From Actinomycetota bacterium (GTDB taxonomy: Bacteria; Actinomycetota; Coriobacteriia; Anaerosomatales; JAUXNU01): a stretch of DNA of 64,000 nucleotides. Positions within the stretch are counted from its first letter, which is position 1. Each line of letters opens with the position of its first letter. Positions 1-64,000 of the stretch are shown piece after piece. The DNA is taken from positions 1-64,000 of the forward strand of contig JAUXNU010000054.1 of the NCBI GenBank assembly GCA_030682655.1, read 5' to 3'. The translations under genes were made by a program, and so were the position numbers. The notes beneath the pieces are model-generated. The model had not been told where the DNA came from, made no database searches, and saw only the letters and a program-made list of their open reading frames with translations.

Positions 1-165
1 TGGGTTTCGCCAAAGAAGGTCGCCGAGACCTGCAGGATATGTCACAAGGGATCCGAGGAGGCGTTCGTGGAGAAATCTGGCGGGCTGATCCACAAGAAGG
101 TGGAAGCCGCCGAGGAGAATCCTCTCCGTCAGTTCCTCTCCCGAATTAGGTCGTGGCTCAGCTAA
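1..165 (+). CDS. C-terminal end of a c-type cytochrome (5' end outside window)
   Basis: The window opens inside a reading frame that ends at a TAA at 163-165. The 54 visible residues hold one haem-binding motif, CRICH, followed by a lysine- and glutamate-rich tail ending in RSWLS. This is the end of a haem c protein, probably multihaem given the next gene, but the family cannot be told from this fragment. The following cytochrome starts 13 bases before this stop, so the two are translationally coupled members of one operon. Confidence 0.7.
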   Translation, partial: WVSPKKVAETCRICHKGSEEAFVEKSGGLIHKKVEAAEENPLRQFLSRIRSWLS

Positions 166-1751
166 GACATAGACCGAAACGTTTGAACCCATGGGGGGTG
201 GCGGCCGCCATTGTGCTGGCCGCCGCCTTCCTTCTTGTCGCCCCGATTCCGGGCGGCGGGCAGATTCCCGACAGCCTGGATCTGACCGGCGACGTGGAGG
301 CGCTCAACTGCGCGCCGTGCCACATACAGATAGCGGAGTCGCGCAAGCCCGGGCTCATATTCTCACACGGTATGCACCTCGTTGTGAGCTGCACCGCGTG
401 CCACTACAAGCCGGCCCACGAGGCCGGCAAGACCTACTCTCCGCCCATGGAGTCTTGCTTCAACTGTCACGGCATCTCGCACGGTCCCCAGGGCGACATC
501 GCCGCGGCGGAATGCTCTGCGTGCCATTCGCCGTCGTTCAAGTTGCGGCCCCGAACCCACATCAAGACCTGGGCCAAGGCGCCACACGCCGAACGCGCCA
601 AGAACGACACGAACCAGTGCATGATGTGTCACGACGCGCCCAAGGATTGCGACGAGTGCCACAGACAGGAGAAGGTGGACGTCGGGCCGATGCCGGCGAC
701 GTTCCTCGGGACGATCCCGGTGGACCTCGACCGGCCGGCGGTCATCGTCTATCCGACCCAGCCGACCTCGATGGGGCAGTGCATGTACTGCCATCCGGAC
801 ATCGATGACTTCCTGCCGGGCAGGGTCATCTTCGCCCACGCGGATCACCTCAAGCGCAACTACCAGTGCACCGTGTGCCACCCGAAGTTCGGGCACGGCA
901 CGGGCACAAAGAGCATCCGCAGACCGGACATGCTGTCGTGCTACCGCTGTCACGGGCTCACTCACGCGTCGGCGGGAGTAGTCGCTACGGAGGACTGCTA
1001 CGCGTGTCACCCCAGGGACTTCGAGCTCATGCCGGACGACCACACCAAGAAGTTCCAGGTCGGTGACCACAAGAAGCGGGCGAACAAAGAACCCGAGTAC
1101 TGCGCGATGTGCCACAAGCCCGGCTTCTGCGTCGAGTGCCACATGGGACGGCGCAAGAGCGGTCCGGGCTCGAAGAAGGTCATTCCTGTCGAGCACAAGA
1201 AGGCCGCGTGGCTCAGCGGACATGGTGGGCTCTACCTGGCCCAGGAGGGTGCTTGCGGCTCCTGCCACGACTCGCCGTCGTGCAAGCTCTGCCACAAGAC
1301 GGTCATGCCGCACCCCGCGGACTGGCTGAAAAACCACAAACCCTCCACAGACGTGGGCCGCGAAGACTGTAATGTATGTCACACGGACCGCAGTTCTTGT
1401 CAGAGCTGCCACCACGCCAAGGTCGCGAAGCTAGAGCTGATTCCCGAGAACTGCGTAGACTGTCACGAAGAGATGAAGACGGAGCCTCCCACCAAGATCA
1501 AGAACACCGGCCTGGCCGAGCACGCTGTACACTTTGATGTCGTGGAGCGTGTCGGCAGGCCCTACGTGTGCGACGATTGCCACATCGGGTTCTCGACGGC
1601 ACACGTGTTGCAGCCCTCGTCGCCGACGCAGGTTCACGACCTGAGGCTGTGCTACGACTGTCACGGGAATCTTGACGTGCGCAAGCTGCAGATAGCGCCG
1701 TGGCCGGGCTCCGAGTTGTGCCGACGCTGTCACACAGACATGAGGATCTGA
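153..1751 (+). CDS. Exported cytochrome c with 20 CXXCH haem sites
   Basis: A 532-residue protein. The N-terminus has a basic stretch (RHRPKR) and a hydrophobic segment at about residues 14-32, giving a signal peptide or anchor that places the haem domain outside the membrane. I count 20 CXXCH motifs, from CAPCH near residue 53 to CRRCH near the C-terminus. Many have extra histidines nearby that could be distal ligands. The likely role is long-range electron transfer between membrane and wall or exterior; the electron donor is unknown. The GTG start at 153 is chosen because it gives the positively charged n-region; an internal GTG at 198 would remove it. The stop overlaps the next ATG by one base. 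No CX3CH or longer haem motifs were seen. Confidence 0.9.
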   Translation: MAQLRHRPKRLNPWGVAAAIVLAAAFLLVAPIPGGGQIPDSLDLTGDVEALNCAPCHIQIAESRKPGLIFSHGMHLVVSCTACHYKPAHEAGKTYSPPMESCFNCHGISHGPQGDIAAAECSACHSPSFKLRPRTHIKTWAKAPHAERAKNDTNQCMMCHDAPKDCDECHRQEKVDVGPMPATFLGTIPVDLDRPAVIVYPTQPTSMGQCMYCHPDIDDFLPGRVIFAHADHLKRNYQCTVCHPKFGHGTGTKSIRRPDMLSCYRCHGLTHASAGVVATEDCYACHPRDFELMPDDHTKKFQVGDHKKRANKEPEYCAMCHKPGFCVECHMGRRKSGPGSKKVIPVEHKKAAWLSGHGGLYLAQEGACGSCHDSPSCKLCHKTVMPHPADWLKNHKPSTDVGREDCNVCHTDRSSCQSCHHAKVAKLELIPENCVDCHEEMKTEPPTKIKNTGLAEHAVHFDVVERVGRPYVCDDCHIGFSTAHVLQPSSPTQVHDLRLCYDCHGNLDVRKLQIAPWPGSELCRRCHTDMRI

Positions 1752-2797
1752 TGGCCGGAACTGCAAAGGAAGGCAGGAGCGTGCGAACCCCCGTTCAGAG
1801 TTCCAAGTATCTTGACATCGCGATCAAGGTCGCCGTTGCGATGCTGGTTGCCGCCCTGGTGTTCCTGGTCTACAGCCTCACTTCCACGAAGCTACGCGAT
1901 CAGCGCACCTCTCCGGCCGCCCGTGCGGCGCAGAACCTGATCGAGGCGGTTAACGCGGACCCGAACAACCCGGTGGCGCGGCTTCGGCTTGCCGACGCGC
2001 TCCTCGCTGCGGGCGATCAAAGGGGCGCGACGGAGCAGTACCAGGAGGTACTCCTCCTAAGCAAGGACGACCCCGGCGCTCTTGCGGGTCTGGCAACCAT
2101 CGCGATGGACCAGGGAGAGTGGCGAACCGCCGAGGGCCACTGGCGAAAGATCATCGACGTGCTGAGGACCGGCCAATACGCCAACATCGACCAGCGTCTC
2201 GAGAAGGCCTACTACTACCTCGGGTCCACGCTTATGGAAGTGAAGGAGTACGAAGAGGCGGCACGCTACCTCAAGGAGGCCCTCCGGCTGCGCCCAGGCG
2301 CGTCCGATTCGCATTTCCTCCTCGGCGTGGCCTATCGCGAGATGGACTCGCCGATGAAGTACCGTGAGGAAGTCGAACTCGCACTGCAGTTCGACCCGCT
2401 CCTCCCCGAGGCGAACCTCGAGCTCGGCAAGATATTGCTGGCCGACGGCGATGTCGCTGGCGCGGCGGAGCGATTCCGGGTCTCTGCGGACCACGCGCCA
2501 CCGGAACGTCCCGAACCTGCCAAGGAGCTCGCCAAGCTCGGTACCGCCGAGGAGCGGCTTGCAACCTCCGAACGGCTGCTCGGGGAAGGCAAGCGCCGCG
2601 ATGCGCTCGTTGAGGCGCGGGTCGCTGCCGCCATCGATCCCGCGAACATCCGGGCCTCGAGGCTGATTGCACAGTTGCACGAGCAGCTCGGCGAGAAGGA
2701 GTTCGCGAGGGAAGCCTGGGAGCGCGTGCTTACAGTCGCTCCGGGAGACGAGGAAGCCAAAGAAGCTGTGAAACGGCTTGAAGGGAAGTCCGAGTGA
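1751..2797 (+). CDS. Membrane-anchored TPR protein
   Basis: A 348-residue protein starting at the ATG that overlaps the cytochrome stop (TGATG), which marks translational coupling. A single hydrophobic segment at about residues 24-43 anchors it. The rest is helical tetratricopeptide repeats, with typical A/G-Y/L-A positions in about five units between residues 55 and 340. TPR domains are protein-binding scaffolds. Placed directly after a 20-haem cytochrome, it resembles the NrfG/CcmH-type TPR proteins that help apocytochromes mature, or it may hold the extracytoplasmic complex together; both are inferences. It carries no haem motif. The stop overlaps the next GTG by four bases. Confidence 0.75.
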   Translation: MAGTAKEGRSVRTPVQSSKYLDIAIKVAVAMLVAALVFLVYSLTSTKLRDQRTSPAARAAQNLIEAVNADPNNPVARLRLADALLAAGDQRGATEQYQEVLLLSKDDPGALAGLATIAMDQGEWRTAEGHWRKIIDVLRTGQYANIDQRLEKAYYYLGSTLMEVKEYEEAARYLKEALRLRPGASDSHFLLGVAYREMDSPMKYREEVELALQFDPLLPEANLELGKILLADGDVAGAAERFRVSADHAPPERPEPAKELAKLGTAEERLATSERLLGEGKRRDALVEARVAAAIDPANIRASRLIAQLHEQLGEKEFAREAWERVLTVAPGDEEAKEAVKRLEGKSE

Positions 2798-4365
2798 CCT
2801 ACGACGACAGGGACCGGCGCACGGACGGCGATCCGACCATCGGACGCGGTCTGAGCGACCCCGCCGCAGAGCACGTCCCCCCCGCCTCCAACAGGCGCAA
2901 GATGGTTCTGCTTGCGATACTCCTCGCACTACTGGCTCTCGTCGGGTATTCGACCTACTACTATCTCGTGAACAGGAGACTTCCGATCCCGCGGTTGTCG
3001 CGGGGAGAGGAAGAGGTTGCTCCTCCAGAGTACCTGTACTCGATCTCGGGCCCCCGGGGCGAAGACGCTCTCACGCGACCTGTCGGTGTGGCCGTGGGGC
3101 AGAACGGGCTGGTCTACGCGACGGATACTCTCGCGCGGACGATCCGGGTCTTCACCACCCAGGGACAATACAGGTTCTCGTTCAACACAATTGAGGACGG
3201 TCTGAACTCCACTCTCGGCACTCCCGCTCACCTCGCAATCGACGCGCAGGGCAGCGTCTACGTCTCGGACAGACGCCGGAGGGCCATCTACGTCTTCGAC
3301 AAGAACGGCAAGTACCTGCGCAAGATCGTCCCTGCGGGCGAGGACGCGAAGAGCTGGAGCCCGCTCGGGATGGCGTTTGACGCCGAAGGCAACCTGTATG
3401 TGACCGACGTGGGAGTTACCACCGAGCATCGCGTGATTGTCTTCGGTGGCTCGGGCACGGAGATCCTGCGTTTCGGCTCCACCGCGCAGGCCAACCAGAT
3501 GGTGGACGCTCCCGGAAAGTTCTACTTCCCGAACGGTGTCGTGGTGGCGCCCGACAACAAGCTCATGGTGGGGGATAGCAACAACCGTAGGGTGCAGGTG
3601 TTCTCAACTGGCGGCCACTTCGGCTCTCTCATCCGGACGGGAGGCATCCCGCGTGGCATGGTGATCGACCCAGAGAAACGTCTCTACGTGGTCGACGCGC
3701 TCTCTCACATGGTCGACGTGTTCGACCTTGAGGGAAAACGGATCGTGAGCTTTGGCAGGGAGGGAGTGGGGCCGGGAGAGTTCCGGTACGCCAACGATAT
3801 CTCTCTCGACAAGGCCGGGCACATCTACGTCTCCGACCGCGAGAACCATCAGATACAGGTCTGGGCATGGCCGCAAGAGGGCTTCGAGGTGCCGCCAACG
3901 CCCGAAACGCCGGCCCAATGGGCGCTGTGTCTCTCGCCACTCCTGCTGATACCACCGCTGTTCCTCCTGCGCCGAAAGCGCTGGGTGGTCACCGCCGACT
4001 TCATCGACGCACTTGCCGAGGAACACGCCGTGGGGACGATGCAACGCCGCCGGTGGAAGTGGGTGACCACACACACCGTGTGGGCGGCCCTGGATGGACG
4101 CGTCGCGGAAGACATCGACCTTGGCGAGCTCGTGCGTGCCGAGACCCACTCGGACTCCGACGCGCGCGATCTCGTCGAGCGGATGGGTGTCGGCTACGAG
4201 ATGGCAGCACTGCTTGTTCTTGCAAAGCGGGCGAAGCGGATATGCACGCAGGACGAGCGCCTGGCCTCTCTGGCTGCGACGCTCGGAGCAACCGTGTATG
4301 ATGCACACAGCTTCATGCGGAAGTACGGCGATTCACAAGCGGACAAGCCAAAGGGACGTGAGTAG
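2794..4365 (+). CDS. Two-TM protein: external NHL propeller plus internal PIN-like domain
   Basis: A 523-residue protein; its GTG start overlaps the previous stop (GTGA). TM1 lies at about residues 36-58. It is followed by roughly 300 residues of NHL-type repeats with recurring GVAV, LYVTD and IYVSDR motifs that build a beta-propeller. TM2 is at about 375-391 (LCLSPLLLIPPLFLL), with positive residues (RRKRW) just after it. The final ~130 residues would then be cytoplasmic. They contain TADFIDALAEE and a late TQDERLASLAATLG segment, a spacing that resembles PIN-like nuclease folds. That assignment is tentative, since only part of an acidic triad can be matched. NHL proteins accompany multihaem cytochromes in other metal-respiring bacteria. 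This is the last gene before the formate-dehydrogenase promoter. Confidence 0.7.
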   Translation: MTYDDRDRRTDGDPTIGRGLSDPAAEHVPPASNRRKMVLLAILLALLALVGYSTYYYLVNRRLPIPRLSRGEEEVAPPEYLYSISGPRGEDALTRPVGVAVGQNGLVYATDTLARTIRVFTTQGQYRFSFNTIEDGLNSTLGTPAHLAIDAQGSVYVSDRRRRAIYVFDKNGKYLRKIVPAGEDAKSWSPLGMAFDAEGNLYVTDVGVTTEHRVIVFGGSGTEILRFGSTAQANQMVDAPGKFYFPNGVVVAPDNKLMVGDSNNRRVQVFSTGGHFGSLIRTGGIPRGMVIDPEKRLYVVDALSHMVDVFDLEGKRIVSFGREGVGPGEFRYANDISLDKAGHIYVSDRENHQIQVWAWPQEGFEVPPTPETPAQWALCLSPLLLIPPLFLLRRKRWVVTADFIDALAEEHAVGTMQRRRWKWVTTHTVWAALDGRVAEDIDLGELVRAETHSDSDARDLVERMGVGYEMAALLVLAKRAKRICTQDERLASLAATLGATVYDAHSFMRKYGDSQADKPKGRE

Positions 4366-4393
4366 AAACCGCGGGTTTCGAGCATAGTCTTTG

Positions 4394-4422
4394 TTGACGG
4401 GGTGGGAGTGCGGGCGTAATAT
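4394..4422 (+). promoter_or_regulatory. Sigma-70-type promoter of the formate dehydrogenase locus
   Basis: TTGACG at 4394-4399 and TAATAT at 4417-4422 are separated by exactly 17 bases, close to consensus in a GC-rich background. Transcription would begin near 4429, about 420 bases before the formate dehydrogenase ATG, so the operon has its own promoter and a long untranslated leader. Confidence 0.65.
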
Positions 4423-4428
4423 CCAGGG

Positions 4429-4850
4429 GTCGCTTGTAACTCGCGGTTACAGCCGCAACTCAGGTTCGGAAACCAGGCGATGACACATATGGGACGACGT
4501 TCCCGAGCTGAGATACCTACAGCCTGAGGCCAGGGGATCGCAGCCGATAGGGTGCAATCGGAAACGAGAGTGCCTCCCGTTTGGAAAGGGAACGTGCGCA
4601 GGGCAGTCGGCCGGGACATCCGGCTGACGTGTTAAGCGCACGACACAGGGGGGCGCAGACAGATGAAGACCGGTTTCGGACAGGCTCACGGTATCGCCTG
4701 GCTGATATCGGTTTCTTCGTGCCTACGACTTGTGGGTACCGGGCCGGAAGGAGGCGACCGAGACCGGTGACGTCATGCGCGGACCCGAAGGTCCGCGTGC
4801 AGGCGCGGAGCCGCGAACGCGACTCCGCGACATTGAGAAGGGAAGAGGGT
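4429..4850 (+). promoter_or_regulatory. Long structured 5' leader upstream of formate dehydrogenase
   Basis: This non-coding stretch lies between the promoter and the Tat-signal ATG and has no convincing reading frame. It folds by eye into several hairpins. The arms 4606-4614 and 4620-4628 pair (9 bp with one G-U, loop GACAT). This hairpin sits inside an outer stem formed by CGTGCGC (4593-4599) and GCGCACG (4636-4642). A CGCGGACC/GGTCCGCG stem with a CGAA tetraloop spans 4778-4797. CCGAT/ATCGG also pair near 4543-4560. Nested stems are typical of riboswitches or leader RNAs. I could not match it to molybdenum-cofactor, cobalamin or cyclic dinucleotide riboswitch consensus elements. It ends in a ribosome site (GAAGGGAAGAGG) before the ATG at 4851. 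Confidence 0.45.
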
Positions 4851-7800
4851 ATGGGAAAGAGACACAGAGAAGAAGGGGAGTCCGGGCTCAGCCGGCGTGA
4901 TTTTCTCAAGACCGGAGCTGCAGTAGCCGGTGCCGGAGCGGCGGGCTTCGAGTTCGCTGTAGCACCTTCAATGGCCGTCGCTGCTGAGGTCGATGAGACA
5001 TATCACACTACCTGCCCGTACTGTTCCGTCAGCTGTGGACAGCTTGTCGACGTCGATGCTTCCGGCACCGTCCTCGATGTCTATGGCGACCACATGTCTC
5101 CATTCAATTCCGGCGGGTTGTGCGCGAAGGGTGCCGCCGGATATCAGCTAGTGACGAACTCGCGCCGAATAGGCTCACAGGCGGGTTCGCACCCGGTCAA
5201 CCCGGCGTTCGCTTACGATGGCAATTACACAGATGGTGTCGCGTACAAGCGCACTTGCGACGCCAGCGGTGTCGACAGCGGCTGGGGCAAGATGGGCCTT
5301 ACGGACGCTCTCGGCGAGATCGGGACTTCCATGGTTACCGCACGCGGTGCTGTGAACGCAGCCAACGGCTACAACAGCAAGTCCGTGGCATTCTTCGGCT
5401 CGTCGCACATGAACAACGAGCAGAACTACGCGTACCGCCGCCTGATCGCTCAGTTCGGAACCTCGAACGTCGAGCATCAGGCCCGTATTTGACACTCGTC
5501 CACGGTGGCCGGTCTGGCCGCCGCATTCGGACGAGGCGCCATGACGAACAACTGGACCGACCTCGGCAACTCGTCGCTCTTCGTGGTCATGGGCGCCAAC
5601 CCGGTGGAGAATCACCCGGCGAGCATGGCGCACATCAACAAGGCACGCGGCAAGGGCGCGAAGCTCATCGTCATCGACCCGCGCAAGACCCGCACCGCGC
5701 TTCAGGCCGATCGCTTTATCCGTATCCGCCCCGGCACCGACATCGCCTTCATCAACGGCGTAGTGCGCGGGATCATCGCGGACATGGAAGCGCGCCCGAG
5801 TGACGGTCCGGACGGGGTTCGAGACCAGTTCTACAAGTTCCTGGACCAGACGGGCAGCGGCACGTTCTTCACCGACGGTGACGATGCGACGGGGAGCACT
5901 AGCACGGCGGTTCCTGGCAACTCGAAGTACTCCGATGCCCGTTTCATCTTGAACGGCGCTGGCACGGATTACGAGCGCGAGACTATCGTCGCAGCCACCG
6001 GATTTCCGGCCGTTGGCGGAGAGTCCGCCAACACGATCATCTCGAACTTCCCGAAGAAGGCTGCAAACGTCTTCGGCAATGTGAACACGGTGTACAACCG
6101 GCTCAAGGCGCACGTCGCACCATATGACACTGCGACGGTCGCGGATATCTGTGGCTGCACTGAGGCGGACATCGCGTACGTCATCGACGCCTACATTCAG
6201 AATGGCCGTTGTTCGAGCGTCGGCGACACTCTCTCCTCACAGGATCCGCTCGCGACGGGCTACAAGTGCACCACGATGCTGTACGCGATGGGTCTCACGC
6301 AGCACACGCACGGCGCCCAGAACGTCAAGTCGTTCACGGTCCTTCAAACCCTTATGGGCAACATGGGACGTGCCGGCGGAGGCATCAACGCGCTGCGCGG
6401 TATCCACAACGTTCAGGGTTCGACGGACATGGGCAACCTGTACCATCTGATTCCGTTCTACTCGGGCAACCCGTCGACCATGACCTTGGCCGACCCCGAC
6501 GCGTTCGGCAAGTACATGAACACCCTGTGGGGTGTGCCCGTGAGTGGAACAGGTACCCGTACGACGATGAACAACTCCTATGATGACGCCTACAACACGG
6601 CGGCGATGGGTCTGCAGCAGCGTGGTTTCATCAACATGACCTACAACTTCTTTGGTAGCCCCGAGTGGATGAAGGATGCGTCCGGCAACCTGACGACCGC
6701 CAATCGCGCGTTTACCAATGCTCTCTACGATCTGTGGCCCAAAACCAACGGTGATGATCACGTCACCATGTTCCGCAAGATGGCGACCAGCGACATCAAG
6801 GCCGCAGTCGTCTGGGGACAGAATCCTGCGGTCACCGAACCCAACCAAAGCGCGATCCGCGCCGGTCTCGAGAACCTCGACACCCTCGTGGTCGTCGACA
6901 TGTTCGAGAACGAGACGGCCGCTGTGAAGCGCAAGGCCAACAGCGCGACGTACCTTCTTCCCGCGTGTTCGCACGTCGAGGAAGCCGGTAGCGTTGCAAA
7001 CTCCGGTCGCGTGCTTCAGTGGCGTGAGCGTGCCACCCTTCCGAAGGGCAACAGCAAGGCGGATATCGAGCTCCTTTTCCGTATGGCGAAGGCATTCGAT
7101 GATGCGGGCGCGTTCTCGCATATCACGGCCCAGTGGACCGACCAGGGCAAGGCATGGGTCAACGCCTACACCACGCTGTACGGCGAACGCTACGGCTGGA
7201 CGCCCGGTGCCACAGCGTTCGAGGACGCGAGCGGCACTGCCAACATCTGGACCGGGGCCGAAACCGCGCCTCGTGCGGACGGCACGGTGCATGGCTCGGA
7301 GTGGGTCTGCGAGCAGATCTACCGCGAGTTGTGCACGCCGGCGACCGGAACGTCGTGGCTGTACACGGGTGCCTACAACACCACTCGGGGGGTCAACAAG
7401 CACCCGGGTCAGGTCGACTGGCAGACCGCCAACCGCTCCAAGAGCCGAAACAACGCCGATCCGAACTCCACGCTGGCATATCCCAGCTGGGGCTACGCGT
7501 GGCTTGTCAACCGTCGTGTCCTGTACAACAACGCCGATATCCCCGGAGATATCGGGGACTTCTACATGGGGCCGGATTCGGTCGCTCGTCTGTTCGTCAG
7601 CACCAACACGGCGACTCTCAACTACTCGCGTTGGTACCGCACGATCAACCGTCTGGCCGACAAGCCCGATGTCGCCCTTGGCGGTCCAACCGCCCAGCAC
7701 ATCCTACCTGGCCGCTTCCCGGCGCACACCGAGCCCTACGAGACCCCAAGGGCCGACCTGGCCGCACTCTGGGGTCGCAACACGAAGGGCACCGGTGCGT

Positions 7801-8294
7801 GGGACCTGCTCAAGTCCGACACGCTTGCTGCTGCGGGTCGCGTTGGCGATCTCGACGCTTCAGGATTCCCGCTCGTTCTCACGACGATCCGTTGTGTGGA
7901 GCACTTCCAAGGCGGTCCGATCACACGCAACAACCCCTGGAACGTCGAGGCGGAACCCTATCCCTGGATCGAGATCAACTCTCTCGATGCCGCGGCTGCG
8001 GGTATCGCGACAGGCGACTGGGTCAATGTGATCACTGCTCGCTCCAACAGCACGACGGACCAGGAGGGCCGGACCACCGGTGCTCCGTTCGCCGATGGCT
8101 TCCTGGCGCGGGTCGGAGTCGGTCTACAGTCCAACCAGCGAGTCGGACGCGGGGTGGTAGCAATACCCTGGCACTGGGGCGACAGAGGGCTCTCGACGGG
8201 CTCTCGCGCCAATGACCTGTGCATCGATGCGGGTGATGCGAACACCGTGATTCCCGAGTACAAGGCCTGTCTGTGCAAGATCGAGAAGGCATAA
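4851..8294 (+). CDS. fdhA: Formate dehydrogenase-N type catalytic subunit, selenocysteine at residue 214
   Basis: A molybdopterin-bis(guanine dinucleotide) oxidoreductase of 1147 residues if the in-frame TGA at 5490-5492 is read as selenocysteine. It oxidises formate to CO2. A twin-arginine signal (SRRDFLKTGAA) shows folded export by Tat. A [4Fe-4S] site follows (CPYCSVSCG, then GGLCAKG). The UGA sits in HQARI-U-HSSTVAGL, the place where FdnG-type enzymes carry Sec, and GRGAMTN and LIVIDPRKTRTA continue the family pattern in the same frame. The C-terminus (PWHWGDRGLSTG, VIPEYKACL) is the dinucleotide-binding domain. It is longer than E. coli FdnG (about 1015). The ATG at 4851 has a good ribosome site; an in-frame extension upstream lies in the leader. 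An automated caller would split it at the UGA. Confidence 0.93.
5503..5523 (+). promoter_or_regulatory. SECIS hairpin for UGA 5490-5492
   Basis: CGGUGGCC (5503-5510) pairs along all eight positions (one G-U) with GGCCGCCG (5516-5523), leaving a GGUCU loop. In E. coli fdhF, the GGUCUG of the SECIS loop occupies codons 7-8 after the UGA. Here GGU CUG occupies exactly codons 7-8 after the UGA. SelB binds such loops to direct Sec insertion. Confidence 0.85.
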
Positions 8295-8307
8295 GGGGGT
8301 GGTGACG

Positions 8308-9159
8308 ATGACAACGATGGCTGTTTTTCAGGATGTAGATAAGTGCATGCGCTGCAACGGTTGTGTTATCAGCTGCAAACGCACGTGGAAGATGAAGGCC
8401 CTGAACGTTGGCGTCCACAAGACCGCCCCCGATCAGAGGGTCATCATCAAGTCGCAGAAGCGTGTCGACATGGGTGCGTTCCTCAGGTTCAGCTGTTGGC
8501 ACTGCCCTGACCCGCCCTGCGTCAAGAGGTGCCCCTTCAAGGCACTGGTGAAGGAGCCGAACGGCGCAGTATCGATCGATCCTACGCTCTGTGATCCCGA
8601 CGCAACGAACCCGAAGGGCGTCAAATGCGTTCGGCAGTGTGTGTCTGACTGCCAGCGTGGAGGGTATCCCAAGGTCGGCGTAGGTAGTGACCTGTTCCCG
8701 ACAGCGAAGGCGTGGAAGTGCACTCTGTGCAACGGTCGCGCCGGAAGAAACACCGATCTCGACGCAGCGTACGGAGAGCCTCTTCCGACGCGGGCGACGC
8801 CAGGCGAGATCGGTACAGTCCCTGAGAAGGCCCACGAGCCGAGTTGCGTGTATTCGTGCCCGGCGAAGGCCATGACCTGGGACACCAAGGCGAAGATCCT
8901 CACGAAGATCACCGATGAGGGCTATGTTTCCTACCAGGGTGATGGCAGCATGTTCTGGGCGAGCAAGAAGTACATCCTTGCCGGTCCGAAGGCCGATCCG
9001 TTCATCGAGGATCACGTGACGCCGTTCATCTCAAGCGTACTGCGCGAATCGGTGGACAACGCCGTGCTTGTGCCGACGCTTGTCGCGGGAGGCGTGCTCG
9101 CCGTGATTCTTCGCAGGATGCAGCTGGCCGATGATGCAATGCTGAACGGGAAGGGGTGA
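8308..9159 (+). CDS. fdhB: Formate dehydrogenase iron-sulfur (beta) subunit
   Basis: A 283-residue electron-transfer subunit with four cysteine groups of the DmsB/FdnH kind: CMRCNGCVISC, CWHCPDPPCVKRCP, a CVRQCVSDC/CTLC set and CVYSCP. These should bind four [4Fe-4S] clusters that take electrons from the Sec/Mo subunit. A hydrophobic segment near residues 248-265 (LVPTLVAGGVLAVIL) matches the C-terminal anchor of FdnH. The ATG at 8308 is preferred over GTGs at 8299 and 8302 because AAGGGGGTGG lies at the right distance. There is no signal peptide, so it is probably co-exported with the Tat subunit. It lies 13 bases after fdhA and overlaps the region of the next start. Confidence 0.9.
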   Translation: MTTMAVFQDVDKCMRCNGCVISCKRTWKMKALNVGVHKTAPDQRVIIKSQKRVDMGAFLRFSCWHCPDPPCVKRCPFKALVKEPNGAVSIDPTLCDPDATNPKGVKCVRQCVSDCQRGGYPKVGVGSDLFPTAKAWKCTLCNGRAGRNTDLDAAYGEPLPTRATPGEIGTVPEKAHEPSCVYSCPAKAMTWDTKAKILTKITDEGYVSYQGDGSMFWASKKYILAGPKADPFIEDHVTPFISSVLRESVDNAVLVPTLVAGGVLAVILRRMQLADDAMLNGKG

Positions 9160-9164
9160 TCGAG

Positions 9165-10382
9165 ATGCGGAAGCGCATGATTCTTCTTGCGGTCTTTGCC
9201 GCGATCGTCGTGATTGCCCTGACACCGTCGGTCGCTCTGGCCAACTTCTCAATCCACGGTGGATACGAGATGGATACGGATGCGTGTGCCGGATGTCACC
9301 GTGCACACACAGCCGCCAGCAGTATCACCTGGACGCGGAGTGATGGTCTGAGCGAGGGCAGCGCGCTGCTCATATCGACCGCAAGCGAGATCTATGAGTT
9401 CTGCTACACCTGCCATGACGCGGTGAGCCTGGGTGCGGATACCAACGTTGAGGAGGGCATCTACGAAGGTACGCTCTACGGTACCCAGTTCGCCCAGCTC
9501 AACGGCGGCGGTTTCGAGGCCACGCTCTATCCTGCGCAGCACATGTACACAGGTGCGACGTGGGAGATCTATGGTGGTGCGACCGTTCCGGACATCCTTG
9601 GCAATCTCAAGGACGGTCCGCAGATCGAGATGAGCTGCTCCACATGTCATGACGTGCACGGCAGCTCGAACTACCGTCTGCTCAAGGACGTCGTCAACGG
9701 CAGGTCGGTCGGTGGCTACGACGGTGCGGCTTCTGGCTATACGCCGAATGATCCGAAGCCGACGCCCTGGGTCGTGTCGACCGAGCCCGGCTATCCTTCG
9801 GGTGGCTGGCTCCTGCACGCCCCTGGTGCGGCGCAGGTGGCGGGCTACATACCGGATTACACCGAGCCGATGTACGCGAAGGCTCCTGACTTGGCTCTGC
9901 CAGCAGGTCCCGATACGGACAAGGGCATGAGCGGTTGGTGTGCGTCCTGTCACATCCAGTACATGCAGAGGTCCGGTGCGGTGCTTGACACCGATCCCGG
10001 TCTCGGTGAGACGCTTGTCGCCGACGCCCTCCTGGGCTATGACTCCAACGATGGCTTCGGCGCTGTCACGCGTCATCGCCATCCGGTCAACGTCGAGCTC
10101 AGCGTTTTTAAGGGTGTTCGTCCGCTCATCATTGGGACGAACCCTCTACCGCTGGCCCATGGGGCTGGTGACGCTAGCACTCAGGACAGCACCGACTGGA
10201 TGGAGTGCTTGACCTGTCACGTCGCTCACGGTTCCAATACGACGATGACTGGTTACGCCAACGTCGCCGATACAACCGATCCTTTGCCGGATAGTGGTAC
10301 GGGTGGCGTTATGCCCACGGGGAGCAATGCTCTCTTGCGCATGGACAATCGTGCTGTGTGCGAATCGTGTCACAACAAGTAG
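9165..10382 (+). CDS. Exported six-haem cytochrome c, likely formate dehydrogenase electron acceptor
   Basis: A 405-residue protein with an N-terminal signal (RKRMILLAVFAAIVVIAL...ALA). It has six CXXCH motifs: CAGCH, CYTCH, CSTCH, CASCH, CLTCH and CESCH. Several are followed by a histidine three residues later (CAGCHRAH), the doubled-CXXCH style of extracytoplasmic cytochromes. It directly follows the iron-sulfur subunit, where FdnI-type cytochrome b is usually encoded, so it probably receives electrons from the dehydrogenase. The start at 9165 has GGGAAGGGG upstream; a GTG at 9156 is possible. A perfect inverted repeat follows the stop. Confidence 0.87.
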   Translation: MRKRMILLAVFAAIVVIALTPSVALANFSIHGGYEMDTDACAGCHRAHTAASSITWTRSDGLSEGSALLISTASEIYEFCYTCHDAVSLGADTNVEEGIYEGTLYGTQFAQLNGGGFEATLYPAQHMYTGATWEIYGGATVPDILGNLKDGPQIEMSCSTCHDVHGSSNYRLLKDVVNGRSVGGYDGAASGYTPNDPKPTPWVVSTEPGYPSGGWLLHAPGAAQVAGYIPDYTEPMYAKAPDLALPAGPDTDKGMSGWCASCHIQYMQRSGAVLDTDPGLGETLVADALLGYDSNDGFGAVTRHRHPVNVELSVFKGVRPLIIGTNPLPLAHGAGDASTQDSTDWMECLTCHVAHGSNTTMTGYANVADTTDPLPDSGTGGVMPTGSNALLRMDNRAVCESCHNK

Positions 10383-10420
10383 GCACCGATCACAGCATGC
10401 TGCTCGCAACAGGTACTAAC

Positions 10421-10451
10421 GGTGGGGGCCAGGCTATGCCTGGCCCCCACC
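10421..10451 (+). repeat. Perfect 14-bp inverted repeat after the six-haem gene
   Basis: GGTGGGGGCCAGGC (10421-10434), a TAT loop, then GCCTGGCCCCCACC (10438-10451). There is no T-run, so it is not a canonical terminator. It also contains the ribosome site and ATG (10436) of the next gene, so it could slow transcription between the cytochrome and membrane genes or hide the start in RNA. Confidence 0.7.
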
Positions 10452-11899
10452 CGTCCCTTGGGACGTCAGCTGCTGCGGGCCGTGGGCCGGATGTGTGGCA
10501 CCTTGCAGCCGGAATCGTGCTTCTGCTGGCTGCGGCCGGACAGTATACGGCCTCCACACTGGCCGTTGGTAGGATGCCTGCGGTCGCTGCGGGTGCTGCG
10601 GTGGCGATGGTCGGTGGTCTCGCGCTTCTTCTTGTTGAATGGAGTCCTCCCAGGGCCATTCGGATTCTCGGGCTTGGTGCCGTGCGTGCGGGTGTAGCCG
10701 GGTTCGTCGCACTCGGTGCTGTGACCTGGATGGTGCTCGCCTCGCGCCACACGGACGCTCCGTCCGGGTCGGTCGTCGCGTTCTGGACGACAGTGTTCTG
10801 GGGGTTGATCCTTGCCGCCGCACCAGCGGTGAGCATCAGCTCCTGGTTCCGTCGCATCGCCGGTGCTTTGCTCGCGCTGGCTGGCGCTTTCGGAGTGTTC
10901 GGGAACTGGGAGAGGCCGAGCTCGTTCTCACTCCTCACACGATTCCCTTGGGAGCAGTTGTCTCTCGCGGCGGCGGGTGTCGTGTGGGTGGTGTCGGTAC
11001 TCGTTCTCGCGAGTGCGGCTCGTTCGCATGGCACGCGACCCGTGCTCGCCGCAGCGGGGCTCGGGGCATTCGTCGGTGGTGCCGTGATGGCGCTCGCCGC
11101 GAGCTCCAAGATGCCAACCGCATTTCTCGGGAGCGAGACGCTTCTCGTGCTCGCGGTCACGACCGCGCTCGTGCTCGTACTCACCGTGTCGCTGGTGGCT
11201 TCGGTCGGAACGGGTCTTCCCGCAGCCGCATTGCTCCTGGTACCGGTCGCCATGTCGTTGCTGACGATTGTGGAGCAAGCCACCGGCTCCTTTGGGCCGC
11301 AACCGCTGCTCGTTGTGCCTGTCGTCGCGGGTTCCATTCTGACGCTGGCCGGGGTCGTCGCTCTGCTCGCGGGCGAGCAAGTGCACAGCGGAACCGACCG
11401 CGCGCCACGGCTCGCAATCGCGCTCGCGGTCATCGCGATGGGACTGGCGGTGGTTGCACTCGTTGCGCCGGGAGTGCATGCGACCGTGCGCGCGGTGCCC
11501 GGTAGCGGCGAGGACTTCTTCGCTCGCTTCACAATGGCCGGCATCGAGACGGCGGGCGGCTGGATCGCGCTGGCAATCGTGGTGCTCGTGACTTCGTGGG
11601 CGTCGGGGCGTAGGATTGCAGGCAGGGGTCAGGCTCTCGTTGTCGCGTCTGTAGCAGCCATCTCGGCGTCGGCGTGGTTCATGCTACGATTCACGCCCCT
11701 GCATACGTGGGTGACGTGGATCCCTCCGGAGGTGCAGCAGGACTATGGGACGGAGTATGCGGGTATCGTTTTCAGAGGGGTTCCGGTGATGTGGCAAGCG
11801 CTCGCTATCGCTACAGCCTTGGTCGCGCTGCTGGTCGTGGTTCTTGCGTCCTCGCGATCTGGCATAGGACGTATTGCACAGAAGGGGACTGCCCCATGA
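10436..11899 (+). CDS. Polytopic membrane protein of the formate dehydrogenase locus, family not recognised
   Basis: A protein of about 487 residues dominated by hydrophobic segments, perhaps 11-12 membrane helices from WHLAAGIVLLLAAAG onward. I see no haem or iron-sulfur motif and no clear histidine pairs for haem b. Its place in the operon, and the absence of a recognisable FdnI-like gamma subunit, make a quinone-facing or anchoring role possible, but that is only an inference. The ATG at 10436 has GGTGGGGG seven bases upstream; ATG 10397 or GTG 10358 are alternatives that overlap the previous gene. The last codon overlaps the next ATG (ATGA). Confidence 0.65.
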   Translation: MPGPHPSLGTSAAAGRGPDVWHLAAGIVLLLAAAGQYTASTLAVGRMPAVAAGAAVAMVGGLALLLVEWSPPRAIRILGLGAVRAGVAGFVALGAVTWMVLASRHTDAPSGSVVAFWTTVFWGLILAAAPAVSISSWFRRIAGALLALAGAFGVFGNWERPSSFSLLTRFPWEQLSLAAAGVVWVVSVLVLASAARSHGTRPVLAAAGLGAFVGGAVMALAASSKMPTAFLGSETLLVLAVTTALVLVLTVSLVASVGTGLPAAALLLVPVAMSLLTIVEQATGSFGPQPLLVVPVVAGSILTLAGVVALLAGEQVHSGTDRAPRLAIALAVIAMGLAVVALVAPGVHATVRAVPGSGEDFFARFTMAGIETAGGWIALAIVVLVTSWASGRRIAGRGQALVVASVAAISASAWFMLRFTPLHTWVTWIPPEVQQDYGTEYAGIVFRGVPVMWQALAIATALVALLVVVLASSRSGIGRIAQKGTAP

Positions 11900-12762
11900 T
11901 TCGGCGCGTCTCATCGATCGTAGCGGCACTGATGCTCGTACTCATGCTCGCCTCGGCGGGGTGCTCCCGCAAGATGGTGACAGTGAGCACGGGTGAGATC
12001 GTGCTGTGCACTGAAGGCGAGATCGTCTCGGACACCACTGAAGAGATCCAGGTGCCCGAAGACGAGGTCGGCGAGCACTATGTGAAGACCAGCGTGACCA
12101 CTTGCGATCGCCACACCAAACTCCCCGAACTCTACGAGAAGGCTCAGCAGGCCATCCGCGCAAAGGACTTTGCGACGGCACTTGGCCTGCTCGCGCAGGT
12201 CGTCGAGATGGACCCGACCTACCGCAAGGCTGGTCAGCAAGCCGAGGACATCAAGAAGACCAAGACCACCTCCGCCGATGGTTCCCCCGGCACGGGACCC
12301 GCTGACGGCGGGGACTCCGGGAACGGAAACACCGGCGGGCAGGACGCCGGCACCGGGGACGAACCCGTCGGACCCATCATGAGCCTGGCAGGCTATATGC
12401 CTGACAAGCTGCCTGGGTTCGTTGGACAAGGCCTTGTGGCCGACCCCTTCGTACTCACGCGGAACTACCTTCCTGCGAAGCCGGGCCCGATGAGGTTCCT
12501 TGTTATCGTTGCCGAGCAGTTCATTGACGCGAAGGCCGCTGGGGCGGAGATGAATGGTGCCATCAAGCGCGACTACCCCGAGGCGGGCAGTGCCGTCACC
12601 ATTTCGGGCAAGAGCGGGTACTCCGGCGCGCGCGACGGCACGGGAATCGTTGCGTTCGTTGACGGCGCCGTCCTTGTCGCTGTCGAGGGAACATCTTCGT
12701 CCGATGACGGTCCCGGACTGAGGGCGACACTGACAGACATCGCCAAGAGCCTGATCAAGTAG
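11896..12762 (+). CDS. Lipoprotein of the formate dehydrogenase locus
   Basis: A 288-residue protein with a lipoprotein signal peptide: hydrophobic VAALMLVLMLASAG followed by the lipobox cysteine, so it should sit on the outer face of the membrane. Residues ~80-115 (YEKAQQAIRAKDFATALGLL) resemble a single TPR-like helical pair. A glycine/aspartate-rich linker (about 125-155) follows, then a globular C-terminal domain of unknown type. It starts at an ATG overlapping the membrane-protein stop, with AAGGGGACTG upstream. Its role is unknown; a scaffold or assembly factor for the exported redox proteins is plausible from its neighbours. Confidence 0.7.
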   Translation: MIRRVSSIVAALMLVLMLASAGCSRKMVTVSTGEIVLCTEGEIVSDTTEEIQVPEDEVGEHYVKTSVTTCDRHTKLPELYEKAQQAIRAKDFATALGLLAQVVEMDPTYRKAGQQAEDIKKTKTTSADGSPGTGPADGGDSGNGNTGGQDAGTGDEPVGPIMSLAGYMPDKLPGFVGQGLVADPFVLTRNYLPAKPGPMRFLVIVAEQFIDAKAAGAEMNGAIKRDYPEAGSAVTISGKSGYSGARDGTGIVAFVDGAVLVAVEGTSSSDDGPGLRATLTDIAKSLIK

Positions 12763-12773
12763 GTGTATGCACA

Positions 12774-15425
12774 GTGATTCGTTCAACCGCATGCTCGAAG
12801 AGTGTCTGGGTGCGTGGGGCGCGCACGCTGCTTTCGGCGACTATCGCGCTCGCGGTCATGCCTTGGGGCCAGTCGATTCCTCAGGCGGCGGCGGGGCCGG
12901 TAACCAGTGCCGACCTCCGGTGCGTCACGTTCGTTGACGGCGCGCTCGGCTTCGCCGCAGGTGCCTCGGGCACGATAGTGAGGACTACCGACGGTGGACT
13001 GACATGGGGCGTCGTGCGGTCAGGCGGCACCCTGGATCTGCAGGGAATCAGCTTCGTAGATGCCCAGCACGGGTGGGCGGTGTCCAAGACCGGTGTCGTT
13101 CTTGCCACGAGCGACGGAGGGAACACATGGTCCGAGGTTTCCTCGGACCTCGGAGGCGTGTTCTTCGTGGTCGAGCAGGTCTTCGACGTTGAGTTCCTCT
13201 CGACGAGCTACGGTGTGGCCGTTGGTGGTGCGCAGGACACGCCGCCGGTCGTGTGGGAAACCTACACAGCCGGGAACGGTGACTGGAGAGACGACTTCAT
13301 TGCGGGTTCGTACGAGCCGCCGCCCGAGATGCCTGCCTACCCCAAGCTCGGTCTGGGGGAGTTCTACGGCATCGACTACCCCAGCACCAGCCTGGCCTGG
13401 GCAGTTGGGCACGACCGCTACAAGGACGCGAACAAGCCCGTCATCTGGAGCTGGGACGACTCTCGTGCAGGCACCAAGTGGCTGAAACAGACCTACACGG
13501 GCACCGGTCCGCTGTACGACGTGTCGTTTGAGAGCTCCACGACCGGCGTCGCGGTGGGCTCAGTTGGCAAGATCGCCCGTACGGTCAATAGCGGAACCAC
13601 ATGGACACCCATCACGGGGCCGGTCTCCGGTGACTTGTCCGGAGTCTCGCTGGTCAGCGGTGGCACTGGCTGGGCGGTCGGGGCATCGGGTGCCATCATC
13701 AAGACGGTCGATTCCGGTCTGAACTGGTCCGCGCAGACCTCAGGCGCCTCGGCGTACCTGGAATCGGTCTCGGCGCTCTCCGCCACGCGTGCCGTGGCGG
13801 TCGGCCGCTCGGGGACGATTCTCTTCACGACCAACGGCACCACATGGCAGGCCGCCTCGGCGATCGGCGGCGCTCCGGTTATGACCGGTCTGTCGTCCCC
13901 GACGCACCCGTCTTCCGACGTCTGGTACCCATCGCTGTCGGGCACGGTCCAGTGGACAGCGAGTGGCAGCGGGATCGTCGGCTACGGCTACGTCTTCGAT
14001 CAGAGTCCCTCCACCGCTCCGTCGGTGGTGACTACCACCGACACGAGCGCTCCATTCACGGCGACATCCAGCGGTGTGTGGTATGCGCACGTGGCTGCCA
14101 AGGACGACGCGAACAGGTGGAGCGCTCCTCGGCATCTCACCGTCCGTGTGGACGCGCTTGTACCCACCGTGTCCTCGAATGCGAATGAGTCTGTCCCGTA
14201 CGTGGGGACGGCCTCTGTGGCAATCACCGGAGCGGATACGGGTGGATCAGGGGTCACCGCGATCAAGTACCGCTGGAACGTCGGCACGACCGTGACGGTC
14301 TCCGCGGCTACAGCGGTCGCGTCGAGGGCCGTTGCGGGCGCGGCCTCGCTCGAGTACTGGGCATTCGACCGTGCCGGCAATGAGTCGGCACACGCGACCA
14401 AGACGATCATGATCGAGGCGCCGACAACTCCCGAGACGGAGCGCGTCTCCTCGGCGACCAGGTACTCGACAGCCGTCGAGATCGCACGGACCGGATTCGA
14501 CGACGGCAGCCGTAGCTGGCCCGGCGTCAGCCATGTGATCATCGCGAGCGGGGACGATCGGGCAGCTGCCGATCCGCTGGCGGCTTCGGGTCTGTGCTGG
14601 GCATATGACGCCCCGCTGTTCCTCGTGAGCGTGCGATCGACGCCGGCGGAGGTCATTTCTGCGATTCGGGAGATAGCGCTTGCCCGGACCGGGAAGGTGA
14701 CGCTGCACGTGGTCGGCGGGCCCATCTCCGTGCCTGACGCACGGATTTCGGACATCCTTGCCAAGGTCGGGCCATCCGAGTTCAACGCCACCGATCGCGT
14801 GCTGTCCACAGGCGGGCGGTACGATCTTGCTCGTGCGATCGCTCTCGACGTGAAGGCCGAATGGCAACGACGCAACGGCGCGGGGACATCTCCCGACACC
14901 GTTCTGCTCGCGAACGGCGCAGACCCGGCGAAGTTCTTCGACGCGCTGGCTCTGTCACCGATAGCGGCCAGGAATGGCTACCCGATCCTTCTCGTGAGCG
15001 CGAACGGTGTGCCGTCCGCGACCTCCTCGGCGATCTCGGCTCTAGCGCCGACCACGAAGATCGTCGGCGGAGGGGTCAACACAGTGTCCGAGGCAGTTCG
15101 CAGGCAACTCGGAGCGGTGCGTTGGGCAGGTCAGACCCGGTACTCGACGGCGACTACGATCGCAAGCAAGGCCATCGACGAGAAAGGGTGGCTCACGTCC
15201 GGTACCGTCGGAGTGGCTGCGCGATTGCCTGACGCTCTCACCGGCGGCAGTATGGTCGGGCGTGCAGGGGGAGTCTTGCTTCTCACGCAAAGCGACCAGT
15301 TGTCCTCGGACACGAGGGAATGGCTGAAGCAGCGCAAGAGCGGCATCGGAGCATGCTACGTGCTCGGTGGAACGGACTCCGTTCGCCCCTCGGTGATGAC
15401 GGCGGTACAGAGTGCGATAAAGTAG
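12774..15425 (+). CDS. Secreted Ycf48-like propeller protein with CWB2 wall-binding repeats
   Basis: An 883-residue protein with a signal peptide (LLSATIALAVMPW). Residues ~45-360 hold repeats such as GTIVRTTDGGLTW, GVVLATSDGGNTW and GAIIKTVDSGLNW. These are the Ycf48/BNR-like pattern of the photosystem II assembly factor family, which forms a beta-propeller. A middle region (360-550) looks like Ig-fold domains. From ~554 there are three CWB2-type repeats (ERVSSATRYSTAVEIA, TDRVLSTGGRYDLARAIA, RWAGQTRYSTATTIA), a module that binds wall polymers in Gram-positive bacteria. It may fix the cytochrome system to the wall or assist its assembly. The GTG start has AGGTG upstream. Confidence 0.82.
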   Translation: MIRSTACSKSVWVRGARTLLSATIALAVMPWGQSIPQAAAGPVTSADLRCVTFVDGALGFAAGASGTIVRTTDGGLTWGVVRSGGTLDLQGISFVDAQHGWAVSKTGVVLATSDGGNTWSEVSSDLGGVFFVVEQVFDVEFLSTSYGVAVGGAQDTPPVVWETYTAGNGDWRDDFIAGSYEPPPEMPAYPKLGLGEFYGIDYPSTSLAWAVGHDRYKDANKPVIWSWDDSRAGTKWLKQTYTGTGPLYDVSFESSTTGVAVGSVGKIARTVNSGTTWTPITGPVSGDLSGVSLVSGGTGWAVGASGAIIKTVDSGLNWSAQTSGASAYLESVSALSATRAVAVGRSGTILFTTNGTTWQAASAIGGAPVMTGLSSPTHPSSDVWYPSLSGTVQWTASGSGIVGYGYVFDQSPSTAPSVVTTTDTSAPFTATSSGVWYAHVAAKDDANRWSAPRHLTVRVDALVPTVSSNANESVPYVGTASVAITGADTGGSGVTAIKYRWNVGTTVTVSAATAVASRAVAGAASLEYWAFDRAGNESAHATKTIMIEAPTTPETERVSSATRYSTAVEIARTGFDDGSRSWPGVSHVIIASGDDRAAADPLAASGLCWAYDAPLFLVSVRSTPAEVISAIREIALARTGKVTLHVVGGPISVPDARISDILAKVGPSEFNATDRVLSTGGRYDLARAIALDVKAEWQRRNGAGTSPDTVLLANGADPAKFFDALALSPIAARNGYPILLVSANGVPSATSSAISALAPTTKIVGGGVNTVSEAVRRQLGAVRWAGQTRYSTATTIASKAIDEKGWLTSGTVGVAARLPDALTGGSMVGRAGGVLLLTQSDQLSSDTREWLKQRKSGIGACYVLGGTDSVRPSVMTAVQSAIK

Positions 15426-15620
15426 CATGTCGATGACACCGTTGAAGTGAGATGACTGCCCAGGTAATCCCCCATATGGGTGATGCGCGAACCGGCTCTC
15501 GCGAGTACAATGGCGAAGACGTGGCGCGGATGCGCTTGGCGTCTGCATGGCCTCGTGACGACGGTCCGCCGGGTCGGCTCCGGTGGTATCTGTGCTGCTT
15601 TGCCGGGGAAAGACAGGCAC

Positions 15621-18600
15621 ATGACCGCTGCTAGCCGTTTCGTGATGCGAGTATCAAAGGGCGTGCCGGTGGTTCTGCTGGCAGCGGCGCTCTTGCTCGG
15701 CGTATCAGCGGGAATGGCCGGGGCGGACACTGCCCCTCACATCACGACCGAGGTCGAGACCGACGCGTGTGCCATGTGCCACAGGGCGCACACGGCCTTC
15801 GGTGACGGCTGGTACCGGGAGCTGGGGTCATTCGAGATCACGAGGACCGCTCTGCTTGTCAGCGGGGGCAGCGCGGGCGAGGCCGACACGGGCCTGTGCT
15901 TCGCCTGTCACGGGATCGAGGCGCTAGGTTCCGGCACCGATATCCAGACGCCGTTCTCCTCGGCATCGAGTCACAAGCTCGCGCCGGAGGATTCGGACTG
16001 GGGACCTACGCCCAAGCAGTGCAGTGACTGTCACGACAGCCACGGCATTGAACGACGGGTTGACGACACGCCCTATCCGGCATTACTGCGCGTGCGCGAC
16101 CTGGCCGACAACCAGTTCTTCGAAGGCGATGCCTACTGCGCGGCGTGTCATATTGGCCGTCCCGCCGATCGGTGGGACGGGCTCGCTGTTTGGCAGCAGA
16201 CCGGCCACGCCGCCTCGATTGACCCGCCGATATCGGGCACAGGCATCGTCTGTTCCGCCTGCCACGACCCTCACGGTTCCGACAACCCGCCAAGTGTGAC
16301 AGAGCAGCTCGTGCCCCCGTCGGCTCCTGGCACGGTCACGGTCCCTGCGAACGATCGGCGCTTCTGCTACGGGTGCCACGCGGGTTCGCAGGCGACATAC
16401 GCCGGGATGTCCGCGTACGTCACCGGCGGACACGCGTCGTCAGCGGCCACGATCTCCGTCCCGGGCGAATGGCCCGCGGTGAATGCAAGTCGAAAGGTCG
16501 GCGAGTGTCAGGTTTGCCATGCGCCCATGGGCAGGTCGGACGGCGCTGGCGGTGTGATCGACAAGCTGGCCGAGAAGGCAGGCCGTGCGCTGTGCGAGAC
16601 GTGTCACGCGGCGGCGTCGACGATTGCCACCGACACGGCCTCTCTCGCCTTCCCGCCGGCTCGCGCTACGGACGAAGAGCTCGTTGTTGCCTACGACCCC
16701 TCGACGCTGCCATCGATGTACGGTCGCGTTTCGCTCTACACGCAGGAGGCTGCTGGCACTTCTCGACTTGTGGGGCCACGGGAGTTCGGCGTGACCGGAC
16801 GGGCCGGCGACGCTGCTGCGGGTGACGTCGATGGCCTTGGTGTGAACGAGCTCGTTGTGTGCGATCCGGGTACGAGCCGGCTCGAGGTGTTCTACTCGGA
16901 CTCCTTGGCCGGTCTGATTCCGACCACATACACATCGCTGGATGCGGCATTCACGTACGTTGCCGTGGCCGATGTGTTCGATGACGGCTCAGGGCGGCCC
17001 GAGATCGTCGCTGTGACACGTTCAGCGACCGCCCCTCACCCGAGTTCGGTCTACGTGTACCGGCTGAGTGGGGCGTCGCTTGTCAAGATCGATGGACCGG
17101 TGAGCGTCGGCAACGACGCGTCCGGAATCGCTGTAGGGGACGTGACCGGTTCGGGATTCGCGGACGTTGCAGTCACTGCCGCCGGGGACGACGATCTCTA
17201 CATCCTGACCGAGGACAGCGGAACACCCGGCACCCTGGCCACGAACGGTCCCTACGCCACCCGAAGTGGCCCCCGCGGGCCGAGCATCGGGGACGCGTGG
17301 GACGGCGTTGCCGGTCAGAGGGAGATCACCGTTGCGAACTCCGGCGAGACAGCCGGGACCGTGTCGGTCTTCAACGGGTCTGGGACGATCCTGGGGAGCT
17401 ACGACGCGACGGCTGCGGCCGGAGCACAGGCATGGGACACGCTCGTGGCGGACGTACTGCCCGGCGTCGGGGGCGATGAGACGGTTGTCGCGTTGCGACA
17501 TGAGACCGGCGACAGCGGTGTCAACGTCTTTGCCGGGATGAGCGGGGGCGGACTCGGGAACCGTCAGTCGTACACCACCGGGCAGTACTACCGGTCCTCG
17601 TCGCTCGCGGCTGGCGATGTGAACCGCGACGGCCGCTCGGAGCTGGTAGTCGGGAACGCGGGTCTTTGGAGCCGTAGCACGCCGCGAGAGGCACCGTCGG
17701 TGCAGGTGTTCAAGGCGACGACCGATGGTCTCGACCTGCAGACAACGCCCGAGACCCTGTGGGGCGGTGGCGTCGAGGTCGCGTCCGAGGCGCCCGCAGT
17801 CGTCGTGGCGGACTTCGGCGGCGTCGGTGAGAGTCGTCACCCCATTGACGCTGTCCCCGACACGCATGTCTCGACCGAGACGTTCACTCTCACGCGGCAC
17901 GTCGAGTGCGTCGACTGCCACAACTCCCATGAGTCAACGAGCACGCCCACTGTAGCGTCTGCTTCGGCACCCGCGGCATACGGACCACTCAAGGGAGCGT
18001 GGGGGGTCGAGGTCACGAACTTCGCGGACATGTCGATCACCTACGGTCTCAAGCAGGGTGTGGCCTACGAGTACGAAGTCTGTATGAAGTGTCACTCGTT
18101 CTGGTCGCAGCTGCGCGGCAGCCGCGATGTGTCCGTGGACTTCCAGACCTACAACGCGTCGTTCCACGGTGTCGAATCGGGTACAACGAACTCGCAGGCC
18201 ACCCTGGACTCATTCGTGGAGACGACCCCGGCCTGGACCAACTCATCGGTCGTCTACTGCGTGGACTGCCACACCAATCAGGATTCGGGCGAGGCCCGCG
18301 GCCCCCACACGAGCGAGGACGCCCCGGTCCTTGTGCAGCCCTACTGGGGTCTGACCTCAGGCGATAGCTCCGGACTCTGCTACCGCTGTCACAAGCGCAC
18401 CGTGTACTACACAGGTGACGATGACTCCGGCACGTCGATCAGCCGGTTCCACGACGCGGTACTCGGCCTCACAGAGCCCAAATTGCACTACCTGCACACG
18501 AGCGAGCGTGGGCTCGGCTGCGGGGCCTGCCATGTCACACACGGCGTGGACCGCGAGCATCTTATCAGGAGCGGGCTCGGCTGGGTCAACGATCCCGGGA

Positions 18601-18665
18601 GCAATCCGGGCGGCTCGTGCGACAACGACTGCCACACCGGTGGTACCCACACGTACGAGCGGTGA
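15621..18665 (+). CDS. Exported multihaem cytochrome with inserted VCBS/FG-GAP propeller
   Basis: A 1014-residue protein with a signal peptide (VPVVLLAAALLLGVSAG). Eight CXXCH motifs lie at about residues 50-330, from CAMCHRAH to CETCH. Then comes a haem-free region (about 340-745) of FG-GAP/VCBS repeats (GDVDGLGVNELVV, GDVTGSGFADVAV, GDVNRDGRSELVV), a beta-propeller fold that often binds Ca2+. The C-terminal part has five more CXXCH (CVDCH, CMKCH, CVDCH, CYRCH, CGACH) and one CX3CH (CDNDCH), giving 13-14 haems. Such a modular layout fits an electron conduit reaching beyond the wall. The start is ambiguous: ATG 15621 gives a clean signal peptide; the frame is open back to 15480. Confidence 0.85.
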   Translation: MTAASRFVMRVSKGVPVVLLAAALLLGVSAGMAGADTAPHITTEVETDACAMCHRAHTAFGDGWYRELGSFEITRTALLVSGGSAGEADTGLCFACHGIEALGSGTDIQTPFSSASSHKLAPEDSDWGPTPKQCSDCHDSHGIERRVDDTPYPALLRVRDLADNQFFEGDAYCAACHIGRPADRWDGLAVWQQTGHAASIDPPISGTGIVCSACHDPHGSDNPPSVTEQLVPPSAPGTVTVPANDRRFCYGCHAGSQATYAGMSAYVTGGHASSAATISVPGEWPAVNASRKVGECQVCHAPMGRSDGAGGVIDKLAEKAGRALCETCHAAASTIATDTASLAFPPARATDEELVVAYDPSTLPSMYGRVSLYTQEAAGTSRLVGPREFGVTGRAGDAAAGDVDGLGVNELVVCDPGTSRLEVFYSDSLAGLIPTTYTSLDAAFTYVAVADVFDDGSGRPEIVAVTRSATAPHPSSVYVYRLSGASLVKIDGPVSVGNDASGIAVGDVTGSGFADVAVTAAGDDDLYILTEDSGTPGTLATNGPYATRSGPRGPSIGDAWDGVAGQREITVANSGETAGTVSVFNGSGTILGSYDATAAAGAQAWDTLVADVLPGVGGDETVVALRHETGDSGVNVFAGMSGGGLGNRQSYTTGQYYRSSSLAAGDVNRDGRSELVVGNAGLWSRSTPREAPSVQVFKATTDGLDLQTTPETLWGGGVEVASEAPAVVVADFGGVGESRHPIDAVPDTHVSTETFTLTRHVECVDCHNSHESTSTPTVASASAPAAYGPLKGAWGVEVTNFADMSITYGLKQGVAYEYEVCMKCHSFWSQLRGSRDVSVDFQTYNASFHGVESGTTNSQATLDSFVETTPAWTNSSVVYCVDCHTNQDSGEARGPHTSEDAPVLVQPYWGLTSGDSSGLCYRCHKRTVYYTGDDDSGTSISRFHDAVLGLTEPKLHYLHTSERGLGCGACHVTHGVDREHLIRSGLGWVNDPGSNPGGSCDNDCHTGGTHTYER

Positions 18666-18672
18666 GCGCCCT

Positions 18673-19713
18673 CTAGCTGACGATGAGAACGCGCGTTCCC
18701 ACTTCGACACGCTCGTAGAGGTCTTCGATGTCCCACCTGTGCATCCGCATGCAGCCGTGACTCGCCGCAGTGCCGATCGAGTAGTCCTTCGATGTCCCGT
18801 GGATCCGAATCCCGGAAGCGTTCAGGTTCATTGCGCGCGTTCCGAGCGGGTTTCCGGACCCGGGGGGAATCGACTTCGGCATGTCCTTGGCCCACGCGCT
18901 CCCGGGGTTGCTCCAGGTCGGGCGGTATCGTTTCTGGACGATCTCCCAGGTGCCGCGAGGTGTCGGGAAGCTCGGGGCGCCGACCGCCACGCCGAACTTC
19001 TTCTCGAGCTCGAGACCATCGTAGAGGTACAGTCGCCGTTCGGAGAGATCTACGACGATCGTCTTGCCGAGCGTCTTGTCGGTCACCTTCGGCCCCACCA
19101 CACGGACCGGCAACTCCGCTGTCTTCTCGCCCGCAAGCAGCGCCTTCGTGATAGCCGCGAGTGCAGCTGCGCGGTCGACCGCTCGCCCTTTCGCCGAGGA
19201 CGACATCACCACAGCGCCGTCGGCGTCGATCGTTACTGTGGCGTCCACCGCAGGCGTGTCGATGCGCGAAGCGACATCGTCGATCCACCCTTCCAGCGGT
19301 GCCCCATCCACGGACAGGACCGGTTCGATCTCCACGTCCACGGTCCGGTCGGCGTATCGGCGCAGGGCCCGCTCGGCGATAGTCGCTTGCCGGCTGGGAT
19401 GAAGCGCCTCTTCGAGCATGAGGTCGACATCGATCGCCAGGCTGGTCTTCGGGTCCAGATCGAAGGTCTTGCCGTCGTAGACGACGTGGACCGTCTGTAG
19501 CAGCGGGGTCGCTACCGTGCGTCCGATCAGCTCGCGCGCCTGATCGAGTCCGAGGCCACCCAGAGACTCTCCGTCGACGGTCACACCCACCGGAATGATG
19601 GCACGCGCACCGTAGTCGTCCACGATCGACCAGGTGAAACCCGCCGACAGTGCGAGCATTGCGCATGCAGACATTGCGGCGCAGAAGCGTACAGCTCGCG
19701 TGCGAATACTCAT
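18673..19713 (-). CDS. L,D-transpeptidase (YkuD family) with N-terminal wall domain
   Basis: A 346-residue secreted enzyme. A signal anchor (RFCAAMSACAMLALSAG) is followed by about 190 residues resembling the PG-binding-4 domain that precedes YkuD domains. The catalytic domain (about 215-346) has GIRIHGT and the active-site SHGCMRM, with cysteine nucleophile and histidine. It forms 3-3 peptidoglycan cross-links and is inhibited by carbapenems in the family generally. The ATG at 19713 is preferred to one 12 codons upstream because it starts the basic n-region. It is convergent with the cytochrome (8 bases apart) and divergent from cheR. Confidence 0.9.
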   Translation of the reverse strand: MSIRTRAVRFCAAMSACAMLALSAGFTWSIVDDYGARAIIPVGVTVDGESLGGLGLDQARELIGRTVATPLLQTVHVVYDGKTFDLDPKTSLAIDVDLMLEEALHPSRQATIAERALRRYADRTVDVEIEPVLSVDGAPLEGWIDDVASRIDTPAVDATVTIDADGAVVMSSSAKGRAVDRAAALAAITKALLAGEKTAELPVRVVGPKVTDKTLGKTIVVDLSERRLYLYDGLELEKKFGVAVGAPSFPTPRGTWEIVQKRYRPTWSNPGSAWAKDMPKSIPPGSGNPLGTRAMNLNASGIRIHGTSKDYSIGTAASHGCMRMHRWDIEDLYERVEVGTRVLIVS

Positions 19714-19803
19714 GTGGTTCCCGAAGAAGGAGGCGGGCGAGTCCTGCATATTCTACAATGGCTTGGATGTTCGCGCGACATGTTGCGCAAAGGGAGGAGC
19801 GTC

Positions 19804-20646
19804 GTGGGTCAGCCGGAGACCCGTCAACCCTACCGCGGTAACCTCGACAAACTCACAGCCAAAGTGCTCAACGAGCGCGGGCTGGACCTCGGGCAATACC
19901 GGCAGCAGTATCTCGAGCGAAGGATTGCTACGCGTTTGCGTTCGCTTGACCTGCACTCTTACCGGCAGTACGTGGACTACCTGGACACACATGCCGATGA
20001 ATACGCGAAACTGATCGACACCCTCACCATCAACGTCACCGAGTTCTATCGGGACGCCCCGGTATTCGATCTGTTCCGGAAGACCATCGTCCCGGCGATG
20101 ATCGAAAACAAACTTCGTGCGCGACAGCGGATGCTGCGCGCGTGGTCGGCAGGATGTGCGACCGGCGAGGAGCCCTACTCGATCGCGATGTCGTTTCTAG
20201 ATGGACTCGGGAGCCATACCAAGGACTTCGTGCTCACAGTGATTGCGACCGACCTCGATGACAGGGCGATCGCGCAGGCGAAGGCCGCGGTTTACCCCGC
20301 CGAAAGGCTCAAGACCATTCCCAAGACGCATCAGGTAAAATACCTAGATGTGCACGGAGATACCTTCAGCGTGAAGCCGGAGGTGGCCCGCCACGTTAGG
20401 TTCAGGCACTTCAATCTCTTTGCGGACAAGCCGATAAGCGTCGTAGATGTGATCTTCTGCCGGAACGTGTTCATCTACTTCAGCAGGGAGCAGCAGGAGA
20501 AGGTGCTCGAGATGTTCTGGGGTGCCTTGGCCAAAGGGGGTTACCTCGTACTCGGACGGAGCGAGAAGCTGGCACCGTCGGCTGCGAAGCGGTTCGAGTT
20601 GGTGAGCGGCAGGGAGCGCGTCTACCGGAAGCCGCCGCTCCGGTAG
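19804..20646 (+). CDS. cheR: Chemoreceptor methyltransferase CheR
   Basis: A 280-residue S-adenosylmethionine-dependent methyltransferase that methylates receptor glutamates. The N-terminal helical domain (DLGQYRQQYLERRIATRL) is followed by NVTEFYRD, the SAM site SAGCATGEEPYSIAM, the acidic ATDLDD and the catalytic-fold FCRNVFIYF motif. The GTG at 19804 is chosen because GGGAGGAG lies just upstream; the frame is open further 5'. It is the first gene of a chemotaxis operon that runs to about 27157 or beyond. Confidence 0.95.
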   Translation: MGQPETRQPYRGNLDKLTAKVLNERGLDLGQYRQQYLERRIATRLRSLDLHSYRQYVDYLDTHADEYAKLIDTLTINVTEFYRDAPVFDLFRKTIVPAMIENKLRARQRMLRAWSAGCATGEEPYSIAMSFLDGLGSHTKDFVLTVIATDLDDRAIAQAKAAVYPAERLKTIPKTHQVKYLDVHGDTFSVKPEVARHVRFRHFNLFADKPISVVDVIFCRNVFIYFSREQQEKVLEMFWGALAKGGYLVLGRSEKLAPSAAKRFELVSGRERVYRKPPLR

Positions 20647-20694
20647 CGGGATAGGCGGTGCGAGAGCGCCGCGAACGGAGGAGGACCACAGGTC

Positions 20695-22011
20695 ATGACT
20701 CATGAGCATCGAGGGACTCGTGTCAAGCGGGGGCTTGCGCTCACGTTCACGCTGCTGACGTGGGCGACCATCGCTCCGGCGGTCGGGATCGGCCTCGCGG
20801 CGACCGCGATCTACGCCTACTTCTACCTCCATCTGACCATTGCCCAGATGCTACCTGTCATGGGGTTCGGGGCCACTGTCATGGTTGTCATGTCGATTCC
20901 CGGCTCCTTCGCCTGGCGGTGGCAGTTCGACGAGCGCGTTCTGCGCCCGCTGCGCGATCTCGGAGGCACGATGGTCGAGGCGGGACAGGGAGATCTCACT
21001 GTCCGGGCGGACATCATCCACAGCGACGAGATCGGTGTGCTCGCCGACGAGTGCAATTGCCTGATCGAGTCCCTTCAGGGAATCGCATCTCACGTCCGTC
21101 GCTCCGCCGAGACGGTGTCGGCGGCCGCAGCACAACTCTCGGCATCGTCCGAGGAGATATCCTCGTCAACCATGGAGATCTCGTCCTCGGTGCAACAGAT
21201 CGCGCACGGCGCGGAGCTCCAGTCGCGCAAAGTCGAGGAGACATCCGGCTCGATGGAGTCGATCAACGGCACGACGAACGAGGTCGCGGGGCAGGCCGAA
21301 GAGGCGGTGCGCACCAGCGAAGAGGCTGCGCGCGTCGCGGCACACGGCGAAGAGACGACAGGCATGGCCGTCATGAAGATCGCCGAGGTCCAGCAGGCGA
21401 TCGAGACGCTGGCGAACTCGGTGGAGCTCCTTGGCAAGCGGAGCAGTGAGATCGGATCCATCGTGGACGTGATCACCTCCATCGCCGATCAGACGAACCT
21501 TCTGTCGCTCAACGCCGCCATCGAGGCAGCGCGGGCGGGAGAGTCGGGCCGGGGATTCTCCGTCGTCGCCGACGAGGTCCGCAAGCTTGCCGAGGGCTCG
21601 GGCAAGGCAGCCGAGCAGATCGGCGATCTCATCAAGGAAGTCCAGGAGGAGACCGCCAAGGCGGTCAAGTACATGGAGATCGGCACGCGCGAGGTGGAGA
21701 TGGGCACCGAGGTCGTTGGCAAGACGGGCGAGGCACTGCGTCAGATCACCGACGCCGTGTCGCGCACAGCAGTGCTCGCCGAACAGATCTCCCACGCGAT
21801 GAGCGATCAGAAGACGCGCACGTCCTCGGTGGACAAGGCGATGCACGATATCGCTGCTGTCGTCGAAGAGAACGCAGCGTCTGCCGAGGAGACCGCGGCT
21901 GCTGCCCAGGAGCAGACGGCATGCATGCAGGAGATCACGTCTTCGGCGCAGGAACTCTCGGACATGGCTCAGAGGCTTGAGGATTCTGTCCATAGCTTCA
22001 CGGTCGACTAG
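20695..22011 (+). CDS. Methyl-accepting chemotaxis protein without a large sensor domain
   Basis: A 438-residue receptor. Two membrane segments (about 10-45 and 52-70) are separated by only a few residues, so there is no periplasmic ligand domain; it may sense membrane state or act with a partner. A HAMP linker ([22 protein letters not shown]) follows, then a long coiled-coil signalling domain with the hairpin tip ([19 protein letters not shown]) that docks CheA and CheW. GGAGGAGG precedes the ATG. It sits between cheR and cheW and is likely the cognate receptor of this array. Confidence 0.93.
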
Positions 22012-22026
22012 GGGGTGGAGTGACGA

Positions 22027-22527
22027 ATGTCGCAGGTAGCAGATACAGATACGAGGCCATTCGTCATATTTCGCCTTGGCGACGAGGAGTACGGGCTCGC
22101 CATAGACCGCGTGCGCAGCATCATTCGCTTCGAGCAGGCCACGCCGGTGCCCCGCTCCGCCGAGAGCGTACTGGGCGTGATCAACTTGCGCGGCACGGTC
22201 ATTCCCGTCTTGGACCTGGCGAGTCGTCTCAACCGGGAAGCGTTCGTCCCGACAGCGACGTCCCGCATCGTGGTCGCGGAGGCGGCGGTCGGGCTTGTCG
22301 GGCTGGCAGTCGACTCTGCAAGCGAGGTCACGAACATCCCCGTCGAGGCCATCAAGCCCACACCCGAGAGCGTTCTCAACGCCGATACGGTGGCCGTCTT
22401 TGAGGGTGTCGCCGAGCGGGATGGCAAACTCATCATCTTGATCGACCTCGATGAGGCGATTCCACGGACCCAGTACGTGCAAGCCCTTTGCTCGGAGCGG
22501 GCTTTGGAGGGAGACACGGATGTCTAG
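22027..22527 (+). CDS. cheW: Chemotaxis coupling protein CheW
   Basis: A 166-residue adaptor that links receptors to CheA. It has the usual beta-sheet signatures: FRLGDEEYGLAIDRV near the start and GVINLRGTVIPVLDL in the middle. The length is normal for the family. It starts 15 bases after the receptor gene with a GGGGGTGGAG ribosome site, and its end overlaps cheY by eight bases. Confidence 0.95.
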   Translation: MSQVADTDTRPFVIFRLGDEEYGLAIDRVRSIIRFEQATPVPRSAESVLGVINLRGTVIPVLDLASRLNREAFVPTATSRIVVAEAAVGLVGLAVDSASEVTNIPVEAIKPTPESVLNADTVAVFEGVAERDGKLIILIDLDEAIPRTQYVQALCSERALEGDTDV

Positions 22528-22891
22528 GACCATCCTCGTCGTCGACGATGCGGCATTCATGCGGATGATGATTCGCGACATTCTGGCCAAGGAGGGCTAC
22601 GTCATCCACGAGGCCGTCAACGGGCGCGACGCGGTCGAGAAGTACGGCGAGGTCCGTCCGGATCTCGTGACCATGGACATCACGATGCCCGAGATGAACG
22701 GGCTTGAAGCGCTTCGTGAGATTCGTTCCGGCGATTCGAGTGCCCGGGTACTCATGGTCTCGGCGATGGGGCAGCAGAGGATGATCGTGGAGGCGCTTGA
22801 GTCGGGGGCGATGGACTTCCTCGTGAAGCCGTTCCAGCCGACCAAGGTGCTCGAGACCGTCAAGAAGTGCCTGCAGAGCCAGGCCACGTGA
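22520..22891 (+). CDS. cheY: Response regulator CheY
   Basis: A 123-residue single-domain receiver. It shows the acid pair (VVDDAAF, residues 9-10), the phospho-acceptor Asp53 (TMDITMPEMNG) and the conserved lysine in FLVKPF. CheA would phosphorylate it to control a motor, which could be flagellar or, given pilT downstream, pilus-based. The start lies inside the end of cheW, with GGAGGGAG upstream. Confidence 0.95.
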   Translation: MSRTILVVDDAAFMRMMIRDILAKEGYVIHEAVNGRDAVEKYGEVRPDLVTMDITMPEMNGLEALREIRSGDSSARVLMVSAMGQQRMIVEALESGAMDFLVKPFQPTKVLETVKKCLQSQAT

Positions 22892-23970
22892 CATCCGGTC
22901 CCATGCACTCCGCTATCAAGGTGCTCGTCGTTGATGACTCGGCACTCATCCGCCAGATGCTGACACGTGTGTTGTCGCTCGACCCCCGCATCGAAGTCGT
23001 GGGCGTTGCCCGCAATGGCGTCGAGGCCATCGAGAAGGCGCGTACTCTCGAGCCAGATGTCATCACCCTCGATGTCGAGATGCCCGAACTCACCGGCCTA
23101 GAGGCATTGCCGCATCTCAAGCGTCTCTCAGACGCGCGTGTGATCATGTTGAGCACACTCGATGACCCCGATACGACCTATGCTGCGTTGAGCCGTGGCG
23201 CCGTTGACTTCCTCACGAAGCCCAAGGCGGGTGTTGCGAGCTCACTCGCTGAGCTTTCCGACCTGCTGCTCAAGAAGATCCGAATCGCGTATCGGATCGA
23301 TCCCGAGCATATGGCGGCGGCCGAGCGGGTCTTCGGAGATACGCCGCCCCCCGCTGCCCCGAAACGCACGGATACGGCGCCAATCGCACTCGAATATGTC
23401 GTAGCGGTTGCCGCGTCCACCGGGGGACCCCCCGCCCTGGAACGTGTATTCTCCGGCCTGAGCTCCGCGATTCCGGCCGCGTTTCTACTGGTACAACACC
23501 TGCCTGCAGGCTTCACCGCTTCGCTGGCACGGAGACTGTGTTCCGCATCGGACATTCCGGTGCTCGAAGCGCGTGAGGGTATGGTCGTGAAACAGGGCAC
23601 CGCATATGTCGCGCCACATGGCGTGCACATGACCGTCGCCCGTTCGAATCGGGACGTGTGCCGGCTGCTGCTCGAAGACGGAGAGCCCATACACGGCGTC
23701 AAGCCCGCAGCCGACCCCCTGTTCGCGGCTGTCGCAAGGACGTATGGCGAGCATGCGGTCGGAGTTGTCCTCACCGGCATGGGCTCGGACGGAGCGGAGG
23801 GTCTGGCCGCCATTCGCGATGCCGGAGGGGAAACGATCGTCCAAAACGAAGAGACGAGCGTGGTCTGGGGGATGCCCGGGGCCGCGGTGAAGCGCAAGGC
23901 GGCGGGTCACGTGGTGCCGCTCGGACTCGTTGCCGCGGAGATACGACGCACGATGCGAGAGAAGGCCTAG
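22888..23970 (+). CDS. cheB: Chemoreceptor glutamate methylesterase CheB
   Basis: A protein of about 360 residues with a receiver domain (VLVVDDSALIRQ, TLDVEMPELTG) and a C-terminal methylesterase/deamidase. The catalytic serine lies in AASTGGP, the histidine in VQHLPAGFT and the aspartate in GMGSDGAEGL. The GTG at 22888 overlaps the cheY stop (GTGA). The ATG at 22903 is a possible alternative; neither has a strong ribosome site. It opposes CheR in receptor adaptation. Confidence 0.94.
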   Translation: MTSGPMHSAIKVLVVDDSALIRQMLTRVLSLDPRIEVVGVARNGVEAIEKARTLEPDVITLDVEMPELTGLEALPHLKRLSDARVIMLSTLDDPDTTYAALSRGAVDFLTKPKAGVASSLAELSDLLLKKIRIAYRIDPEHMAAAERVFGDTPPPAAPKRTDTAPIALEYVVAVAASTGGPPALERVFSGLSSAIPAAFLLVQHLPAGFTASLARRLCSASDIPVLEAREGMVVKQGTAYVAPHGVHMTVARSNRDVCRLLLEDGEPIHGVKPAADPLFAAVARTYGEHAVGVVLTGMGSDGAEGLAAIRDAGGETIVQNEETSVVWGMPGAAVKRKAAGHVVPLGLVAAEIRRTMREKA

Positions 23971-23973
23971 CTC

Positions 23974-26028
23974 ATGGGAGAGATGGATGCGTACAAGGAC
24001 ATCTTCATGTCGGAGAGCGCCGAGTTCGTCCAGGCGATCACCGAGGGGCTGCTTGCACTAGAGACGAACGCAGGTGATCTCGAGCCGGTGGAGGTCATCT
24101 TCCGAGGCGCCCACAGCCTCAAGGGCATGTCTGCGACCATGGGGTACGAGCGCACGGCCGACCTCACCCATCGCATGGAAACCCTCATGGACCGCGTTCG
24201 CAAGCGTGAATTGGCCGTGGACTCGAGGCTCATCGATCTGATGCTGGAGGCCGTGGACACGGTGCGAGTTCTGATCGAAGACGAGTCCGAAGGCCGTTCG
24301 GACGTCGATACCGGTCCCATGATCGAGCGAATCCTCGCAATGGCGGAAGGGGAGGCGACCGCGGATGGACCCGCCGCGGCTCCGGGGGCAGCTCCTCGGA
24401 AGCGAACTGCACGTCGGAAGCCAACTGCAGTCAAGGCACCAATCGGAGGGCAGTCTGACGATGAGCTAGATGAGGTTCCCGGGGTCCCGATGAGACCGGA
24501 GGTAGGATCCGAGACTGCCCGAACGTATCGTGTCACCGTTACGCTCGAGGAGGCATGCGTTCTCAAGGCCGTTCGTGCCTACATGGTCATCAAGCGACTG
24601 ACGCACATGGGAGAAGTCCTCGAGACCATTCCGGAAGCAAGGGATATCGAGGACGAGCGTTTCGACCGGGAATTCGTGGTCGTTGTCCGGACATCCGCGA
24701 CAGCTGAGTCCGTACAGAAGGCCACACTCGGCGTCAGCGAGATCGAGAAGGCCGTCGCGGAAGTCACCGCAGAAGCGGCTGGCACGGCGAAGACTGCCGG
24801 AGGCGCGCTGTCGGGACAGGCATCGCGTCCAGCGATACCGAAACTCTCCGAGACCCAGACCGTGCGTATCGCGATCGGGCACCTTGATTCCATGGTCAAT
24901 CTCGTTGGCGAATTCGTGATCTTGCGGTCGCGACTCGAGCGGGTTGCCAGGGACCTCAAGGACCGCGAGCTCGATGACACGCTCGAGGAGTTGCACCGCG
25001 TCTCGTCTGAGCTGCAACACGAGGTGATGCATACTCGCATGGTCCCGGTCGGCAACATCTTCAACCGCTTTCCGCGAATGGTTCGCGATCTCGCCCGTGA
25101 CCTTGGGAAGGACATCGCGTTCGAGATGGATGGGCTCGACATCGAGCTCGACCGGACCGTGCTCGATGAGATTGGCGATCCCATAGTCCACTTGTTGCGC
25201 AACAGCGTGGACCATGGCATCGGGGACCCTGCCACGCGGGAGGCGGGCGGCAAGCCCGCTCGCGGTACGGTGCGACTGACTGCGGCGCGTGAGCGCGACC
25301 AGGTCCGAATCACAGTGTCGGACGACGGTCGCGGAATCGACGTCGAGCGAATCTGGGACAAGGCATGCTCGCTCAACGTCGTGGAGCCGGAGGCCAGAGA
25401 GGCCTATCGCGACGAGGAGATTCTCCTGCTCACATGCATGCCCGGCTTTTCGACCGCCGAGAACGCGACGAGGGTCTCCGGCCGCGGGGTCGGGATGGAT
25501 GTCGTCAAGGGTAAGATCGAGCACCTGGGAGGCTCACTCACGATATCCTCGGCACCCGGACTGGGGACCGAGACAGTGCTCACGCTTCCCCTCACGCTGG
25601 CAATCATCCAGGCTCTGATGATCGGTGCCGCGGGTCGCACGTTCGCAATACCGCTCAGTTCGGTCGACGAGGTCTTCTCCCCGCAAGATGCGGCGATCGA
25701 CACTGTCGACGGGGCGCCGGTCATCGTGATGCGCGACCATTCGATCGTGCCCGTCTTCCGGGTCGATGCGCTCCTTGGCCTGGGCGGGGTCGCAAGCCGG
25801 TTGCCCGACGATGCCGAGCATCTGGTTCTCGTCGAAGACGCCGTCGGCCACCGGCGGGCACTTGTGGTCGAGAAGCTCTACGGCCGGCATGAGATCGTGG
25901 TGAAGCCGATCTCCCGCATGTTCCGTGACGCCAAGGGAATCGGGGGGGCTACGGTACTCGGAGACGGGCGAGTCGCCCTCATTATCGATCCGAGAACGAT
26001 CTTCCCGATGAGAGAGGAGTCTCGATGA
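23974..26028 (+). CDS. cheA: Chemotaxis histidine kinase CheA
   Basis: A 684-residue kinase. The HPt domain carries the phosphorylated His47 (GAHSLKGMSA). An Ala/Pro/Lys-rich linker (about 128-165) leads to a P2-like region. The dimerisation/HATPase region has VHLLRNSVDHGI, DDGRGID and GRGVGMDVVK. The last ~140 residues are a CheW-like domain (FAIPLSSVDEVF). It sits three bases after cheB and ends in a four-base overlap with cheC (ATGA). All key catalytic motifs are present. Confidence 0.95.
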   Translation: MGEMDAYKDIFMSESAEFVQAITEGLLALETNAGDLEPVEVIFRGAHSLKGMSATMGYERTADLTHRMETLMDRVRKRELAVDSRLIDLMLEAVDTVRVLIEDESEGRSDVDTGPMIERILAMAEGEATADGPAAAPGAAPRKRTARRKPTAVKAPIGGQSDDELDEVPGVPMRPEVGSETARTYRVTVTLEEACVLKAVRAYMVIKRLTHMGEVLETIPEARDIEDERFDREFVVVVRTSATAESVQKATLGVSEIEKAVAEVTAEAAGTAKTAGGALSGQASRPAIPKLSETQTVRIAIGHLDSMVNLVGEFVILRSRLERVARDLKDRELDDTLEELHRVSSELQHEVMHTRMVPVGNIFNRFPRMVRDLARDLGKDIAFEMDGLDIELDRTVLDEIGDPIVHLLRNSVDHGIGDPATREAGGKPARGTVRLTAARERDQVRITVSDDGRGIDVERIWDKACSLNVVEPEAREAYRDEEILLLTCMPGFSTAENATRVSGRGVGMDVVKGKIEHLGGSLTISSAPGLGTETVLTLPLTLAIIQALMIGAAGRTFAIPLSSVDEVFSPQDAAIDTVDGAPVIVMRDHSIVPVFRVDALLGLGGVASRLPDDAEHLVLVEDAVGHRRALVVEKLYGRHEIVVKPISRMFRDAKGIGGATVLGDGRVALIIDPRTIFPMREESR

Positions 26029-26636
26029 GACTCGAGAATCTCACCCCTCTGCAGCGCGATGCCCTGCGTGAGGTCGGCAGTATCGGTGCCGGACATGCGG
26101 CGACAGCGCTCTCACAGCTGGTTGACAAGGCCGTCGGACTCACGAATCCGGTGCTCGACATCATTCCCCTTGGTGAAGTGCCCCGGGTCTTCGGTGGGCC
26201 CGAGCAGCTGGTCGGGGCAGTCTATCTGAGACTCCTCGGCGACCTTGAGGGCGGCATGTTGTTCATGGCGCCACGCGACACGTCCCTCGCGCTGGTCGAC
26301 CTCATGCACAATCGCAAAGTGGGCACCACGAAGTCCTTCGGACATTCCGAGGAAGCTCTGGTCACGCATGTAGCCACCATCCTCGCGTCGGCATATATCG
26401 CTGCCGTGGCCCGGATGGCGGATCTGAACGTCCTCCCGTCGCAACCGGCGTTCGCGCTGGACATGGCCGGGGCCATCCTCGAGGTGGCCACCGCCGAAGT
26501 CGGGATGAAGGCAACATCCGCGCTCCTGCTGAAGACCAGCTTCTTCGATGACTCGACCTCGGTCGATGCCGCACTGTTCTTCCTGCCGGACCCCGACAGC
26601 CTTGAAGTGATCCTCGGAAGACTCGGGATAGCCTGA
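26025..26636 (+). CDS. cheC: CheY-phosphatase CheC
   Basis: A 203-residue CheC/CheX-type protein. The first half has GSIGAGHAATALSQLV; CheC phosphatases use E-x3-N type helices, and here EEALVTHVATILASAY lies at the second site. The asparagine is replaced by histidine or alanine in at least the second site, so phosphatase activity may be weak. It also binds CheD in bacilli-type systems. The start overlaps cheA by four bases. CheC and CheD are absent from E. coli and typical of Gram-positive and archaeal chemotaxis. Confidence 0.9.
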   Translation: MRLENLTPLQRDALREVGSIGAGHAATALSQLVDKAVGLTNPVLDIIPLGEVPRVFGGPEQLVGAVYLRLLGDLEGGMLFMAPRDTSLALVDLMHNRKVGTTKSFGHSEEALVTHVATILASAYIAAVARMADLNVLPSQPAFALDMAGAILEVATAEVGMKATSALLLKTSFFDDSTSVDAALFFLPDPDSLEVILGRLGIA

Positions 26637-26641
26637 AAGTG

Positions 26642-27157
26642 ATGAAAGGAACTGACAGCGCGACTGTCAACTACAGTGACCCCAACCTTGTCGAGGTAGG
26701 GGTCGGAATGCTGGCAATCGCCGAGTACCCCAAGTACCTGATGACGCCTGCACTCGGGTCTTGTGTGGGCGTTGCGCTCTACGACGCAACGCTCAGGCAG
26801 GGGGGACTTGCCCACATAATGCTCCCGATGCCGCTCGACAGCGGTCTGGTCGCCAGCGAGGACCGATTTGCCTCGAATGCTATTCCCAGGCTTGTCTCGA
26901 TGCTCTCGGAGGCCGGGTCGCCGCGCCGCCGCCTCATGGCCAAACTGGCCGGAGGAGCTGCGATGTTCCGTACCGATTCGGCTCTGGCTCAGATTGGCGA
27001 GCGGAATGTCGCCGAGGTTCGCAGGCAGCTGAAACTACTGAACATCCTCGTGATTGCCGAAGATACAGGGGAGAGTCACGCAAGGACTGTAGAGCTGCAT
27101 CTCGACAACGGAACGTACGTGGTCCGGAGCTATCTCTACGGCGTACGGAAACTGTGA
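26642..27157 (+). CDS. cheD: Receptor glutamine deamidase CheD
   Basis: A protein of about 171 residues with the CheD catalytic cysteine in ALGSCVGVALYD and the histidine in LAHIMLP. It deamidates receptor glutamines and is controlled by CheC. The ATG at 26642 follows an adjacent GTG (26639); spacing after cheC is very short. It is the last clear gene of the chemotaxis operon, though the next gene follows within a few bases. Confidence 0.92.
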   Translation: MKGTDSATVNYSDPNLVEVGVGMLAIAEYPKYLMTPALGSCVGVALYDATLRQGGLAHIMLPMPLDSGLVASEDRFASNAIPRLVSMLSEAGSPRRRLMAKLAGGAAMFRTDSALAQIGERNVAEVRRQLKLLNILVIAEDTGESHARTVELHLDNGTYVVRSYLYGVRKL

Positions 27158-27191
27158 GACAGTGGAGAAACAGGAAGTACAAGGTCTGGCT

Positions 27192-28685
27192 ATGGAAGAG
27201 GCCGACGTGGTCGCCGTTCCCTCGCGCCAGAGTGCTGGCGGGAAGCTGACGATCGCGATCGTCGGAGGAAGCCTGCGCGCGGCCTCCATCCTGCGGCTCC
27301 TCAGCGAGGTCGACAACATCGATGTCGCGGCCGTGTGCTGCTCCAGTGCGGCTGCTCCGGCGGTGCGCCTTGCCGAGGACCTGGGCATCTATGCGACGCG
27401 CGACGTTTCCGAGGTCTTCCAGATACCGGGGCTCGACCTCATCATCGACATGTCCGAGGACGCGGCGACCCATGCGACACTTCTGTCCCAGCGTCCTGAG
27501 CATGTCGAGATGGTCGGCACCAACGGTTCTGAGCTAGTCTGGGACCTGCTCGTTGCCAAGAAGCGTGGCGAGGAGCAGGAGAAGCTCTTCGTCGAGCTTC
27601 AGGTGGCCTACGACAAGATCCGTAGCCACGAGCGGCGCCTTCAGACGAGCAAGGAGGCTCTGGAGAGGGCGAATGAGGAGCTAGAGAGCAGGCTCGCCGA
27701 GATCTTCTTCACCCACGAGTTCTTCAAGGCGCTCACGAGCTACAGCTCTGTCGAAGACGTGTGCAGTCTCATCGTCGACGGGGCCAACGGAATCCTGGGC
27801 GCCGAGATCAGCTGCGTGTATCTCTTCGAGCGCACTGATTGGACCCTACGGCTGCGGGCGTGCCAGGGGTGGGCCGAGGACGCATTCGAGCCTATCATCT
27901 CGGTCTCGGAGACAATCCTTGGCTCGGCATTCCGTGACGGCATCATCCAGGAGCAGGACGTCCGGATCGGGTCACCCTCCGCAGGATGGGTGCGGAATCC
28001 GGAGAGCGTTCGGTCGCAGGCCGCAGTCCCGCTCAAGACGGGCGATCACGTCATCGGCGTGATGGCGATCGCGTGCGCGAGCTACCGCGAGCTCACTGTG
28101 GCTGAGATGGAGCGTCTCCAGGTCATCGGCAATCAGTCTTCGCTGTCTCTCCAGAACGCCTTGCTGCATGGAGAGCTGGAACGCCTCTCGGTAACCGACC
28201 GGCTCACTGAACTCTACAACCACGGGTACTTCCAGCAGCGGTTGGAGGAGGAACTTGGCCGGGCCAATCGGTTCGGGCACCGCCTGTCGCTCATCATGCT
28301 GGATATAGATGACTTCAAGGACTTCAACGATACTTTCGGTCATCCAAGGGGAGACAAAGTCCTTCAGGCGGTCAGCGCCATGATCAAACTCAATCTGCGC
28401 GAGATAGATGTGGCCGCACGATACGGTGGCGAGGAGTTCGTCGTCGTGTTGCCGGAAACGGACGCGGAGGGCGCGCTGTTGGTTGCCCAGCGCATTCGGG
28501 ACAGTGTGGCCGAGTATGATTTCATCGGGGGCGACGACATCCCTCCGGTCCGGAAGACCGTGTCGATAGGAATCGCGACCTACCCCGCGCACGCAACAAG
28601 TCAGGCCCGCCTCATCGAAGCTGCAGACCGTGCGATGTATGCTGCCAAGAGGAATGGGAAGGATCGCGTGGTTGTGGCGAACTGA
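27192..28685 (+). CDS. Diguanylate cyclase: Rossmann-like domain, coiled coil, GAF, GGDEF
   Basis: About 497 residues. An N-terminal segment (LTIAIVGGSLRAASILRLL) reads like the nucleotide-binding start of a Rossmann fold of the oxidoreductase or CoA-binding kind. A coiled coil (about 125-170) and a GAF domain (about 180-325) follow. A GGDEF domain has the active site GGEEF and the metal-binding LDIDDFKDFND. It should make cyclic di-GMP. An allosteric RxxD site just upstream of GGEEF is not obvious. ATG 27192 has AAGGTC upstream; GTG 27162 in the same frame is also possible. It directly follows cheD, linking cyclic di-GMP to the motility system. Confidence 0.88.
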   Translation: MEEADVVAVPSRQSAGGKLTIAIVGGSLRAASILRLLSEVDNIDVAAVCCSSAAAPAVRLAEDLGIYATRDVSEVFQIPGLDLIIDMSEDAATHATLLSQRPEHVEMVGTNGSELVWDLLVAKKRGEEQEKLFVELQVAYDKIRSHERRLQTSKEALERANEELESRLAEIFFTHEFFKALTSYSSVEDVCSLIVDGANGILGAEISCVYLFERTDWTLRLRACQGWAEDAFEPIISVSETILGSAFRDGIIQEQDVRIGSPSAGWVRNPESVRSQAAVPLKTGDHVIGVMAIACASYRELTVAEMERLQVIGNQSSLSLQNALLHGELERLSVTDRLTELYNHGYFQQRLEEELGRANRFGHRLSLIMLDIDDFKDFNDTFGHPRGDKVLQAVSAMIKLNLREIDVAARYGGEEFVVVLPETDAEGALLVAQRIRDSVAEYDFIGGDDIPPVRKTVSIGIATYPAHATSQARLIEAADRAMYAAKRNGKDRVVVAN

Positions 28686-28709
28686 GCGGCGCGGAAGGGG
28701 TAGCCCGCT

Positions 28710-29051
28710 GTGAGCCTGAGAACGGCACTCGAGAGGATCTCGCCAGACCGGACGACGGAGACCGCAGTGCGAGAGATCCTCTCACTGTTCACCCGGCGTG
28801 CCGAGGAGTGGCTTGAGCCATCAAGGGTGGCCGCGATCGCCGATGTCCCGCCGTCGCTGGCGGAGCACATTCTCGGGATTTTGGGTACAGCATTCGTGCT
28901 AGACTTCGACGACGGTCCGCCACGGTATGCCTATCACAAGGACCGGTTACTTGACTTGGAGATCGACCGGTTTCTGCGTCGAGCCGACGGCCGCGCGGGT
29001 AAGCTCCAATCAAACGTCGAGAAATTCCGAGGTCGTTTCGGTGCCCGCTAG
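28710..29051 (+). CDS. Small protein with winged-helix-like composition
   Basis: A 113-residue protein with no family I can name. Residues ~15-65 (REILSLFTRRAEEWLEPSRVAAIADVPPSL, split around two helices) look like a helix-turn-helix arrangement, followed by a DFDDGPPRYAY strand pair that could be the wing. The basic C-terminus would suit nucleic acid binding. The GTG start has GGAAGGGG upstream and lies 24 bases after the cyclase gene, so co-transcription is likely. Confidence 0.6.
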   Translation: MSLRTALERISPDRTTETAVREILSLFTRRAEEWLEPSRVAAIADVPPSLAEHILGILGTAFVLDFDDGPPRYAYHKDRLLDLEIDRFLRRADGRAGKLQSNVEKFRGRFGAR

Positions 29052-29059
29052 GGGCCGGT

Positions 29060-29974
29060 GTGTCGACAGGTGTGTGGATCAGCGTGATACCGATACTCCC
29101 CGGGGTTCGGGGACCCGCAGTCGAAGATATCCAAAGACGTCTTCTCGGCCTGGGCTACGAGCTTGGGCCGACCGGCGTCGACGGCGTGTTCCTGGGCATG
29201 ACCCGGGACGCAGTCGTCGCGTTTCAGACAGAGCGCGGTCTCGTGGAAGACGGTGTCGTTGGCGACGAGACCTGGAATGCGCTCGTTGATGCGACCTTCA
29301 CCCTCGGCGATCGCATGCTGTACCTGCGGCTGCCGTACTTCCACGGTCGCGATGTCGCCGGGCTGCAGGAGGCGCTGAATACCCTGGGCTTCTCCTCCGG
29401 GCAGCCTGATGGCATCTTCGGCGCCTACACAGAGCGTGCGGTTCGCGAGTTCCAGCTCAACTGCGGCCAGCCTGCCGACGGAATCGTTGGTCCTGAGACG
29501 GTGCGGACCGTCGTCGGGCTCCGACACGTGTGGGAAGGGAAGGACGTCTCGACGCCTCGAGAAGCGAAAGTCGCGGCGGCGCGCGCATGCGACGTGCTGC
29601 GCAGATTCCCATTGTCTTTCGCCGGAGACAGTGCGGCCACCTTGGACATCGCCGAGCGTGTGGTCAACCTCGCTCGTGCCACTACAGAAGAGGCGAGGGT
29701 GTCGCTATCGGAAGCCGGCATTGCAGCAGGGGCCTTCGCTTTCCTGCGGATTGTGGGGGATTGCGTTCACGACGGTGGTGGTGTGCCCGTCGTTCAGGCC
29801 GGGAGCGACGAGGGAGCCGCGTTGGCGGCCCGCATCTTGATTGCCCTGGGCTCCCGGCCAGAGGGTTCCGTTGAGCTGTGTGTCGCAGTGGACCAGGCGT
29901 CCGATATGAACGAGAGGGACCGCCAGCGGACCGCCGTCCGAATTCTGGACGCCCTGTGCGTGGCACTCGCCTGA
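29060..29974 (+). CDS. Peptidoglycan-binding protein with two PG_binding_1 domains
   Basis: A 304-residue protein. Two repeats match PG_binding_1: GPAVEDIQRRLLGLGYELG...VVAFQTERGLVEDGVVGDETW and VAGLQEALNTLGFSSGQPDG...VREFQLNCGQPADGIVGPET (both abridged). The remaining ~130 residues are an alpha/beta domain of uncertain type; it is in the position where amidase domains occur, but I do not see a zinc site. No clear signal peptide is seen, so export is unsure. The GTG at 29060 follows a GGGGCCGG site. Confidence 0.7.
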   Translation: MSTGVWISVIPILPGVRGPAVEDIQRRLLGLGYELGPTGVDGVFLGMTRDAVVAFQTERGLVEDGVVGDETWNALVDATFTLGDRMLYLRLPYFHGRDVAGLQEALNTLGFSSGQPDGIFGAYTERAVREFQLNCGQPADGIVGPETVRTVVGLRHVWEGKDVSTPREAKVAAARACDVLRRFPLSFAGDSAATLDIAERVVNLARATTEEARVSLSEAGIAAGAFAFLRIVGDCVHDGGGVPVVQAGSDEGAALAARILIALGSRPEGSVELCVAVDQASDMNERDRQRTAVRILDALCVALA

Positions 29975-30038
29975 ATGCCCCTTGACGTGCTAGTATACGG
30001 CGGTTGAACTGAAACCGAGTGCCTATGGAGGAATCATC

Positions 30039-31073
30039 CTGACAGCACGATACCTGAAGACCCTATCCCTTGCGCTGGTGCTAGTTCTCGCCATGGGCGT
30101 TTCGCCTGCAGTCGCTGTGCCGACGATGAGCGACAAGCGTGGCGAGGCTATTCGTGTGAAGAAGCAGATCGACGATCTCGATGCGAAGGTCGAGGTTGCG
30201 GCTGAGGCGTACAACGAAGCGTACGCCACTCATGCAGACCTTCTGGGCCAGATCGGCTCCACGAAGGCGAAGCTCAAGAAGACGAACAAGCGCATCGACC
30301 AGCTCCAGACGATGCTGTCGACACGCGCCAACTCAATGTATCGCAACGGACCACTCTCTTTCGTGGAGGTGCTTCTCGGCGCCAATGACTTCGAGGAGTT
30401 TGCCGCCACATGGGATCTCCTGACTGACATCAACCGCCACGATGCGGATGCAACGGTCGAACTCAAGAAGACCAAGGCAGAGGCGGAGATCGTGGCGAAG
30501 GAGCTCGCGTCCCGTGAAGGTGAGGCCAAGAAGGTCCTTGACCGCATGTCTGCCAGGAAGCGTTCGATCGAGGGCGACCTGGCACAGCGCAAGAGCATGC
30601 TGACGGGTCTTGAGAATGAGATCGCCGCCATCGAGGCAGCCGATCGCGCACGCGCTGCAGCGGCAGCGGCCGCCGTGTCCCGGTCGCGCTCGTACGCACC
30701 CGAACGCAGCTTCCCTGCTCCCACACGTGCTGCCCGCGGCGAGGTCGTGGATGTCGCCAAACGCTACCTCGGCGCTCCGTATCGTTGGGGTGCTTCGGGC
30801 CCGAACTCGTTTGACTGCAGCGGCTTCACGATGTTCGTGTATTCGCAGGTGGGCGTTTCGCTTCCCCACTCGTCACGGGCGCAGATCGGACACGGCGAGC
30901 GAGTGTCGCGTAGCGATCTGCAACCAGGCGACCTCGTCTTCTTCGGATCTCCGATCCACCACGTAGGCATCTACGTTGGCGGCGGGATGTACATCCACGC
31001 ACCCCACACCGGAGACGTTGTGAGCATCGATCCGTTGAGCCGGGGCGACTATGCCGGAGCCTGCAGGCCCTAG
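30039..31073 (+). CDS. Secreted NlpC/P60 endopeptidase with coiled-coil domain; CTG start proposed
   Basis: A 344-residue cell-wall hydrolase. A signal peptide (TARYLKTLSLALVLVLAMG) leads to a long coiled coil (about 35-215), an alanine-rich linker and an NlpC/P60 domain with catalytic Cys in FDCSGFT and histidines in HHVGIYVG and IHAPHTG. The layout matches RipA/CwlO-type D,L-endopeptidases used in cell separation. No ATG, GTG or TTG gives a full signal peptide: the first one, GTG 30078, would cut it in half. CTG 30039 lies seven bases after GGAGG and gives a complete signal, so it is proposed as the start. A terminator follows the gene. Confidence 0.85.
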   Translation: MTARYLKTLSLALVLVLAMGVSPAVAVPTMSDKRGEAIRVKKQIDDLDAKVEVAAEAYNEAYATHADLLGQIGSTKAKLKKTNKRIDQLQTMLSTRANSMYRNGPLSFVEVLLGANDFEEFAATWDLLTDINRHDADATVELKKTKAEAEIVAKELASREGEAKKVLDRMSARKRSIEGDLAQRKSMLTGLENEIAAIEAADRARAAAAAAAVSRSRSYAPERSFPAPTRAARGEVVDVAKRYLGAPYRWGASGPNSFDCSGFTMFVYSQVGVSLPHSSRAQIGHGERVSRSDLQPGDLVFFGSPIHHVGIYVGGGMYIHAPHTGDVVSIDPLSRGDYAGACRP

Positions 31074-31102
31074 CGAGTCTCGTCGCCGTATGTGACTTCC
31101 GG

Positions 31103-31139
31103 ATGCCGCATGGGACCTCTCATGCGGTATTCTTCTTTT
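31103..31139 (+). terminator. Rho-independent terminator after the NlpC/P60 gene
   Basis: ATGCCGCATG (31103-31112) pairs with CATGCGGTAT (31121-31130) over ten positions with one G-U, and is followed by TCTTCTTTT. It closes the operon that runs from the chemotaxis genes or from the NlpC/P60 gene, and isolates pilT. Confidence 0.75.
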
Positions 31140-31168
31140 GGCAGGCCCGACGAAGGTACGGTGACGCG

Positions 31169-32275
31169 ATGGCAGAGATCGACGGTCTTCTGAAGCTGAT
31201 GACCGAGAGGGGCTCCTCGGACTTGCATGTCAAGGCGGGAAGCCCTCCGGCGGTCCGTCTCAACGGCAAGCTCGTTGTTTTGCGCGACGAGTTTCAACCT
31301 CTCACCGCCGACCAGACGCGAGCGCTCGCGATGGGCATGATGGACGAGCGTCAGTCCGAGTCATTCGAGAATCACAGGGAGGCGGACTTCGCCTACTCCC
31401 TGTCTGGCGTCGGGCGCTTCCGCGTGAACGTGTTCCATCAGCGGGGCAGCATCGGTATGACGCTGCGGCGTGTGGCGACCGAACGGGCGAGCATCGAGGA
31501 CCTCGGCCTACCGGGCGTTATCCGTCGCCTTGCCGATGAGCCGCGAGGGCTTGTTCTTGTCACCGGGACCGCAGGGTCGGGGAAGACGACCACGCTTGCC
31601 GCGATGATCGATCACATCAACAGCACGCGCGATGGGCACATCGTCACGATCGAGGATCCCATCGAGGTGCTGCACAAGGACAAGAAGTGCATCGTGAATC
31701 AGCGAGAGATCGGTATCGATACGCGAAGCTACGCCGACGCGCTCAGGCACGTTGTCCGTCAGGACCCCGACGTCATCCTCATCGGCGAGATGCGCGACCA
31801 CGAAACCGTGTCCGCGGCGCTCACGGCCGCGGAGATCGGCAACCTCGTATTCTCGACGCTGCACACGATCGACGCGACCGAGACGATCAACCGAATCATC
31901 GACTTCTTCCCGCCTTACCAGCAGAAGCAGGTTCGACTGATGCTGGCGGCCACACTCAAGGGCATCGTGTCGCTCCGCCTGATACCTTCGATCAACGGCG
32001 GCCTGGTTCCGGCGGTCGAGATCATGGTGATGACCGGCACGATTCGCGAGTACGTCACGGACTCGGAGAAGACTTACCTCATACGAGATGCGATGGAAGA
32101 GGGCGAGTACTACGGCATGCAGACCTTCGACCAGAGCCTTCTGTCGCTGTATCAGGATCGCCAGATCACCCTCGATGACGCGACGGCGATGGCGGCCAAT
32201 GCGCACGACTTCAAGATCAAGGTGAGACAGCTTGGGGTGGATGCGACCAAGGCGGCCGAGAGCGGCATCTACTAG
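31169..32275 (+). CDS. pilT: Twitching motility ATPase PilT
   Basis: A 368-residue hexameric ATPase that retracts type IV pili. It shows GTAGSGKTTT (Walker A), the Asp-box region (TIEDPIEVLH), VRQDPDVILIGEMRD (Walker B) and the His-box STLHTIDA. PilT's AIRNLIRE-like end is not clear here. The ATG at 31169 is chosen because the family N-terminus (IDGLLKLMTERGSSDLHVKAG) starts there. No pilin or assembly genes are in the window. It is flanked by a terminator upstream and a convergent gene downstream. Confidence 0.93.
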   Translation: MAEIDGLLKLMTERGSSDLHVKAGSPPAVRLNGKLVVLRDEFQPLTADQTRALAMGMMDERQSESFENHREADFAYSLSGVGRFRVNVFHQRGSIGMTLRRVATERASIEDLGLPGVIRRLADEPRGLVLVTGTAGSGKTTTLAAMIDHINSTRDGHIVTIEDPIEVLHKDKKCIVNQREIGIDTRSYADALRHVVRQDPDVILIGEMRDHETVSAALTAAEIGNLVFSTLHTIDATETINRIIDFFPPYQQKQVRLMLAATLKGIVSLRLIPSINGGLVPAVEIMVMTGTIREYVTDSEKTYLIRDAMEEGEYYGMQTFDQSLLSLYQDRQITLDDATAMAANAHDFKIKVRQLGVDATKAAESGIY

Positions 32276-32321
32276 AGGGTTCTCGTGGCGACGCCGCGTA
32301 CGCGCGGGATTGCGGTACCGG

Positions 32322-33773
32322 TCACCGAAGCGTCGAGAAGAGCGCCTCCACTTCCTTGGGCATGTTGCCCAGACCTCCCATATGCTGCTTCAGATAGCTG
32401 TTCTCCATGAGCAGCTTCATCGTGATCATGAAGTAGTCGCGCTTGAAGGGCGACATCTTCGGAACCTGCTTCAGCTTCCCCATGTAGAACTTGCGATAGC
32501 AGTCGATGACGAGCTTCATGAGTTCGTCCGTCGACATCGCTGTTGGCTTGACCACCGGCGCGACTAGGTTGTAGTCCTCGTAGTCACGGCTAACGATGTG
32601 CGGTTCCAGCTCGGCGTACATGTCCGCGTAGGGCCACGGGGCAATCGTGAGGAAGAATGCAAGGTCCGGGTTGTAGTGCACGGCCAGGTCGAACGTTGCC
32701 TGGATCATCTCGGGCGTGTCATCGGGCAGGCCAAGGACGAGACTCGTCTCCGAGATCATGTCGTGCTTGTTGATGAGGTCGATCGCCCGCTTCCCCATGT
32801 CGACTTGCGTGTTCTTCTTGAACAGGTCAAGCGTTGCCTGATCGGTTCGCTCCACCCCGACGTAGATGTGGTGCACTCCGGCCTCGCGGTAGCGGGCCAT
32901 GATGTCCTCGTCGCGCAGCACGTCATCCACGCGGGTCTCCATGAGAAGGTGCAGCCCGAGGTCTCGTTCGATCAGCAGGTCGAGGATGCGCTCCCAGCGC
33001 ACGCGGTCAAGCGTCGGTGTTTCGTCTGAGAGCATCATCACACCGATGCCGTAGCGTTCCTTGAGCATCTGAAGCTCGTCGACGAAGTTCTCCGCGCTGC
33101 GGGCACGCCACGTGCGTTCCCAGAAGACCTGTTGGCTGCAGAAAGAGCATGCCTGGTCGCATCCCCGGGACGAGGAGACGATCGCCAGTCCCGTGTCAGG
33201 CATCGGGTAGAAGCTGTAGAGGTCCCAATCAACGAGGTCCCACGCCGTGGGAAGCGAATCGAGGTCGTCGATGAGCGGGCGGGTCGGAGTGGCGCGCACA
33301 ACACCGCCGGCGTCGCGAAACGCGATGCCGGCGACCCTGCCGGGATCTTCACCGGCGGTCAGGCAGGCCACCAGCTCCGGGGCGGTCAGCTCACCTTCGC
33401 CGCGAAGCACGTAGTCCACGACGTCGCCGTCGAGGTCCAGAACCTCCTCGTACATGAAGTGCGCGTGTACACCGCCGATCCCGGTGACGACCCCGGGAAG
33501 AGTCTCCTTGGCTATGCGGAGCAACTCGACGCCTTTGGGATAGGATGACGTGTAGCAGCTCGTAAGAACCATGTCGGGAGCGATGCGCTCAAGTTCTCGT
33601 GCGATGGTCTCGAGATCGTGGTTCGCCGTCATGGCGTCGTATATCACCGGGTCGAATCCCGCGGCCCGCAGCGCACCGGCGATGTAGACGAAGGCCACGT
33701 TGGGCCAACTGCCGGCGGTCTCGACAACTCCACTGTGGTACGGGGGAGTCACGAGGGCGACGCGCTGTATCAT
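32322..33773 (-). CDS. B12-binding radical SAM enzyme, BchE-like group
   Basis: A 483-residue enzyme. The N-terminal 150 residues form a cobalamin-binding Rossmann domain; the usual DxHxxG is not clear. The radical SAM motif is CDQACSFC near residue 205, binding a [4Fe-4S] cluster and S-adenosylmethionine. The organisation is like BchE and other class B methyltransferases or cyclases, but the substrate cannot be deduced. The ATG at 33773 has GCGAGG upstream; an in-frame extension to 33932 is unlikely to be translated. It is convergent with pilT and divergent from the ECF sigma factor. Confidence 0.8.
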   Translation of the reverse strand: MIQRVALVTPPYHSGVVETAGSWPNVAFVYIAGALRAAGFDPVIYDAMTANHDLETIARELERIAPDMVLTSCYTSSYPKGVELLRIAKETLPGVVTGIGGVHAHFMYEEVLDLDGDVVDYVLRGEGELTAPELVACLTAGEDPGRVAGIAFRDAGGVVRATPTRPLIDDLDSLPTAWDLVDWDLYSFYPMPDTGLAIVSSSRGCDQACSFCSQQVFWERTWRARSAENFVDELQMLKERYGIGVMMLSDETPTLDRVRWERILDLLIERDLGLHLLMETRVDDVLRDEDIMARYREAGVHHIYVGVERTDQATLDLFKKNTQVDMGKRAIDLINKHDMISETSLVLGLPDDTPEMIQATFDLAVHYNPDLAFFLTIAPWPYADMYAELEPHIVSRDYEDYNLVAPVVKPTAMSTDELMKLVIDCYRKFYMGKLKQVPKMSPFKRDYFMITMKLLMENSYLKQHMGGLGNMPKEVEALFSTLR

Positions 33774-33834
33774 CGGGCAGCCTCGCTTTCGATGCACTAG
33801 AATTCGGGGAGCCTCATCACCGAGGCGGGGCGGG

Positions 33835-33860
33835 GGAACCGCCCTCATTCTATCATCGAC
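33835..33860 (+). promoter_or_regulatory. Possible ECF-type autoregulated promoter
   Basis: GGAAC (33835-33839) and CGAC (33857-33860) are 17 bases apart, the layout of ECF sigma promoters (GGAAC/CGTC-like). It lies just upstream of an ECF sigma gene, which often transcribe themselves. The -35 box overlaps a GGGCGG/CCGCCC hairpin. Confidence 0.35.
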
Positions 33861-33922
33861 ATCCTGCACCCCGTAACTTGATGGTCGGTTCGGACGTTTC
33901 GAGAGATGGAGCCTCTGCGCGC

Positions 33923-34489
33923 ATGGACGCACGGGACGACAGGTACGTTGACAAGCTCGTGGGCAGGGCCGTTCGCGGCGACGCGGAGGCGTTCGGAGAC
34001 ATCTACGACGTCTTCGCCGACCGGGTGTACTCGTTCGTCCGGGCGCGCATCGGCGATTATCACGAGTCCGAGGATGTCACCGAGACGGTGTTCCTCAAGG
34101 CGTTCGAGGCCATTTCGACCTACGACCGCCGGGGACTGCCCTTCGGGGCGTGGCTGTTTCGGATCGCTCGCAACGCCAGTGTCGACGCTTTGCGCAAGCG
34201 GGGCAGGACTCCGGACCCGGAGGAGGACGTCGAGCCGTTTCTCGATCCCGATCCGGTGCGTATCGATGAGCATGTTGCGTCGCTCGTGGATGGCGAAGCG
34301 GTTCTGAGGTGCGTACGTGAGCTTACGGAGGACCAGGCGGCAGTGGTCGCCTGCAGGTTCTACTGGGACATGGGCATCCGCGAAACCGCTCGAACGCTTG
34401 GGCGGACAGAAGGAGCGGTCAAGGCGTTGCAGCATCGCGCGCTCAGGAATCTGGCGCGGATGCTAGAGGAGTCAGGTACACATGAGTGA
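33923..34489 (+). CDS. ECF-family RNA polymerase sigma factor
   Basis: A protein of about 188 residues with sigma region 2 (DIYDVFADRVYSFVRARIGDY, then ESEDVTETVFLKAF and FGAWLFRIARN) and region 4 (ELTEDQAAVVACRFYWD, then IRETARTLGRTEGAVKALQHRA), joined by an acidic linker. Starts at 33923 or 33881 are both possible; 33923 gives the usual family length. The last eight bases overlap the next gene, whose product is probably its anti-sigma factor. Confidence 0.88.
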   Translation: MDARDDRYVDKLVGRAVRGDAEAFGDIYDVFADRVYSFVRARIGDYHESEDVTETVFLKAFEAISTYDRRGLPFGAWLFRIARNASVDALRKRGRTPDPEEDVEPFLDPDPVRIDEHVASLVDGEAVLRCVRELTEDQAAVVACRFYWDMGIRETARTLGRTEGAVKALQHRALRNLARMLEESGTHE

Positions 34490-35204
34490 TCGAGAGCAGG
34501 GTCTGGAGCTGGAGGAGCTCGTGAGGTCTTCGGCCGGGGAGATGCCGTCTGACGTCCGCGCACACGTACGCGAACGCATCATGGCGCAGTCTCGTGGGTT
34601 GGCCGCAACCCCGGCACGGTTTCATAGTGCATTCATGAGGGCCGCCGCCGTGTTCGTGTCCATCGGGCTAGCAACCGGATCTGTTACCTACGCCGCGACA
34701 TACGCCATGCCTGGCGATGTTCTCTACGGGCTCAAGCGTGCGATCGAGGAGACCCGTGTTGCGCTCACCGTGCGTGAAGAGAACCGCGACGAGCAGCTCT
34801 TGGGCATGACGCGCAAACGGGCAGAGGAACTCACCCGCCTGATAGAGCAGCGTGCGCCGGCCGGTTCGGTCGACGCAGCCGCAGACGACTTCGGGGAGGC
34901 GGCGCGCCGTGCCCTGGAGGGTGAGGGCAAGCCTGCCGAGGAGAAGGCCCGCACCATCGAGAAGACGGTGGACGACCAGCCCGCTCCGGTCCAGGAACGT
35001 GCGCGTGAAGAGCTGCCCAAGGGCGGCACCGCAACGCCCGTCCAGCCCGAGCCCCCGAAGCAGGGCGAGCCCCAACAGCCTCCGACCAGTGGATCGGGCG
35101 ACGGCTCCGGTTCGGGGTCGGGGTCGGGGTCGGGGTCGGGGCAGAACCCGGACGCGCCGGGCGGCTCTCCGCAGGAGGGTGGCCGTTCGACAGGGGCGCC
35201 GTAG
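34482..35204 (+). CDS. Probable membrane anti-sigma factor (DUF5667-like)
   Basis: A 240-residue protein that overlaps the sigma gene. An N-terminal acidic ~45-residue segment would be cytoplasmic and bind sigma. It is followed by one membrane helix (RAAAVFVSIGLATGSVTYAA) and then an extracellular domain (MPGDVLYGLKRAIEETRVAL) typical of DUF5667-type proteins. The tail is Pro/Glu-rich and ends in a Gly-Ser run encoded by a hexanucleotide repeat. The anti-sigma role rests on gene order and topology. There is no zinc-binding ZAS motif. Confidence 0.72.
   Translation: MSDREQGLELEELVRSSAGEMPSDVRAHVRERIMAQSRGLAATPARFHSAFMRAAAVFVSIGLATGSVTYAATYAMPGDVLYGLKRAIEETRVALTVREENRDEQLLGMTRKRAEELTRLIEQRAPAGSVDAAADDFGEAARRALEGEGKPAEEKARTIEKTVDDQPAPVQERAREELPKGGTATPVQPEPPKQGEPQQPPTSGSGDGSGSGSGSGSGSGQNPDAPGGSPQEGGRSTGAP
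35112..35141 (+). repeat. Five tandem TCGGGG hexanucleotides
   Basis: Five exact copies of TCGGGG inside the anti-sigma gene encode a Gly-Ser run. Gain or loss of whole units keeps the frame and changes linker length, so this is a potential slippage site. Confidence 0.85.
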
Positions 35205-35280
35205 TCACCACCCGTACCCTCGGGCCGCTCCGAAGCGTTTCCCTGACCGGAGGGGCGTGAGTCTCGAGGAGTGAGACGGG

Positions 35281-35808
35281 ATGAGCGCACGGAACACGAT
35301 GTTGGCCGCGCTAGTTGCATGCATGCTGGTGGCTGGACCGGCATTCGCGGCACAAGGCGCGGGCGGTTCGGGATCCGGGGATGCGGCCGGCTCGGCCAAG
35401 CAGGTGCAGAGCGCGACCAAGGGTGATGCGGAACAGACCGGCAGCGTCGCGGCCCCTCAGACGGAGAGCTCGACTCAGACCCAGGTTCGGACGCAGACCC
35501 GCACGCAGACCCAGGACCAGAGCGGCGAGTGCGATGAGGACTGCGACGGGCCTGACCAGGTCCGCACTCGTGCCCAGATTCGCGAGGAATCCGGAGAGGC
35601 TTCCGGAACCATCGTTCGAACGCGTTTGAACACGCGCACCGAACCACAGGCTGACGATGACGAAGGCGACGCGCCCGATCCGGTCGTCGAGCCCGAGGAG
35701 TTCGAAGAGGATTCGGCCGAAGCGGGTATCGTGGTCCGGGTTGCGACCCGGCTGGAGTCACTCTGGCAGTGGATGCTCGGGTTGGTCGGACTCGGGGGCG
35801 CAGCGTAG
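35281..35808 (+). CDS. Secreted, highly charged protein of unknown function
   Basis: A 175-residue protein with a signal peptide (LAALVACMLVAGPAFA). It continues into a Gly/Ser, then Gln/Thr/Arg-rich stretch (TQVRTQTRTQTQ), a CDEDC pair, and an acidic region before a hydrophobic end (LWQWMLGLVGLGG). The C-terminal hydrophobic segment could act as an anchor. No family is recognised. It follows the putative anti-sigma gene by 76 bases and may belong to the same regulon. Confidence 0.6.
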   Translation: MSARNTMLAALVACMLVAGPAFAAQGAGGSGSGDAAGSAKQVQSATKGDAEQTGSVAAPQTESSTQTQVRTQTRTQTQDQSGECDEDCDGPDQVRTRAQIREESGEASGTIVRTRLNTRTEPQADDDEGDAPDPVVEPEEFEEDSAEAGIVVRVATRLESLWQWMLGLVGLGGAA

Positions 35809-35845
35809 TCGACTTGCCCTGGCAAGCTGGCCGGCACCGGGCGCC

Positions 35846-36250
35846 TCAGCGCCTGCCGGCAGAACGGGATGCGGTGGCGGCCCGCACGGCGAGTGCGGCT
35901 GCCACCGCGCCCGCGCACGCTCCCAGAGTATCGCGACCCCAATCTGCGAGATCGGGCACTCGCCCGGGGACGTAGAACTGGTGGAGTTCATCGGTGATCC
36001 CGTAGAGGGACGCGATTGCCACGGCTACTGCGATGATGCGCAGGTCCACGGTGCCCGGGTACAGTGCGAAGACGAGAAGCAGGCCAAGGACGGCGTACTC
36101 CGCGACGTGGGCCGCGTTCCCGAAGCGTCCAGGTACCCGTGATCCCGGTATCGAGGACAGGGCGAAGATCACTCCCATCCAGGCCAACACCAGGCTCCAG
36201 CGGGCGAGAATCGCCCGGCGGCGCAGGCTCGGTGGGTTGCGGCGGTTCAT
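35846..36250 (-). CDS. VanZ-like membrane protein
   Basis: A 134-residue protein with about four membrane helices and the VanZ signatures: FALSSIPG after the first helix, AHVAEYAVLG in the second and DELHQFYVPGR before the last. VanZ relatives are linked to glycopeptide resistance or wall lipids, but single VanZ-like proteins have no defined function. The ATG at 36250 starts the basic MNRRNPPSLRRR segment; the longer frame is non-coding. Confidence 0.8.
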   Translation of the reverse strand: MNRRNPPSLRRRAILARWSLVLAWMGVIFALSSIPGSRVPGRFGNAAHVAEYAVLGLLLVFALYPGTVDLRIIAVAVAIASLYGITDELHQFYVPGRVPDLADWGRDTLGACAGAVAAALAVRAATASRSAGRR

Positions 36251-36357
36251 CGTGGGTCCCGGTGCTGGTTCATGGCACAGGAGTCTAGCACGGCGGTTGA
36301 CGCTTCCGACCGACAGGTGAGAGTGTGTTGGCTCCACTCGACTGGACCGGAGGGGCG

Positions 36358-37260
36358 ATGAATCGCAAGACCGCGGTTGTCGGCGCCGTGGCATCGGCGG
36401 CGTGTTTCGGCTCGCTTGCGGTGCTCACGACGCTCGCGTACGAGCGCGGAGCGCAGCCCCTTCAGCTCCTCACATGGCGGTTCGGACTCGCAGCCGTTCT
36501 CCTTGGCGGCTATCTGGTCCTCCGGAAGCCGGAATCCCTGCGTGTGGGCCCGGGCGATATCGGCAGATTCGCAGTACTGTCGTTCGCCGGCTACGGTGCC
36601 GCGTCGATCTGCTTCTTCTTCGCGCTCACGTTCGCTCCCGCCGCGGTCGTGGGCATCCTGCTGTATACGTATCCGGCGATCGTGACGTTGGCCGAGTGGG
36701 CGTTCCTCGGCTTGCGTCCTGGCTCTCCGCGGTTGCTGGCCGTGCTGGTGGCATTCACGGGGTGTGCGCTTGTCGCTGACCCCTTCGGTTCGCACGGCAC
36801 AGTGGCGTGGCCGGGCGTGTTTCTTGGAATCGGTGCGGCGGTCGCCTATGCGAGTTTCAGCGTTCTCAGCCACCGGTGGCTTCCCGGACGTACGCGCTCA
36901 GGCCTGATGGCGTACATGTTCCTCTTCACGACCGTGCTGGCCGGGGGAGCTGCATGCGCGACCGGGACATCGCTGTCGGTTTCGGGCTGGTCGGCAGACG
37001 TATGGCTGTTGCTTGCGGCCATCGTCGCGTTTCCGACCTTCATCGCGATCGTTCTGTACCTCGCCGCGCTGCGCACGCTCGGTCCTTCTCAAGCTGCGAT
37101 CGTCTCCACGTTCGAACCGCTGTTCACGATCGCACTTGCCGCGGTTCTCCTTGGCGAGAGGTTGACGCCGGTGCAGTGGATCGGAGCGGGGTTGGTGCTG
37201 GCGGGCGTTGTCGCTGCCGAGATGGTTGCGAGGCGCGTCGAGGAAATGCCTGCCGTCTAG
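36358..37260 (+). CDS. EamA-family (DMT) transporter
   Basis: A 300-residue integral membrane protein with ten predicted helices in two homologous halves (EamA repeats), typical of drug/metabolite exporters such as RhaT or YdcZ relatives. The second half has SQAAIVSTFEPLFTIALA and GERLTPVQWIGAGLVLAGV, the classic EamA end. GGAGGGG precedes the ATG. The substrate is unknown. The 3' end touches the convergent gene by four bases. Confidence 0.88.
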   Translation: MNRKTAVVGAVASAACFGSLAVLTTLAYERGAQPLQLLTWRFGLAAVLLGGYLVLRKPESLRVGPGDIGRFAVLSFAGYGAASICFFFALTFAPAAVVGILLYTYPAIVTLAEWAFLGLRPGSPRLLAVLVAFTGCALVADPFGSHGTVAWPGVFLGIGAAVAYASFSVLSHRWLPGRTRSGLMAYMFLFTTVLAGGAACATGTSLSVSGWSADVWLLLAAIVAFPTFIAIVLYLAALRTLGPSQAAIVSTFEPLFTIALAAVLLGERLTPVQWIGAGLVLAGVVAAEMVARRVEEMPAV

Positions 37261-37916
37261 CCGCCGCCGAATAGCAGCGCGGCGACGTGGAGGTTCCTCA
37301 GCAGCCACACCGCAAGCAGCGCGACGAGCTCGATGCCGAAGGTCCAGGCCCATATCCATCGGCTGTCGCGCGTGTCAAACCCGCAGCGGATGGCGCGGTG
37401 CACGATCACTGCCGATGCCACCCATGCCATTGCCCGGGTGGCGGGCCAGAGCGCCAGACCGAAGGGCAGCAGGCCAAGGCCCCACGCAGCAGTCACAGCC
37501 ACGCGCTCCACGTCGCTTCCCGGCTCGGCCGCCACGCGCATCACGAGGAGCCGGCCGGGTGCCCAAAGAACCACGACGATCACCGCGGCGAGCTCGCCGG
37601 GTGTGCGTGACTGCCACAGTCCCAGACCGGCCGCTGCTACTGCCCCGCCGAGGAGTGCAAGGGCGCCGCAGGAGGCGGCCACACGTGCGTCGGCGCGGTC
37701 GAAGGGCTCGCAACCCCGCCCGGGCGAACGAGCGAGGAGCCCGGGAACCCTCGCGATCGGCGACAGGCTGCCGCGTGAGATCGCACCCACGCGACGCGCC
37801 AGCCGTGTCGACGCAGAGAGGGCGTCGGTCAGCAGTGCGCGCCACGCCTCGAAGAGGACGCGCGCTCCGTTCGCGAACCGGGAGACGACTGGGTCGTCGC
37901 TGCGGCGTGATACCAT
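37257..37916 (-). CDS. Membrane protein of unknown function
   Basis: A 219-residue protein with an Arg-rich cytoplasmic N-terminus (~85 residues) and about five membrane helices. The pattern resembles Yip1-domain proteins, but no diagnostic motif is seen. The ATG at 37916 is preferred over one 39 codons upstream, which would overlap the penicillin-binding protein promoter region. It is divergent from that gene. Confidence 0.6.
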   Translation of the reverse strand: MVSRRSDDPVVSRFANGARVLFEAWRALLTDALSASTRLARRVGAISRGSLSPIARVPGLLARSPGRGCEPFDRADARVAASCGALALLGGAVAAAGLGLWQSRTPGELAAVIVVVLWAPGRLLVMRVAAEPGSDVERVAVTAAWGLGLLPFGLALWPATRAMAWVASAVIVHRAIRCGFDTRDSRWIWAWTFGIELVALLAVWLLRNLHVAALLFGGG

Positions 37917-38048
37917 GTTCTGAGCCTCGTTCCTGCGGGTACCAGGTACCTCGAATCGGTCGAAACGGGGCGGCTCCGCGCGCACAAGGCGCAGGACTTG
38001 CTCGCCGGTGTGAGTGTACTCGACGTGTGTCATCGCTTGGAGGTACCG

Positions 38049-40043
38049 GTGCTCGTCTCGAGCCGTCTTGCGACGATACTCAAGGTTACCGCTGTCGGTC
38101 TTGGCACCCTGTTCGTTCTGCTGCTGGCATGCGGCGCGTACCTCTATCGGCTGTCGGCCACGCTACCCGAACTGGACGTCACGAACCGGACCCTTCAGGC
38201 CGCCCGAACCTCGATCGTCTACGCAGCCGACGGAAGTGTACTCGCTGAGTGGCATGGCGAGGAGGACCGCACGGTAGTCTCCTTCGATCAGATTCCCGAG
38301 GATCTCCGCCACGCGGTTGTCGCGATCGAAGACGAGCGCTTCTACAGCCACAACGGGGTCGACGGTCAGGCCGTCATGCGTGCTTTCCGGGCGAACGCCG
38401 AGGAGGGCGCGATCACCCAGGGCGGCAGCACCATCACCCAGCAACTCGTCAAGATCATGTTCACGGATGGCGAGCGAACCCTTACCCGCAAGATTCGTGA
38501 AGCCCTACTCGCATATCAGCTCGAAGCGAGAGCCGACAAGGACGAGGTCCTCCAGACCTACCTGAACACCGTCTACTTCGGCCACGGCGAGTATGGTGTC
38601 GAGAGCGCGGCTCAACGCTTCTTCGGCACCAACGTCTCCGAACTCACACTCCCGCAATGTGCGATGCTCGCGGGAGTGATCAGGTCGCCCGGTCAGTATT
38701 CGCCGATCGATGAGCCGGACGACGCGTTCGAACGCAGGAACTTGGTTCTCGCCAAGATGGAAGACCGGGGATTCATCGACACAGCCGAGGAACTTGAGGC
38801 GAGCCAGGCGCCGCTTGTGGTGGCACCGCCGAAGGACGTTCCGGACCTTGCTCCCTACTTCGTGGAGTACGTGAAGCAGGAACTGCTTCGCGAACTCGGG
38901 GCCGACGCGGTCTTCAAGGGCGGGTTGCGGGTTCAGACAAGCCTGGAACCTGCCGTGCAGAGGCAAGCGGACAAGGTCGCGGCGGCCAACCTTGGCGCAC
39001 CGGGCGACCCCGAGTGCGCTCTCGTGGCAATAGAGCATGGCTCGGGGCGCGTGATCGCAATGGTGGGAGGACGCGACTTCAAGACCAACCAGTTCAACCT
39101 TGCATCACAGGGCCGCAGGCAACCCGGCTCGGCTTTCAAGACGTTCGTACTCGTGAGGGCGCTCGAAGAGGGCATACGCCCCGAACAGGTCTTCGATGCA
39201 TCCCCGTACAGTGTCCAGGTCAAAGACGGCACCTGGAACGTGCAGAACTACGAGAACCAGGTCACCAAGGGCCGGCTATCTCTTCGCGCGGCCACGAACT
39301 GGTCGGTCAACGCCGTCTTCGCACGGCTGATCATGAAGGTCGGACCCCAGGACGTCGTTGACACCGCGCACAAGATGGGAATCACGAGTCCGATCGAGGC
39401 GAACCCCGCCATCGCTCTTGGCGGTCTCACGCAGGGCGTCACGCCGCTTGAGATGGCGTCGGCATACGGCACCCTCGCGACCGGTGGGAACCGGATTCCT
39501 CCAAGTGGCATCATGCAGGTCACAAACGATCGTGACGAGACCGTCTACGAACCACCGCGAGAATCGACTCCCGCGCTCTCCCGGTCCACTGCAGTGGAAG
39601 CGTCCCTGATGCTTCACGATGTCGTAGAGAATGGGACGGGAGTGGACTCCAGGATCCCCGGCGTGTGGTCCGCCGGAAAGACCGGAACGACCCAGTCATA
39701 CCGCGACGCGTGGTTCGTCGGGTATGCCGAGGACGTATCGTGTGCGGTGTGGGTCGGCTACCGCGAAGGTCAGATCGACATGACGAACGTCCATGGCATC
39801 AAGGTGACAGGCGGAAGCATCCCTGCGAAGATATGGCGCGAGTTCATGGCGGTAGCTCTCAAGCATCAGAGGTCGGCCGTGACGCCACCGCCGACCAAGT
39901 CGAGCGAGGGTTCTCCCAAGACCGGAATCCCCGTGCGGGTGTGTCCGGATTCCATGAAGCTTGCGAACAAGAGGTGCCCGGACCCGATCGAGATGTATCT
40001 CGATCCGCAGCTGGTGCCAAAGGCGGCGTGCGATCGCCACTGA
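38049..40043 (+). CDS. Class A penicillin-binding protein (PBP1A type)
   Basis: A 664-residue bifunctional peptidoglycan synthase. After a membrane anchor (VTAVGLGTLFVLLLACGAYLY), the glycosyltransferase domain has AIEDERFYSHNGVD, QGGSTITQQLVK and RKIREALLAYQLE. The transpeptidase domain has the SxxK of GSAFKTF, the SxN of WSVNAVF and the KTGTT motif. The GTG at 38049 is chosen because GGAGG lies six bases upstream; longer in-frame starts exist at 37998. A dnaJ-like gene follows 12 bases after the stop. Confidence 0.94.
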   Translation: MLVSSRLATILKVTAVGLGTLFVLLLACGAYLYRLSATLPELDVTNRTLQAARTSIVYAADGSVLAEWHGEEDRTVVSFDQIPEDLRHAVVAIEDERFYSHNGVDGQAVMRAFRANAEEGAITQGGSTITQQLVKIMFTDGERTLTRKIREALLAYQLEARADKDEVLQTYLNTVYFGHGEYGVESAAQRFFGTNVSELTLPQCAMLAGVIRSPGQYSPIDEPDDAFERRNLVLAKMEDRGFIDTAEELEASQAPLVVAPPKDVPDLAPYFVEYVKQELLRELGADAVFKGGLRVQTSLEPAVQRQADKVAAANLGAPGDPECALVAIEHGSGRVIAMVGGRDFKTNQFNLASQGRRQPGSAFKTFVLVRALEEGIRPEQVFDASPYSVQVKDGTWNVQNYENQVTKGRLSLRAATNWSVNAVFARLIMKVGPQDVVDTAHKMGITSPIEANPAIALGGLTQGVTPLEMASAYGTLATGGNRIPPSGIMQVTNDRDETVYEPPRESTPALSRSTAVEASLMLHDVVENGTGVDSRIPGVWSAGKTGTTQSYRDAWFVGYAEDVSCAVWVGYREGQIDMTNVHGIKVTGGSIPAKIWREFMAVALKHQRSAVTPPPTKSSEGSPKTGIPVRVCPDSMKLANKRCPDPIEMYLDPQLVPKAACDRH

Positions 40044-40055
40044 CGGGAAGGTCGA

Positions 40056-40364
40056 ATGGACTACTACAGGACACTACAGATTTCGCGCGACGCCGAACCC
40101 GAGGTGGTCGAGCGTGCATACAAGGCGCTGTGTCTGAAGTACCATCCCGACGTCGTTGCGCCCGAACACCGCCCCGCTGCGACGGCGCGCATGCAGCGCA
40201 TCAACGAAGCGTATCGAGTCCTCTCCGACCCGAAGGCGAGGAGACGATACACTGAGACGCTGTCTCCTGTCGCGGAAGGCGCGAGCGCGTGGGAGCAGTT
40301 CATGTCCAAAGGACTACTCGGGTTGTGGTTCGATCAGGCGTTCACCCGCTCGCGCGTCCGCTAG
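40056..40364 (+). CDS. J-domain protein
   Basis: A 102-residue protein made of a J domain (YYRTLQISRDAEPEVVERAY, the HPD tripeptide in KYHPDVVAP, and INEAYRVLSDPKARRRY) plus a ~30-residue tail. It should stimulate an Hsp70 ATPase but lacks the zinc and client-binding domains of DnaJ. It is probably co-transcribed with the penicillin-binding protein. It ends four bases into the convergent DUF362 gene. Confidence 0.88.
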   Translation: MDYYRTLQISRDAEPEVVERAYKALCLKYHPDVVAPEHRPAATARMQRINEAYRVLSDPKARRRYTETLSPVAEGASAWEQFMSKGLLGLWFDQAFTRSRVR

Positions 40365-41515
40365 CGGGATCGGCGCGCCCGTGTCATGAGGCGTGCCATC
40401 GGCGGCGTCTTCAAGCCGATGACCTGCGGGGGACACAGCTCCTGGCAGCAGTAGCACCGGATGCACGTGTCGCGGTCGAATGTGGGGCCGTTCGACCCCA
40501 CGACGATTGCATCGACCGGGCAGCTCTCAGCGCAGGTACCGCATTTGGTGCAACCTGCGGCGCTCTCCAGAACCGGCCGGGCGAGTGTCCACCCACGCAA
40601 GGTGGTCTTAAGCCATGGGGGCATGCGACGCCCGACGTCGCGAGCGGGCAGGGCGAACGCCTCGGGCGCCAGGCGATGCCAGTCTTCGCCGACGACCTGC
40701 ACCTCCTCGGCAGACCGAGGGCCCATACCTTGGCGGGCTGCTGCCGCGTTCGTGTAGACCTCCATGGGGTCGAAGCCTGCCATCGCAGACGCAACGACGT
40801 CGAGGGCGACGCAATCGGCCGAAGCGATCAGGGCGCCGATCTCCCTGGGACTGCCGCCTGCGGGGCCGTCTCCCTCCATGCCCACGACTGCGTCCATGAC
40901 CGCTAGCGCCGGTTTGCACGCCTGCATGAGATCCACTAGCATCGCGCCGAAGTCTTCACGTTCCGGCACCTTGAGGTGGTACTGGGCCTTCTCGAGCCCG
41001 GGTACGCACCCGAAGAGGTTCTTGACCGCGCCAGTGAACATCATGAACCCGTGGGTCTTGAACTTCGGGACCGAGATCAGGACGTCGGTCTCGACGACCG
41101 CCCGTCCGAGAGTGAACGAGCCGTAGAGCGAATGAGCGACCCCGGTGGTTCGGACGACGTCGTCGTCGAAGAGCAGGAGGGGTACGTCCTCCTCGGCACA
41201 CACCGTGGCGATCCCGGAGGTCCGGAAGATCCCGCGGACCATGCCCGCAGTGTTGGGTCCCCCGGGGCTGTCGCCAACCGTGACGATCCCGCCCGCGGCG
41301 CGCGCCGAGCGGATCAGAGCGCGAACCAGTTCAGGATGGGTCGTCACCGCCCTCTCGGGCTCGGCTTTGGCGAGCAAGTTGACCTTGAGAAGCACCTTCT
41401 GGCCTGGTGCCACGAACGCCGACATGGTCCCGAGCGGAGCCATGGCGCGCTCGAGGGACTCCTGCAGCTCCGCAGCGTCGTACGTTGAACAGCGCGAAAT
41501 CGAGACCGTACTCAT
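40361..41515 (-). CDS. DUF362 protein with C-terminal 2x[4Fe-4S] ferredoxin domain
   Basis: A 384-residue protein. Residues 1-310 are a DUF362 domain (VLLKVNLL, VGDSPGG, DVLISVPKFKTHG, VKNLFG). The C-terminus has CTKCGTCAESCP and CIRCYCCQELCP, a bacterial-type dicluster ferredoxin. DUF362 proteins are widespread in anaerobes but have no settled biochemical role. It is the last gene of the ferredoxin/selenoprotein operon, starting 15 bases after its predecessor. Electron transfer to a sulfur or selenium redox partner is an inference. Confidence 0.85.
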   Translation of the reverse strand: MSTVSISRCSTYDAAELQESLERAMAPLGTMSAFVAPGQKVLLKVNLLAKAEPERAVTTHPELVRALIRSARAAGGIVTVGDSPGGPNTAGMVRGIFRTSGIATVCAEEDVPLLLFDDDVVRTTGVAHSLYGSFTLGRAVVETDVLISVPKFKTHGFMMFTGAVKNLFGCVPGLEKAQYHLKVPEREDFGAMLVDLMQACKPALAVMDAVVGMEGDGPAGGSPREIGALIASADCVALDVVASAMAGFDPMEVYTNAAAARQGMGPRSAEEVQVVGEDWHRLAPEAFALPARDVGRRMPPWLKTTLRGWTLARPVLESAAGCTKCGTCAESCPVDAIVVGSNGPTFDRDTCIRCYCCQELCPPQVIGLKTPPMARLMTRARRSR

Positions 41516-41530
41516 GTCAGCCCGTCCGTG

Positions 41531-41884
41531 TCAGGCAGTACTTGCAGGCGATTCCGCCGAGGACAACTTGTCGCCAACGGCCCGGAGGATGGCCGGGTAG
41601 GACACGGCGCCGTCATACACGGGGACTCCGTCGATGACTGTGACAGGGTAGAGCAATCCGCGCGCCTCGATCTCATCGATCAGGGCACCGCGCTCGGAGC
41701 GAATCTCCTCTTCCTGCACGTTCACGTACTCGATGCGCGCGCTTCCTTCGAAGCGGCGGTCCATCTCCTGGCGGATGATGGCCGTGATCTCCTCCGGAGA
41801 CCAGGAGGGGCCTCAACCCCCACTGAAGCATGCGGTCTGGGCAGGCAGGTCGAAGACCTCGACCAGGATGGCAGGTTCAGTCAC
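41531..41884 (-). CDS. Predicted thioredoxin-fold selenoprotein (CX4U, UGA at 41813-41815)
   Basis: Read with the in-frame UGA as selenocysteine, this is a 117-residue protein. The predicted order is strand (ILVEVFDLP), redox loop C19-FSGG-Sec24, helix (SPEEITAIIRQEMDRRF), strand (ARIEYVNV), helix, then LYPVTVIDG with a possible cis-proline and a final strand and helix. This order is thioredoxin-like and resembles YuzD/DUF1462 proteins (a Cys-rich loop followed by a PSS-like turn). Both sides of the UGA are in one frame. GTG 41884 has GCGAGG five bases upstream and is 13 bases after the ferredoxin stop. Taken as two ORFs, neither half has the redox site intact. A hairpin lies downstream of the UGA. 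The function is unknown, likely persulfide, selenide or metal-stress chemistry. Confidence 0.75.
41785..41803 (-). promoter_or_regulatory. SECIS-like hairpin for UGA 41813-41815
   Basis: On the minus strand UGGUCUC (41803-41797) pairs with GAGAUCA (41791-41785), seven pairs with one G-U, around the loop CGGAG. The loop begins 16 bases after the UGA and has G at its second position. Both agree with published rules for bacterial SECIS elements (loop 16-37 nt from UGA, G in its first two positions). Confidence 0.6.
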
Positions 41885-41897
41885 AAGTACCTCGCTC

Positions 41898-42101
41898 TCA
41901 GCCCAGATGGACGGCGCCGCCGGCACACACTCGAGCACATACCGCGCATCCGCGGCACAGCTCATCAACCACAGAATACCCGTTTGCCCCAGGATACGGG
42001 CCTCCATCAAGGGGGACGATAGCGCCAGTGGGGCATACCCGGCGCGAAGGGCATCCAGGCGATCTGTCACATCTCTCGTTGTCGATAGTCACAGTGGTCA
42101 T
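41898..42101 (-). CDS. Small ferredoxin-like protein
   Basis: A 67-residue protein with two cysteine groups. The second, CRGCAVCARVC, is a standard [4Fe-4S] motif followed by an alternative tail (AGGAVHLG). The first, CDRSPGCPSRRVCP, is loosened (CX5CX5C), so its cluster, if any, is atypical. ATG 42101 has AAGGAG 12 bases upstream. It is the promoter-proximal gene of the ferredoxin/selenoprotein/DUF362 operon and likely supplies or accepts electrons for that system. Confidence 0.8.
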   Translation of the reverse strand: MTTVTIDNERCDRSPGCPSRRVCPTGAIVPLDGGPYPGANGYSVVDELCRGCAVCARVCAGGAVHLG

Positions 42102-42162
42102 GTGGGTGTGGGACTCCTTTCGGGGCCGACTGCGTCATCGGACGCAAGCCTCGTTCACCTGT

Positions 42163-42191
42163 AGTATACCCATAGGGGTATACGGTGACAA
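42163..42191 (-). promoter_or_regulatory. Promoter with CsoR-like operator for the ferredoxin/selenoprotein operon
   Basis: On the minus strand TTGTCA (42191-42186) and TATACT (42168-42163) are 17 bases apart, a near-consensus sigma-70 promoter. The spacer and -10 box hold a perfect inverted repeat: GTATACCC-ATAG-GGGTATAC (42164-42183 on the plus strand). The form TACCC-n-GGGTA resembles operators of the CsoR/CstR/FrmR repressor family, which respond to Cu(I), persulfide or formaldehyde. A bound repressor would block polymerase. No repressor gene is in the window. Confidence 0.7.
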
Positions 42192-42244
42192 CCTGCCGCC
42201 CTGTTACTATGTGTTGATGCTCCAGTCGAGAACGGGAGACCCCC

Positions 42245-43405
42245 TTGGCCAGGATCCTGAAGCTCACCGCCACCAACAAGCGGTTGCTCGCGTACATGCT
42301 TGCGGCGGGAGTTGCCATCGGCGTCGCGTTTCCACTGGTCGCGGGTGTCTTTGTGACTCCCAAGAGCGCTTCGGCGTGGATCGTGTTCTGCCTGCTGTGC
42401 ATCGTGGCAGGTCTCCTGCTTGGGATGATGTGTGTTCTAGTCGCGGTTCGCACGGGAGTCAGGCTGTTTCGCGAGGTCGTTGACAGTGCACGCAAGGAGT
42501 TCGGCTTCGACCTCAGGAGCGAGGGTACGGTCGACGATCTCCAGCACGAGATCCTTGGCCTGCTTCGCAGACTCCACGTGATGCTCGAGGGTGCGCAGGC
42601 GGTCAACAACGACATGAGAGCGCTCACTGCGGAGGTGCTTTCGGCCACCGAGGAGCAGGCCACCGGGGCGTCGGAGCAGGCGGCAGCGGTGACGCAGACC
42701 TCGGCGACGGTCGAGGAGTTGGCCCAGACATCGAAGCAGATCGCGGAGAACTCGAGTTCAGTGGTGGCAGTCGCGGAGCGGACCCTTGCGAGCGCCGAGG
42801 AGGGCATGCAGGCCGTTGCGGACACCGCCGAGGGAATCGAGGAGATCCGCCAGACGACGCAGGCATCCTCCGATCGCATTCTTGCGCTAGGCGACCGCAG
42901 TCAGGAGATCGGGCGCGTGCTGGTGATCATCGACGACATCGCAGAGCAGACGAAGATCCTGGCACTGAACGCTGCCATCGAGGCGGCCCGTGCAGGGGAG
43001 GCGGGCAAGGGGTTCGCAGTCGTCGCCGAGGAGATTCGGAAGCTGGCGGACTCCGTGACCGAGTCCACTCAGGAGATCGGACGCGTCGTGCGGGAGATTC
43101 AGGCTTCGACCTCGCAGTTGATCATGTCCACCGAACGGGCAGCGAAGAAGGTGACCGAAGGCAAGGATCTCGCGGTGCGGACCGCCGATTCACTCGAGAA
43201 CATCGTGCATCAGGTCGAGAAGACCACAGATGCCGCCAAGCAGATATCCATTGCCACTCAGCAGCAGCGTACCGCCTCGGACCAGGTCGTTCTCTCGATG
43301 AAAGAGGTCGCCCAGGTCAGCCAGCATGCGGCGGAGAGCTCCAGGCAGATCGCTGCTGCCATCATGGACTTGAACATGTTGGCCGACCGCCTCATGAGCC
43401 GGTAG
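42245..43405 (+). CDS. Methyl-accepting chemotaxis protein, second copy
   Basis: A 386-residue receptor starting at TTG 42245, with GGGAG upstream. Two membrane helices at about 15-36 and 44-68 leave only a short external loop, as in the first receptor. A HAMP-like linker is short or absent. The signalling domain has [22 protein letters not shown] at the tip (shown abridged at its first residues) and long heptad repeats. It is divergent from the ferredoxin operon, so the CsoR-like site could influence both. Confidence 0.9.
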
Positions 43406-43410
43406 CTGTC

Positions 43411-43878
43411 GTGGCCGGTCCCCTACATAACCTCGAGCGCGAGGGTCTCGTGCTGCCGGATCCCCCGGTCGCCCTTGGCGAGTATGTTCCGGCGGTCAGG
43501 AGCGGCGACCTCGTCTTCACGTCCGGCCAGCTTCCGATGCGCAACGGCACTCTCATCACGTCGGGGCTCGTCGGAGAGGAAGTGGACCAGGATGTGGCCC
43601 GGGAATGTGCGCGCCAGTGCGCTCTGAATGCGCTTGCGGCGGCGTCGACGGTGTGCGATCTCAATGATGTGGCTGCCGTCGTGAAGGTGGTCGGATACGT
43701 CGCTTCGGCGGAGAGATTCATCGCGCAACCTGCAGTGGTGAACGGCGCCAGCGAGGTGCTCGTGATCGCATTCGGTGACAGCGGGAAGCATGCTCGCGAA
43801 GCGGTGGGAGTCGCGCGACTGCCCTTGGACTCTCCAGTTGAGATCTCAGTCGTGTTTAAGTTGAAGCCGATGCGGTAG
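43411..43878 (+). CDS. RidA-family protein (YjgF/YER057c/UK114)
   Basis: A 155-residue protein with the RidA features VFTSGQLPM (strand with the GQ turn), a central helix (AALNALAAASTVCDLND) and SVVFKLKPM as the last strand. RidA deaminates reactive enamine/imine intermediates from PLP enzymes. The usual arginine/glutamate pair of the active site (R105-like, E120-like in RidA) is not clearly present, so it could belong to a non-RidA subgroup. The GTG start follows the MCP by five bases; ribosome site weak. Confidence 0.82.
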   Translation: MAGPLHNLEREGLVLPDPPVALGEYVPAVRSGDLVFTSGQLPMRNGTLITSGLVGEEVDQDVARECARQCALNALAAASTVCDLNDVAAVVKVVGYVASAERFIAQPAVVNGASEVLVIAFGDSGKHAREAVGVARLPLDSPVEISVVFKLKPMR

Positions 43879-43951
43879 CAGTGGACAGGAATTGCGCGCC
43901 GGGCGCAGAAGAAGATGGGGGATGAGTTTCCCTGCGTGTTGCGTGTTTCTG

Positions 43952-43980
43952 TTGAGTCATAGGGCGGGTTCTTATATCGT
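43952..43980 (+). promoter_or_regulatory. Possible promoter of the NapC-type multihaem gene
   Basis: TTGAGT (43952-43957) and TATATC (43973-43978) are 15 bases apart; TATCGT, 17 bases away, is an alternative -10. The spacing is short for TATATC, so this is a weak call. A start near 43986 would give a ~70-base leader to the ATG at 44055. Confidence 0.35.
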
Positions 43981-44054
43981 TGCGAGTTAGGCGGACGCAT
44001 GTGCCGTCTTTCACGTGCGTATGCTGGCCCCGAGGTGAGCAAGGAGAGGTGTGT

Positions 44055-46187
44055 ATGGTCAAGATCTCGCTGGCCGGGTTCAAGGACCCGGTCCGACGGC
44101 CGCGGTACATCATTTGGACGGGCGTTGTCGTCCTTCTGTTCGCGGCCTTCGTCGTCGTTGCCCTGGGGGTGACATCGACCTACTGGTTCTGCGCGAACGT
44201 GTGTCACAAGGTGCAGGACGACTCTATCTCCGCCTACAACCGCTCGGCGCACTCAAAGATCTCGTGTCTGGCGTGCCACATGCCTGTCCAAGCGGATCCG
44301 ATCACGTTCGTGATTCACAAGGCGGAGGCCGGTATTCTCGGCGGCATTCACACCCTCACGAACAACTATGAGAATCCGCTCAATCCCGAGTCCCACGTGG
44401 CGCTGGCTTTGATGCCGGAGAAGCAGTGCACCCAGTGTCACTCGGAGAACCGTGAGATCACTCCGGGACCTGGTATCATCATCAACCACGAGATCCACTC
44501 GGAAGAGGGCGTCCACTGCACGCTTTGTCACAACCGTGTCGCGCATGACGAAAGCGGCGACTGGGAACCCATCACCAAGAACCCAAAGACCGGAGAACTA
44601 GCCTACAAGCACGCTGACTTCATGGAGATGACCGCGTGTTTCCGGTGCCACGGTCTTGAGAGCGGCGCGAAGGCGCCCGGTGCGTGTGCTAAGTGCCATC
44701 CTGCGGACTTCGAGCTCAAGCCCGAGAGCCACTTCAAGGGCGACTTCTATCCACGCGGCCACGCGGACATGGCGCTCACCGAGATCAAGCGTGTAGAGGA
44801 AGCCGTGGCCGAGGGTGCCCACGGAGAAGAGGGCGGAGAGGCCACCGAGGGCAAGAGCGAAGAGGCCACCAAGGGCGAGGAAGGCTCCGAAGAGGCCACC
44901 GAGAGCAAGAACGGCGCGTCTCTCCTCGGCCCCGAGAAGGCCTATGCTTCCGGTGGCGGGGCGGAGAGCGAGTGGGTTGCGGCAATGCCCCCGCTGGCTC
45001 AGGTGAACTACTGCTCTACGTGCCACAAGCAGAGTTTCTGCGACAGCTGCCATGGCATGGAGCTCCCGCACCCCAAGGAATTCGTCGACAAGTCCCACCC
45101 CGAGCTCGTGAAGACGAAGCTCGACAAGTGCGACATGTGTCACCAGGTCACCAAGACCGGCTTCAAGTTCTGCAACGATTGCCACCATGGCACGAAGTCG
45201 AACTGGAAGTACGATCCCGCGGTCGTCTGGGAGACCCAGCACGCCAAGACGGTCACCGCCAACGGCGTCGATCTGTGTCTCGAGGCATGTCACAAGACGA
45301 CGTTCTGTTCGGATTGCCACACCAAGAAGAAGCCGGTGCCGTCCTCACACACCGCCAAGGACTGGTTGCGCAAGAAGGCGGAGGCGCTCGGCGTCCATGC
45401 CGAGGGCTTCAAGGCCCAGCCTACTTCGTGCGAGGTCTGCCACGGCCCGGACGAGCCGAACGGCAACAAGTTCTGCAAGGGTTGCCATGCGCTCGAGATG
45501 CCGCACCAGCAGGAGTTCAAGGACTTCCATGCCAAGACCGGTCGCAGCAACCGGAAGGTCTGTGCGAACTGCCACACCTTCAAGGAGCTTTGCAGCGACT
45601 GTCACCACGAGGGTGCTGTCAACGGTACGCCTTGGCTGAAGGTCCACGGCCCGATCGTCAACAAGAACGGTGGTACAGGCTGTCTCGAGAAGTGTCACAA
45701 GCAGGACTTCTGCGTCGACTGCCACACCTCGAAGAAGGTCGTTCCGGTCTCGCACAAGGTGAAGGGCTGGACGAAGCGTCCATCTCTGAACAAGCCCGCC
45801 ATCCATCCCTCCAGCTTTGAGAAGCAGCCCGACGGCTGCACCTACTGCCACGGCAGCGGGGGCGCGAAGGCCAAGTTCTGCCAGAGCTGCCACAAGCTTG
45901 AGATGCCGCACCCCGATGGCTACGGTGCCGAGGGCAAGGGCAATGGTGGCGTTCACCAGGCAGGCTTCAAGAACAAGAGCCTCAAGAAGGCGACCTGTGA
46001 GAACTGTCACAGCACGCGGTTCTGCAACAAATGCCACCACGGGTACGACGGTGCGAAGCCGCCTTGGGTGAACTACCACCCGGCTACGGTCAAGAAGTCC
46101 GGCGCTGCGCCCTGCTTCGAGTGCCATGAGGAGACGACCTGCTCGTACTGCCACGTACGTGAGGCTGGCAAGTACCTCAAGAACTAG
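44055..46187 (+). CDS. NapC-anchored multihaem cytochrome with up to 24 haem sites
   Basis: A 710-residue protein. The N-terminus resembles NapC/NirT quinol dehydrogenases: one membrane helix (IIWTGVVVLLFAAFVVVALG) followed by a first haem at CANVCH and CLACHM. I count 21 CXXCH and 3 CX3CH (CANVCH, CLEACH, CLEKCH), so 24 possible haems. A glutamate-rich low-complexity segment (about 245-290) separates the NapC-like end from the larger haem domain. Regular pairs of closely spaced CXXCH (CHKQSFCDSCH, CHKTTFCSDCH) point to internal duplication. It could accept electrons from menaquinol and pass them to the exterior. AAGGAGAGG precedes ATG 44055. Confidence 0.9.
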   Translation: MVKISLAGFKDPVRRPRYIIWTGVVVLLFAAFVVVALGVTSTYWFCANVCHKVQDDSISAYNRSAHSKISCLACHMPVQADPITFVIHKAEAGILGGIHTLTNNYENPLNPESHVALALMPEKQCTQCHSENREITPGPGIIINHEIHSEEGVHCTLCHNRVAHDESGDWEPITKNPKTGELAYKHADFMEMTACFRCHGLESGAKAPGACAKCHPADFELKPESHFKGDFYPRGHADMALTEIKRVEEAVAEGAHGEEGGEATEGKSEEATKGEEGSEEATESKNGASLLGPEKAYASGGGAESEWVAAMPPLAQVNYCSTCHKQSFCDSCHGMELPHPKEFVDKSHPELVKTKLDKCDMCHQVTKTGFKFCNDCHHGTKSNWKYDPAVVWETQHAKTVTANGVDLCLEACHKTTFCSDCHTKKKPVPSSHTAKDWLRKKAEALGVHAEGFKAQPTSCEVCHGPDEPNGNKFCKGCHALEMPHQQEFKDFHAKTGRSNRKVCANCHTFKELCSDCHHEGAVNGTPWLKVHGPIVNKNGGTGCLEKCHKQDFCVDCHTSKKVVPVSHKVKGWTKRPSLNKPAIHPSSFEKQPDGCTYCHGSGGAKAKFCQSCHKLEMPHPDGYGAEGKGNGGVHQAGFKNKSLKKATCENCHSTRFCNKCHHGYDGAKPPWVNYHPATVKKSGAAPCFECHEETTCSYCHVREAGKYLKN

Positions 46188-46212
46188 CCTTGAGAGAAGA
46201 GCGATCGGCGAC

Positions 46213-46244
46213 GGGCCTGGCTCCGCAACAGCGGAGCCAGGCCC
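46213..46244 (+). terminator. Strong hairpin terminator after the NapC-type cytochrome
   Basis: GGGCCTGGCTCCGC (46213-46226) pairs perfectly with GCGGAGCCAGGCCC (46231-46244) around an AACA loop. The 3' side (TCGTGATTCTTC) is only moderately T-rich. It closes the cytochrome transcript 26 bases after the stop. Confidence 0.7.
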
Positions 46245-46345
46245 TCGTGATTCTTCGTCCGGAGCGGCCCGGCCAGGTGTGCGAAGAGGTGTCGTGACTC
46301 CGGGTTTTGCCCCTGGCCAACCGACCGTGTATCATAGCGCCTCGT

Positions 46346-46422
46346 CGGGATGTGGCTCAGCTTGGTAGAGCGCTGCGTTCGGGACGCAGAGGCCGTGGGT
46401 TCGAATCCCGCCATCCCGACCA
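46346..46422 (+). tRNA. tRNA-Pro (anticodon CGG), CCA encoded
   Basis: The acceptor stem CGGGATG pairs with CATCCCG. The D arm is GCTC...GAGC, the anticodon stem CTGCG/CGCAG holds loop TTCGGGA (anticodon CGG), and the T arm has GTGGG TTCGAAT CCCGC. The discriminator A and CCA end at 46422. It reads CCG codons. Confidence 0.95.
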
Positions 46423-46483
46423 GGATGACAACGGCGGCAGGCTGACATCATGTCGGTCTGCCGTTTCGTCTTTCGGAGTCCAG

Positions 46484-47173
46484 ATGATTGCGGCGTTCCT
46501 CAGATGGCTCGGCTATGGCCTGTGTCACCAGCTTCCGGAGCGGTCCTTCTTCGGCGGTGCGTTGCAGCTCCCGGTGTGCGCCCGTGATACCGGGAGCTAC
46601 ATGGGTTTCGCGATGGCCTTCCTCTTGATTGTGGCTCTCGACAGGGAGCGGAGGTCTTCGGAGCTTCCGCCGGCGTGGCTCGGTGTGTGGCTCGGCGTAG
46701 GGCTTCTGTCGGCAGCAGTCGACGGGGCGACCCAACTGTTCGGCTTGCGGGAGAGCACCAACGCGCTGAGACTCGCGACGGGCCTAGCGATGGGATTCGC
46801 GATCGCCGCATACACGGTCCCGTTGCTGAACAGTCAGTTGTGGCGCCGTCCGGGGGCAGGACGCGTTCTCGGCGGCCCGGGACAGGGTGTCGCATACCTG
46901 GCGGCGTTACCAGCCGCCTTCGCCGTCCTGTGGTGGGCCGGGCCCCGAGCAGGCGTGATCTACGCGATCGCTGTAGGGGCATCCATAGTCATGACCTTCG
47001 CTTCGGTGAACCTCGTTCTGGTTGCGCTTCTTCCGCCGTTCGATCAGAGGGCATCGTGCAAACGGGAGATACTTGTGGCCGTCTTCCTCGCGATCGTCGT
47101 GTCCTTTGCGGAGCTCGCCGTCGCAGCATCAGTGCGCGGGTTCCTGCTCGGCCTAGCGGGAGCAGTCTCGTAG
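46484..47173 (+). CDS. DUF2085-type membrane protein
   Basis: A 229-residue protein with five or six hydrophobic segments. The start (GLCHQLPERSFFGGALQLPV, then CARDTG) is the CHxxPERS...CxRDTG signature of DUF2085, an uncharacterised membrane family whose cysteines and histidine could bind metal. CGGAG precedes ATG 46484, and the gene begins 61 bases after the tRNA. Confidence 0.8.
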   Translation: MIAAFLRWLGYGLCHQLPERSFFGGALQLPVCARDTGSYMGFAMAFLLIVALDRERRSSELPPAWLGVWLGVGLLSAAVDGATQLFGLRESTNALRLATGLAMGFAIAAYTVPLLNSQLWRRPGAGRVLGGPGQGVAYLAALPAAFAVLWWAGPRAGVIYAIAVGASIVMTFASVNLVLVALLPPFDQRASCKREILVAVFLAIVVSFAELAVAASVRGFLLGLAGAVS

Positions 47174-47271
47174 CGTGTCATGCATGAACACTTCGGTAGA
47201 CATACGGTTCTCAAACCTAGTTGCGTGCGGTACAGTCGATAGAGGACGGCATTCGCGAAGGGGGACGTGCG

Positions 47272-47511
47272 GTGGTCTACACGAACAAAGACAGAGTGCG
47301 TGTTGTGATCGCGACCGATTCTCACCGCGTTGAAGGCGAAATGTACGTACTCTCAGGCAGCAGGCTCACGGATGCTCTGAATTCGAAGGCCAAGGACTTC
47401 TTCGCGCTTACCGATGCCAAGGTGTTCGATCTGAAGACAGATGCGCTGCTGTACGAGCCTGCGTATCTCGCTGTCAACCGGGATGCGATCTCGCTGGTCT
47501 TCCCGCTCTAG
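47272..47511 (+). CDS. Small conserved protein, DUF6812-like
   Basis: A 79-residue protein starting at GTG 47272 after a AAGGGGGAC site. It reads as an all-beta fold (VRVVIATDSHRVEGEMYVL, then SRLTDALNSKAKDFFALTDA). A similar pattern occurs in DUF6812. No function is known. It is convergent with the lipoprotein gene, 11 bases apart. Confidence 0.7.
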   Translation: MVYTNKDRVRVVIATDSHRVEGEMYVLSGSRLTDALNSKAKDFFALTDAKVFDLKTDALLYEPAYLAVNRDAISLVFPL

Positions 47512-47522
47512 GTTGTTCTCTT

Positions 47523-47978
47523 CTAATTGCGCGCGGCCGAGGTGAGCACGTCCCCTGTGGCCCGGTCGAACGCCCACAACCGCAGTCGATCGATGTTCTT
47601 TCCCTCAGACCCCCACGCCTCGAGCACGATCCACGCGTCTGTTCCGCCGACGACCGCCGCCTCGGCATAGTAGGGAACGCTGCGGGACTCGCCGGGGAAC
47701 TGCTCGGTCAGCAGCGTGGCGAGGGCGGAAGCTTCTTCGCCCTTCGAACGCAACGAGGAGAGCTGGCTCTGGCGGAGATCATCGGCCTCCTCAGTCGGGC
47801 GTCCGAGGAAAGACGGCTCGGCTACAGCGTCAAACACAGAGATCACTTCCTCGCGTGTGTACGAGCCACCCCGATCGGAGTACTGCATCTTCTGATTGCA
47901 TCCGACCAGGACGACGGTGCATGCGGAGAGTGATACTGCGAGCACAACAGACACCACGAGCCGATCAATCGACCTCAC
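47523..47978 (-). CDS. Probable lipoprotein, unknown function
   Basis: A 151-residue protein starting at GTG 47978, with AAAGGATG upstream. A signal segment (LVVSVVLAVSLSACTVVLVG) holds two possible lipobox cysteines, at LSAC and LVGC; the second is followed by a polar region, as in mature lipoproteins. The remaining ~115 residues (SVFDAVAEPSFLG, AWIVLEAWGSEGK, LWAFDRATGDVLT) form no family I recognise. It is divergent from the SAM hydrolase gene. Confidence 0.65.
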   Translation of the reverse strand: MRSIDRLVVSVVLAVSLSACTVVLVGCNQKMQYSDRGGSYTREEVISVFDAVAEPSFLGRPTEEADDLRQSQLSSLRSKGEEASALATLLTEQFPGESRSVPYYAEAAVVGGTDAWIVLEAWGSEGKNIDRLRLWAFDRATGDVLTSAARN

Positions 47979-48121
47979 AGCGCCATCCTTTCGACGGTTT
48001 CGCGTCCATACTAGTCCATCAGGCAGTCGAGAGCAGGGGGCGCTTCCTCCGCACCGGCACATGTCTCGGACGAGAGGGGCATATATTCGAAAGGAAGGCC
48101 CGTTCTCTAGATGGGGGTAGC

Positions 48122-48928
48122 GTGCAAAACATCATCTGCTTCGTTTCTGACTTCGGGTTGGGCGACACATGGGTAGGAGTCTGCCGCGCAGTCATCTTCA
48201 GGGCCTGCCCCATGGTGCATGTCGTCGATCTTGCGCACGAGATACCACCCTTCGATATCCGGAAAGGAGCCGCAGTCGCGGCAGCGGGGGTGTACCAGCT
48301 TCCCGACGCGATCCACCTGGTAGTTGTGGACCCCGGGGTGGGAGGGGAGAGAGAGGACCTGTGCATCGTCACGCGCGGAGGTACGAGTCTCGTGGGGCCG
48401 GACAACGGCGTGCTGATGCCTGCCGCCGAAAGAGCTGGCGGCGTGGCGGAGGCATACGCCATAGAGTCCGAGCAGATCGACTTCCACGCTCCCCTGGCGA
48501 CGTTCCACGCACGAGACGTTCTTGCGCCGGCAGCAGCTGCGCTTGCTTGCGGAGTAGAACCTTCCGCGCTTGGCCATCCTGTGGATCCTGACGTTCTTGC
48601 GCCGGCACCTTTCAAGTCGAGTCGCGTGGAGAACGGCACGGTCATTGCCGAGGTTGTGGACATCGATCGGTTCGGATCTGTCCGGGTGAGCCTGTCCGCC
48701 CGGGATATCGAGGCCTTTGGACTCCGTCCCGAAAGGCTTGAGCTGTCCTTCGGGCATGTTGTTGCGGAGGTTCCTTTTGGCAGGACCTTCTTTGACGTGG
48801 CACAAGGAGAGCCGGTCGCGCTCGTCGATTCTTCCGGTTGGCTCACCCTGGCGCTTTGCATGGACAACGCGGCGGACCGCTATGGAGTGGAGCCTGGCGT
48901 CTCGGTACGGGTGAAGGCCCTCCTCTGA
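48122..48928 (+). CDS. S-adenosyl-L-methionine hydrolase (SAM hydroxide adenosyltransferase)
   Basis: A 268-residue protein of the DUF62/duf-62 family, which splits S-adenosylmethionine to adenosine and methionine using hydroxide. It shows SDFGLGDTWVGVCRAVI, VDLAHEIPPFDI, the VVDPGVGG loop, GPDNGVLMPA, and VVDIDRFGSVRVS in the C-terminal barrel. The GTG at 48122 has GATGGGGG upstream; the open frame extends to 47855 without a coding signal. It is divergent from the lipoprotein gene. Confidence 0.9.
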   Translation: MQNIICFVSDFGLGDTWVGVCRAVIFRACPMVHVVDLAHEIPPFDIRKGAAVAAAGVYQLPDAIHLVVVDPGVGGEREDLCIVTRGGTSLVGPDNGVLMPAAERAGGVAEAYAIESEQIDFHAPLATFHARDVLAPAAAALACGVEPSALGHPVDPDVLAPAPFKSSRVENGTVIAEVVDIDRFGSVRVSLSARDIEAFGLRPERLELSFGHVVAEVPFGRTFFDVAQGEPVALVDSSGWLTLALCMDNAADRYGVEPGVSVRVKALL

Positions 48929-48986
48929 TTGTCAGACCCGCGCGGTACCCTGGCACAAACAGCGGTGATCGGCGAGAGGGTCGGCA

Positions 48987-49991
48987 ATGAAGGCGCAATT
49001 CGTTCGAGAGTTGGCCGAGGGCGCGCGCGTGGATGCGGTGTTCGCGTTGTCGACGCGAGAGATGCGTAGCACACGCACGGGCGAGGCGTATCTCGCGCTT
49101 GAGCTCTCCGACCGGTCAGGCAGGATTCCGGCGGTTCTGTTCCGGCCTTCAGCGCAGGAGTCGGCGGTTCCGACACATTCAGTCGTACGCGTAACGGGCA
49201 TCGTGACCGTCTACCGGGGCCGCAAGCGTGTCTCAGTCGAGCATATGGCAGTAGCCTCCAGATACGAGGTCACGGACCTGCTGCCCGGGCCCAAGAGAGA
49301 GCGCGCAGAGACTCAAGCCGAGTTCAAGGGCCTTGTGAGGTCCGTGCGCGATCGGGACCTGGGCCGTGTGCTCAGAGCCGTGTTCGGGGACACGCAGTTC
49401 CTCGAGAGATTCTCGACATGTCCCGGTGCCCAGACATACCACCATGCCTACGTGGGCGGTCTTCTTGAGCACACGGTCGCAGTGGCCTCGATCTGTCGCC
49501 ACCTCGCGGCCCTGTACGACGAAGTCGACCGTGACATGCTGGTCACTGCGGCGCTTCTGCACGATATCGGCAAGACCGACGAGCTTCAGTTCCGCACCTC
49601 GATCGAGTACACGGACGAAGGTCGCCTCCTTGGCCATGTGGTGCTTGGAGAGCGGCGAATGCGTGAGGCTGTTGCACGCAAGTGTCCGGGTGTCTCGCCG
49701 CGGACCCTCACGCGACTCTCTCACGCGCTCCTCTCGCATCACGGTGAGCTGGAGTGGGGGTCTCCCAAGAGGCCGTCGACCGTTGAAGCGCTCGCGCTGC
49801 ATCACGCTGACAACATGGACGCGAAAGCAGCGGGCTTCATTGCGCTCCTGCCGCATGCCTCTTCGGTCGAGGAGCGCTGGACTGACGCGGACAACCTGTT
49901 CAGGCGTCCTCTTTCGGTGCCGACTCCCGCAGACGCTGATCGACCGTCTCCCGCGCGAGAAGATGATGAGTACCTTCTTGCGATGGCCTAA
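48987..49991 (+). CDS. YhaM-like 3'-5' exoribonuclease (OB-fold plus HD domain)
   Basis: A 334-residue protein. Residues 1-90 are an OB-fold nucleic-acid binding domain (GEAYLALELSDRSGRIPAVLF). A helical HD domain follows, with HHAYVGGLLEHTV, LLHDIGK (metal-binding HD) and LLSHHGELEWGSP. The layout matches YhaM/CBF1-type exonucleases. ATG 48987 is 57 bases after the SAM hydrolase gene. Confidence 0.88.
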   Translation: MKAQFVRELAEGARVDAVFALSTREMRSTRTGEAYLALELSDRSGRIPAVLFRPSAQESAVPTHSVVRVTGIVTVYRGRKRVSVEHMAVASRYEVTDLLPGPKRERAETQAEFKGLVRSVRDRDLGRVLRAVFGDTQFLERFSTCPGAQTYHHAYVGGLLEHTVAVASICRHLAALYDEVDRDMLVTAALLHDIGKTDELQFRTSIEYTDEGRLLGHVVLGERRMREAVARKCPGVSPRTLTRLSHALLSHHGELEWGSPKRPSTVEALALHHADNMDAKAAGFIALLPHASSVEERWTDADNLFRRPLSVPTPADADRPSPAREDDEYLLAMA

Positions 49992-50062
49992 GCCGCACGC
50001 CGGGGAAGTAGACTACAATCGACGGTGCATTTCGTTCAAGCTCACGAAGAAGGAGCAGCTTC

Positions 50063-50857
50063 ATGGATTACCCTCAGGTCGAGATCGGAGTCTTTGGCGG
50101 CAGTGGCTTCTACGAGCTTCTCGACAACCCCCGTGAGGTTCGAGTCAACACGCCATACGGATCGCCGTCGTCGCCAGTCATGTACGGCGAGATCGGTGGC
50201 AGGGGTGTCGCCTTCCTCCCGCGGCACGGCAAGGAGCATCAGCTGCCTCCGCACATGATCAACTACCGTGCGAACGTCTATGCGATGAAACAGCTTGGGG
50301 TCGGGCGCATCATCGGCCCGAATGCCTGCGGTTCGCTGCAGCAGGGCGTGAAGCCTGGTGACTTCGTCATCTGCGATCAGTTCGTTGACCGCACGTGGGG
50401 TCGAAAGGACACGTTCTTCGACGGTCCAATCACCACCCACGTATCATCTGCAGATCCCTACTGCCCGACGATGAGACAGGTCGCGATCGAGTCCGCGAGG
50501 AAGCGCGGCATCGAGGCCCACCCGACTGGAACCGTCGTTGTGATCCAGGGTCCACGTTTCTCAACACGCTCGGAATCCAAGTGGTTCGCGTCGCAGGGCT
50601 GGGAAGTCATCAACATGACGCAGTACCCGGAATGCTACCTCGCACGGGAAATGGAGATCTGCTACTGCAACATCTCGCTGATCACCGACCATGATGCCGG
50701 TGCAGAGGGCGCCGAGCCCGTAACCAATGACGAAGTCGTGAGGGTCTTCAACGAGAACAACGCCAAGGTCAGAGACCTGCTGTACACGATGATTCCGGGA
50801 TTGCCGGTCAGTCGTGATTGCTCGTGTGCACATGCTCTGGATGGCGCCGCGTTCTAG
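50063..50857 (+). CDS. S-methyl-5'-thioadenosine (or methylthioinosine) phosphorylase
   Basis: A 264-residue trimeric purine-nucleoside phosphorylase relative that phosphorolyses methylthioadenosine. It has the phosphate site [30 protein letters not shown] (abridged), GPNACGSL and GPRFSTRSE, and the base-binding [10 protein letters not shown] with two aspartates. Two aspartates there fit 6-aminopurine recognition, but methylthioinosine enzymes are close relatives. AAGAAGGAG precedes the ATG. The nearby SAM hydrolase also degrades SAM, suggesting a methionine-salvage theme. Confidence 0.88.
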
Positions 50858-50885
50858 CACAGCGAAGGTCACGGACGGAGCACGC

Positions 50886-52010
50886 GTGTTCAATCTGCCG
50901 CAGTTTCGCCTGGGACGGCTCCTGGGCATTCCCATCGAGGCACATCCGACCTGGCTGATTGCCTTCGCATTGTTCGCTGGCCTGCTGTCATTCAATGTGT
51001 TTCCGGCCGTGTTCGACTGGCCTGTCGGTGTGGCGCTCCTCAACGGCGTTCTGACGGCGCTGCTGTTCTTCGCCTCGATTCTCGTTCACGAGATGAGCCA
51101 CTGCCTGGTGGCACGGGCGGGCGGCATCAAGATATCGAAGATCACGCTCTTCATCTTCGGCGGCCTGGCGCAAATGGACGAGGAGCCGCGCAGTCCCGGG
51201 CGGGAGCTTGTCATGGCCGTTGCCGGACCGGGAGCGAGCCTCCTCCTGGCAGCGCTCTTCTTCGCTGTCTACGCCGTTCTTGCATTCGCGGGTGTGAGTG
51301 ACCGGGTCTGGGGGCCGTTGGAGTATCTCGCGCTCATCAACCTGTCCCTTGCCGTCTTCAACATGCTGCCGGGCTTCCCCCTGGACGGTGGACGGGTGCT
51401 CAGGGCGATTCTTTGGGCAGCGAGTCATGACATCCTCAAAGCGACGCGCTGGGCGAGCAGGGCCGGTCAGGTCATTGGCTACCTGATGATCGGCGGGGCC
51501 GTGGTCGGCGTGCTCAGCGGGATGACGCAGATGATCTGGACAGGTCTCGTCGGATGGTTCATCACGTTCCTGGCCGAGGGATCCTATCGCCAGCAGGTCG
51601 TCAAGTCGCATCTTGCCAAGGTGGATGTTGGCTCCATCATGTCCCCGAATCCTGTAGTCGTCAGTGGCGATACCACTCTCTATGCGCTCGTTCACGAGCG
51701 CTTTCTGGGCGATCGGCACAGCCGGTATCCTGTTGTCGAGGACGGCCGCGTGGTGGGCCTCGTCTCCCTGCCGCAGGTGAAGCTGGTGCCGCAGGAGGAG
51801 TGGCACCGGATGACCGCGGGACAAGCGGCCGACCGCGATCTCGCGAGACTCGTCGTTGACGACAGCACGCCAGTTGACGACGTGCTCGTGAGCCTCGGAA
51901 AGGACCGCCCCGGCGCCCTTCTTGTGGTGCGCGACGGGCACGTGGTGGGCATCGTCACACGTGCCGATGTTGTCTCGGCTCTGCAGGATTCAGCGGGTGA
52001 GGGCGTTTGA
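50886..52010 (+). CDS. Site-2 protease (M50) with two CBS domains
   Basis: A 374-residue intramembrane metalloprotease with the zinc motif HEMSH and the second zinc-binding site [12 protein letters not shown] in a later helix. About six membrane helices are followed by a CBS pair ([19 protein letters not shown]..., [15 protein letters not shown]) that senses nucleotides in this family. The substrate may be an anti-sigma factor. The GTG at 50886 with GGACGGAGC upstream is preferred over the longer frame. Confidence 0.9.
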
Positions 52011-52053
52011 TCCCGGGTCGGCCGTGCCATGGAGCGAAACGTGGCATACGGCC

Positions 52054-52082
52054 TTGTTCACATTTGTAACTATTGTTACTAT
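52054..52082 (+). promoter_or_regulatory. rex promoter with internal operator
   Basis: TTGTTC (52054-52059) and TACTAT (52077-52082) are 17 bases apart. Between and over the -10 lies TTTGTAAC-TATT-GTTAC, with GTAAC/GTTAC (52066-52079) forming an inverted repeat. Rex sites have the form TTGTGAAnnnnTTCACAA; this one is imperfect but similar. Autoregulation by Rex is common in the family. Confidence 0.6.
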
Positions 52083-52117
52083 ATTCACATTCAGGGATGC
52101 GTCGGCGGGACTCACCA

Positions 52118-52771
52118 GTGAGTGCAATAGACAAGGATCGGATACCTGAAGGCGTGATAGAGCGTCTTCCGACGTACCTGAGCGTGCTCATTCAGCTTCG
52201 ACAGGACGGGTGCTACACGGTGTCCTCGGCAAGGCTCGGGGAGCTGACTGACATCAATCCCGCGCAGATTCGACGAGACCTCACCCACTTCGGTTCTTTT
52301 GGCAAGCGCGGTGTCGGCTACGAGATCGTACTGCTGATCGATCGCATCCAAAGGATCCTCGGTTCGGACCACACGCACCGGATCATCCTCGTCGGAGCGG
52401 GTCATCTCGGGTCAGCGATCGCCGCGTACAATGGGCTGCGGGCCAGGGGGTTCATAGTGGCCGCGATCTTCGACAACAGCCCGACGAAGATAGGGACTCG
52501 AATCGGCGATATCATCGTCCAGGACATCGCCAACATGAGGCGCGTTGTCGAAGAGCAGGGCATTCGCATTGGAATCGTGGCCGTTCCTCCTGAGGCGGCC
52601 CAGACTGTAGCGGATCGGATGTGTGAGGTCGACATCAAGGTTCTCCTGAACTACACCTCGGTCATGGTGAGGGTGCCGGAGGGCGTAACGCTTCACAACA
52701 CGGACCCGGTGCGGGAGCTGCTACACACGCTGTACTACCTGTCACGTACCGAAACCGTGGCGCACGCCTGA
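52118..52771 (+). CDS. rex: Redox-sensing repressor Rex
   Basis: A 217-residue NADH-responsive repressor. The N-terminal winged helix (RLPTYLSVLIQLRQDG, QIRRDLTHFGSFGKRGVGY) is followed by a Rossmann domain with VGAGHLGSAIAAYNG and the Asp-rich ends of strands (AIFDNSPTKIG). NADH releases it from promoters of fermentative and respiratory genes in the family. The GTG at 52118 with GGCGGGA upstream is chosen; ATG 52097 is possible. The gene is preceded by its own operator. Confidence 0.93.
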   Translation: MSAIDKDRIPEGVIERLPTYLSVLIQLRQDGCYTVSSARLGELTDINPAQIRRDLTHFGSFGKRGVGYEIVLLIDRIQRILGSDHTHRIILVGAGHLGSAIAAYNGLRARGFIVAAIFDNSPTKIGTRIGDIIVQDIANMRRVVEEQGIRIGIVAVPPEAAQTVADRMCEVDIKVLLNYTSVMVRVPEGVTLHNTDPVRELLHTLYYLSRTETVAHA

Positions 52772-52854
52772 AGGTGGTGCTACATTAACCCGAGGTGTTC
52801 ACGCTGGCCCACGGTCGGCTGACGGAAGCGGCTTGCTTCGAAGATGGAGGCATC

Positions 52855-53106
52855 ATGAGTGTTCTACCGCTGGCGATAGGCCCGATTCTTGGACTCGGGC
52901 CTATGGAATTGGGCATCATTCTTCTGATCGTTCTCGTTCTGTTCGGCCCGAAGCGCTTGCCGCAGCTCGGGAAGTCCATCGGCAAGACAGTCAAAGCGAT
53001 TCGCGATGGCGTGGACAAGGACGACGGCGAGGACGAGAACGAAGACGAAGAGGCTACTCCCAAGAAGAAGGCCGCCGCCAAGGACGAGGAAGAGGACGAG
53101 GAGTAG
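52855..53106 (+). CDS. tatA: Twin-arginine translocase subunit TatA
   Basis: An 83-residue protein: a short N-terminal hydrophobic helix (ELGIILLIVLVLF), the FG-P hinge (FGPKRLP), an amphipathic helix (LGKSIGKTVKAIRDG) and a long acidic then Lys-rich tail. This is TatA/E form. The Tat pathway is what the formate dehydrogenase signal peptide at 4851 needs. GATGGAGG precedes ATG 52855. Confidence 0.9.
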   Translation: MSVLPLAIGPILGLGPMELGIILLIVLVLFGPKRLPQLGKSIGKTVKAIRDGVDKDDGEDENEDEEATPKKKAAAKDEEEDEE

Positions 53107-53128
53107 TCCTCGACCTTTCGCACCGGAC

Positions 53129-53156
53129 TTGCCGGAACCGGGTTTTCGGTTATACT
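53129..53156 (+). promoter_or_regulatory. Promoter of greA
   Basis: TTGCCG (53129-53134) and TATACT (53151-53156) are 16 bases apart. The start would be near 53163, giving a 5' leader of about 90 bases with a hairpin. Confidence 0.55.
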
Positions 53157-53170
53157 TTCGTGGACATTTT

Positions 53171-53196
53171 CGGGCTGCCTGTTGTAGGGCAGCCCG
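53171..53196 (+). terminator. 9-bp hairpin between tatA and greA
   Basis: CGGGCTGCC (53171-53179) pairs with GGCAGCCCG (53188-53196) around TGTTGTAG. There is no T tail. It may be a weak terminator for tatA or a stabilising element of the greA leader. Confidence 0.45.
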
Positions 53197-53255
53197 TCCG
53201 CTAGCAGGGAGAGCCGGTTAGTCGCCGGCAAAGACCCAGCAGGGAGTCCGAAGGC

Positions 53256-53729
53256 ATGCACAAAGAGGTTGCGCTTACCCGCGAAGGCCAGGTACGGCTC
53301 GAAGAGGAACTGCACCATCTCGAGACCGTCCGTCGTCGTGAAGTCGGAGAACGCATCAAGGAAGCCAAGGAGTTCGGGGACCTGTCCGAAAACTCCGAGT
53401 ACGACGATGCGAAGAACGAGCAGGCATGGGTGGAGAGCCGCATCGCCGAGGTCAATCAGATCCTCGCGCATGCGACCATCATCGAATCCCCCAAGAAGAG
53501 CGACAAGGTCGCTCTCGGTTGCCGCGTCGAGCTTCAAGACGCCGACAACAGTGACGTACACGTCTACCAGCTCGTCGGCTCGGCCGAGGCCGACCCGGCG
53601 CGCGACCGCATCTCGAACGAATCTCCCGTCGGGCAGGCGATCATGGGCTCCAAGAAGGGGCAGACCGTAAAGGTGAACACACCCTCCGGTCGAGTTCTGG
53701 AGTACACGGTCCGCAAGATCACCCGCTAG
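53256..53729 (+). CDS. greA: Transcript cleavage factor GreA
   Basis: A 157-residue elongation factor that rescues backtracked RNA polymerase. The N-terminal coiled coil (EEELHHLETVRRREVGERIKEA abridged; GDLSENSEYDDAKNEQ, with the acidic tip DLSENSEYD) and the C-terminal FKBP-like domain (SPVGQAIMGSKKGQTV) are complete. GGGAG precedes the ATG. It lies three bases before lysS, so the two are co-transcribed. Confidence 0.95.
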   Translation: MHKEVALTREGQVRLEEELHHLETVRRREVGERIKEAKEFGDLSENSEYDDAKNEQAWVESRIAEVNQILAHATIIESPKKSDKVALGCRVELQDADNSDVHVYQLVGSAEADPARDRISNESPVGQAIMGSKKGQTVKVNTPSGRVLEYTVRKITR

Positions 53730-53732
53730 CGA

Positions 53733-55250
53733 ATGGACGAAGTCGAGCGGACAGGTGCCCCCGAGGCCGGATCGAGTGACGATCCGTTCGCGGTCCGCCG
53801 GGCGAAGCTCGACCGTCTCAGAGAGACGGGCCAGGTTCCATACAGCTCCCGCTTCGATGTCACCGCCCGTGCCGCGTCCTTGGCCGAGAAGCACGAGTCC
53901 CTGGGTCCTGGCGAGGAGACTGGGACGGTCGTATCGGTCGCGGGACGCGTCGTGGCCAAGCGCGAGCAGGGCAAGCTCGCCTTCATCGTCATTCGCGACG
54001 CAACAGGGGATCTTCAGCTCTTCTGCCGTGTGAACGTCCTTGGCGAAGAGGATTTCGTGCGAGTGCTCGATCTTGACCTCGGCGATTGGGTCGGTGCAAC
54101 CGGAATCGTCGTACGAACGCGCCGGGGAGAGCTGTCGGTCGTGCCCGCCACGGTAGAGCTCCTCTCCAAGTCGCTTCGGCCGCTTCCCGAGAAGTTCCAC
54201 GGACTCACCGATACCGAGACGCGCTACAGGCAGCGCTACGTCGATCTGATCGCGAATCCGGAGGTCCGTGCCGTCTTTGAGACGCGGTTCCGCATCATTG
54301 CCGCAATCAGGCGCTTCATGGAGGACCGATCCTTCGTAGAGGTAGAGACGCCAATGCTCCACCCCATCCCTGGCGGGGCGACGGCGAGGCCCTTCGCGAC
54401 GCATCACAATGCGCTCGACATGGAGTTCTTTCTGCGGATCGCGCCAGAGCTCTACCTTAAGCGTCTGCTGGTCGGCGGCTTTGAGCGCGTCTACGAGATC
54501 AACCGCTCCTTCCGCAATGAAGGCATGTCTCCCAGGCACAATCCCGAGTTCACGATGCTGGAGGCGTACCAGGCTTTCGGCGATATGGAGACGATGCGCG
54601 AGTTGACCGAGTCACTCATCACATCCGTCGCCGAGGAGGTTCTCGGCAAGCTGGAGCTTGAGTACCAGGGGACTCTGGTCTCCCTGGTATCCCCATGGCG
54701 GCAGGCTACGATGGCTGAACTTGTGAGCGAAGCGGTTGGTCGCGATGTGGGGGTGCGCACGCCCGCCGGCGAATTGGCCGGGCTGTGCGAGCAGTACGAG
54801 ATTGCGGTTGAGTCCGCGTGGGGCAGCGGCAAGATCCTGAATGAACTGTTCGAGAAGCTTGTGGAGCACACGCTCGTTCAGCCGACATTCGTGACACTGT
54901 ATCCTGCAGAGACCTCGCCGCTTGCCCGGCGAAACGACGATGACCCGGAGCTCACCGACCGGTTCGAACTCATTGTCACCGGCCGCGAGTTTGCAAACGC
55001 TTTCTCGGAGCTTGTCGACCCCGTCGACCAGAGGGCACGATTCGAGGCACAGGCTGCTGTGAAAGCAGCTGGCGACGACGAGGCGATGTGGGTGGACGGC
55101 GACTATCTCCGGGCACAGGAGTACGGCATGCCTCCGGCGGGTGGTCTTGGCATCGGCATCGACCGGTTGGTCATGCTTCTCACGGACTCACCATCCATCC
55201 GCGATGTGTTGTTGTTCCCGCACATGCGCCCGGAGAGCGAACGGGGCTAG
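53733..55250 (+). CDS. lysS: Class II lysyl-tRNA synthetase
   Basis: A 505-residue aminoacyl-tRNA synthetase. The OB-fold anticodon domain (TGTVVSVAGRVVAKREQGKL) is followed by class II motifs: RFIRxF-like (RFRIIAAIRRFMEDRSF), FERVYEINRSFRNEG (motif 2) and GGLGIGIDRLVMLL (motif 3). ATG 53733 immediately follows greA, an arrangement common in Actinobacteria and Firmicutes. Confidence 0.95.
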   Translation: MDEVERTGAPEAGSSDDPFAVRRAKLDRLRETGQVPYSSRFDVTARAASLAEKHESLGPGEETGTVVSVAGRVVAKREQGKLAFIVIRDATGDLQLFCRVNVLGEEDFVRVLDLDLGDWVGATGIVVRTRRGELSVVPATVELLSKSLRPLPEKFHGLTDTETRYRQRYVDLIANPEVRAVFETRFRIIAAIRRFMEDRSFVEVETPMLHPIPGGATARPFATHHNALDMEFFLRIAPELYLKRLLVGGFERVYEINRSFRNEGMSPRHNPEFTMLEAYQAFGDMETMRELTESLITSVAEEVLGKLELEYQGTLVSLVSPWRQATMAELVSEAVGRDVGVRTPAGELAGLCEQYEIAVESAWGSGKILNELFEKLVEHTLVQPTFVTLYPAETSPLARRNDDDPELTDRFELIVTGREFANAFSELVDPVDQRARFEAQAAVKAAGDDEAMWVDGDYLRAQEYGMPPAGGLGIGIDRLVMLLTDSPSIRDVLLFPHMRPESERG

Positions 55251-55438
55251 GGTCGGCCACGACGGGCGCGCGCACGCTTCGGTCGCATCTGAGTCTGACG
55301 GACTCACATCATGGCATTTGACTTGCTCGATGTCCCTTGCGTTCGCCACGCGGGCACGGCAGGGCGGGTATACTAACCCTGTCAATCGAGAATCGCGGTC
55401 GCGGGACGCGGCCGATCCAGATAAAGGGGAGTTGTCCG

Positions 55439-57979
55439 ATGTTCGAACGGTTCACAGAGAAGGCTCGCCGGGTCGTTGTGTACGCCCAGGAAGAAGCCCG
55501 GATGCTCAACCAGAACTACATCGGCACCGAGCACCTGCTGCTCGGTCTGATTCGCGAGCAGGACGGAATCGCCGCCAAGGCTCTGGAGTCGTTGAGCATC
55601 TCCCTCGAGGATGTGCACACCCAGGTCGAAGAGCTCATCGGCAGGGGGACCTTCGTGCCAACGGGTCACATCCCGTTCACCCCACGCGCGAAGAAGGTAC
55701 TTGAACTCTCTTTGCGCGAGGCCCTGCAGCTGGGACACAACTACATAGGCACCGAGCACATCCTCCTCGGCTTGATTCGCGAGGGGGAGGGCGTGGCCGC
55801 GCAGGTCCTTCTGAACCTCGGAGCCGATCTGGAGAAGGTGCGGTCGGCCGTCATCCAGCTGCTGTCCGGTCACTACGGCAAGCAAGCCGAGGCCGGCGAG
55901 GAGCGCGGACGCGGCGGCACCGGTGCCTTGCTAGACGAGTTCGGTCGCAATCTCACACGCGCTGCCAAGGACGGCAAACTCGATCCCGTCATCGGTCGTG
56001 AGCGCGAGATCGAGCGCGTCATGCAGATCCTGTCGCGGCGTACGAAGAACAACCCGGTGCTCATCGGCGAGCCGGGGGTCGGCAAGACGGCCGTTGCGGA
56101 GGGTCTTGCGCAGGCAATCTCCAACGATGAGGTCCCGGAGACCATCAAGGACAAGCAACTCTACACGCTCGATCTGGCGGCGCTTGTCGCGGGCTCCAAG
56201 TACCGCGGCGAGTTCGAAGACCGTCTGAAGAAAGTCATCAAGGAGATTCGCGAGCGGGGCGACGTCATCCTATTCGTGGACGAGATGCACACGCTTGTCG
56301 GCGCTGGAGCGGCTGAAGGCGCCATCGATGCTGCGTCTATCATCAAGCCCTCTCTCGCCCGGGGCGAGCTCCAGACCATAGGCGCCACGACTCTTGACGA
56401 GTATCGCAAGTACGTCGAGAAGGATCCCGCGCTGGAGCGCCGCTTCCAGCCGATCACCGTCGGTGAACCGACCGTTGAGGAGACCGTCGAGATCCTCAAG
56501 GGCCTTCGCGATCGCTATGAAGCGCACCACCGCGTCTCGATCACCGACGCGGCCATTGATGCCGCTGCCACGCTCGCAGACCGCTACATCTCCGACCGCT
56601 TCCTACCCGACAAGGCGATCGATCTTATCGACGAGGCCGGGTCCAAGATGCGCATCAAGATGATGACCGCTCCCCCGGGTATCAAGGAGATCGAGGATCG
56701 GCTTCGCCGTGTCCGTGCCGAGAAGGAGGGTGCGATCGAGGCGCAGGAATTCGAGAAGGCTGCGAGTCTGCGCGACAAGGAGAAGCAGATCTTGACGGAG
56801 AAGCGCGGAATGGAAGAGGAGTGGCTCAAACCCGACAACCGTCGGGTGGTCGAGGTGACCGAGCGCGAGATCGCGGAGGTCGTCTCCATGTGGACCGGTG
56901 TGCCGGTCACCGCACTGACCGAGGAAGAGACCGAGAAGCTCCTGCGCATGGAAGCGAGCGTGCACGAGCGCATCGTCGGACAGGATGAGGCCGTCACCGC
57001 GGTCAGCAAGGCGATTCGTCGCGCCCGCGCCGGCCTCAAGGATCCGCGGCGTCCAGCGGGATCTTTCATCTTCCTGGGGCCCTCCGGTGTTGGGAAGACA
57101 GAGCTTGCCAAGGCTCTCGCGGAGTTCCTCTTCGGCAGTGAGGACGCGCTCATCTCGCTCGACATGTCCGAGTACATGGAGAAGCACACGGTCTCGCGCC
57201 TCATCGGATCGCCGCCCGGGTACGTTGGATTCGACGAGGGGGGGCAGCTTACCGAGCAGGTTCGGCGCAAGCCGTACTCGGTGGTCCTCTTCGATGAGAT
57301 CGAGAAGGCGCATCCGGACGTCTTCAACGTCCTGCTTCAGATTCTCGAAGAGGGTCGTCTTACCGACGCGCAGGGCCGCAAGGTCGACTTCAAGAACTCG
57401 ATCGTGATCATGACGAGCAACGTCGGCGCTCGCGACATCGTGAAGGGCCAGTCCCTCGGGTTCTCGGCGCAGGAGACCACCGGGTTGTCGTATGACACCC
57501 TCAAGGAGCGCGTGACCGGCGAGCTCAAGAAGATGTTCCGTCCTGAGTTCCTGAACCGCGTTGACGAGGTCATCGTCTTCCACGATCTGGACAGCGAGGA
57601 GATCAAGTCGATCGTGGACCTGATGGTCGATCGCCTTCGCGACCAGCTCCTCGTGCATGGAATGGGCCTTACGCTCACCGCGGATGCGCGCGATCTTCTT
57701 GCAGCCGAGGGCTTCGACTCTGCTCTCGGGGCGCGGCCGCTTCGCCGTGCGATACAGCGACTGCTGGAGGATCAGCTGTCCGAGCAGATTCTCGCCGGCC
57801 AGTGGCAACCCGGCGACGTCATCGAAGTGCATGTCGAGGATGGCAAGCCCTCGTTCCGAAAGGGAGAGGGAACGCCTCCGGCGAAGGCCAAGAAGGCGGA
57901 GAAGACCCCACAGCCCAGCGTCCCGAAGCGTTCGTCGTCTTCGGGTTCCGGGGCCGCCGCTGGCGGCGTTGGCGAGTAG
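55439..57979 (+). CDS. clpC: ATP-dependent Clp protease ATPase ClpC
   Basis: An 846-residue AAA+ unfoldase. Two N-terminal Clp repeats ([33 protein letters not shown]) precede the first ATPase ([25 protein letters not shown]). A UVR-like coiled coil (about 415-455) leads to the second ATPase ([14 protein letters not shown], and the sensor [11 protein letters not shown]). The family works with ClpP and adaptor proteins. ATG 55439 has AAGGGGAG upstream. A -10 TATACT lies at 55369, without an obvious -35 box, near an imperfect CGC/GCG repeat that might be a ClgR-like site. Confidence 0.94.
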
Positions 57980-57985
57980 CACGCC

Positions 57986-59356
57986 GTGTGCGCCAGGACG
58001 CGTACGGTCTGGCGCTGCCAGCAGTGCGGCGCGTCGGCACCGAAGTGGCTGGGGCGATGCCCCGACTGCGCCGAATACGGAACCTATGTCGAGGAGATAG
58101 AGCAGCCTTCGCACTCGGGCGGCGCTCCCTCCCGTCCCCGGGCTGCCGCCGTCACGCTTTCCGACATGGGTGCGGAGGCCGAACGACGATTGCCGACCGG
58201 AGTCATCGAACTGGACAGGGTGCTTGGCGGAGGACTTGTGGAGGGATCACTCGTTCTCATCGGCGGGGAACCCGGAATCGGCAAGTCCACACTTCTTCTG
58301 CAGGCTTCGGAGTCGCTCTCTGCGAGCGGCAAGCGGGTGCTCTACGTGTGTGGCGAGGAGTCTCCATCTCAAATCGGCATGCGCGCCCGGAGACTGGGTG
58401 TCGAGGCGGATCGCATCTCGCTGCTTCCCGAGGTCGACGTTACCGCGGTCGAAGCCGAAGTGCGAGAGACGCATCCCGACCTCGTGGTTGTGGACTCGAT
58501 CCAGACTGCGTATGACCCGGAACTTGCATCCTCTCCCGGCAGCGTCGGTCAGGTTCGTGCCTGCACTGCGCGTTTGATGAGGATTGCCAAGGACCTCGGG
58601 GTGACCACGCTCATCGTCGGGCATGTGACCAAGGACGGAGCAATCGCGGGTCCCCGGGTCCTCGAGCACATGGTGGACACCGTGCTCTATTTCGAAGGCG
58701 ATTCGGACCATGCGTTTCGCATAGTGCGGGCGGTCAAGAATCGCTTTGGCTCGGTCTCGGAGATCGGGATCTTCGAAATGGGTGAACGCGGGCTCACGGG
58801 CGTTGGGAATCCCTCTGCATTGCTTCTTGGCGAGAGGGCGGAACCGGTACCCGGCTCGGTCGTCATGCCGACGATGGAGGGCTCGCGGCCTTTGCTCGTA
58901 GAGGTTCAGGCACTTGTGACGCCTTCGTATCTTCAGGTGCCCAGGCGCCTCGCGACCGGCGTGGAGACATCGCGACTTCTGCAAGTGCTTGCCGTGCTCG
59001 AGCGGCGCTGCGGTCTGGTCTTGGGCTCGCACGACGTGTACGTTTCCGCGGCAGGTGGCGTGCGCATCGCGGAGCCTTCGGTGGACTTGCCGCTCGCCAT
59101 CGCGGTAGCCTCGGCGCTTCGCGACACGCCTGTGCCGGTCTCGATGGCGGCCTTCGGGGAGATCGACCTGACCGGTCGCGTCAGACCGGTTCCTCACTCC
59201 GAGGCACGTTTCAAGGAGGCGGCGGGCCACGGGCTGAGGTCAGTTCTCGCCAGGGTGCCGGCCGGAGTCAGTGTGCCGCCGGGTGTTGAAGTCGCGAACG
59301 TGTCGACGCTGTCGGAAGCTCTCTCGTTGCTCACGAATCCTGCGTCGCATACCTAG
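57986..59356 (+). CDS. radA: DNA repair protein RadA
   Basis: A 456-residue RecA-related branch-migration helicase. The zinc finger (CQQCGASAPKWLGRCPDC) comes first, then the Walker A motif GGEPGIGKST, the RadA-specific KNRFG motif and a C-terminal Lon-like domain with GGVRIAEPSVDLPLAIAVAS. The GTG at 57986 is seven bases after clpC; the ribosome site is weak, so coupled translation is likely. The clpC-radA-disA order is conserved in Gram-positive bacteria. Confidence 0.93.
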   Translation: MCARTRTVWRCQQCGASAPKWLGRCPDCAEYGTYVEEIEQPSHSGGAPSRPRAAAVTLSDMGAEAERRLPTGVIELDRVLGGGLVEGSLVLIGGEPGIGKSTLLLQASESLSASGKRVLYVCGEESPSQIGMRARRLGVEADRISLLPEVDVTAVEAEVRETHPDLVVVDSIQTAYDPELASSPGSVGQVRACTARLMRIAKDLGVTTLIVGHVTKDGAIAGPRVLEHMVDTVLYFEGDSDHAFRIVRAVKNRFGSVSEIGIFEMGERGLTGVGNPSALLLGERAEPVPGSVVMPTMEGSRPLLVEVQALVTPSYLQVPRRLATGVETSRLLQVLAVLERRCGLVLGSHDVYVSAAGGVRIAEPSVDLPLAIAVASALRDTPVPVSMAAFGEIDLTGRVRPVPHSEARFKEAAGHGLRSVLARVPAGVSVPPGVEVANVSTLSEALSLLTNPASHT

Positions 59357-59452
59357 CGCAGCCTTCCGGCACACGGCGACCGGCGGCCCAATCTTGGTGA
59401 ACCGGCGGCAACGTGGCAGAATCAGGGTGACAGCAGCCGAGGAGACGCCGCT

Positions 59453-60538
59453 ATGCGTGCGGGGAAGGGTGGACCGGTGGCGGGCAAGCCAGAGGACCTT
59501 CTGCGCGCGGAACTCGAGAAAGTCGCGCCGGGAACCCAGCTCCGAGAGGGGCTCGACTTCATCATCTCGGCACGCACCGGCGCGCTCATCGTCATCGGCG
59601 ATGGCGCCCACGTGGACGCGCTATGCAGCGGCGGCTTCGACATCAACACGCCTTTCTCTCCCCAACGGCTGTTCGAGCTGGCCAAGATGGACGGGGCGAT
59701 CATCATCGATGCGGCTTGCGAGAAGATCAGTCGCGCCAACGTTCACCTGGTTCCTGACGCGAGTCTGCCGACCACCGAGACCGGCATGCGCCATCGCACT
59801 GCCGAGCGGGTAAGTCGTCAGACCGGTGCCCTCGTGATCTCGATCTCTCAGCGCCGCGATGACGTAAGCCTCTACCTCGGCGGGAACAGAATCATCCTTC
59901 AGGAGATCGATGTCGTGCTCGCCAAGGCGAACCAGGCGCTACAGACTCTCCAGCGATATCGTGTTCGCCTCGACGAGGTCCTCGAGCGACTCACGCTTCT
60001 CGAGTTCGACGACATGGCTACGGTCGGCGACCTCATCGATGTCATCGGGCGCTTCGAGATGGTGCAGCGCGTGGCACGGGAGGTCGTGCGCTACATCGCC
60101 GAGCTCGGCACCGAGGGCCGTCTGGTCAGGATGCAGGCCGAGGAGCTTACGGCGAATGTCGACGAGGAGTACCTCCTCCTCCTGCGCGACTACGCTGCCG
60201 ATCCGGCGCCGCGCAAGGCGACGGCTATCCGCAACCAGTTGGTGGCACTCAGCACCGAGCAGCTTCTGGAAGCCGAACCCGTGGCCGAGGCCCTTGGACT
60301 CTCGGCGGATTCGCGGGGCGCCGAAGACCATGTCGCCTCACGGGGCTACCGGGTGCTTCGTCGCATCCCTGCTCTGCCCGGTTCGGTTGTCAATCGCATT
60401 GTGGAGCGGTTTGGCAGTGTGCCACGTCTCGTGCTTGCCAGCGAGGACGACCTGGACGAGGTCGACGGCGTAGGTGCGCGCAGGGCGAAGGCGATCCGTG
60501 AGGGTCTATCACGGATGAGAACGCACCTCGCCGGGTGA
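59453..60538 (+). CDS. disA: Diadenylate cyclase DisA
   Basis: A 361-residue enzyme that scans DNA and makes cyclic di-AMP from two ATP. The DAC domain has the DGA motif (KMDGAIIID) and RHR (MRHRTAERVSRQ). A helical linker leads to a C-terminal helix-hairpin-helix domain (VVNRIVERFGSV, DDLDEVDGVGARRAKAIREG) that binds branched DNA. It follows radA by 96 bases; RadA inhibits DisA in bacilli. Confidence 0.94.
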   Translation: MRAGKGGPVAGKPEDLLRAELEKVAPGTQLREGLDFIISARTGALIVIGDGAHVDALCSGGFDINTPFSPQRLFELAKMDGAIIIDAACEKISRANVHLVPDASLPTTETGMRHRTAERVSRQTGALVISISQRRDDVSLYLGGNRIILQEIDVVLAKANQALQTLQRYRVRLDEVLERLTLLEFDDMATVGDLIDVIGRFEMVQRVAREVVRYIAELGTEGRLVRMQAEELTANVDEEYLLLLRDYAADPAPRKATAIRNQLVALSTEQLLEAEPVAEALGLSADSRGAEDHVASRGYRVLRRIPALPGSVVNRIVERFGSVPRLVLASEDDLDEVDGVGARRAKAIREGLSRMRTHLAG

Positions 60539-60696
60539 CATCCCAAGGGGTTTGAGCTGCGCAAACACGCTGGTGTTTGCTGGGTCTGCACTGCGAGATG
60601 TGGTAGAATCCACATGTCGGTCCGCGCCCGGCGGGCCCTGTCTCTCGGGGGAGGTGAAGGACGCGCGTGCGCGTGCGCACGTGAGCTCCATAGAAG

Positions 60697-61773
60697 ATGA
60701 TCGTCCAAATCACCCGGTTCGTGTTCACCACGGCGGGCGCGTTGGGCGGGTATGCGGTATCAGGATATATCGATTGGTCGGCCACCACTGGTTTCCCCCC
60801 TTATCTCGTCATCCTAATCCTCCTCATCCTTGGCACGGCCATCGGGTACGTCCTGGGCGGCATCATGGGCCGCGAATTCACTATCGCCTACTCGCATGCA
60901 GAGAATCGCCTTCGCGATCTATCGCCAGCGGATATCACGCTTGGTGTCATCGGCCTCGTCATCGGCCTGGTTGTGGCGTTCCTTGCCTCTGCCCCGCTTC
61001 GCTTTGTGCAGCCGGTCTGGCTTGCCGTCTCGGCGATGGTACTGCTGTTCGTGTTGTGCGCGGCACTAGGCGTGCGCGTCGCCCTGCTCAAACGCGATGA
61101 CGTCATGTCGGTATTCCCGCGACTGAACCCCACCGGTACCGATGCGGGCCCGAATCCGGCTGTCCCCGCGAAGCTGCTTGACACAAGTGCCATCATCGAC
61201 GGGCGCTACGCCGAGCTTGTGGAGCTGGGGGTCCTCGAGGGGACGCTGCGCGTTCCGCGCTTTGTGCTGGTCGAGCTTCAGACCCTTGCGGACTCCGCTG
61301 ACGATTCGAAGCGCTCCAGGGGCCGTCGTGGGCTCGATCTTCTTGCGCGGCTGCAGGGAACGAATGCTCCACAGATATTCGAGGCAGACTATCCGACTTC
61401 ACCAGATGTCGATGCCAAGCTTCTGCGACTTGCCGAGGACAGTGGTGGCGCACTCATCACCGTTGACTACAACCTCACGAAGGTCGCCAGAGCGCGCGGG
61501 ATTGCCGCCATCAACCTCAATGAGATCGCGGCCTCGCTCAAGCCTTCGCACTTGCCGGGGGAGAAGCTCATGCTGAAGGTTGCCCGGGAGGGAAAGGAAG
61601 CCGGTCAGGGAGTTGGCTACCTCGAGGACGGCACGATGGTCGTCATCCAGGACGCACAGGACAAGGTCGGTCGTACTGCCGAGGTGGAAGTCACGTCCGT
61701 TCTGCAGACTTCGGCCGGACGCATGGTGTTCTCCCGATTCTGTGGCCTGGCCGAGGACCGGACCGATGACTGA
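60697..61773 (+). CDS. Membrane-anchored PIN-TRAM protein (YacL-like)
   Basis: A 358-residue protein. About four membrane helices (residues 5-130) are followed by a PIN nuclease domain (LLDTSAIIDGRYAELVELGVL, PRFVLVELQTLADSAD, LITVDYNLTKVA) and a TRAM-like RNA-binding end (EGTMVVIQDAQDKVGRTAEVEVTS abridged). The conserved aspartates are present, so RNase activity is plausible. Gene order disA-PIN-ispD-ispF is the standard one. The stop overlaps ispD by eight bases. Confidence 0.9.
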   Translation: MIVQITRFVFTTAGALGGYAVSGYIDWSATTGFPPYLVILILLILGTAIGYVLGGIMGREFTIAYSHAENRLRDLSPADITLGVIGLVIGLVVAFLASAPLRFVQPVWLAVSAMVLLFVLCAALGVRVALLKRDDVMSVFPRLNPTGTDAGPNPAVPAKLLDTSAIIDGRYAELVELGVLEGTLRVPRFVLVELQTLADSADDSKRSRGRRGLDLLARLQGTNAPQIFEADYPTSPDVDAKLLRLAEDSGGALITVDYNLTKVARARGIAAINLNEIAASLKPSHLPGEKLMLKVAREGKEAGQGVGYLEDGTMVVIQDAQDKVGRTAEVEVTSVLQTSAGRMVFSRFCGLAEDRTDD

Positions 61774-62488
61774 CGGCGCAGGTCAGCCCTCAGTTGTCGC
61801 GCTGATAGTCGCCGGTGGAACCGGCGAACGGTTCGGCCGCGAGGAGGGAAAGCAGCTCGTCGAGGCGGGATGTGCGCCGGTTCTCGGGCACACGGTGCGC
61901 GCCTTCGACCGGGCCGAGAGCGTCGATGCCATCATCGTTGTGGCGCACCCGGAGCAGCTCGATGAGTACCGGGCAGCAGCCGAGCAACACGTGGAAGCGA
62001 CACGGCTCATCGGAGTAGTCCCTGGTGGTGACACGAGGCAGGACTCGGTACGACACGGACTGTCGGCGGTTCCGGCGAGTGCGCGGACGATCATCGTGCA
62101 CGATGGCGCGCGCCCTCTCATCACTCCCGAGGTCATCGATTCTGCGGTGACGCTCCTGGAGTCATCGTCCGATAGCGAGGGCGTCGTCGTTGGGCACCCC
62201 GCATTCGACACGCTCAAGGTAGTGGACGGCAACAGGGTAGTCGTCACGCCCGATCGAGGAGAGTACTGGGTTGCACAGACCCCGCAGGTGTTCCGGGCCG
62301 AGGTGCTTCGGTCGGCGTACTCGCGGGCACAAGAAGAGGGGCTTGAGGGCACTGACGATGCATCGCTTGTCGAAGCGGCTGGAGGTCGAGTGGTGATGCT
62401 CGAAGGTCCACGAGACAATCTGAAGGTGACGGTGGCCGAGGACCTGGCGGTCGTCGAGGCATTGCTTGCATGCAGGGAAGGTGAGTGA
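61766..62488 (+). CDS. ispD: IspD, 2-C-methyl-D-erythritol 4-phosphate cytidylyltransferase
   Basis: A 240-residue enzyme of the MEP isoprenoid pathway: CTP + MEP to CDP-ME. The nucleotide-binding loop is LIVAGGTGERFGREEGKQ, with the conserved lysine. HDGARPLI and VVGHPAFDTLKVVD are also present, together with TPQVFR and GTDDASLVE. ATG 61766 overlaps the end of the PIN-TRAM gene. It is followed by ispF at once. Confidence 0.95.
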   Translation: MTDGAGQPSVVALIVAGGTGERFGREEGKQLVEAGCAPVLGHTVRAFDRAESVDAIIVVAHPEQLDEYRAAAEQHVEATRLIGVVPGGDTRQDSVRHGLSAVPASARTIIVHDGARPLITPEVIDSAVTLLESSSDSEGVVVGHPAFDTLKVVDGNRVVVTPDRGEYWVAQTPQVFRAEVLRSAYSRAQEEGLEGTDDASLVEAAGGRVVMLEGPRDNLKVTVAEDLAVVEALLACREGE

Positions 62489-62489
62489 C

Positions 62490-62978
62490 TTGAGCGCAAC
62501 CCGTGTGGGAATCGGCTACGACGTTCATGCGTTCGTCGAAGGCCGCCCACTTGTCCTTGGCGGGATTGAGATTCCCCACGACCTCGGACTCGTGGGCCAT
62601 TCCGATGCGGATGTCCTGGTCCATGCGCTAATGGATGCGATTCTCGGCGCGATTCGAGCGGGCGACATCGGCCAGCACTTTCCAGATACGGATTCCGAGT
62701 ACGCCGGGGCTTCAAGCATCGCGCTGCTCGAACGGGTGGCCGAGATCATGCGCAAGGCCGGGTGGCGCCTTGTCGATGCCGACACCGTGCTCGTGCTGGA
62801 GCGGCCCAAGATGGCGCCGTATCGTCAGGAGATGCGCGCACGCCTTGCGTCGGCGATGGCGGTGCCGGTCGATGCGATCGGCGTCAAGGCGACCACCACC
62901 GAGGGTTTGGGGGCGACGGGGCGCGGCGAGGGCGCAGAGGCGTACGCAGTCGTTATGTTGGAGAGAGTCGAGCAGTGA
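62490..62978 (+). CDS. ispF: IspF, 2-C-methyl-D-erythritol 2,4-cyclodiphosphate synthase
   Basis: A 162-residue enzyme catalysing cyclisation of CDP-ME 2-phosphate in the MEP pathway. Metal-binding GYDVHAF, GHSDADVLVHALMDAILGA and FPDTD are present, as is VKATTTEGLG. TTG 62490 is preferred (AGGGAAGG eight bases upstream); GTG 62481 is an alternative. It overlaps the gltX remnant by four bases. Confidence 0.94.
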   Translation: MSATRVGIGYDVHAFVEGRPLVLGGIEIPHDLGLVGHSDADVLVHALMDAILGAIRAGDIGQHFPDTDSEYAGASSIALLERVAEIMRKAGWRLVDADTVLVLERPKMAPYRQEMRARLASAMAVPVDAIGVKATTTEGLGATGRGEGAEAYAVVMLERVEQ

Positions 62979-63112
62979 GCGACCGGCTGCGCTTCTCGCC
63001 CGCACCGACGGGCCTCTTGCACATCGGAGGGACGCGGACCTCGCTATTCAACTGGGGCACGGAGCGGTCTTGTGAGCGCTTGAGTCGCGCGGCAGGCTCA
63101 GCGATGATGTGA
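62975..63112 (+). pseudogene. gltX: 5' remnant of glutamyl-tRNA synthetase (gltX)
   Basis: GTG 62975 starts a 45-residue frame whose first ~27 residues (RLRFSPAPTGLLHIGGTRTSLFNW, abridged) match the class I HIGH-containing N-terminus of GluRS. It then diverges into an unrelated sequence (ERSCERLSRAAG) and stops at 63110-63112. A real gltX encodes ~480 residues. Codon use is that of a functional start, so this is a deletion scar between ispF and cysE. A working gltX must be elsewhere. Confidence 0.75.
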
Positions 63113-63181
63113 CACATACTCCGAGGAGCTATTCGTCCGGCCGGACGAGCGCCGCTCGCCCGCAAAGGAGAGCCTGGAACC

Positions 63182-63901
63182 ATGCTCGATCGCATCCGAG
63201 AGGACATACGCGCCGTCAAGGAACGTGACCCGGCGGCCACATCAACGTTGAACGTGCTGCTGAACTACCCGGGGCTGCATGCGATCTGGTGGCACCGGGT
63301 GACCCGCTGGCTGCACGTTCATGGCCGCGTCACCTTCGCAAGATGGCTGAGTCAGCAGGCCCGCTTCTACACGGGCATCGAAATCCACCCCGGGGCAACG
63401 ATCGGGAGGAGGTTCTTCATCGACCACGGCATGGGTGTCGTGATCGGGGAGACGACGGTCATCCACGAGGATGTGACCGTGTACCAGGGTGTCACGCTCG
63501 GAGGTACCGGCAAGGAAAAGGGCAAGCGTCACCCGACCCTTGAGGACTGCGTGGTCGTCGGTGTGGGGTCGACCGTCCTTGGCGATATCGTGATCGGGAA
63601 GGGTTCGAAGGTCGGCGGAGGTGCGGTTGTGATTGCGGACGTCCCGCCGAACTGCACGGTCGTCGGTGTGCCCGGTCGCATTGTCGTTCGCGAGGGCGAG
63701 CGCATCGAGACCGTCGACCTGCATCACGAGGACCTGCCCGACCCGGTCGTCGAGATGTTCCGCTGCATACAGCGTCGGATCGACCGTCTCGAAGCGCGTG
63801 TCGCGCAGGACGAGGCGGAGATGGGCGGGCGCGAGCCGGCGGACCGGGCTGTCGAGCCGACATCCCCCGACGTCGACACCGGCGCGGCACGCGACCTCTG
63901 A
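63182..63901 (+). CDS. cysE: Serine O-acetyltransferase CysE
   Basis: A 239-residue enzyme that makes O-acetylserine for cysteine synthesis. The helical N-terminus ([17 protein letters not shown]) is followed by a left-handed beta-helix of hexapeptides ([35 protein letters not shown]) and a C-terminal coiled tail. The catalytic His in FFIDHGMGV is present. AAAGGAGAG precedes the ATG. It begins 69 bases after the gltX remnant and probably forms an operon with cysS. Confidence 0.94.
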
Positions 63902-63926
63902 CACTGTCCCCGGACGGAGAAGGATC

Positions 63927-64000
63927 ATGACGATTCGTCTGTACAACACATTTACGCGCGCCAAGGAAGAACTCACGCCACGTGACCCCGGCAAGATCGC
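63927..64000 (+). CDS. cysS: Cysteinyl-tRNA synthetase, 5' end
   Basis: ATG 63927, with CGGAGAAGG upstream, begins a frame that runs off the window. The 24 residues seen (TIRLYNTFTRAKEELTP...) match the N-terminus of CysRS, just before its HIGH motif. It follows cysE, a common pairing. Confidence 0.85.
   Translation, partial: MTIRLYNTFTRAKEELTPRDPGKI

Follow-up and report, generated by a model that had tools for sequence, protein, structure and literature searches.

A predicted selenocysteine form of the DUF1462/YuzD family encoded beside a ferredoxin gene in Coriobacteriia

Analysis of a 64,000-nt stretch of DNA from an actinomycetotal bacterium (the window) revealed a minus-strand gene with one in-frame UGA that, judged from its sequence, almost certainly encodes a genuine selenoprotein with actual selenocysteine (Sec) insertion at that codon (Table 1). 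By profile and fold, the product is a divergent Sec form of DUF1462, not YuzD itself; it adds a Sec-bearing variant to a known thioredoxin-fold family, one that was absent from the lists checked, including the available part of the inventory cited below. Homology screens seek Cys/UGA pairs and would therefore overlook this additional selenoprotein family, which is almost devoid of Cys forms. In addition, the adjacent ferredoxin provides a first redox-partner clue for the uncharacterised DUF1462/YuzD family.

Table 1 Features of the selenoprotein locus in the window
Feature	Position	Strand	Remarks
YuzD-like selenoprotein CDS (predicted)	41531-41884	minus	117 aa; GTG start 41884-41882; TGA stop 41533-41531; DUF1462/YuzD-like thioredoxin fold
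Sec-UGA codon (Sec24)	41813-41815	minus	TGA in 63/63 homologues, never TAA, TAG, TGC or TGT
Cys19 codon	41828-41830	minus	invariant; likely resolving partner of Sec24 (C-x4-U)
Bacterial SECIS hairpin UGGUCUCC-GGA-GGAGAUCA	41785-41803	minus	loop begins 17 nt after UGA; conservation and covariation
Shine-Dalgarno-like GAGG, weak	41890-41893	minus	5 nt before GTG; read from sequence
67-aa two-cluster ferredoxin (CDRSPGCPSRRVCP ... CRGCAVCARVC)	41898-42101	minus	co-directional, 13 bases upstream; conserved partner
DUF362 protein with C-terminal dicluster ferredoxin domain	40361-41515	minus	next gene downstream; accessory, 15/63 loci only

Reading frame, conservation and the SECIS hairpin

The two halves of the gene lie in one register across the TGA at codon 24 and form a single frame of 117 codons, as an earlier sequence-only reading had proposed; its coordinates for the gene, and the 13-base gap that it placed after the ferredoxin gene (stop 41900-41898), were both correct. 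The standard code yielded only short ORFs on either side of the UGA in the ORF listing; standard gene calling would split the gene there, as had been anticipated. The GTG start position is common to relatives, and the ribosome site that had been claimed corresponds to the weak GAGG of Table 1. Cys19 and Sec24 together make up the C-x4-U loop in which the UGA had been placed.

Of 300 Coriobacteriia genomes searched in six frames, 63 contained the protein. At the level of the order, the gene was present in 61 of 69 genomes, and in 48 of the 51 of good quality, with two further carriers elsewhere in the class. In all 63 homologues the frame crosses a single TGA, always at this codon, and none had Cys, TAA or TAG there; within the order, the 61 gene-bearing genomes of the 69 all have UGA, with no Cys form found. 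Homologues had been expected to carry either Cys or UGA at residue 24, and Cys was found at this column in distant relatives only, namely the YuzD-type structure 1XG8, ArsD and an ArsD-like protein (L153). Third positions changed about twice as often as first and second positions on both sides of the UGA, indicating coding constraint, and mean column identity of the protein downstream of the UGA (A1) was 69%. Residues invariant in the alignment comprise an Asp, Cys19, the Gly before Sec, Sec24, Gly-Pro, a Trp, two Glu, a Tyr, the Pro of YPVT and a Gly. No relatives were found among plasmids and viral contigs, and a GTDB-wide pattern scan returned only Coriobacteriia-type records, with patterns that follow the sequence of this subfamily and therefore have limited reach for Cys forms in other phyla. 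Since the gene is near-universal among the good genomes of an environmentally widespread order, Sec is probably basic to the energy or redox metabolism of the order.

The hairpin downstream of the UGA fits bacterial SECIS rules, as the earlier reading had stated, but its dimensions differ: the stem measured 8 bp and the UGA-to-loop distance 17 nt, not 7 bp and 16 nt. Its loop is GGA and its energy -9.3 kcal/mol. The bSECIS rules specify a loop of 3-9 nt with G in the first two bases, a stem of 4-16 bp, a spacing of 16-37 nt and an energy of -7.5 or lower (PMC13188914), and the hairpin at 41803-41785 falls within all four. Energy alone is insufficient as proof, since 3.1% of the other UGAs in these loci match or beat it.

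Codons four to nine after the TGA (TGG TCT CCG GAG GAG ATC) were almost without synonymous change, with TCT in 59/63 homologues, CCG in 60/63, the two GAG in 57/63 and 63/63, and ATC in 61/63. Third positions in these six hairpin codons differed in 0.6% of comparisons, compared with 68% in the three codons before them and 56% after (flanking range 52-68%), and Ser codons elsewhere in the gene are mostly AGC, TCG or TCC, unlike the TCT of the hairpin. The frozen codons reflect selection on the RNA on top of that on the protein. In a set of 73 sequences that also covered two lineages from outside the class, pairing held in 99.3% of stem cells, and 18 cells were changed on both sides, against a shuffle mean of 1.9; the covariation signal was abolished when the partner strand was slid. 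The closing pair of the stem was C-G in 60, U-A in 10 and A-U in 2, representing compensatory changes from C-G to U-A and A-U, and homologues with other UGA spacing retain the same make of hairpin (UCUC AGGCU GAGA). A chance origin of the hairpin is ruled out by this conservation, that is, by the TGA in 63/63, the near-frozen third positions and the 18 double-change cells.

Selenocysteine machinery of the source genome and its relatives

The source genome contains SelA, SelD with its own in-frame UGA, and tRNA-Sec (anticodon UCA). Full-length SelB was not seen in it; at the start of contig C216 (G000:C216:2-218) stand the C-terminal 20 residues of SelB, with tRNA-Sec (selC) immediately after them, and the assembly therefore breaks inside selB. 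The absence of SelB from this genome was rejected on account of this tail, and a search for selA, selB, selC and selD, which the earlier reading had named as a check, thus found all four, selB as a tail cut by the contig end. The selB-selC region was also lacking in several sister MAGs and may assemble or bin badly. A second Sec gene in the window, likewise noted earlier, was identified as a formate-dehydrogenase-type gene (4581-8294, plus strand) that encodes a twin-arginine signal and contains a single in-frame TGA (ARIUHSS); it is preceded by a Mo/W cofactor riboswitch (4489-4607), and confirms Sec use in the source genome.

Among other genomes, one 99% complete member of the order (G023) has neither SelB, full-length SelD and tRNA-Sec nor the selenoprotein gene, which favours Sec at the UGA. 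Less in keeping with this, two genomes (G062 and G092) have SelB, SelD and tRNA-Sec and lack the gene, and neither selB nor tRNA-Sec was detected in eight genomes that retain the UGA gene. SelD with its UGA is present in four of the eight (G048, G052, G102 and G146), and for this reason the missing genes are probably an assembly gap. In two drafts (G076, 96% complete, and G118), the UGA gene and its SECIS are retained and SelB, SelD and tRNA-Sec were not found. In other genomes, RF01852 matches scoring about 45-50 bits were rejected as tRNA-Sec, most of them being tRNA-Ser.

Family, fold and distant homologues

The window protein scored 28.8 bits against Pfam DUF1462 (PF07315; gathering cut-off, 25), and all 58 aligned relatives matched this family (E up to 0.1). 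Among 14 control genomes, Pfam DUF1462 was found in B. subtilis only. A PDB search with the single sequence gave noise only, and a profile search was needed to reach 1XG8 (S. aureus SA0798, YuzD type; E 2.7e-5), on whose CxxC Cys19 and Sec24 fall. The AlphaFold model (pLDDT 77, pTM 0.69) is weak in the C-x4-U loop (pLDDT about 62); Foldseek placed 1XG8 first (prob 1.00), followed by thioredoxins and ArsD. DUF1462 and ArsD have both been placed in the thioredoxin clan (PMC3091736). The kinship with YuzD that the sequence-only reading had suggested is thus upheld by a score above the Pfam cut-off and by the best fold match.

A profile search of other classes of the phylum revealed distant homologues, nearly all with UGA at the Sec site, with which UGA and SECIS are shared and in which the loop takes the forms CSGGUGPSWS, C-x3-U (SCGFGUGS) and CRGGGUAP. 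NCBIfam 20.0 contains no model that matches the window protein or these homologues, except for one sub-threshold match.

Several further loci deserve mention in their own right. L153 (G523:C6, about 2933-3290) is a candidate ArsD/DUF1462-related selenoprotein (GAGGUGPVCEPADCGP) with Sec placed differently from that of the window protein; it has a good hairpin after the UGA (GCCCGC-GGACU-GCGGGC), it lies within an ars operon (arsD-arsR-arsA-arsA) that also includes a transporter, and it is followed by a zinc-ribbon gene. L151 (G345:C25, minus strand, about 2965-3250) encodes a DUF1462 protein above the Pfam cut-off with TGA in a UxxC motif (GURSC), like the first Cys of YuzD, and a simple hairpin model found no SECIS-like hairpin there. 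In family f50 (L149, L150 and L152, in three genomes), the gene order is thioredoxin, Sec homologue, zinc-ribbon protein (FmdB-like). In family f44 (L156, L162 and L164), the Sec homologues directly follow a ThiI/NFACT-R_2 PP-loop gene, and in two of the three loci (L162 and L164) also a 2-thiouracil desulfurase-type gene (PF04463, tested for L162); f44 loci are possibly a sulfur or selenium transfer cluster.

Gene neighbourhood, possible function and comparison with known systems

In the syntenic locus, the ferredoxin precedes the selenoprotein gene in 52/63 cases, a divergent chemotaxis gene is present in 50, and DUF362 follows in 15/63; an adjacent ferredoxin was not seen in 11/63 Coriobacteriia loci. 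The combination of ferredoxin, selenoprotein and DUF362 to which the earlier reading drew attention is consequently not the conserved unit, and the trio was rejected as a functional unit because of the rarity of DUF362. The first motif of the ferredoxin is C-x5-C-x4-CP, which we take to be of 7Fe-like cluster type, and the second is a full C-x2-C-x2-C-x3-C. Ferredoxins of the same unusual type also adjoin the distant homologues of two other lineages; one of these has the ferredoxin upstream of the homologue, and the other has it downstream. In a third lineage a thioredoxin precedes the homologue, in the place of the ferredoxin, and in a fourth the homologue follows a ThiI-like protein, with thiouracil desulfurase as well in 2/3 loci examined. 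Near the ferredoxin-selenoprotein pair, the window also contains a divergent gene for a 735-residue multihaem cytochrome (43980-46187, plus strand), whose position is conserved in most of the order.

Because the recurring neighbours of the gene are electron donors, we favour a redox function. In this proposal, Sec24 would be the nucleophile and Cys19 the resolving residue; both would lie in the active-site loop, opposite the cis-proline of YPVTVIDG, and would cycle between selenol/thiol and selenenylsulfide. Such cycling is fairly probable. The upstream ferredoxin would stand in for a thioredoxin reductase as the source of low-potential electrons, a route to which gene adjacency in several lineages points with somewhat less assurance. 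The pair would thereby work as a reductase module under anaerobic conditions, acting on a disulfide, a persulfide or some oxidised substrate, with the DUF362 protein as an occasional accessory. A ferredoxin-reduced selenol/thiol mechanism may, on the whole, be considered a reasonable expectation. More tentatively, these proteins could constitute an undescribed, phylum-wide Sec group of DUF1462/ArsD type in anaerobic Actinomycetota, characterised by C-x3/4-U, almost no Cys forms and a flavin-free, dedicated route from a two-cluster ferredoxin to a selenenylsulfide.

A rather unlikely alternative is that the selenoprotein carries metal(loid)s or sulfur/selenium in the manner of ArsD, with Cys19 and Sec24 binding a soft ion or a persulfide/perselenide and handing it on to a partner. 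This idea is kept alive by kinship with ArsD, whose Pfam model weakly matches 45/58 relatives, whose structures are among the fold matches and whose C-x4-C-G-P aligns on C-x4-U-G-P, and by the sulfur-handling genes (ThiI-like PP-loop protein and thiouracil desulfurase) beside the homologues of another lineage; L153, which has Cys in the Sec column and a UGA of its own close by, belongs to an ars operon. However, the paired Cys of ArsD are missing and the residue before Cys19 is variable, which leaves three-thiolate binding unavailable, no ars gene is adjacent in the window or was seen in the syntenic loci of relatives, and the neighbour that recurs beside the gene is a ferredoxin instead of an ATPase. 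We consider it improbable that Sec has a role that is neither redox cycling nor carriage, for instance a peroxidase-like or Fe-S-handling one with the ferredoxin as client: the usual neighbour is indeed a small Fe-S protein, and our search of the open-access literature on the structured relative YuzD gave no function, but an invariant pair of Cys19 and Sec24 together with a conserved cis-proline-like Pro is what usually marks thiol/selenol redox proteins.

Very improbable, finally, is that the UGA is an ordinary stop, separating two short genes or marking a decayed one, or that it specifies another amino acid through a code change or leaky readthrough. Although the standard code gives only two short ORFs and SelB, SelD or tRNA-Sec went undetected in a few genomes, TGA is never replaced by TAA or TAG in the 63 homologues, the downstream protein is conserved, the hairpin codons are fixed at synonymous sites and the Sec machinery is present; a stop or decay was rejected on the invariant TGA and the frozen codons. 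Against a code change, genes of the window, this one included, terminate normally at UGA.

Known thioredoxin-fold selenoproteins (SaoT, SELENOW-like, UXX-star and TsoB; PMC13188914) resemble the window protein, as far as the available part of that source describes them, in being small and of thioredoxin type, with Sec near Cys and a bSECIS right after the UGA; unlike in the present case, the same part of this 2026 inventory of 119 prokaryotic selenoprotein families contains no PF07315 entry and no CxxxxU motif. A selenoprotein paired with DUF1462 or YuzD was not found in the open-access literature, beyond which papers may exist. ArsD (PF06953) shares the thioredoxin-like fold, the C-x4-(C/U)-G-P loop and a similar C-terminal half, with Sec on the Cys of its conserved Cys-Gly-Pro, whereas the window protein scored 14.6 bits against a cut-off of 27 for this family, lacks the vicinal Cys pair that together with a third Cys serves As(III) in ArsD, and lies outside any ars operon. 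The closest resemblance is to DUF1462/YuzD (PF07315, 1XG8), with which it shares the thioredoxin-type fold and the C-terminal (L/F)YPVTVIDG...DG block and on the second Cys of whose CxxC the Sec falls; it differs from that family in having Sec for Cys, the loop variant C-x4-U in place of the YuzD-type C-x2-C, G-P-S-W after Sec, and a co-encoded ferredoxin.
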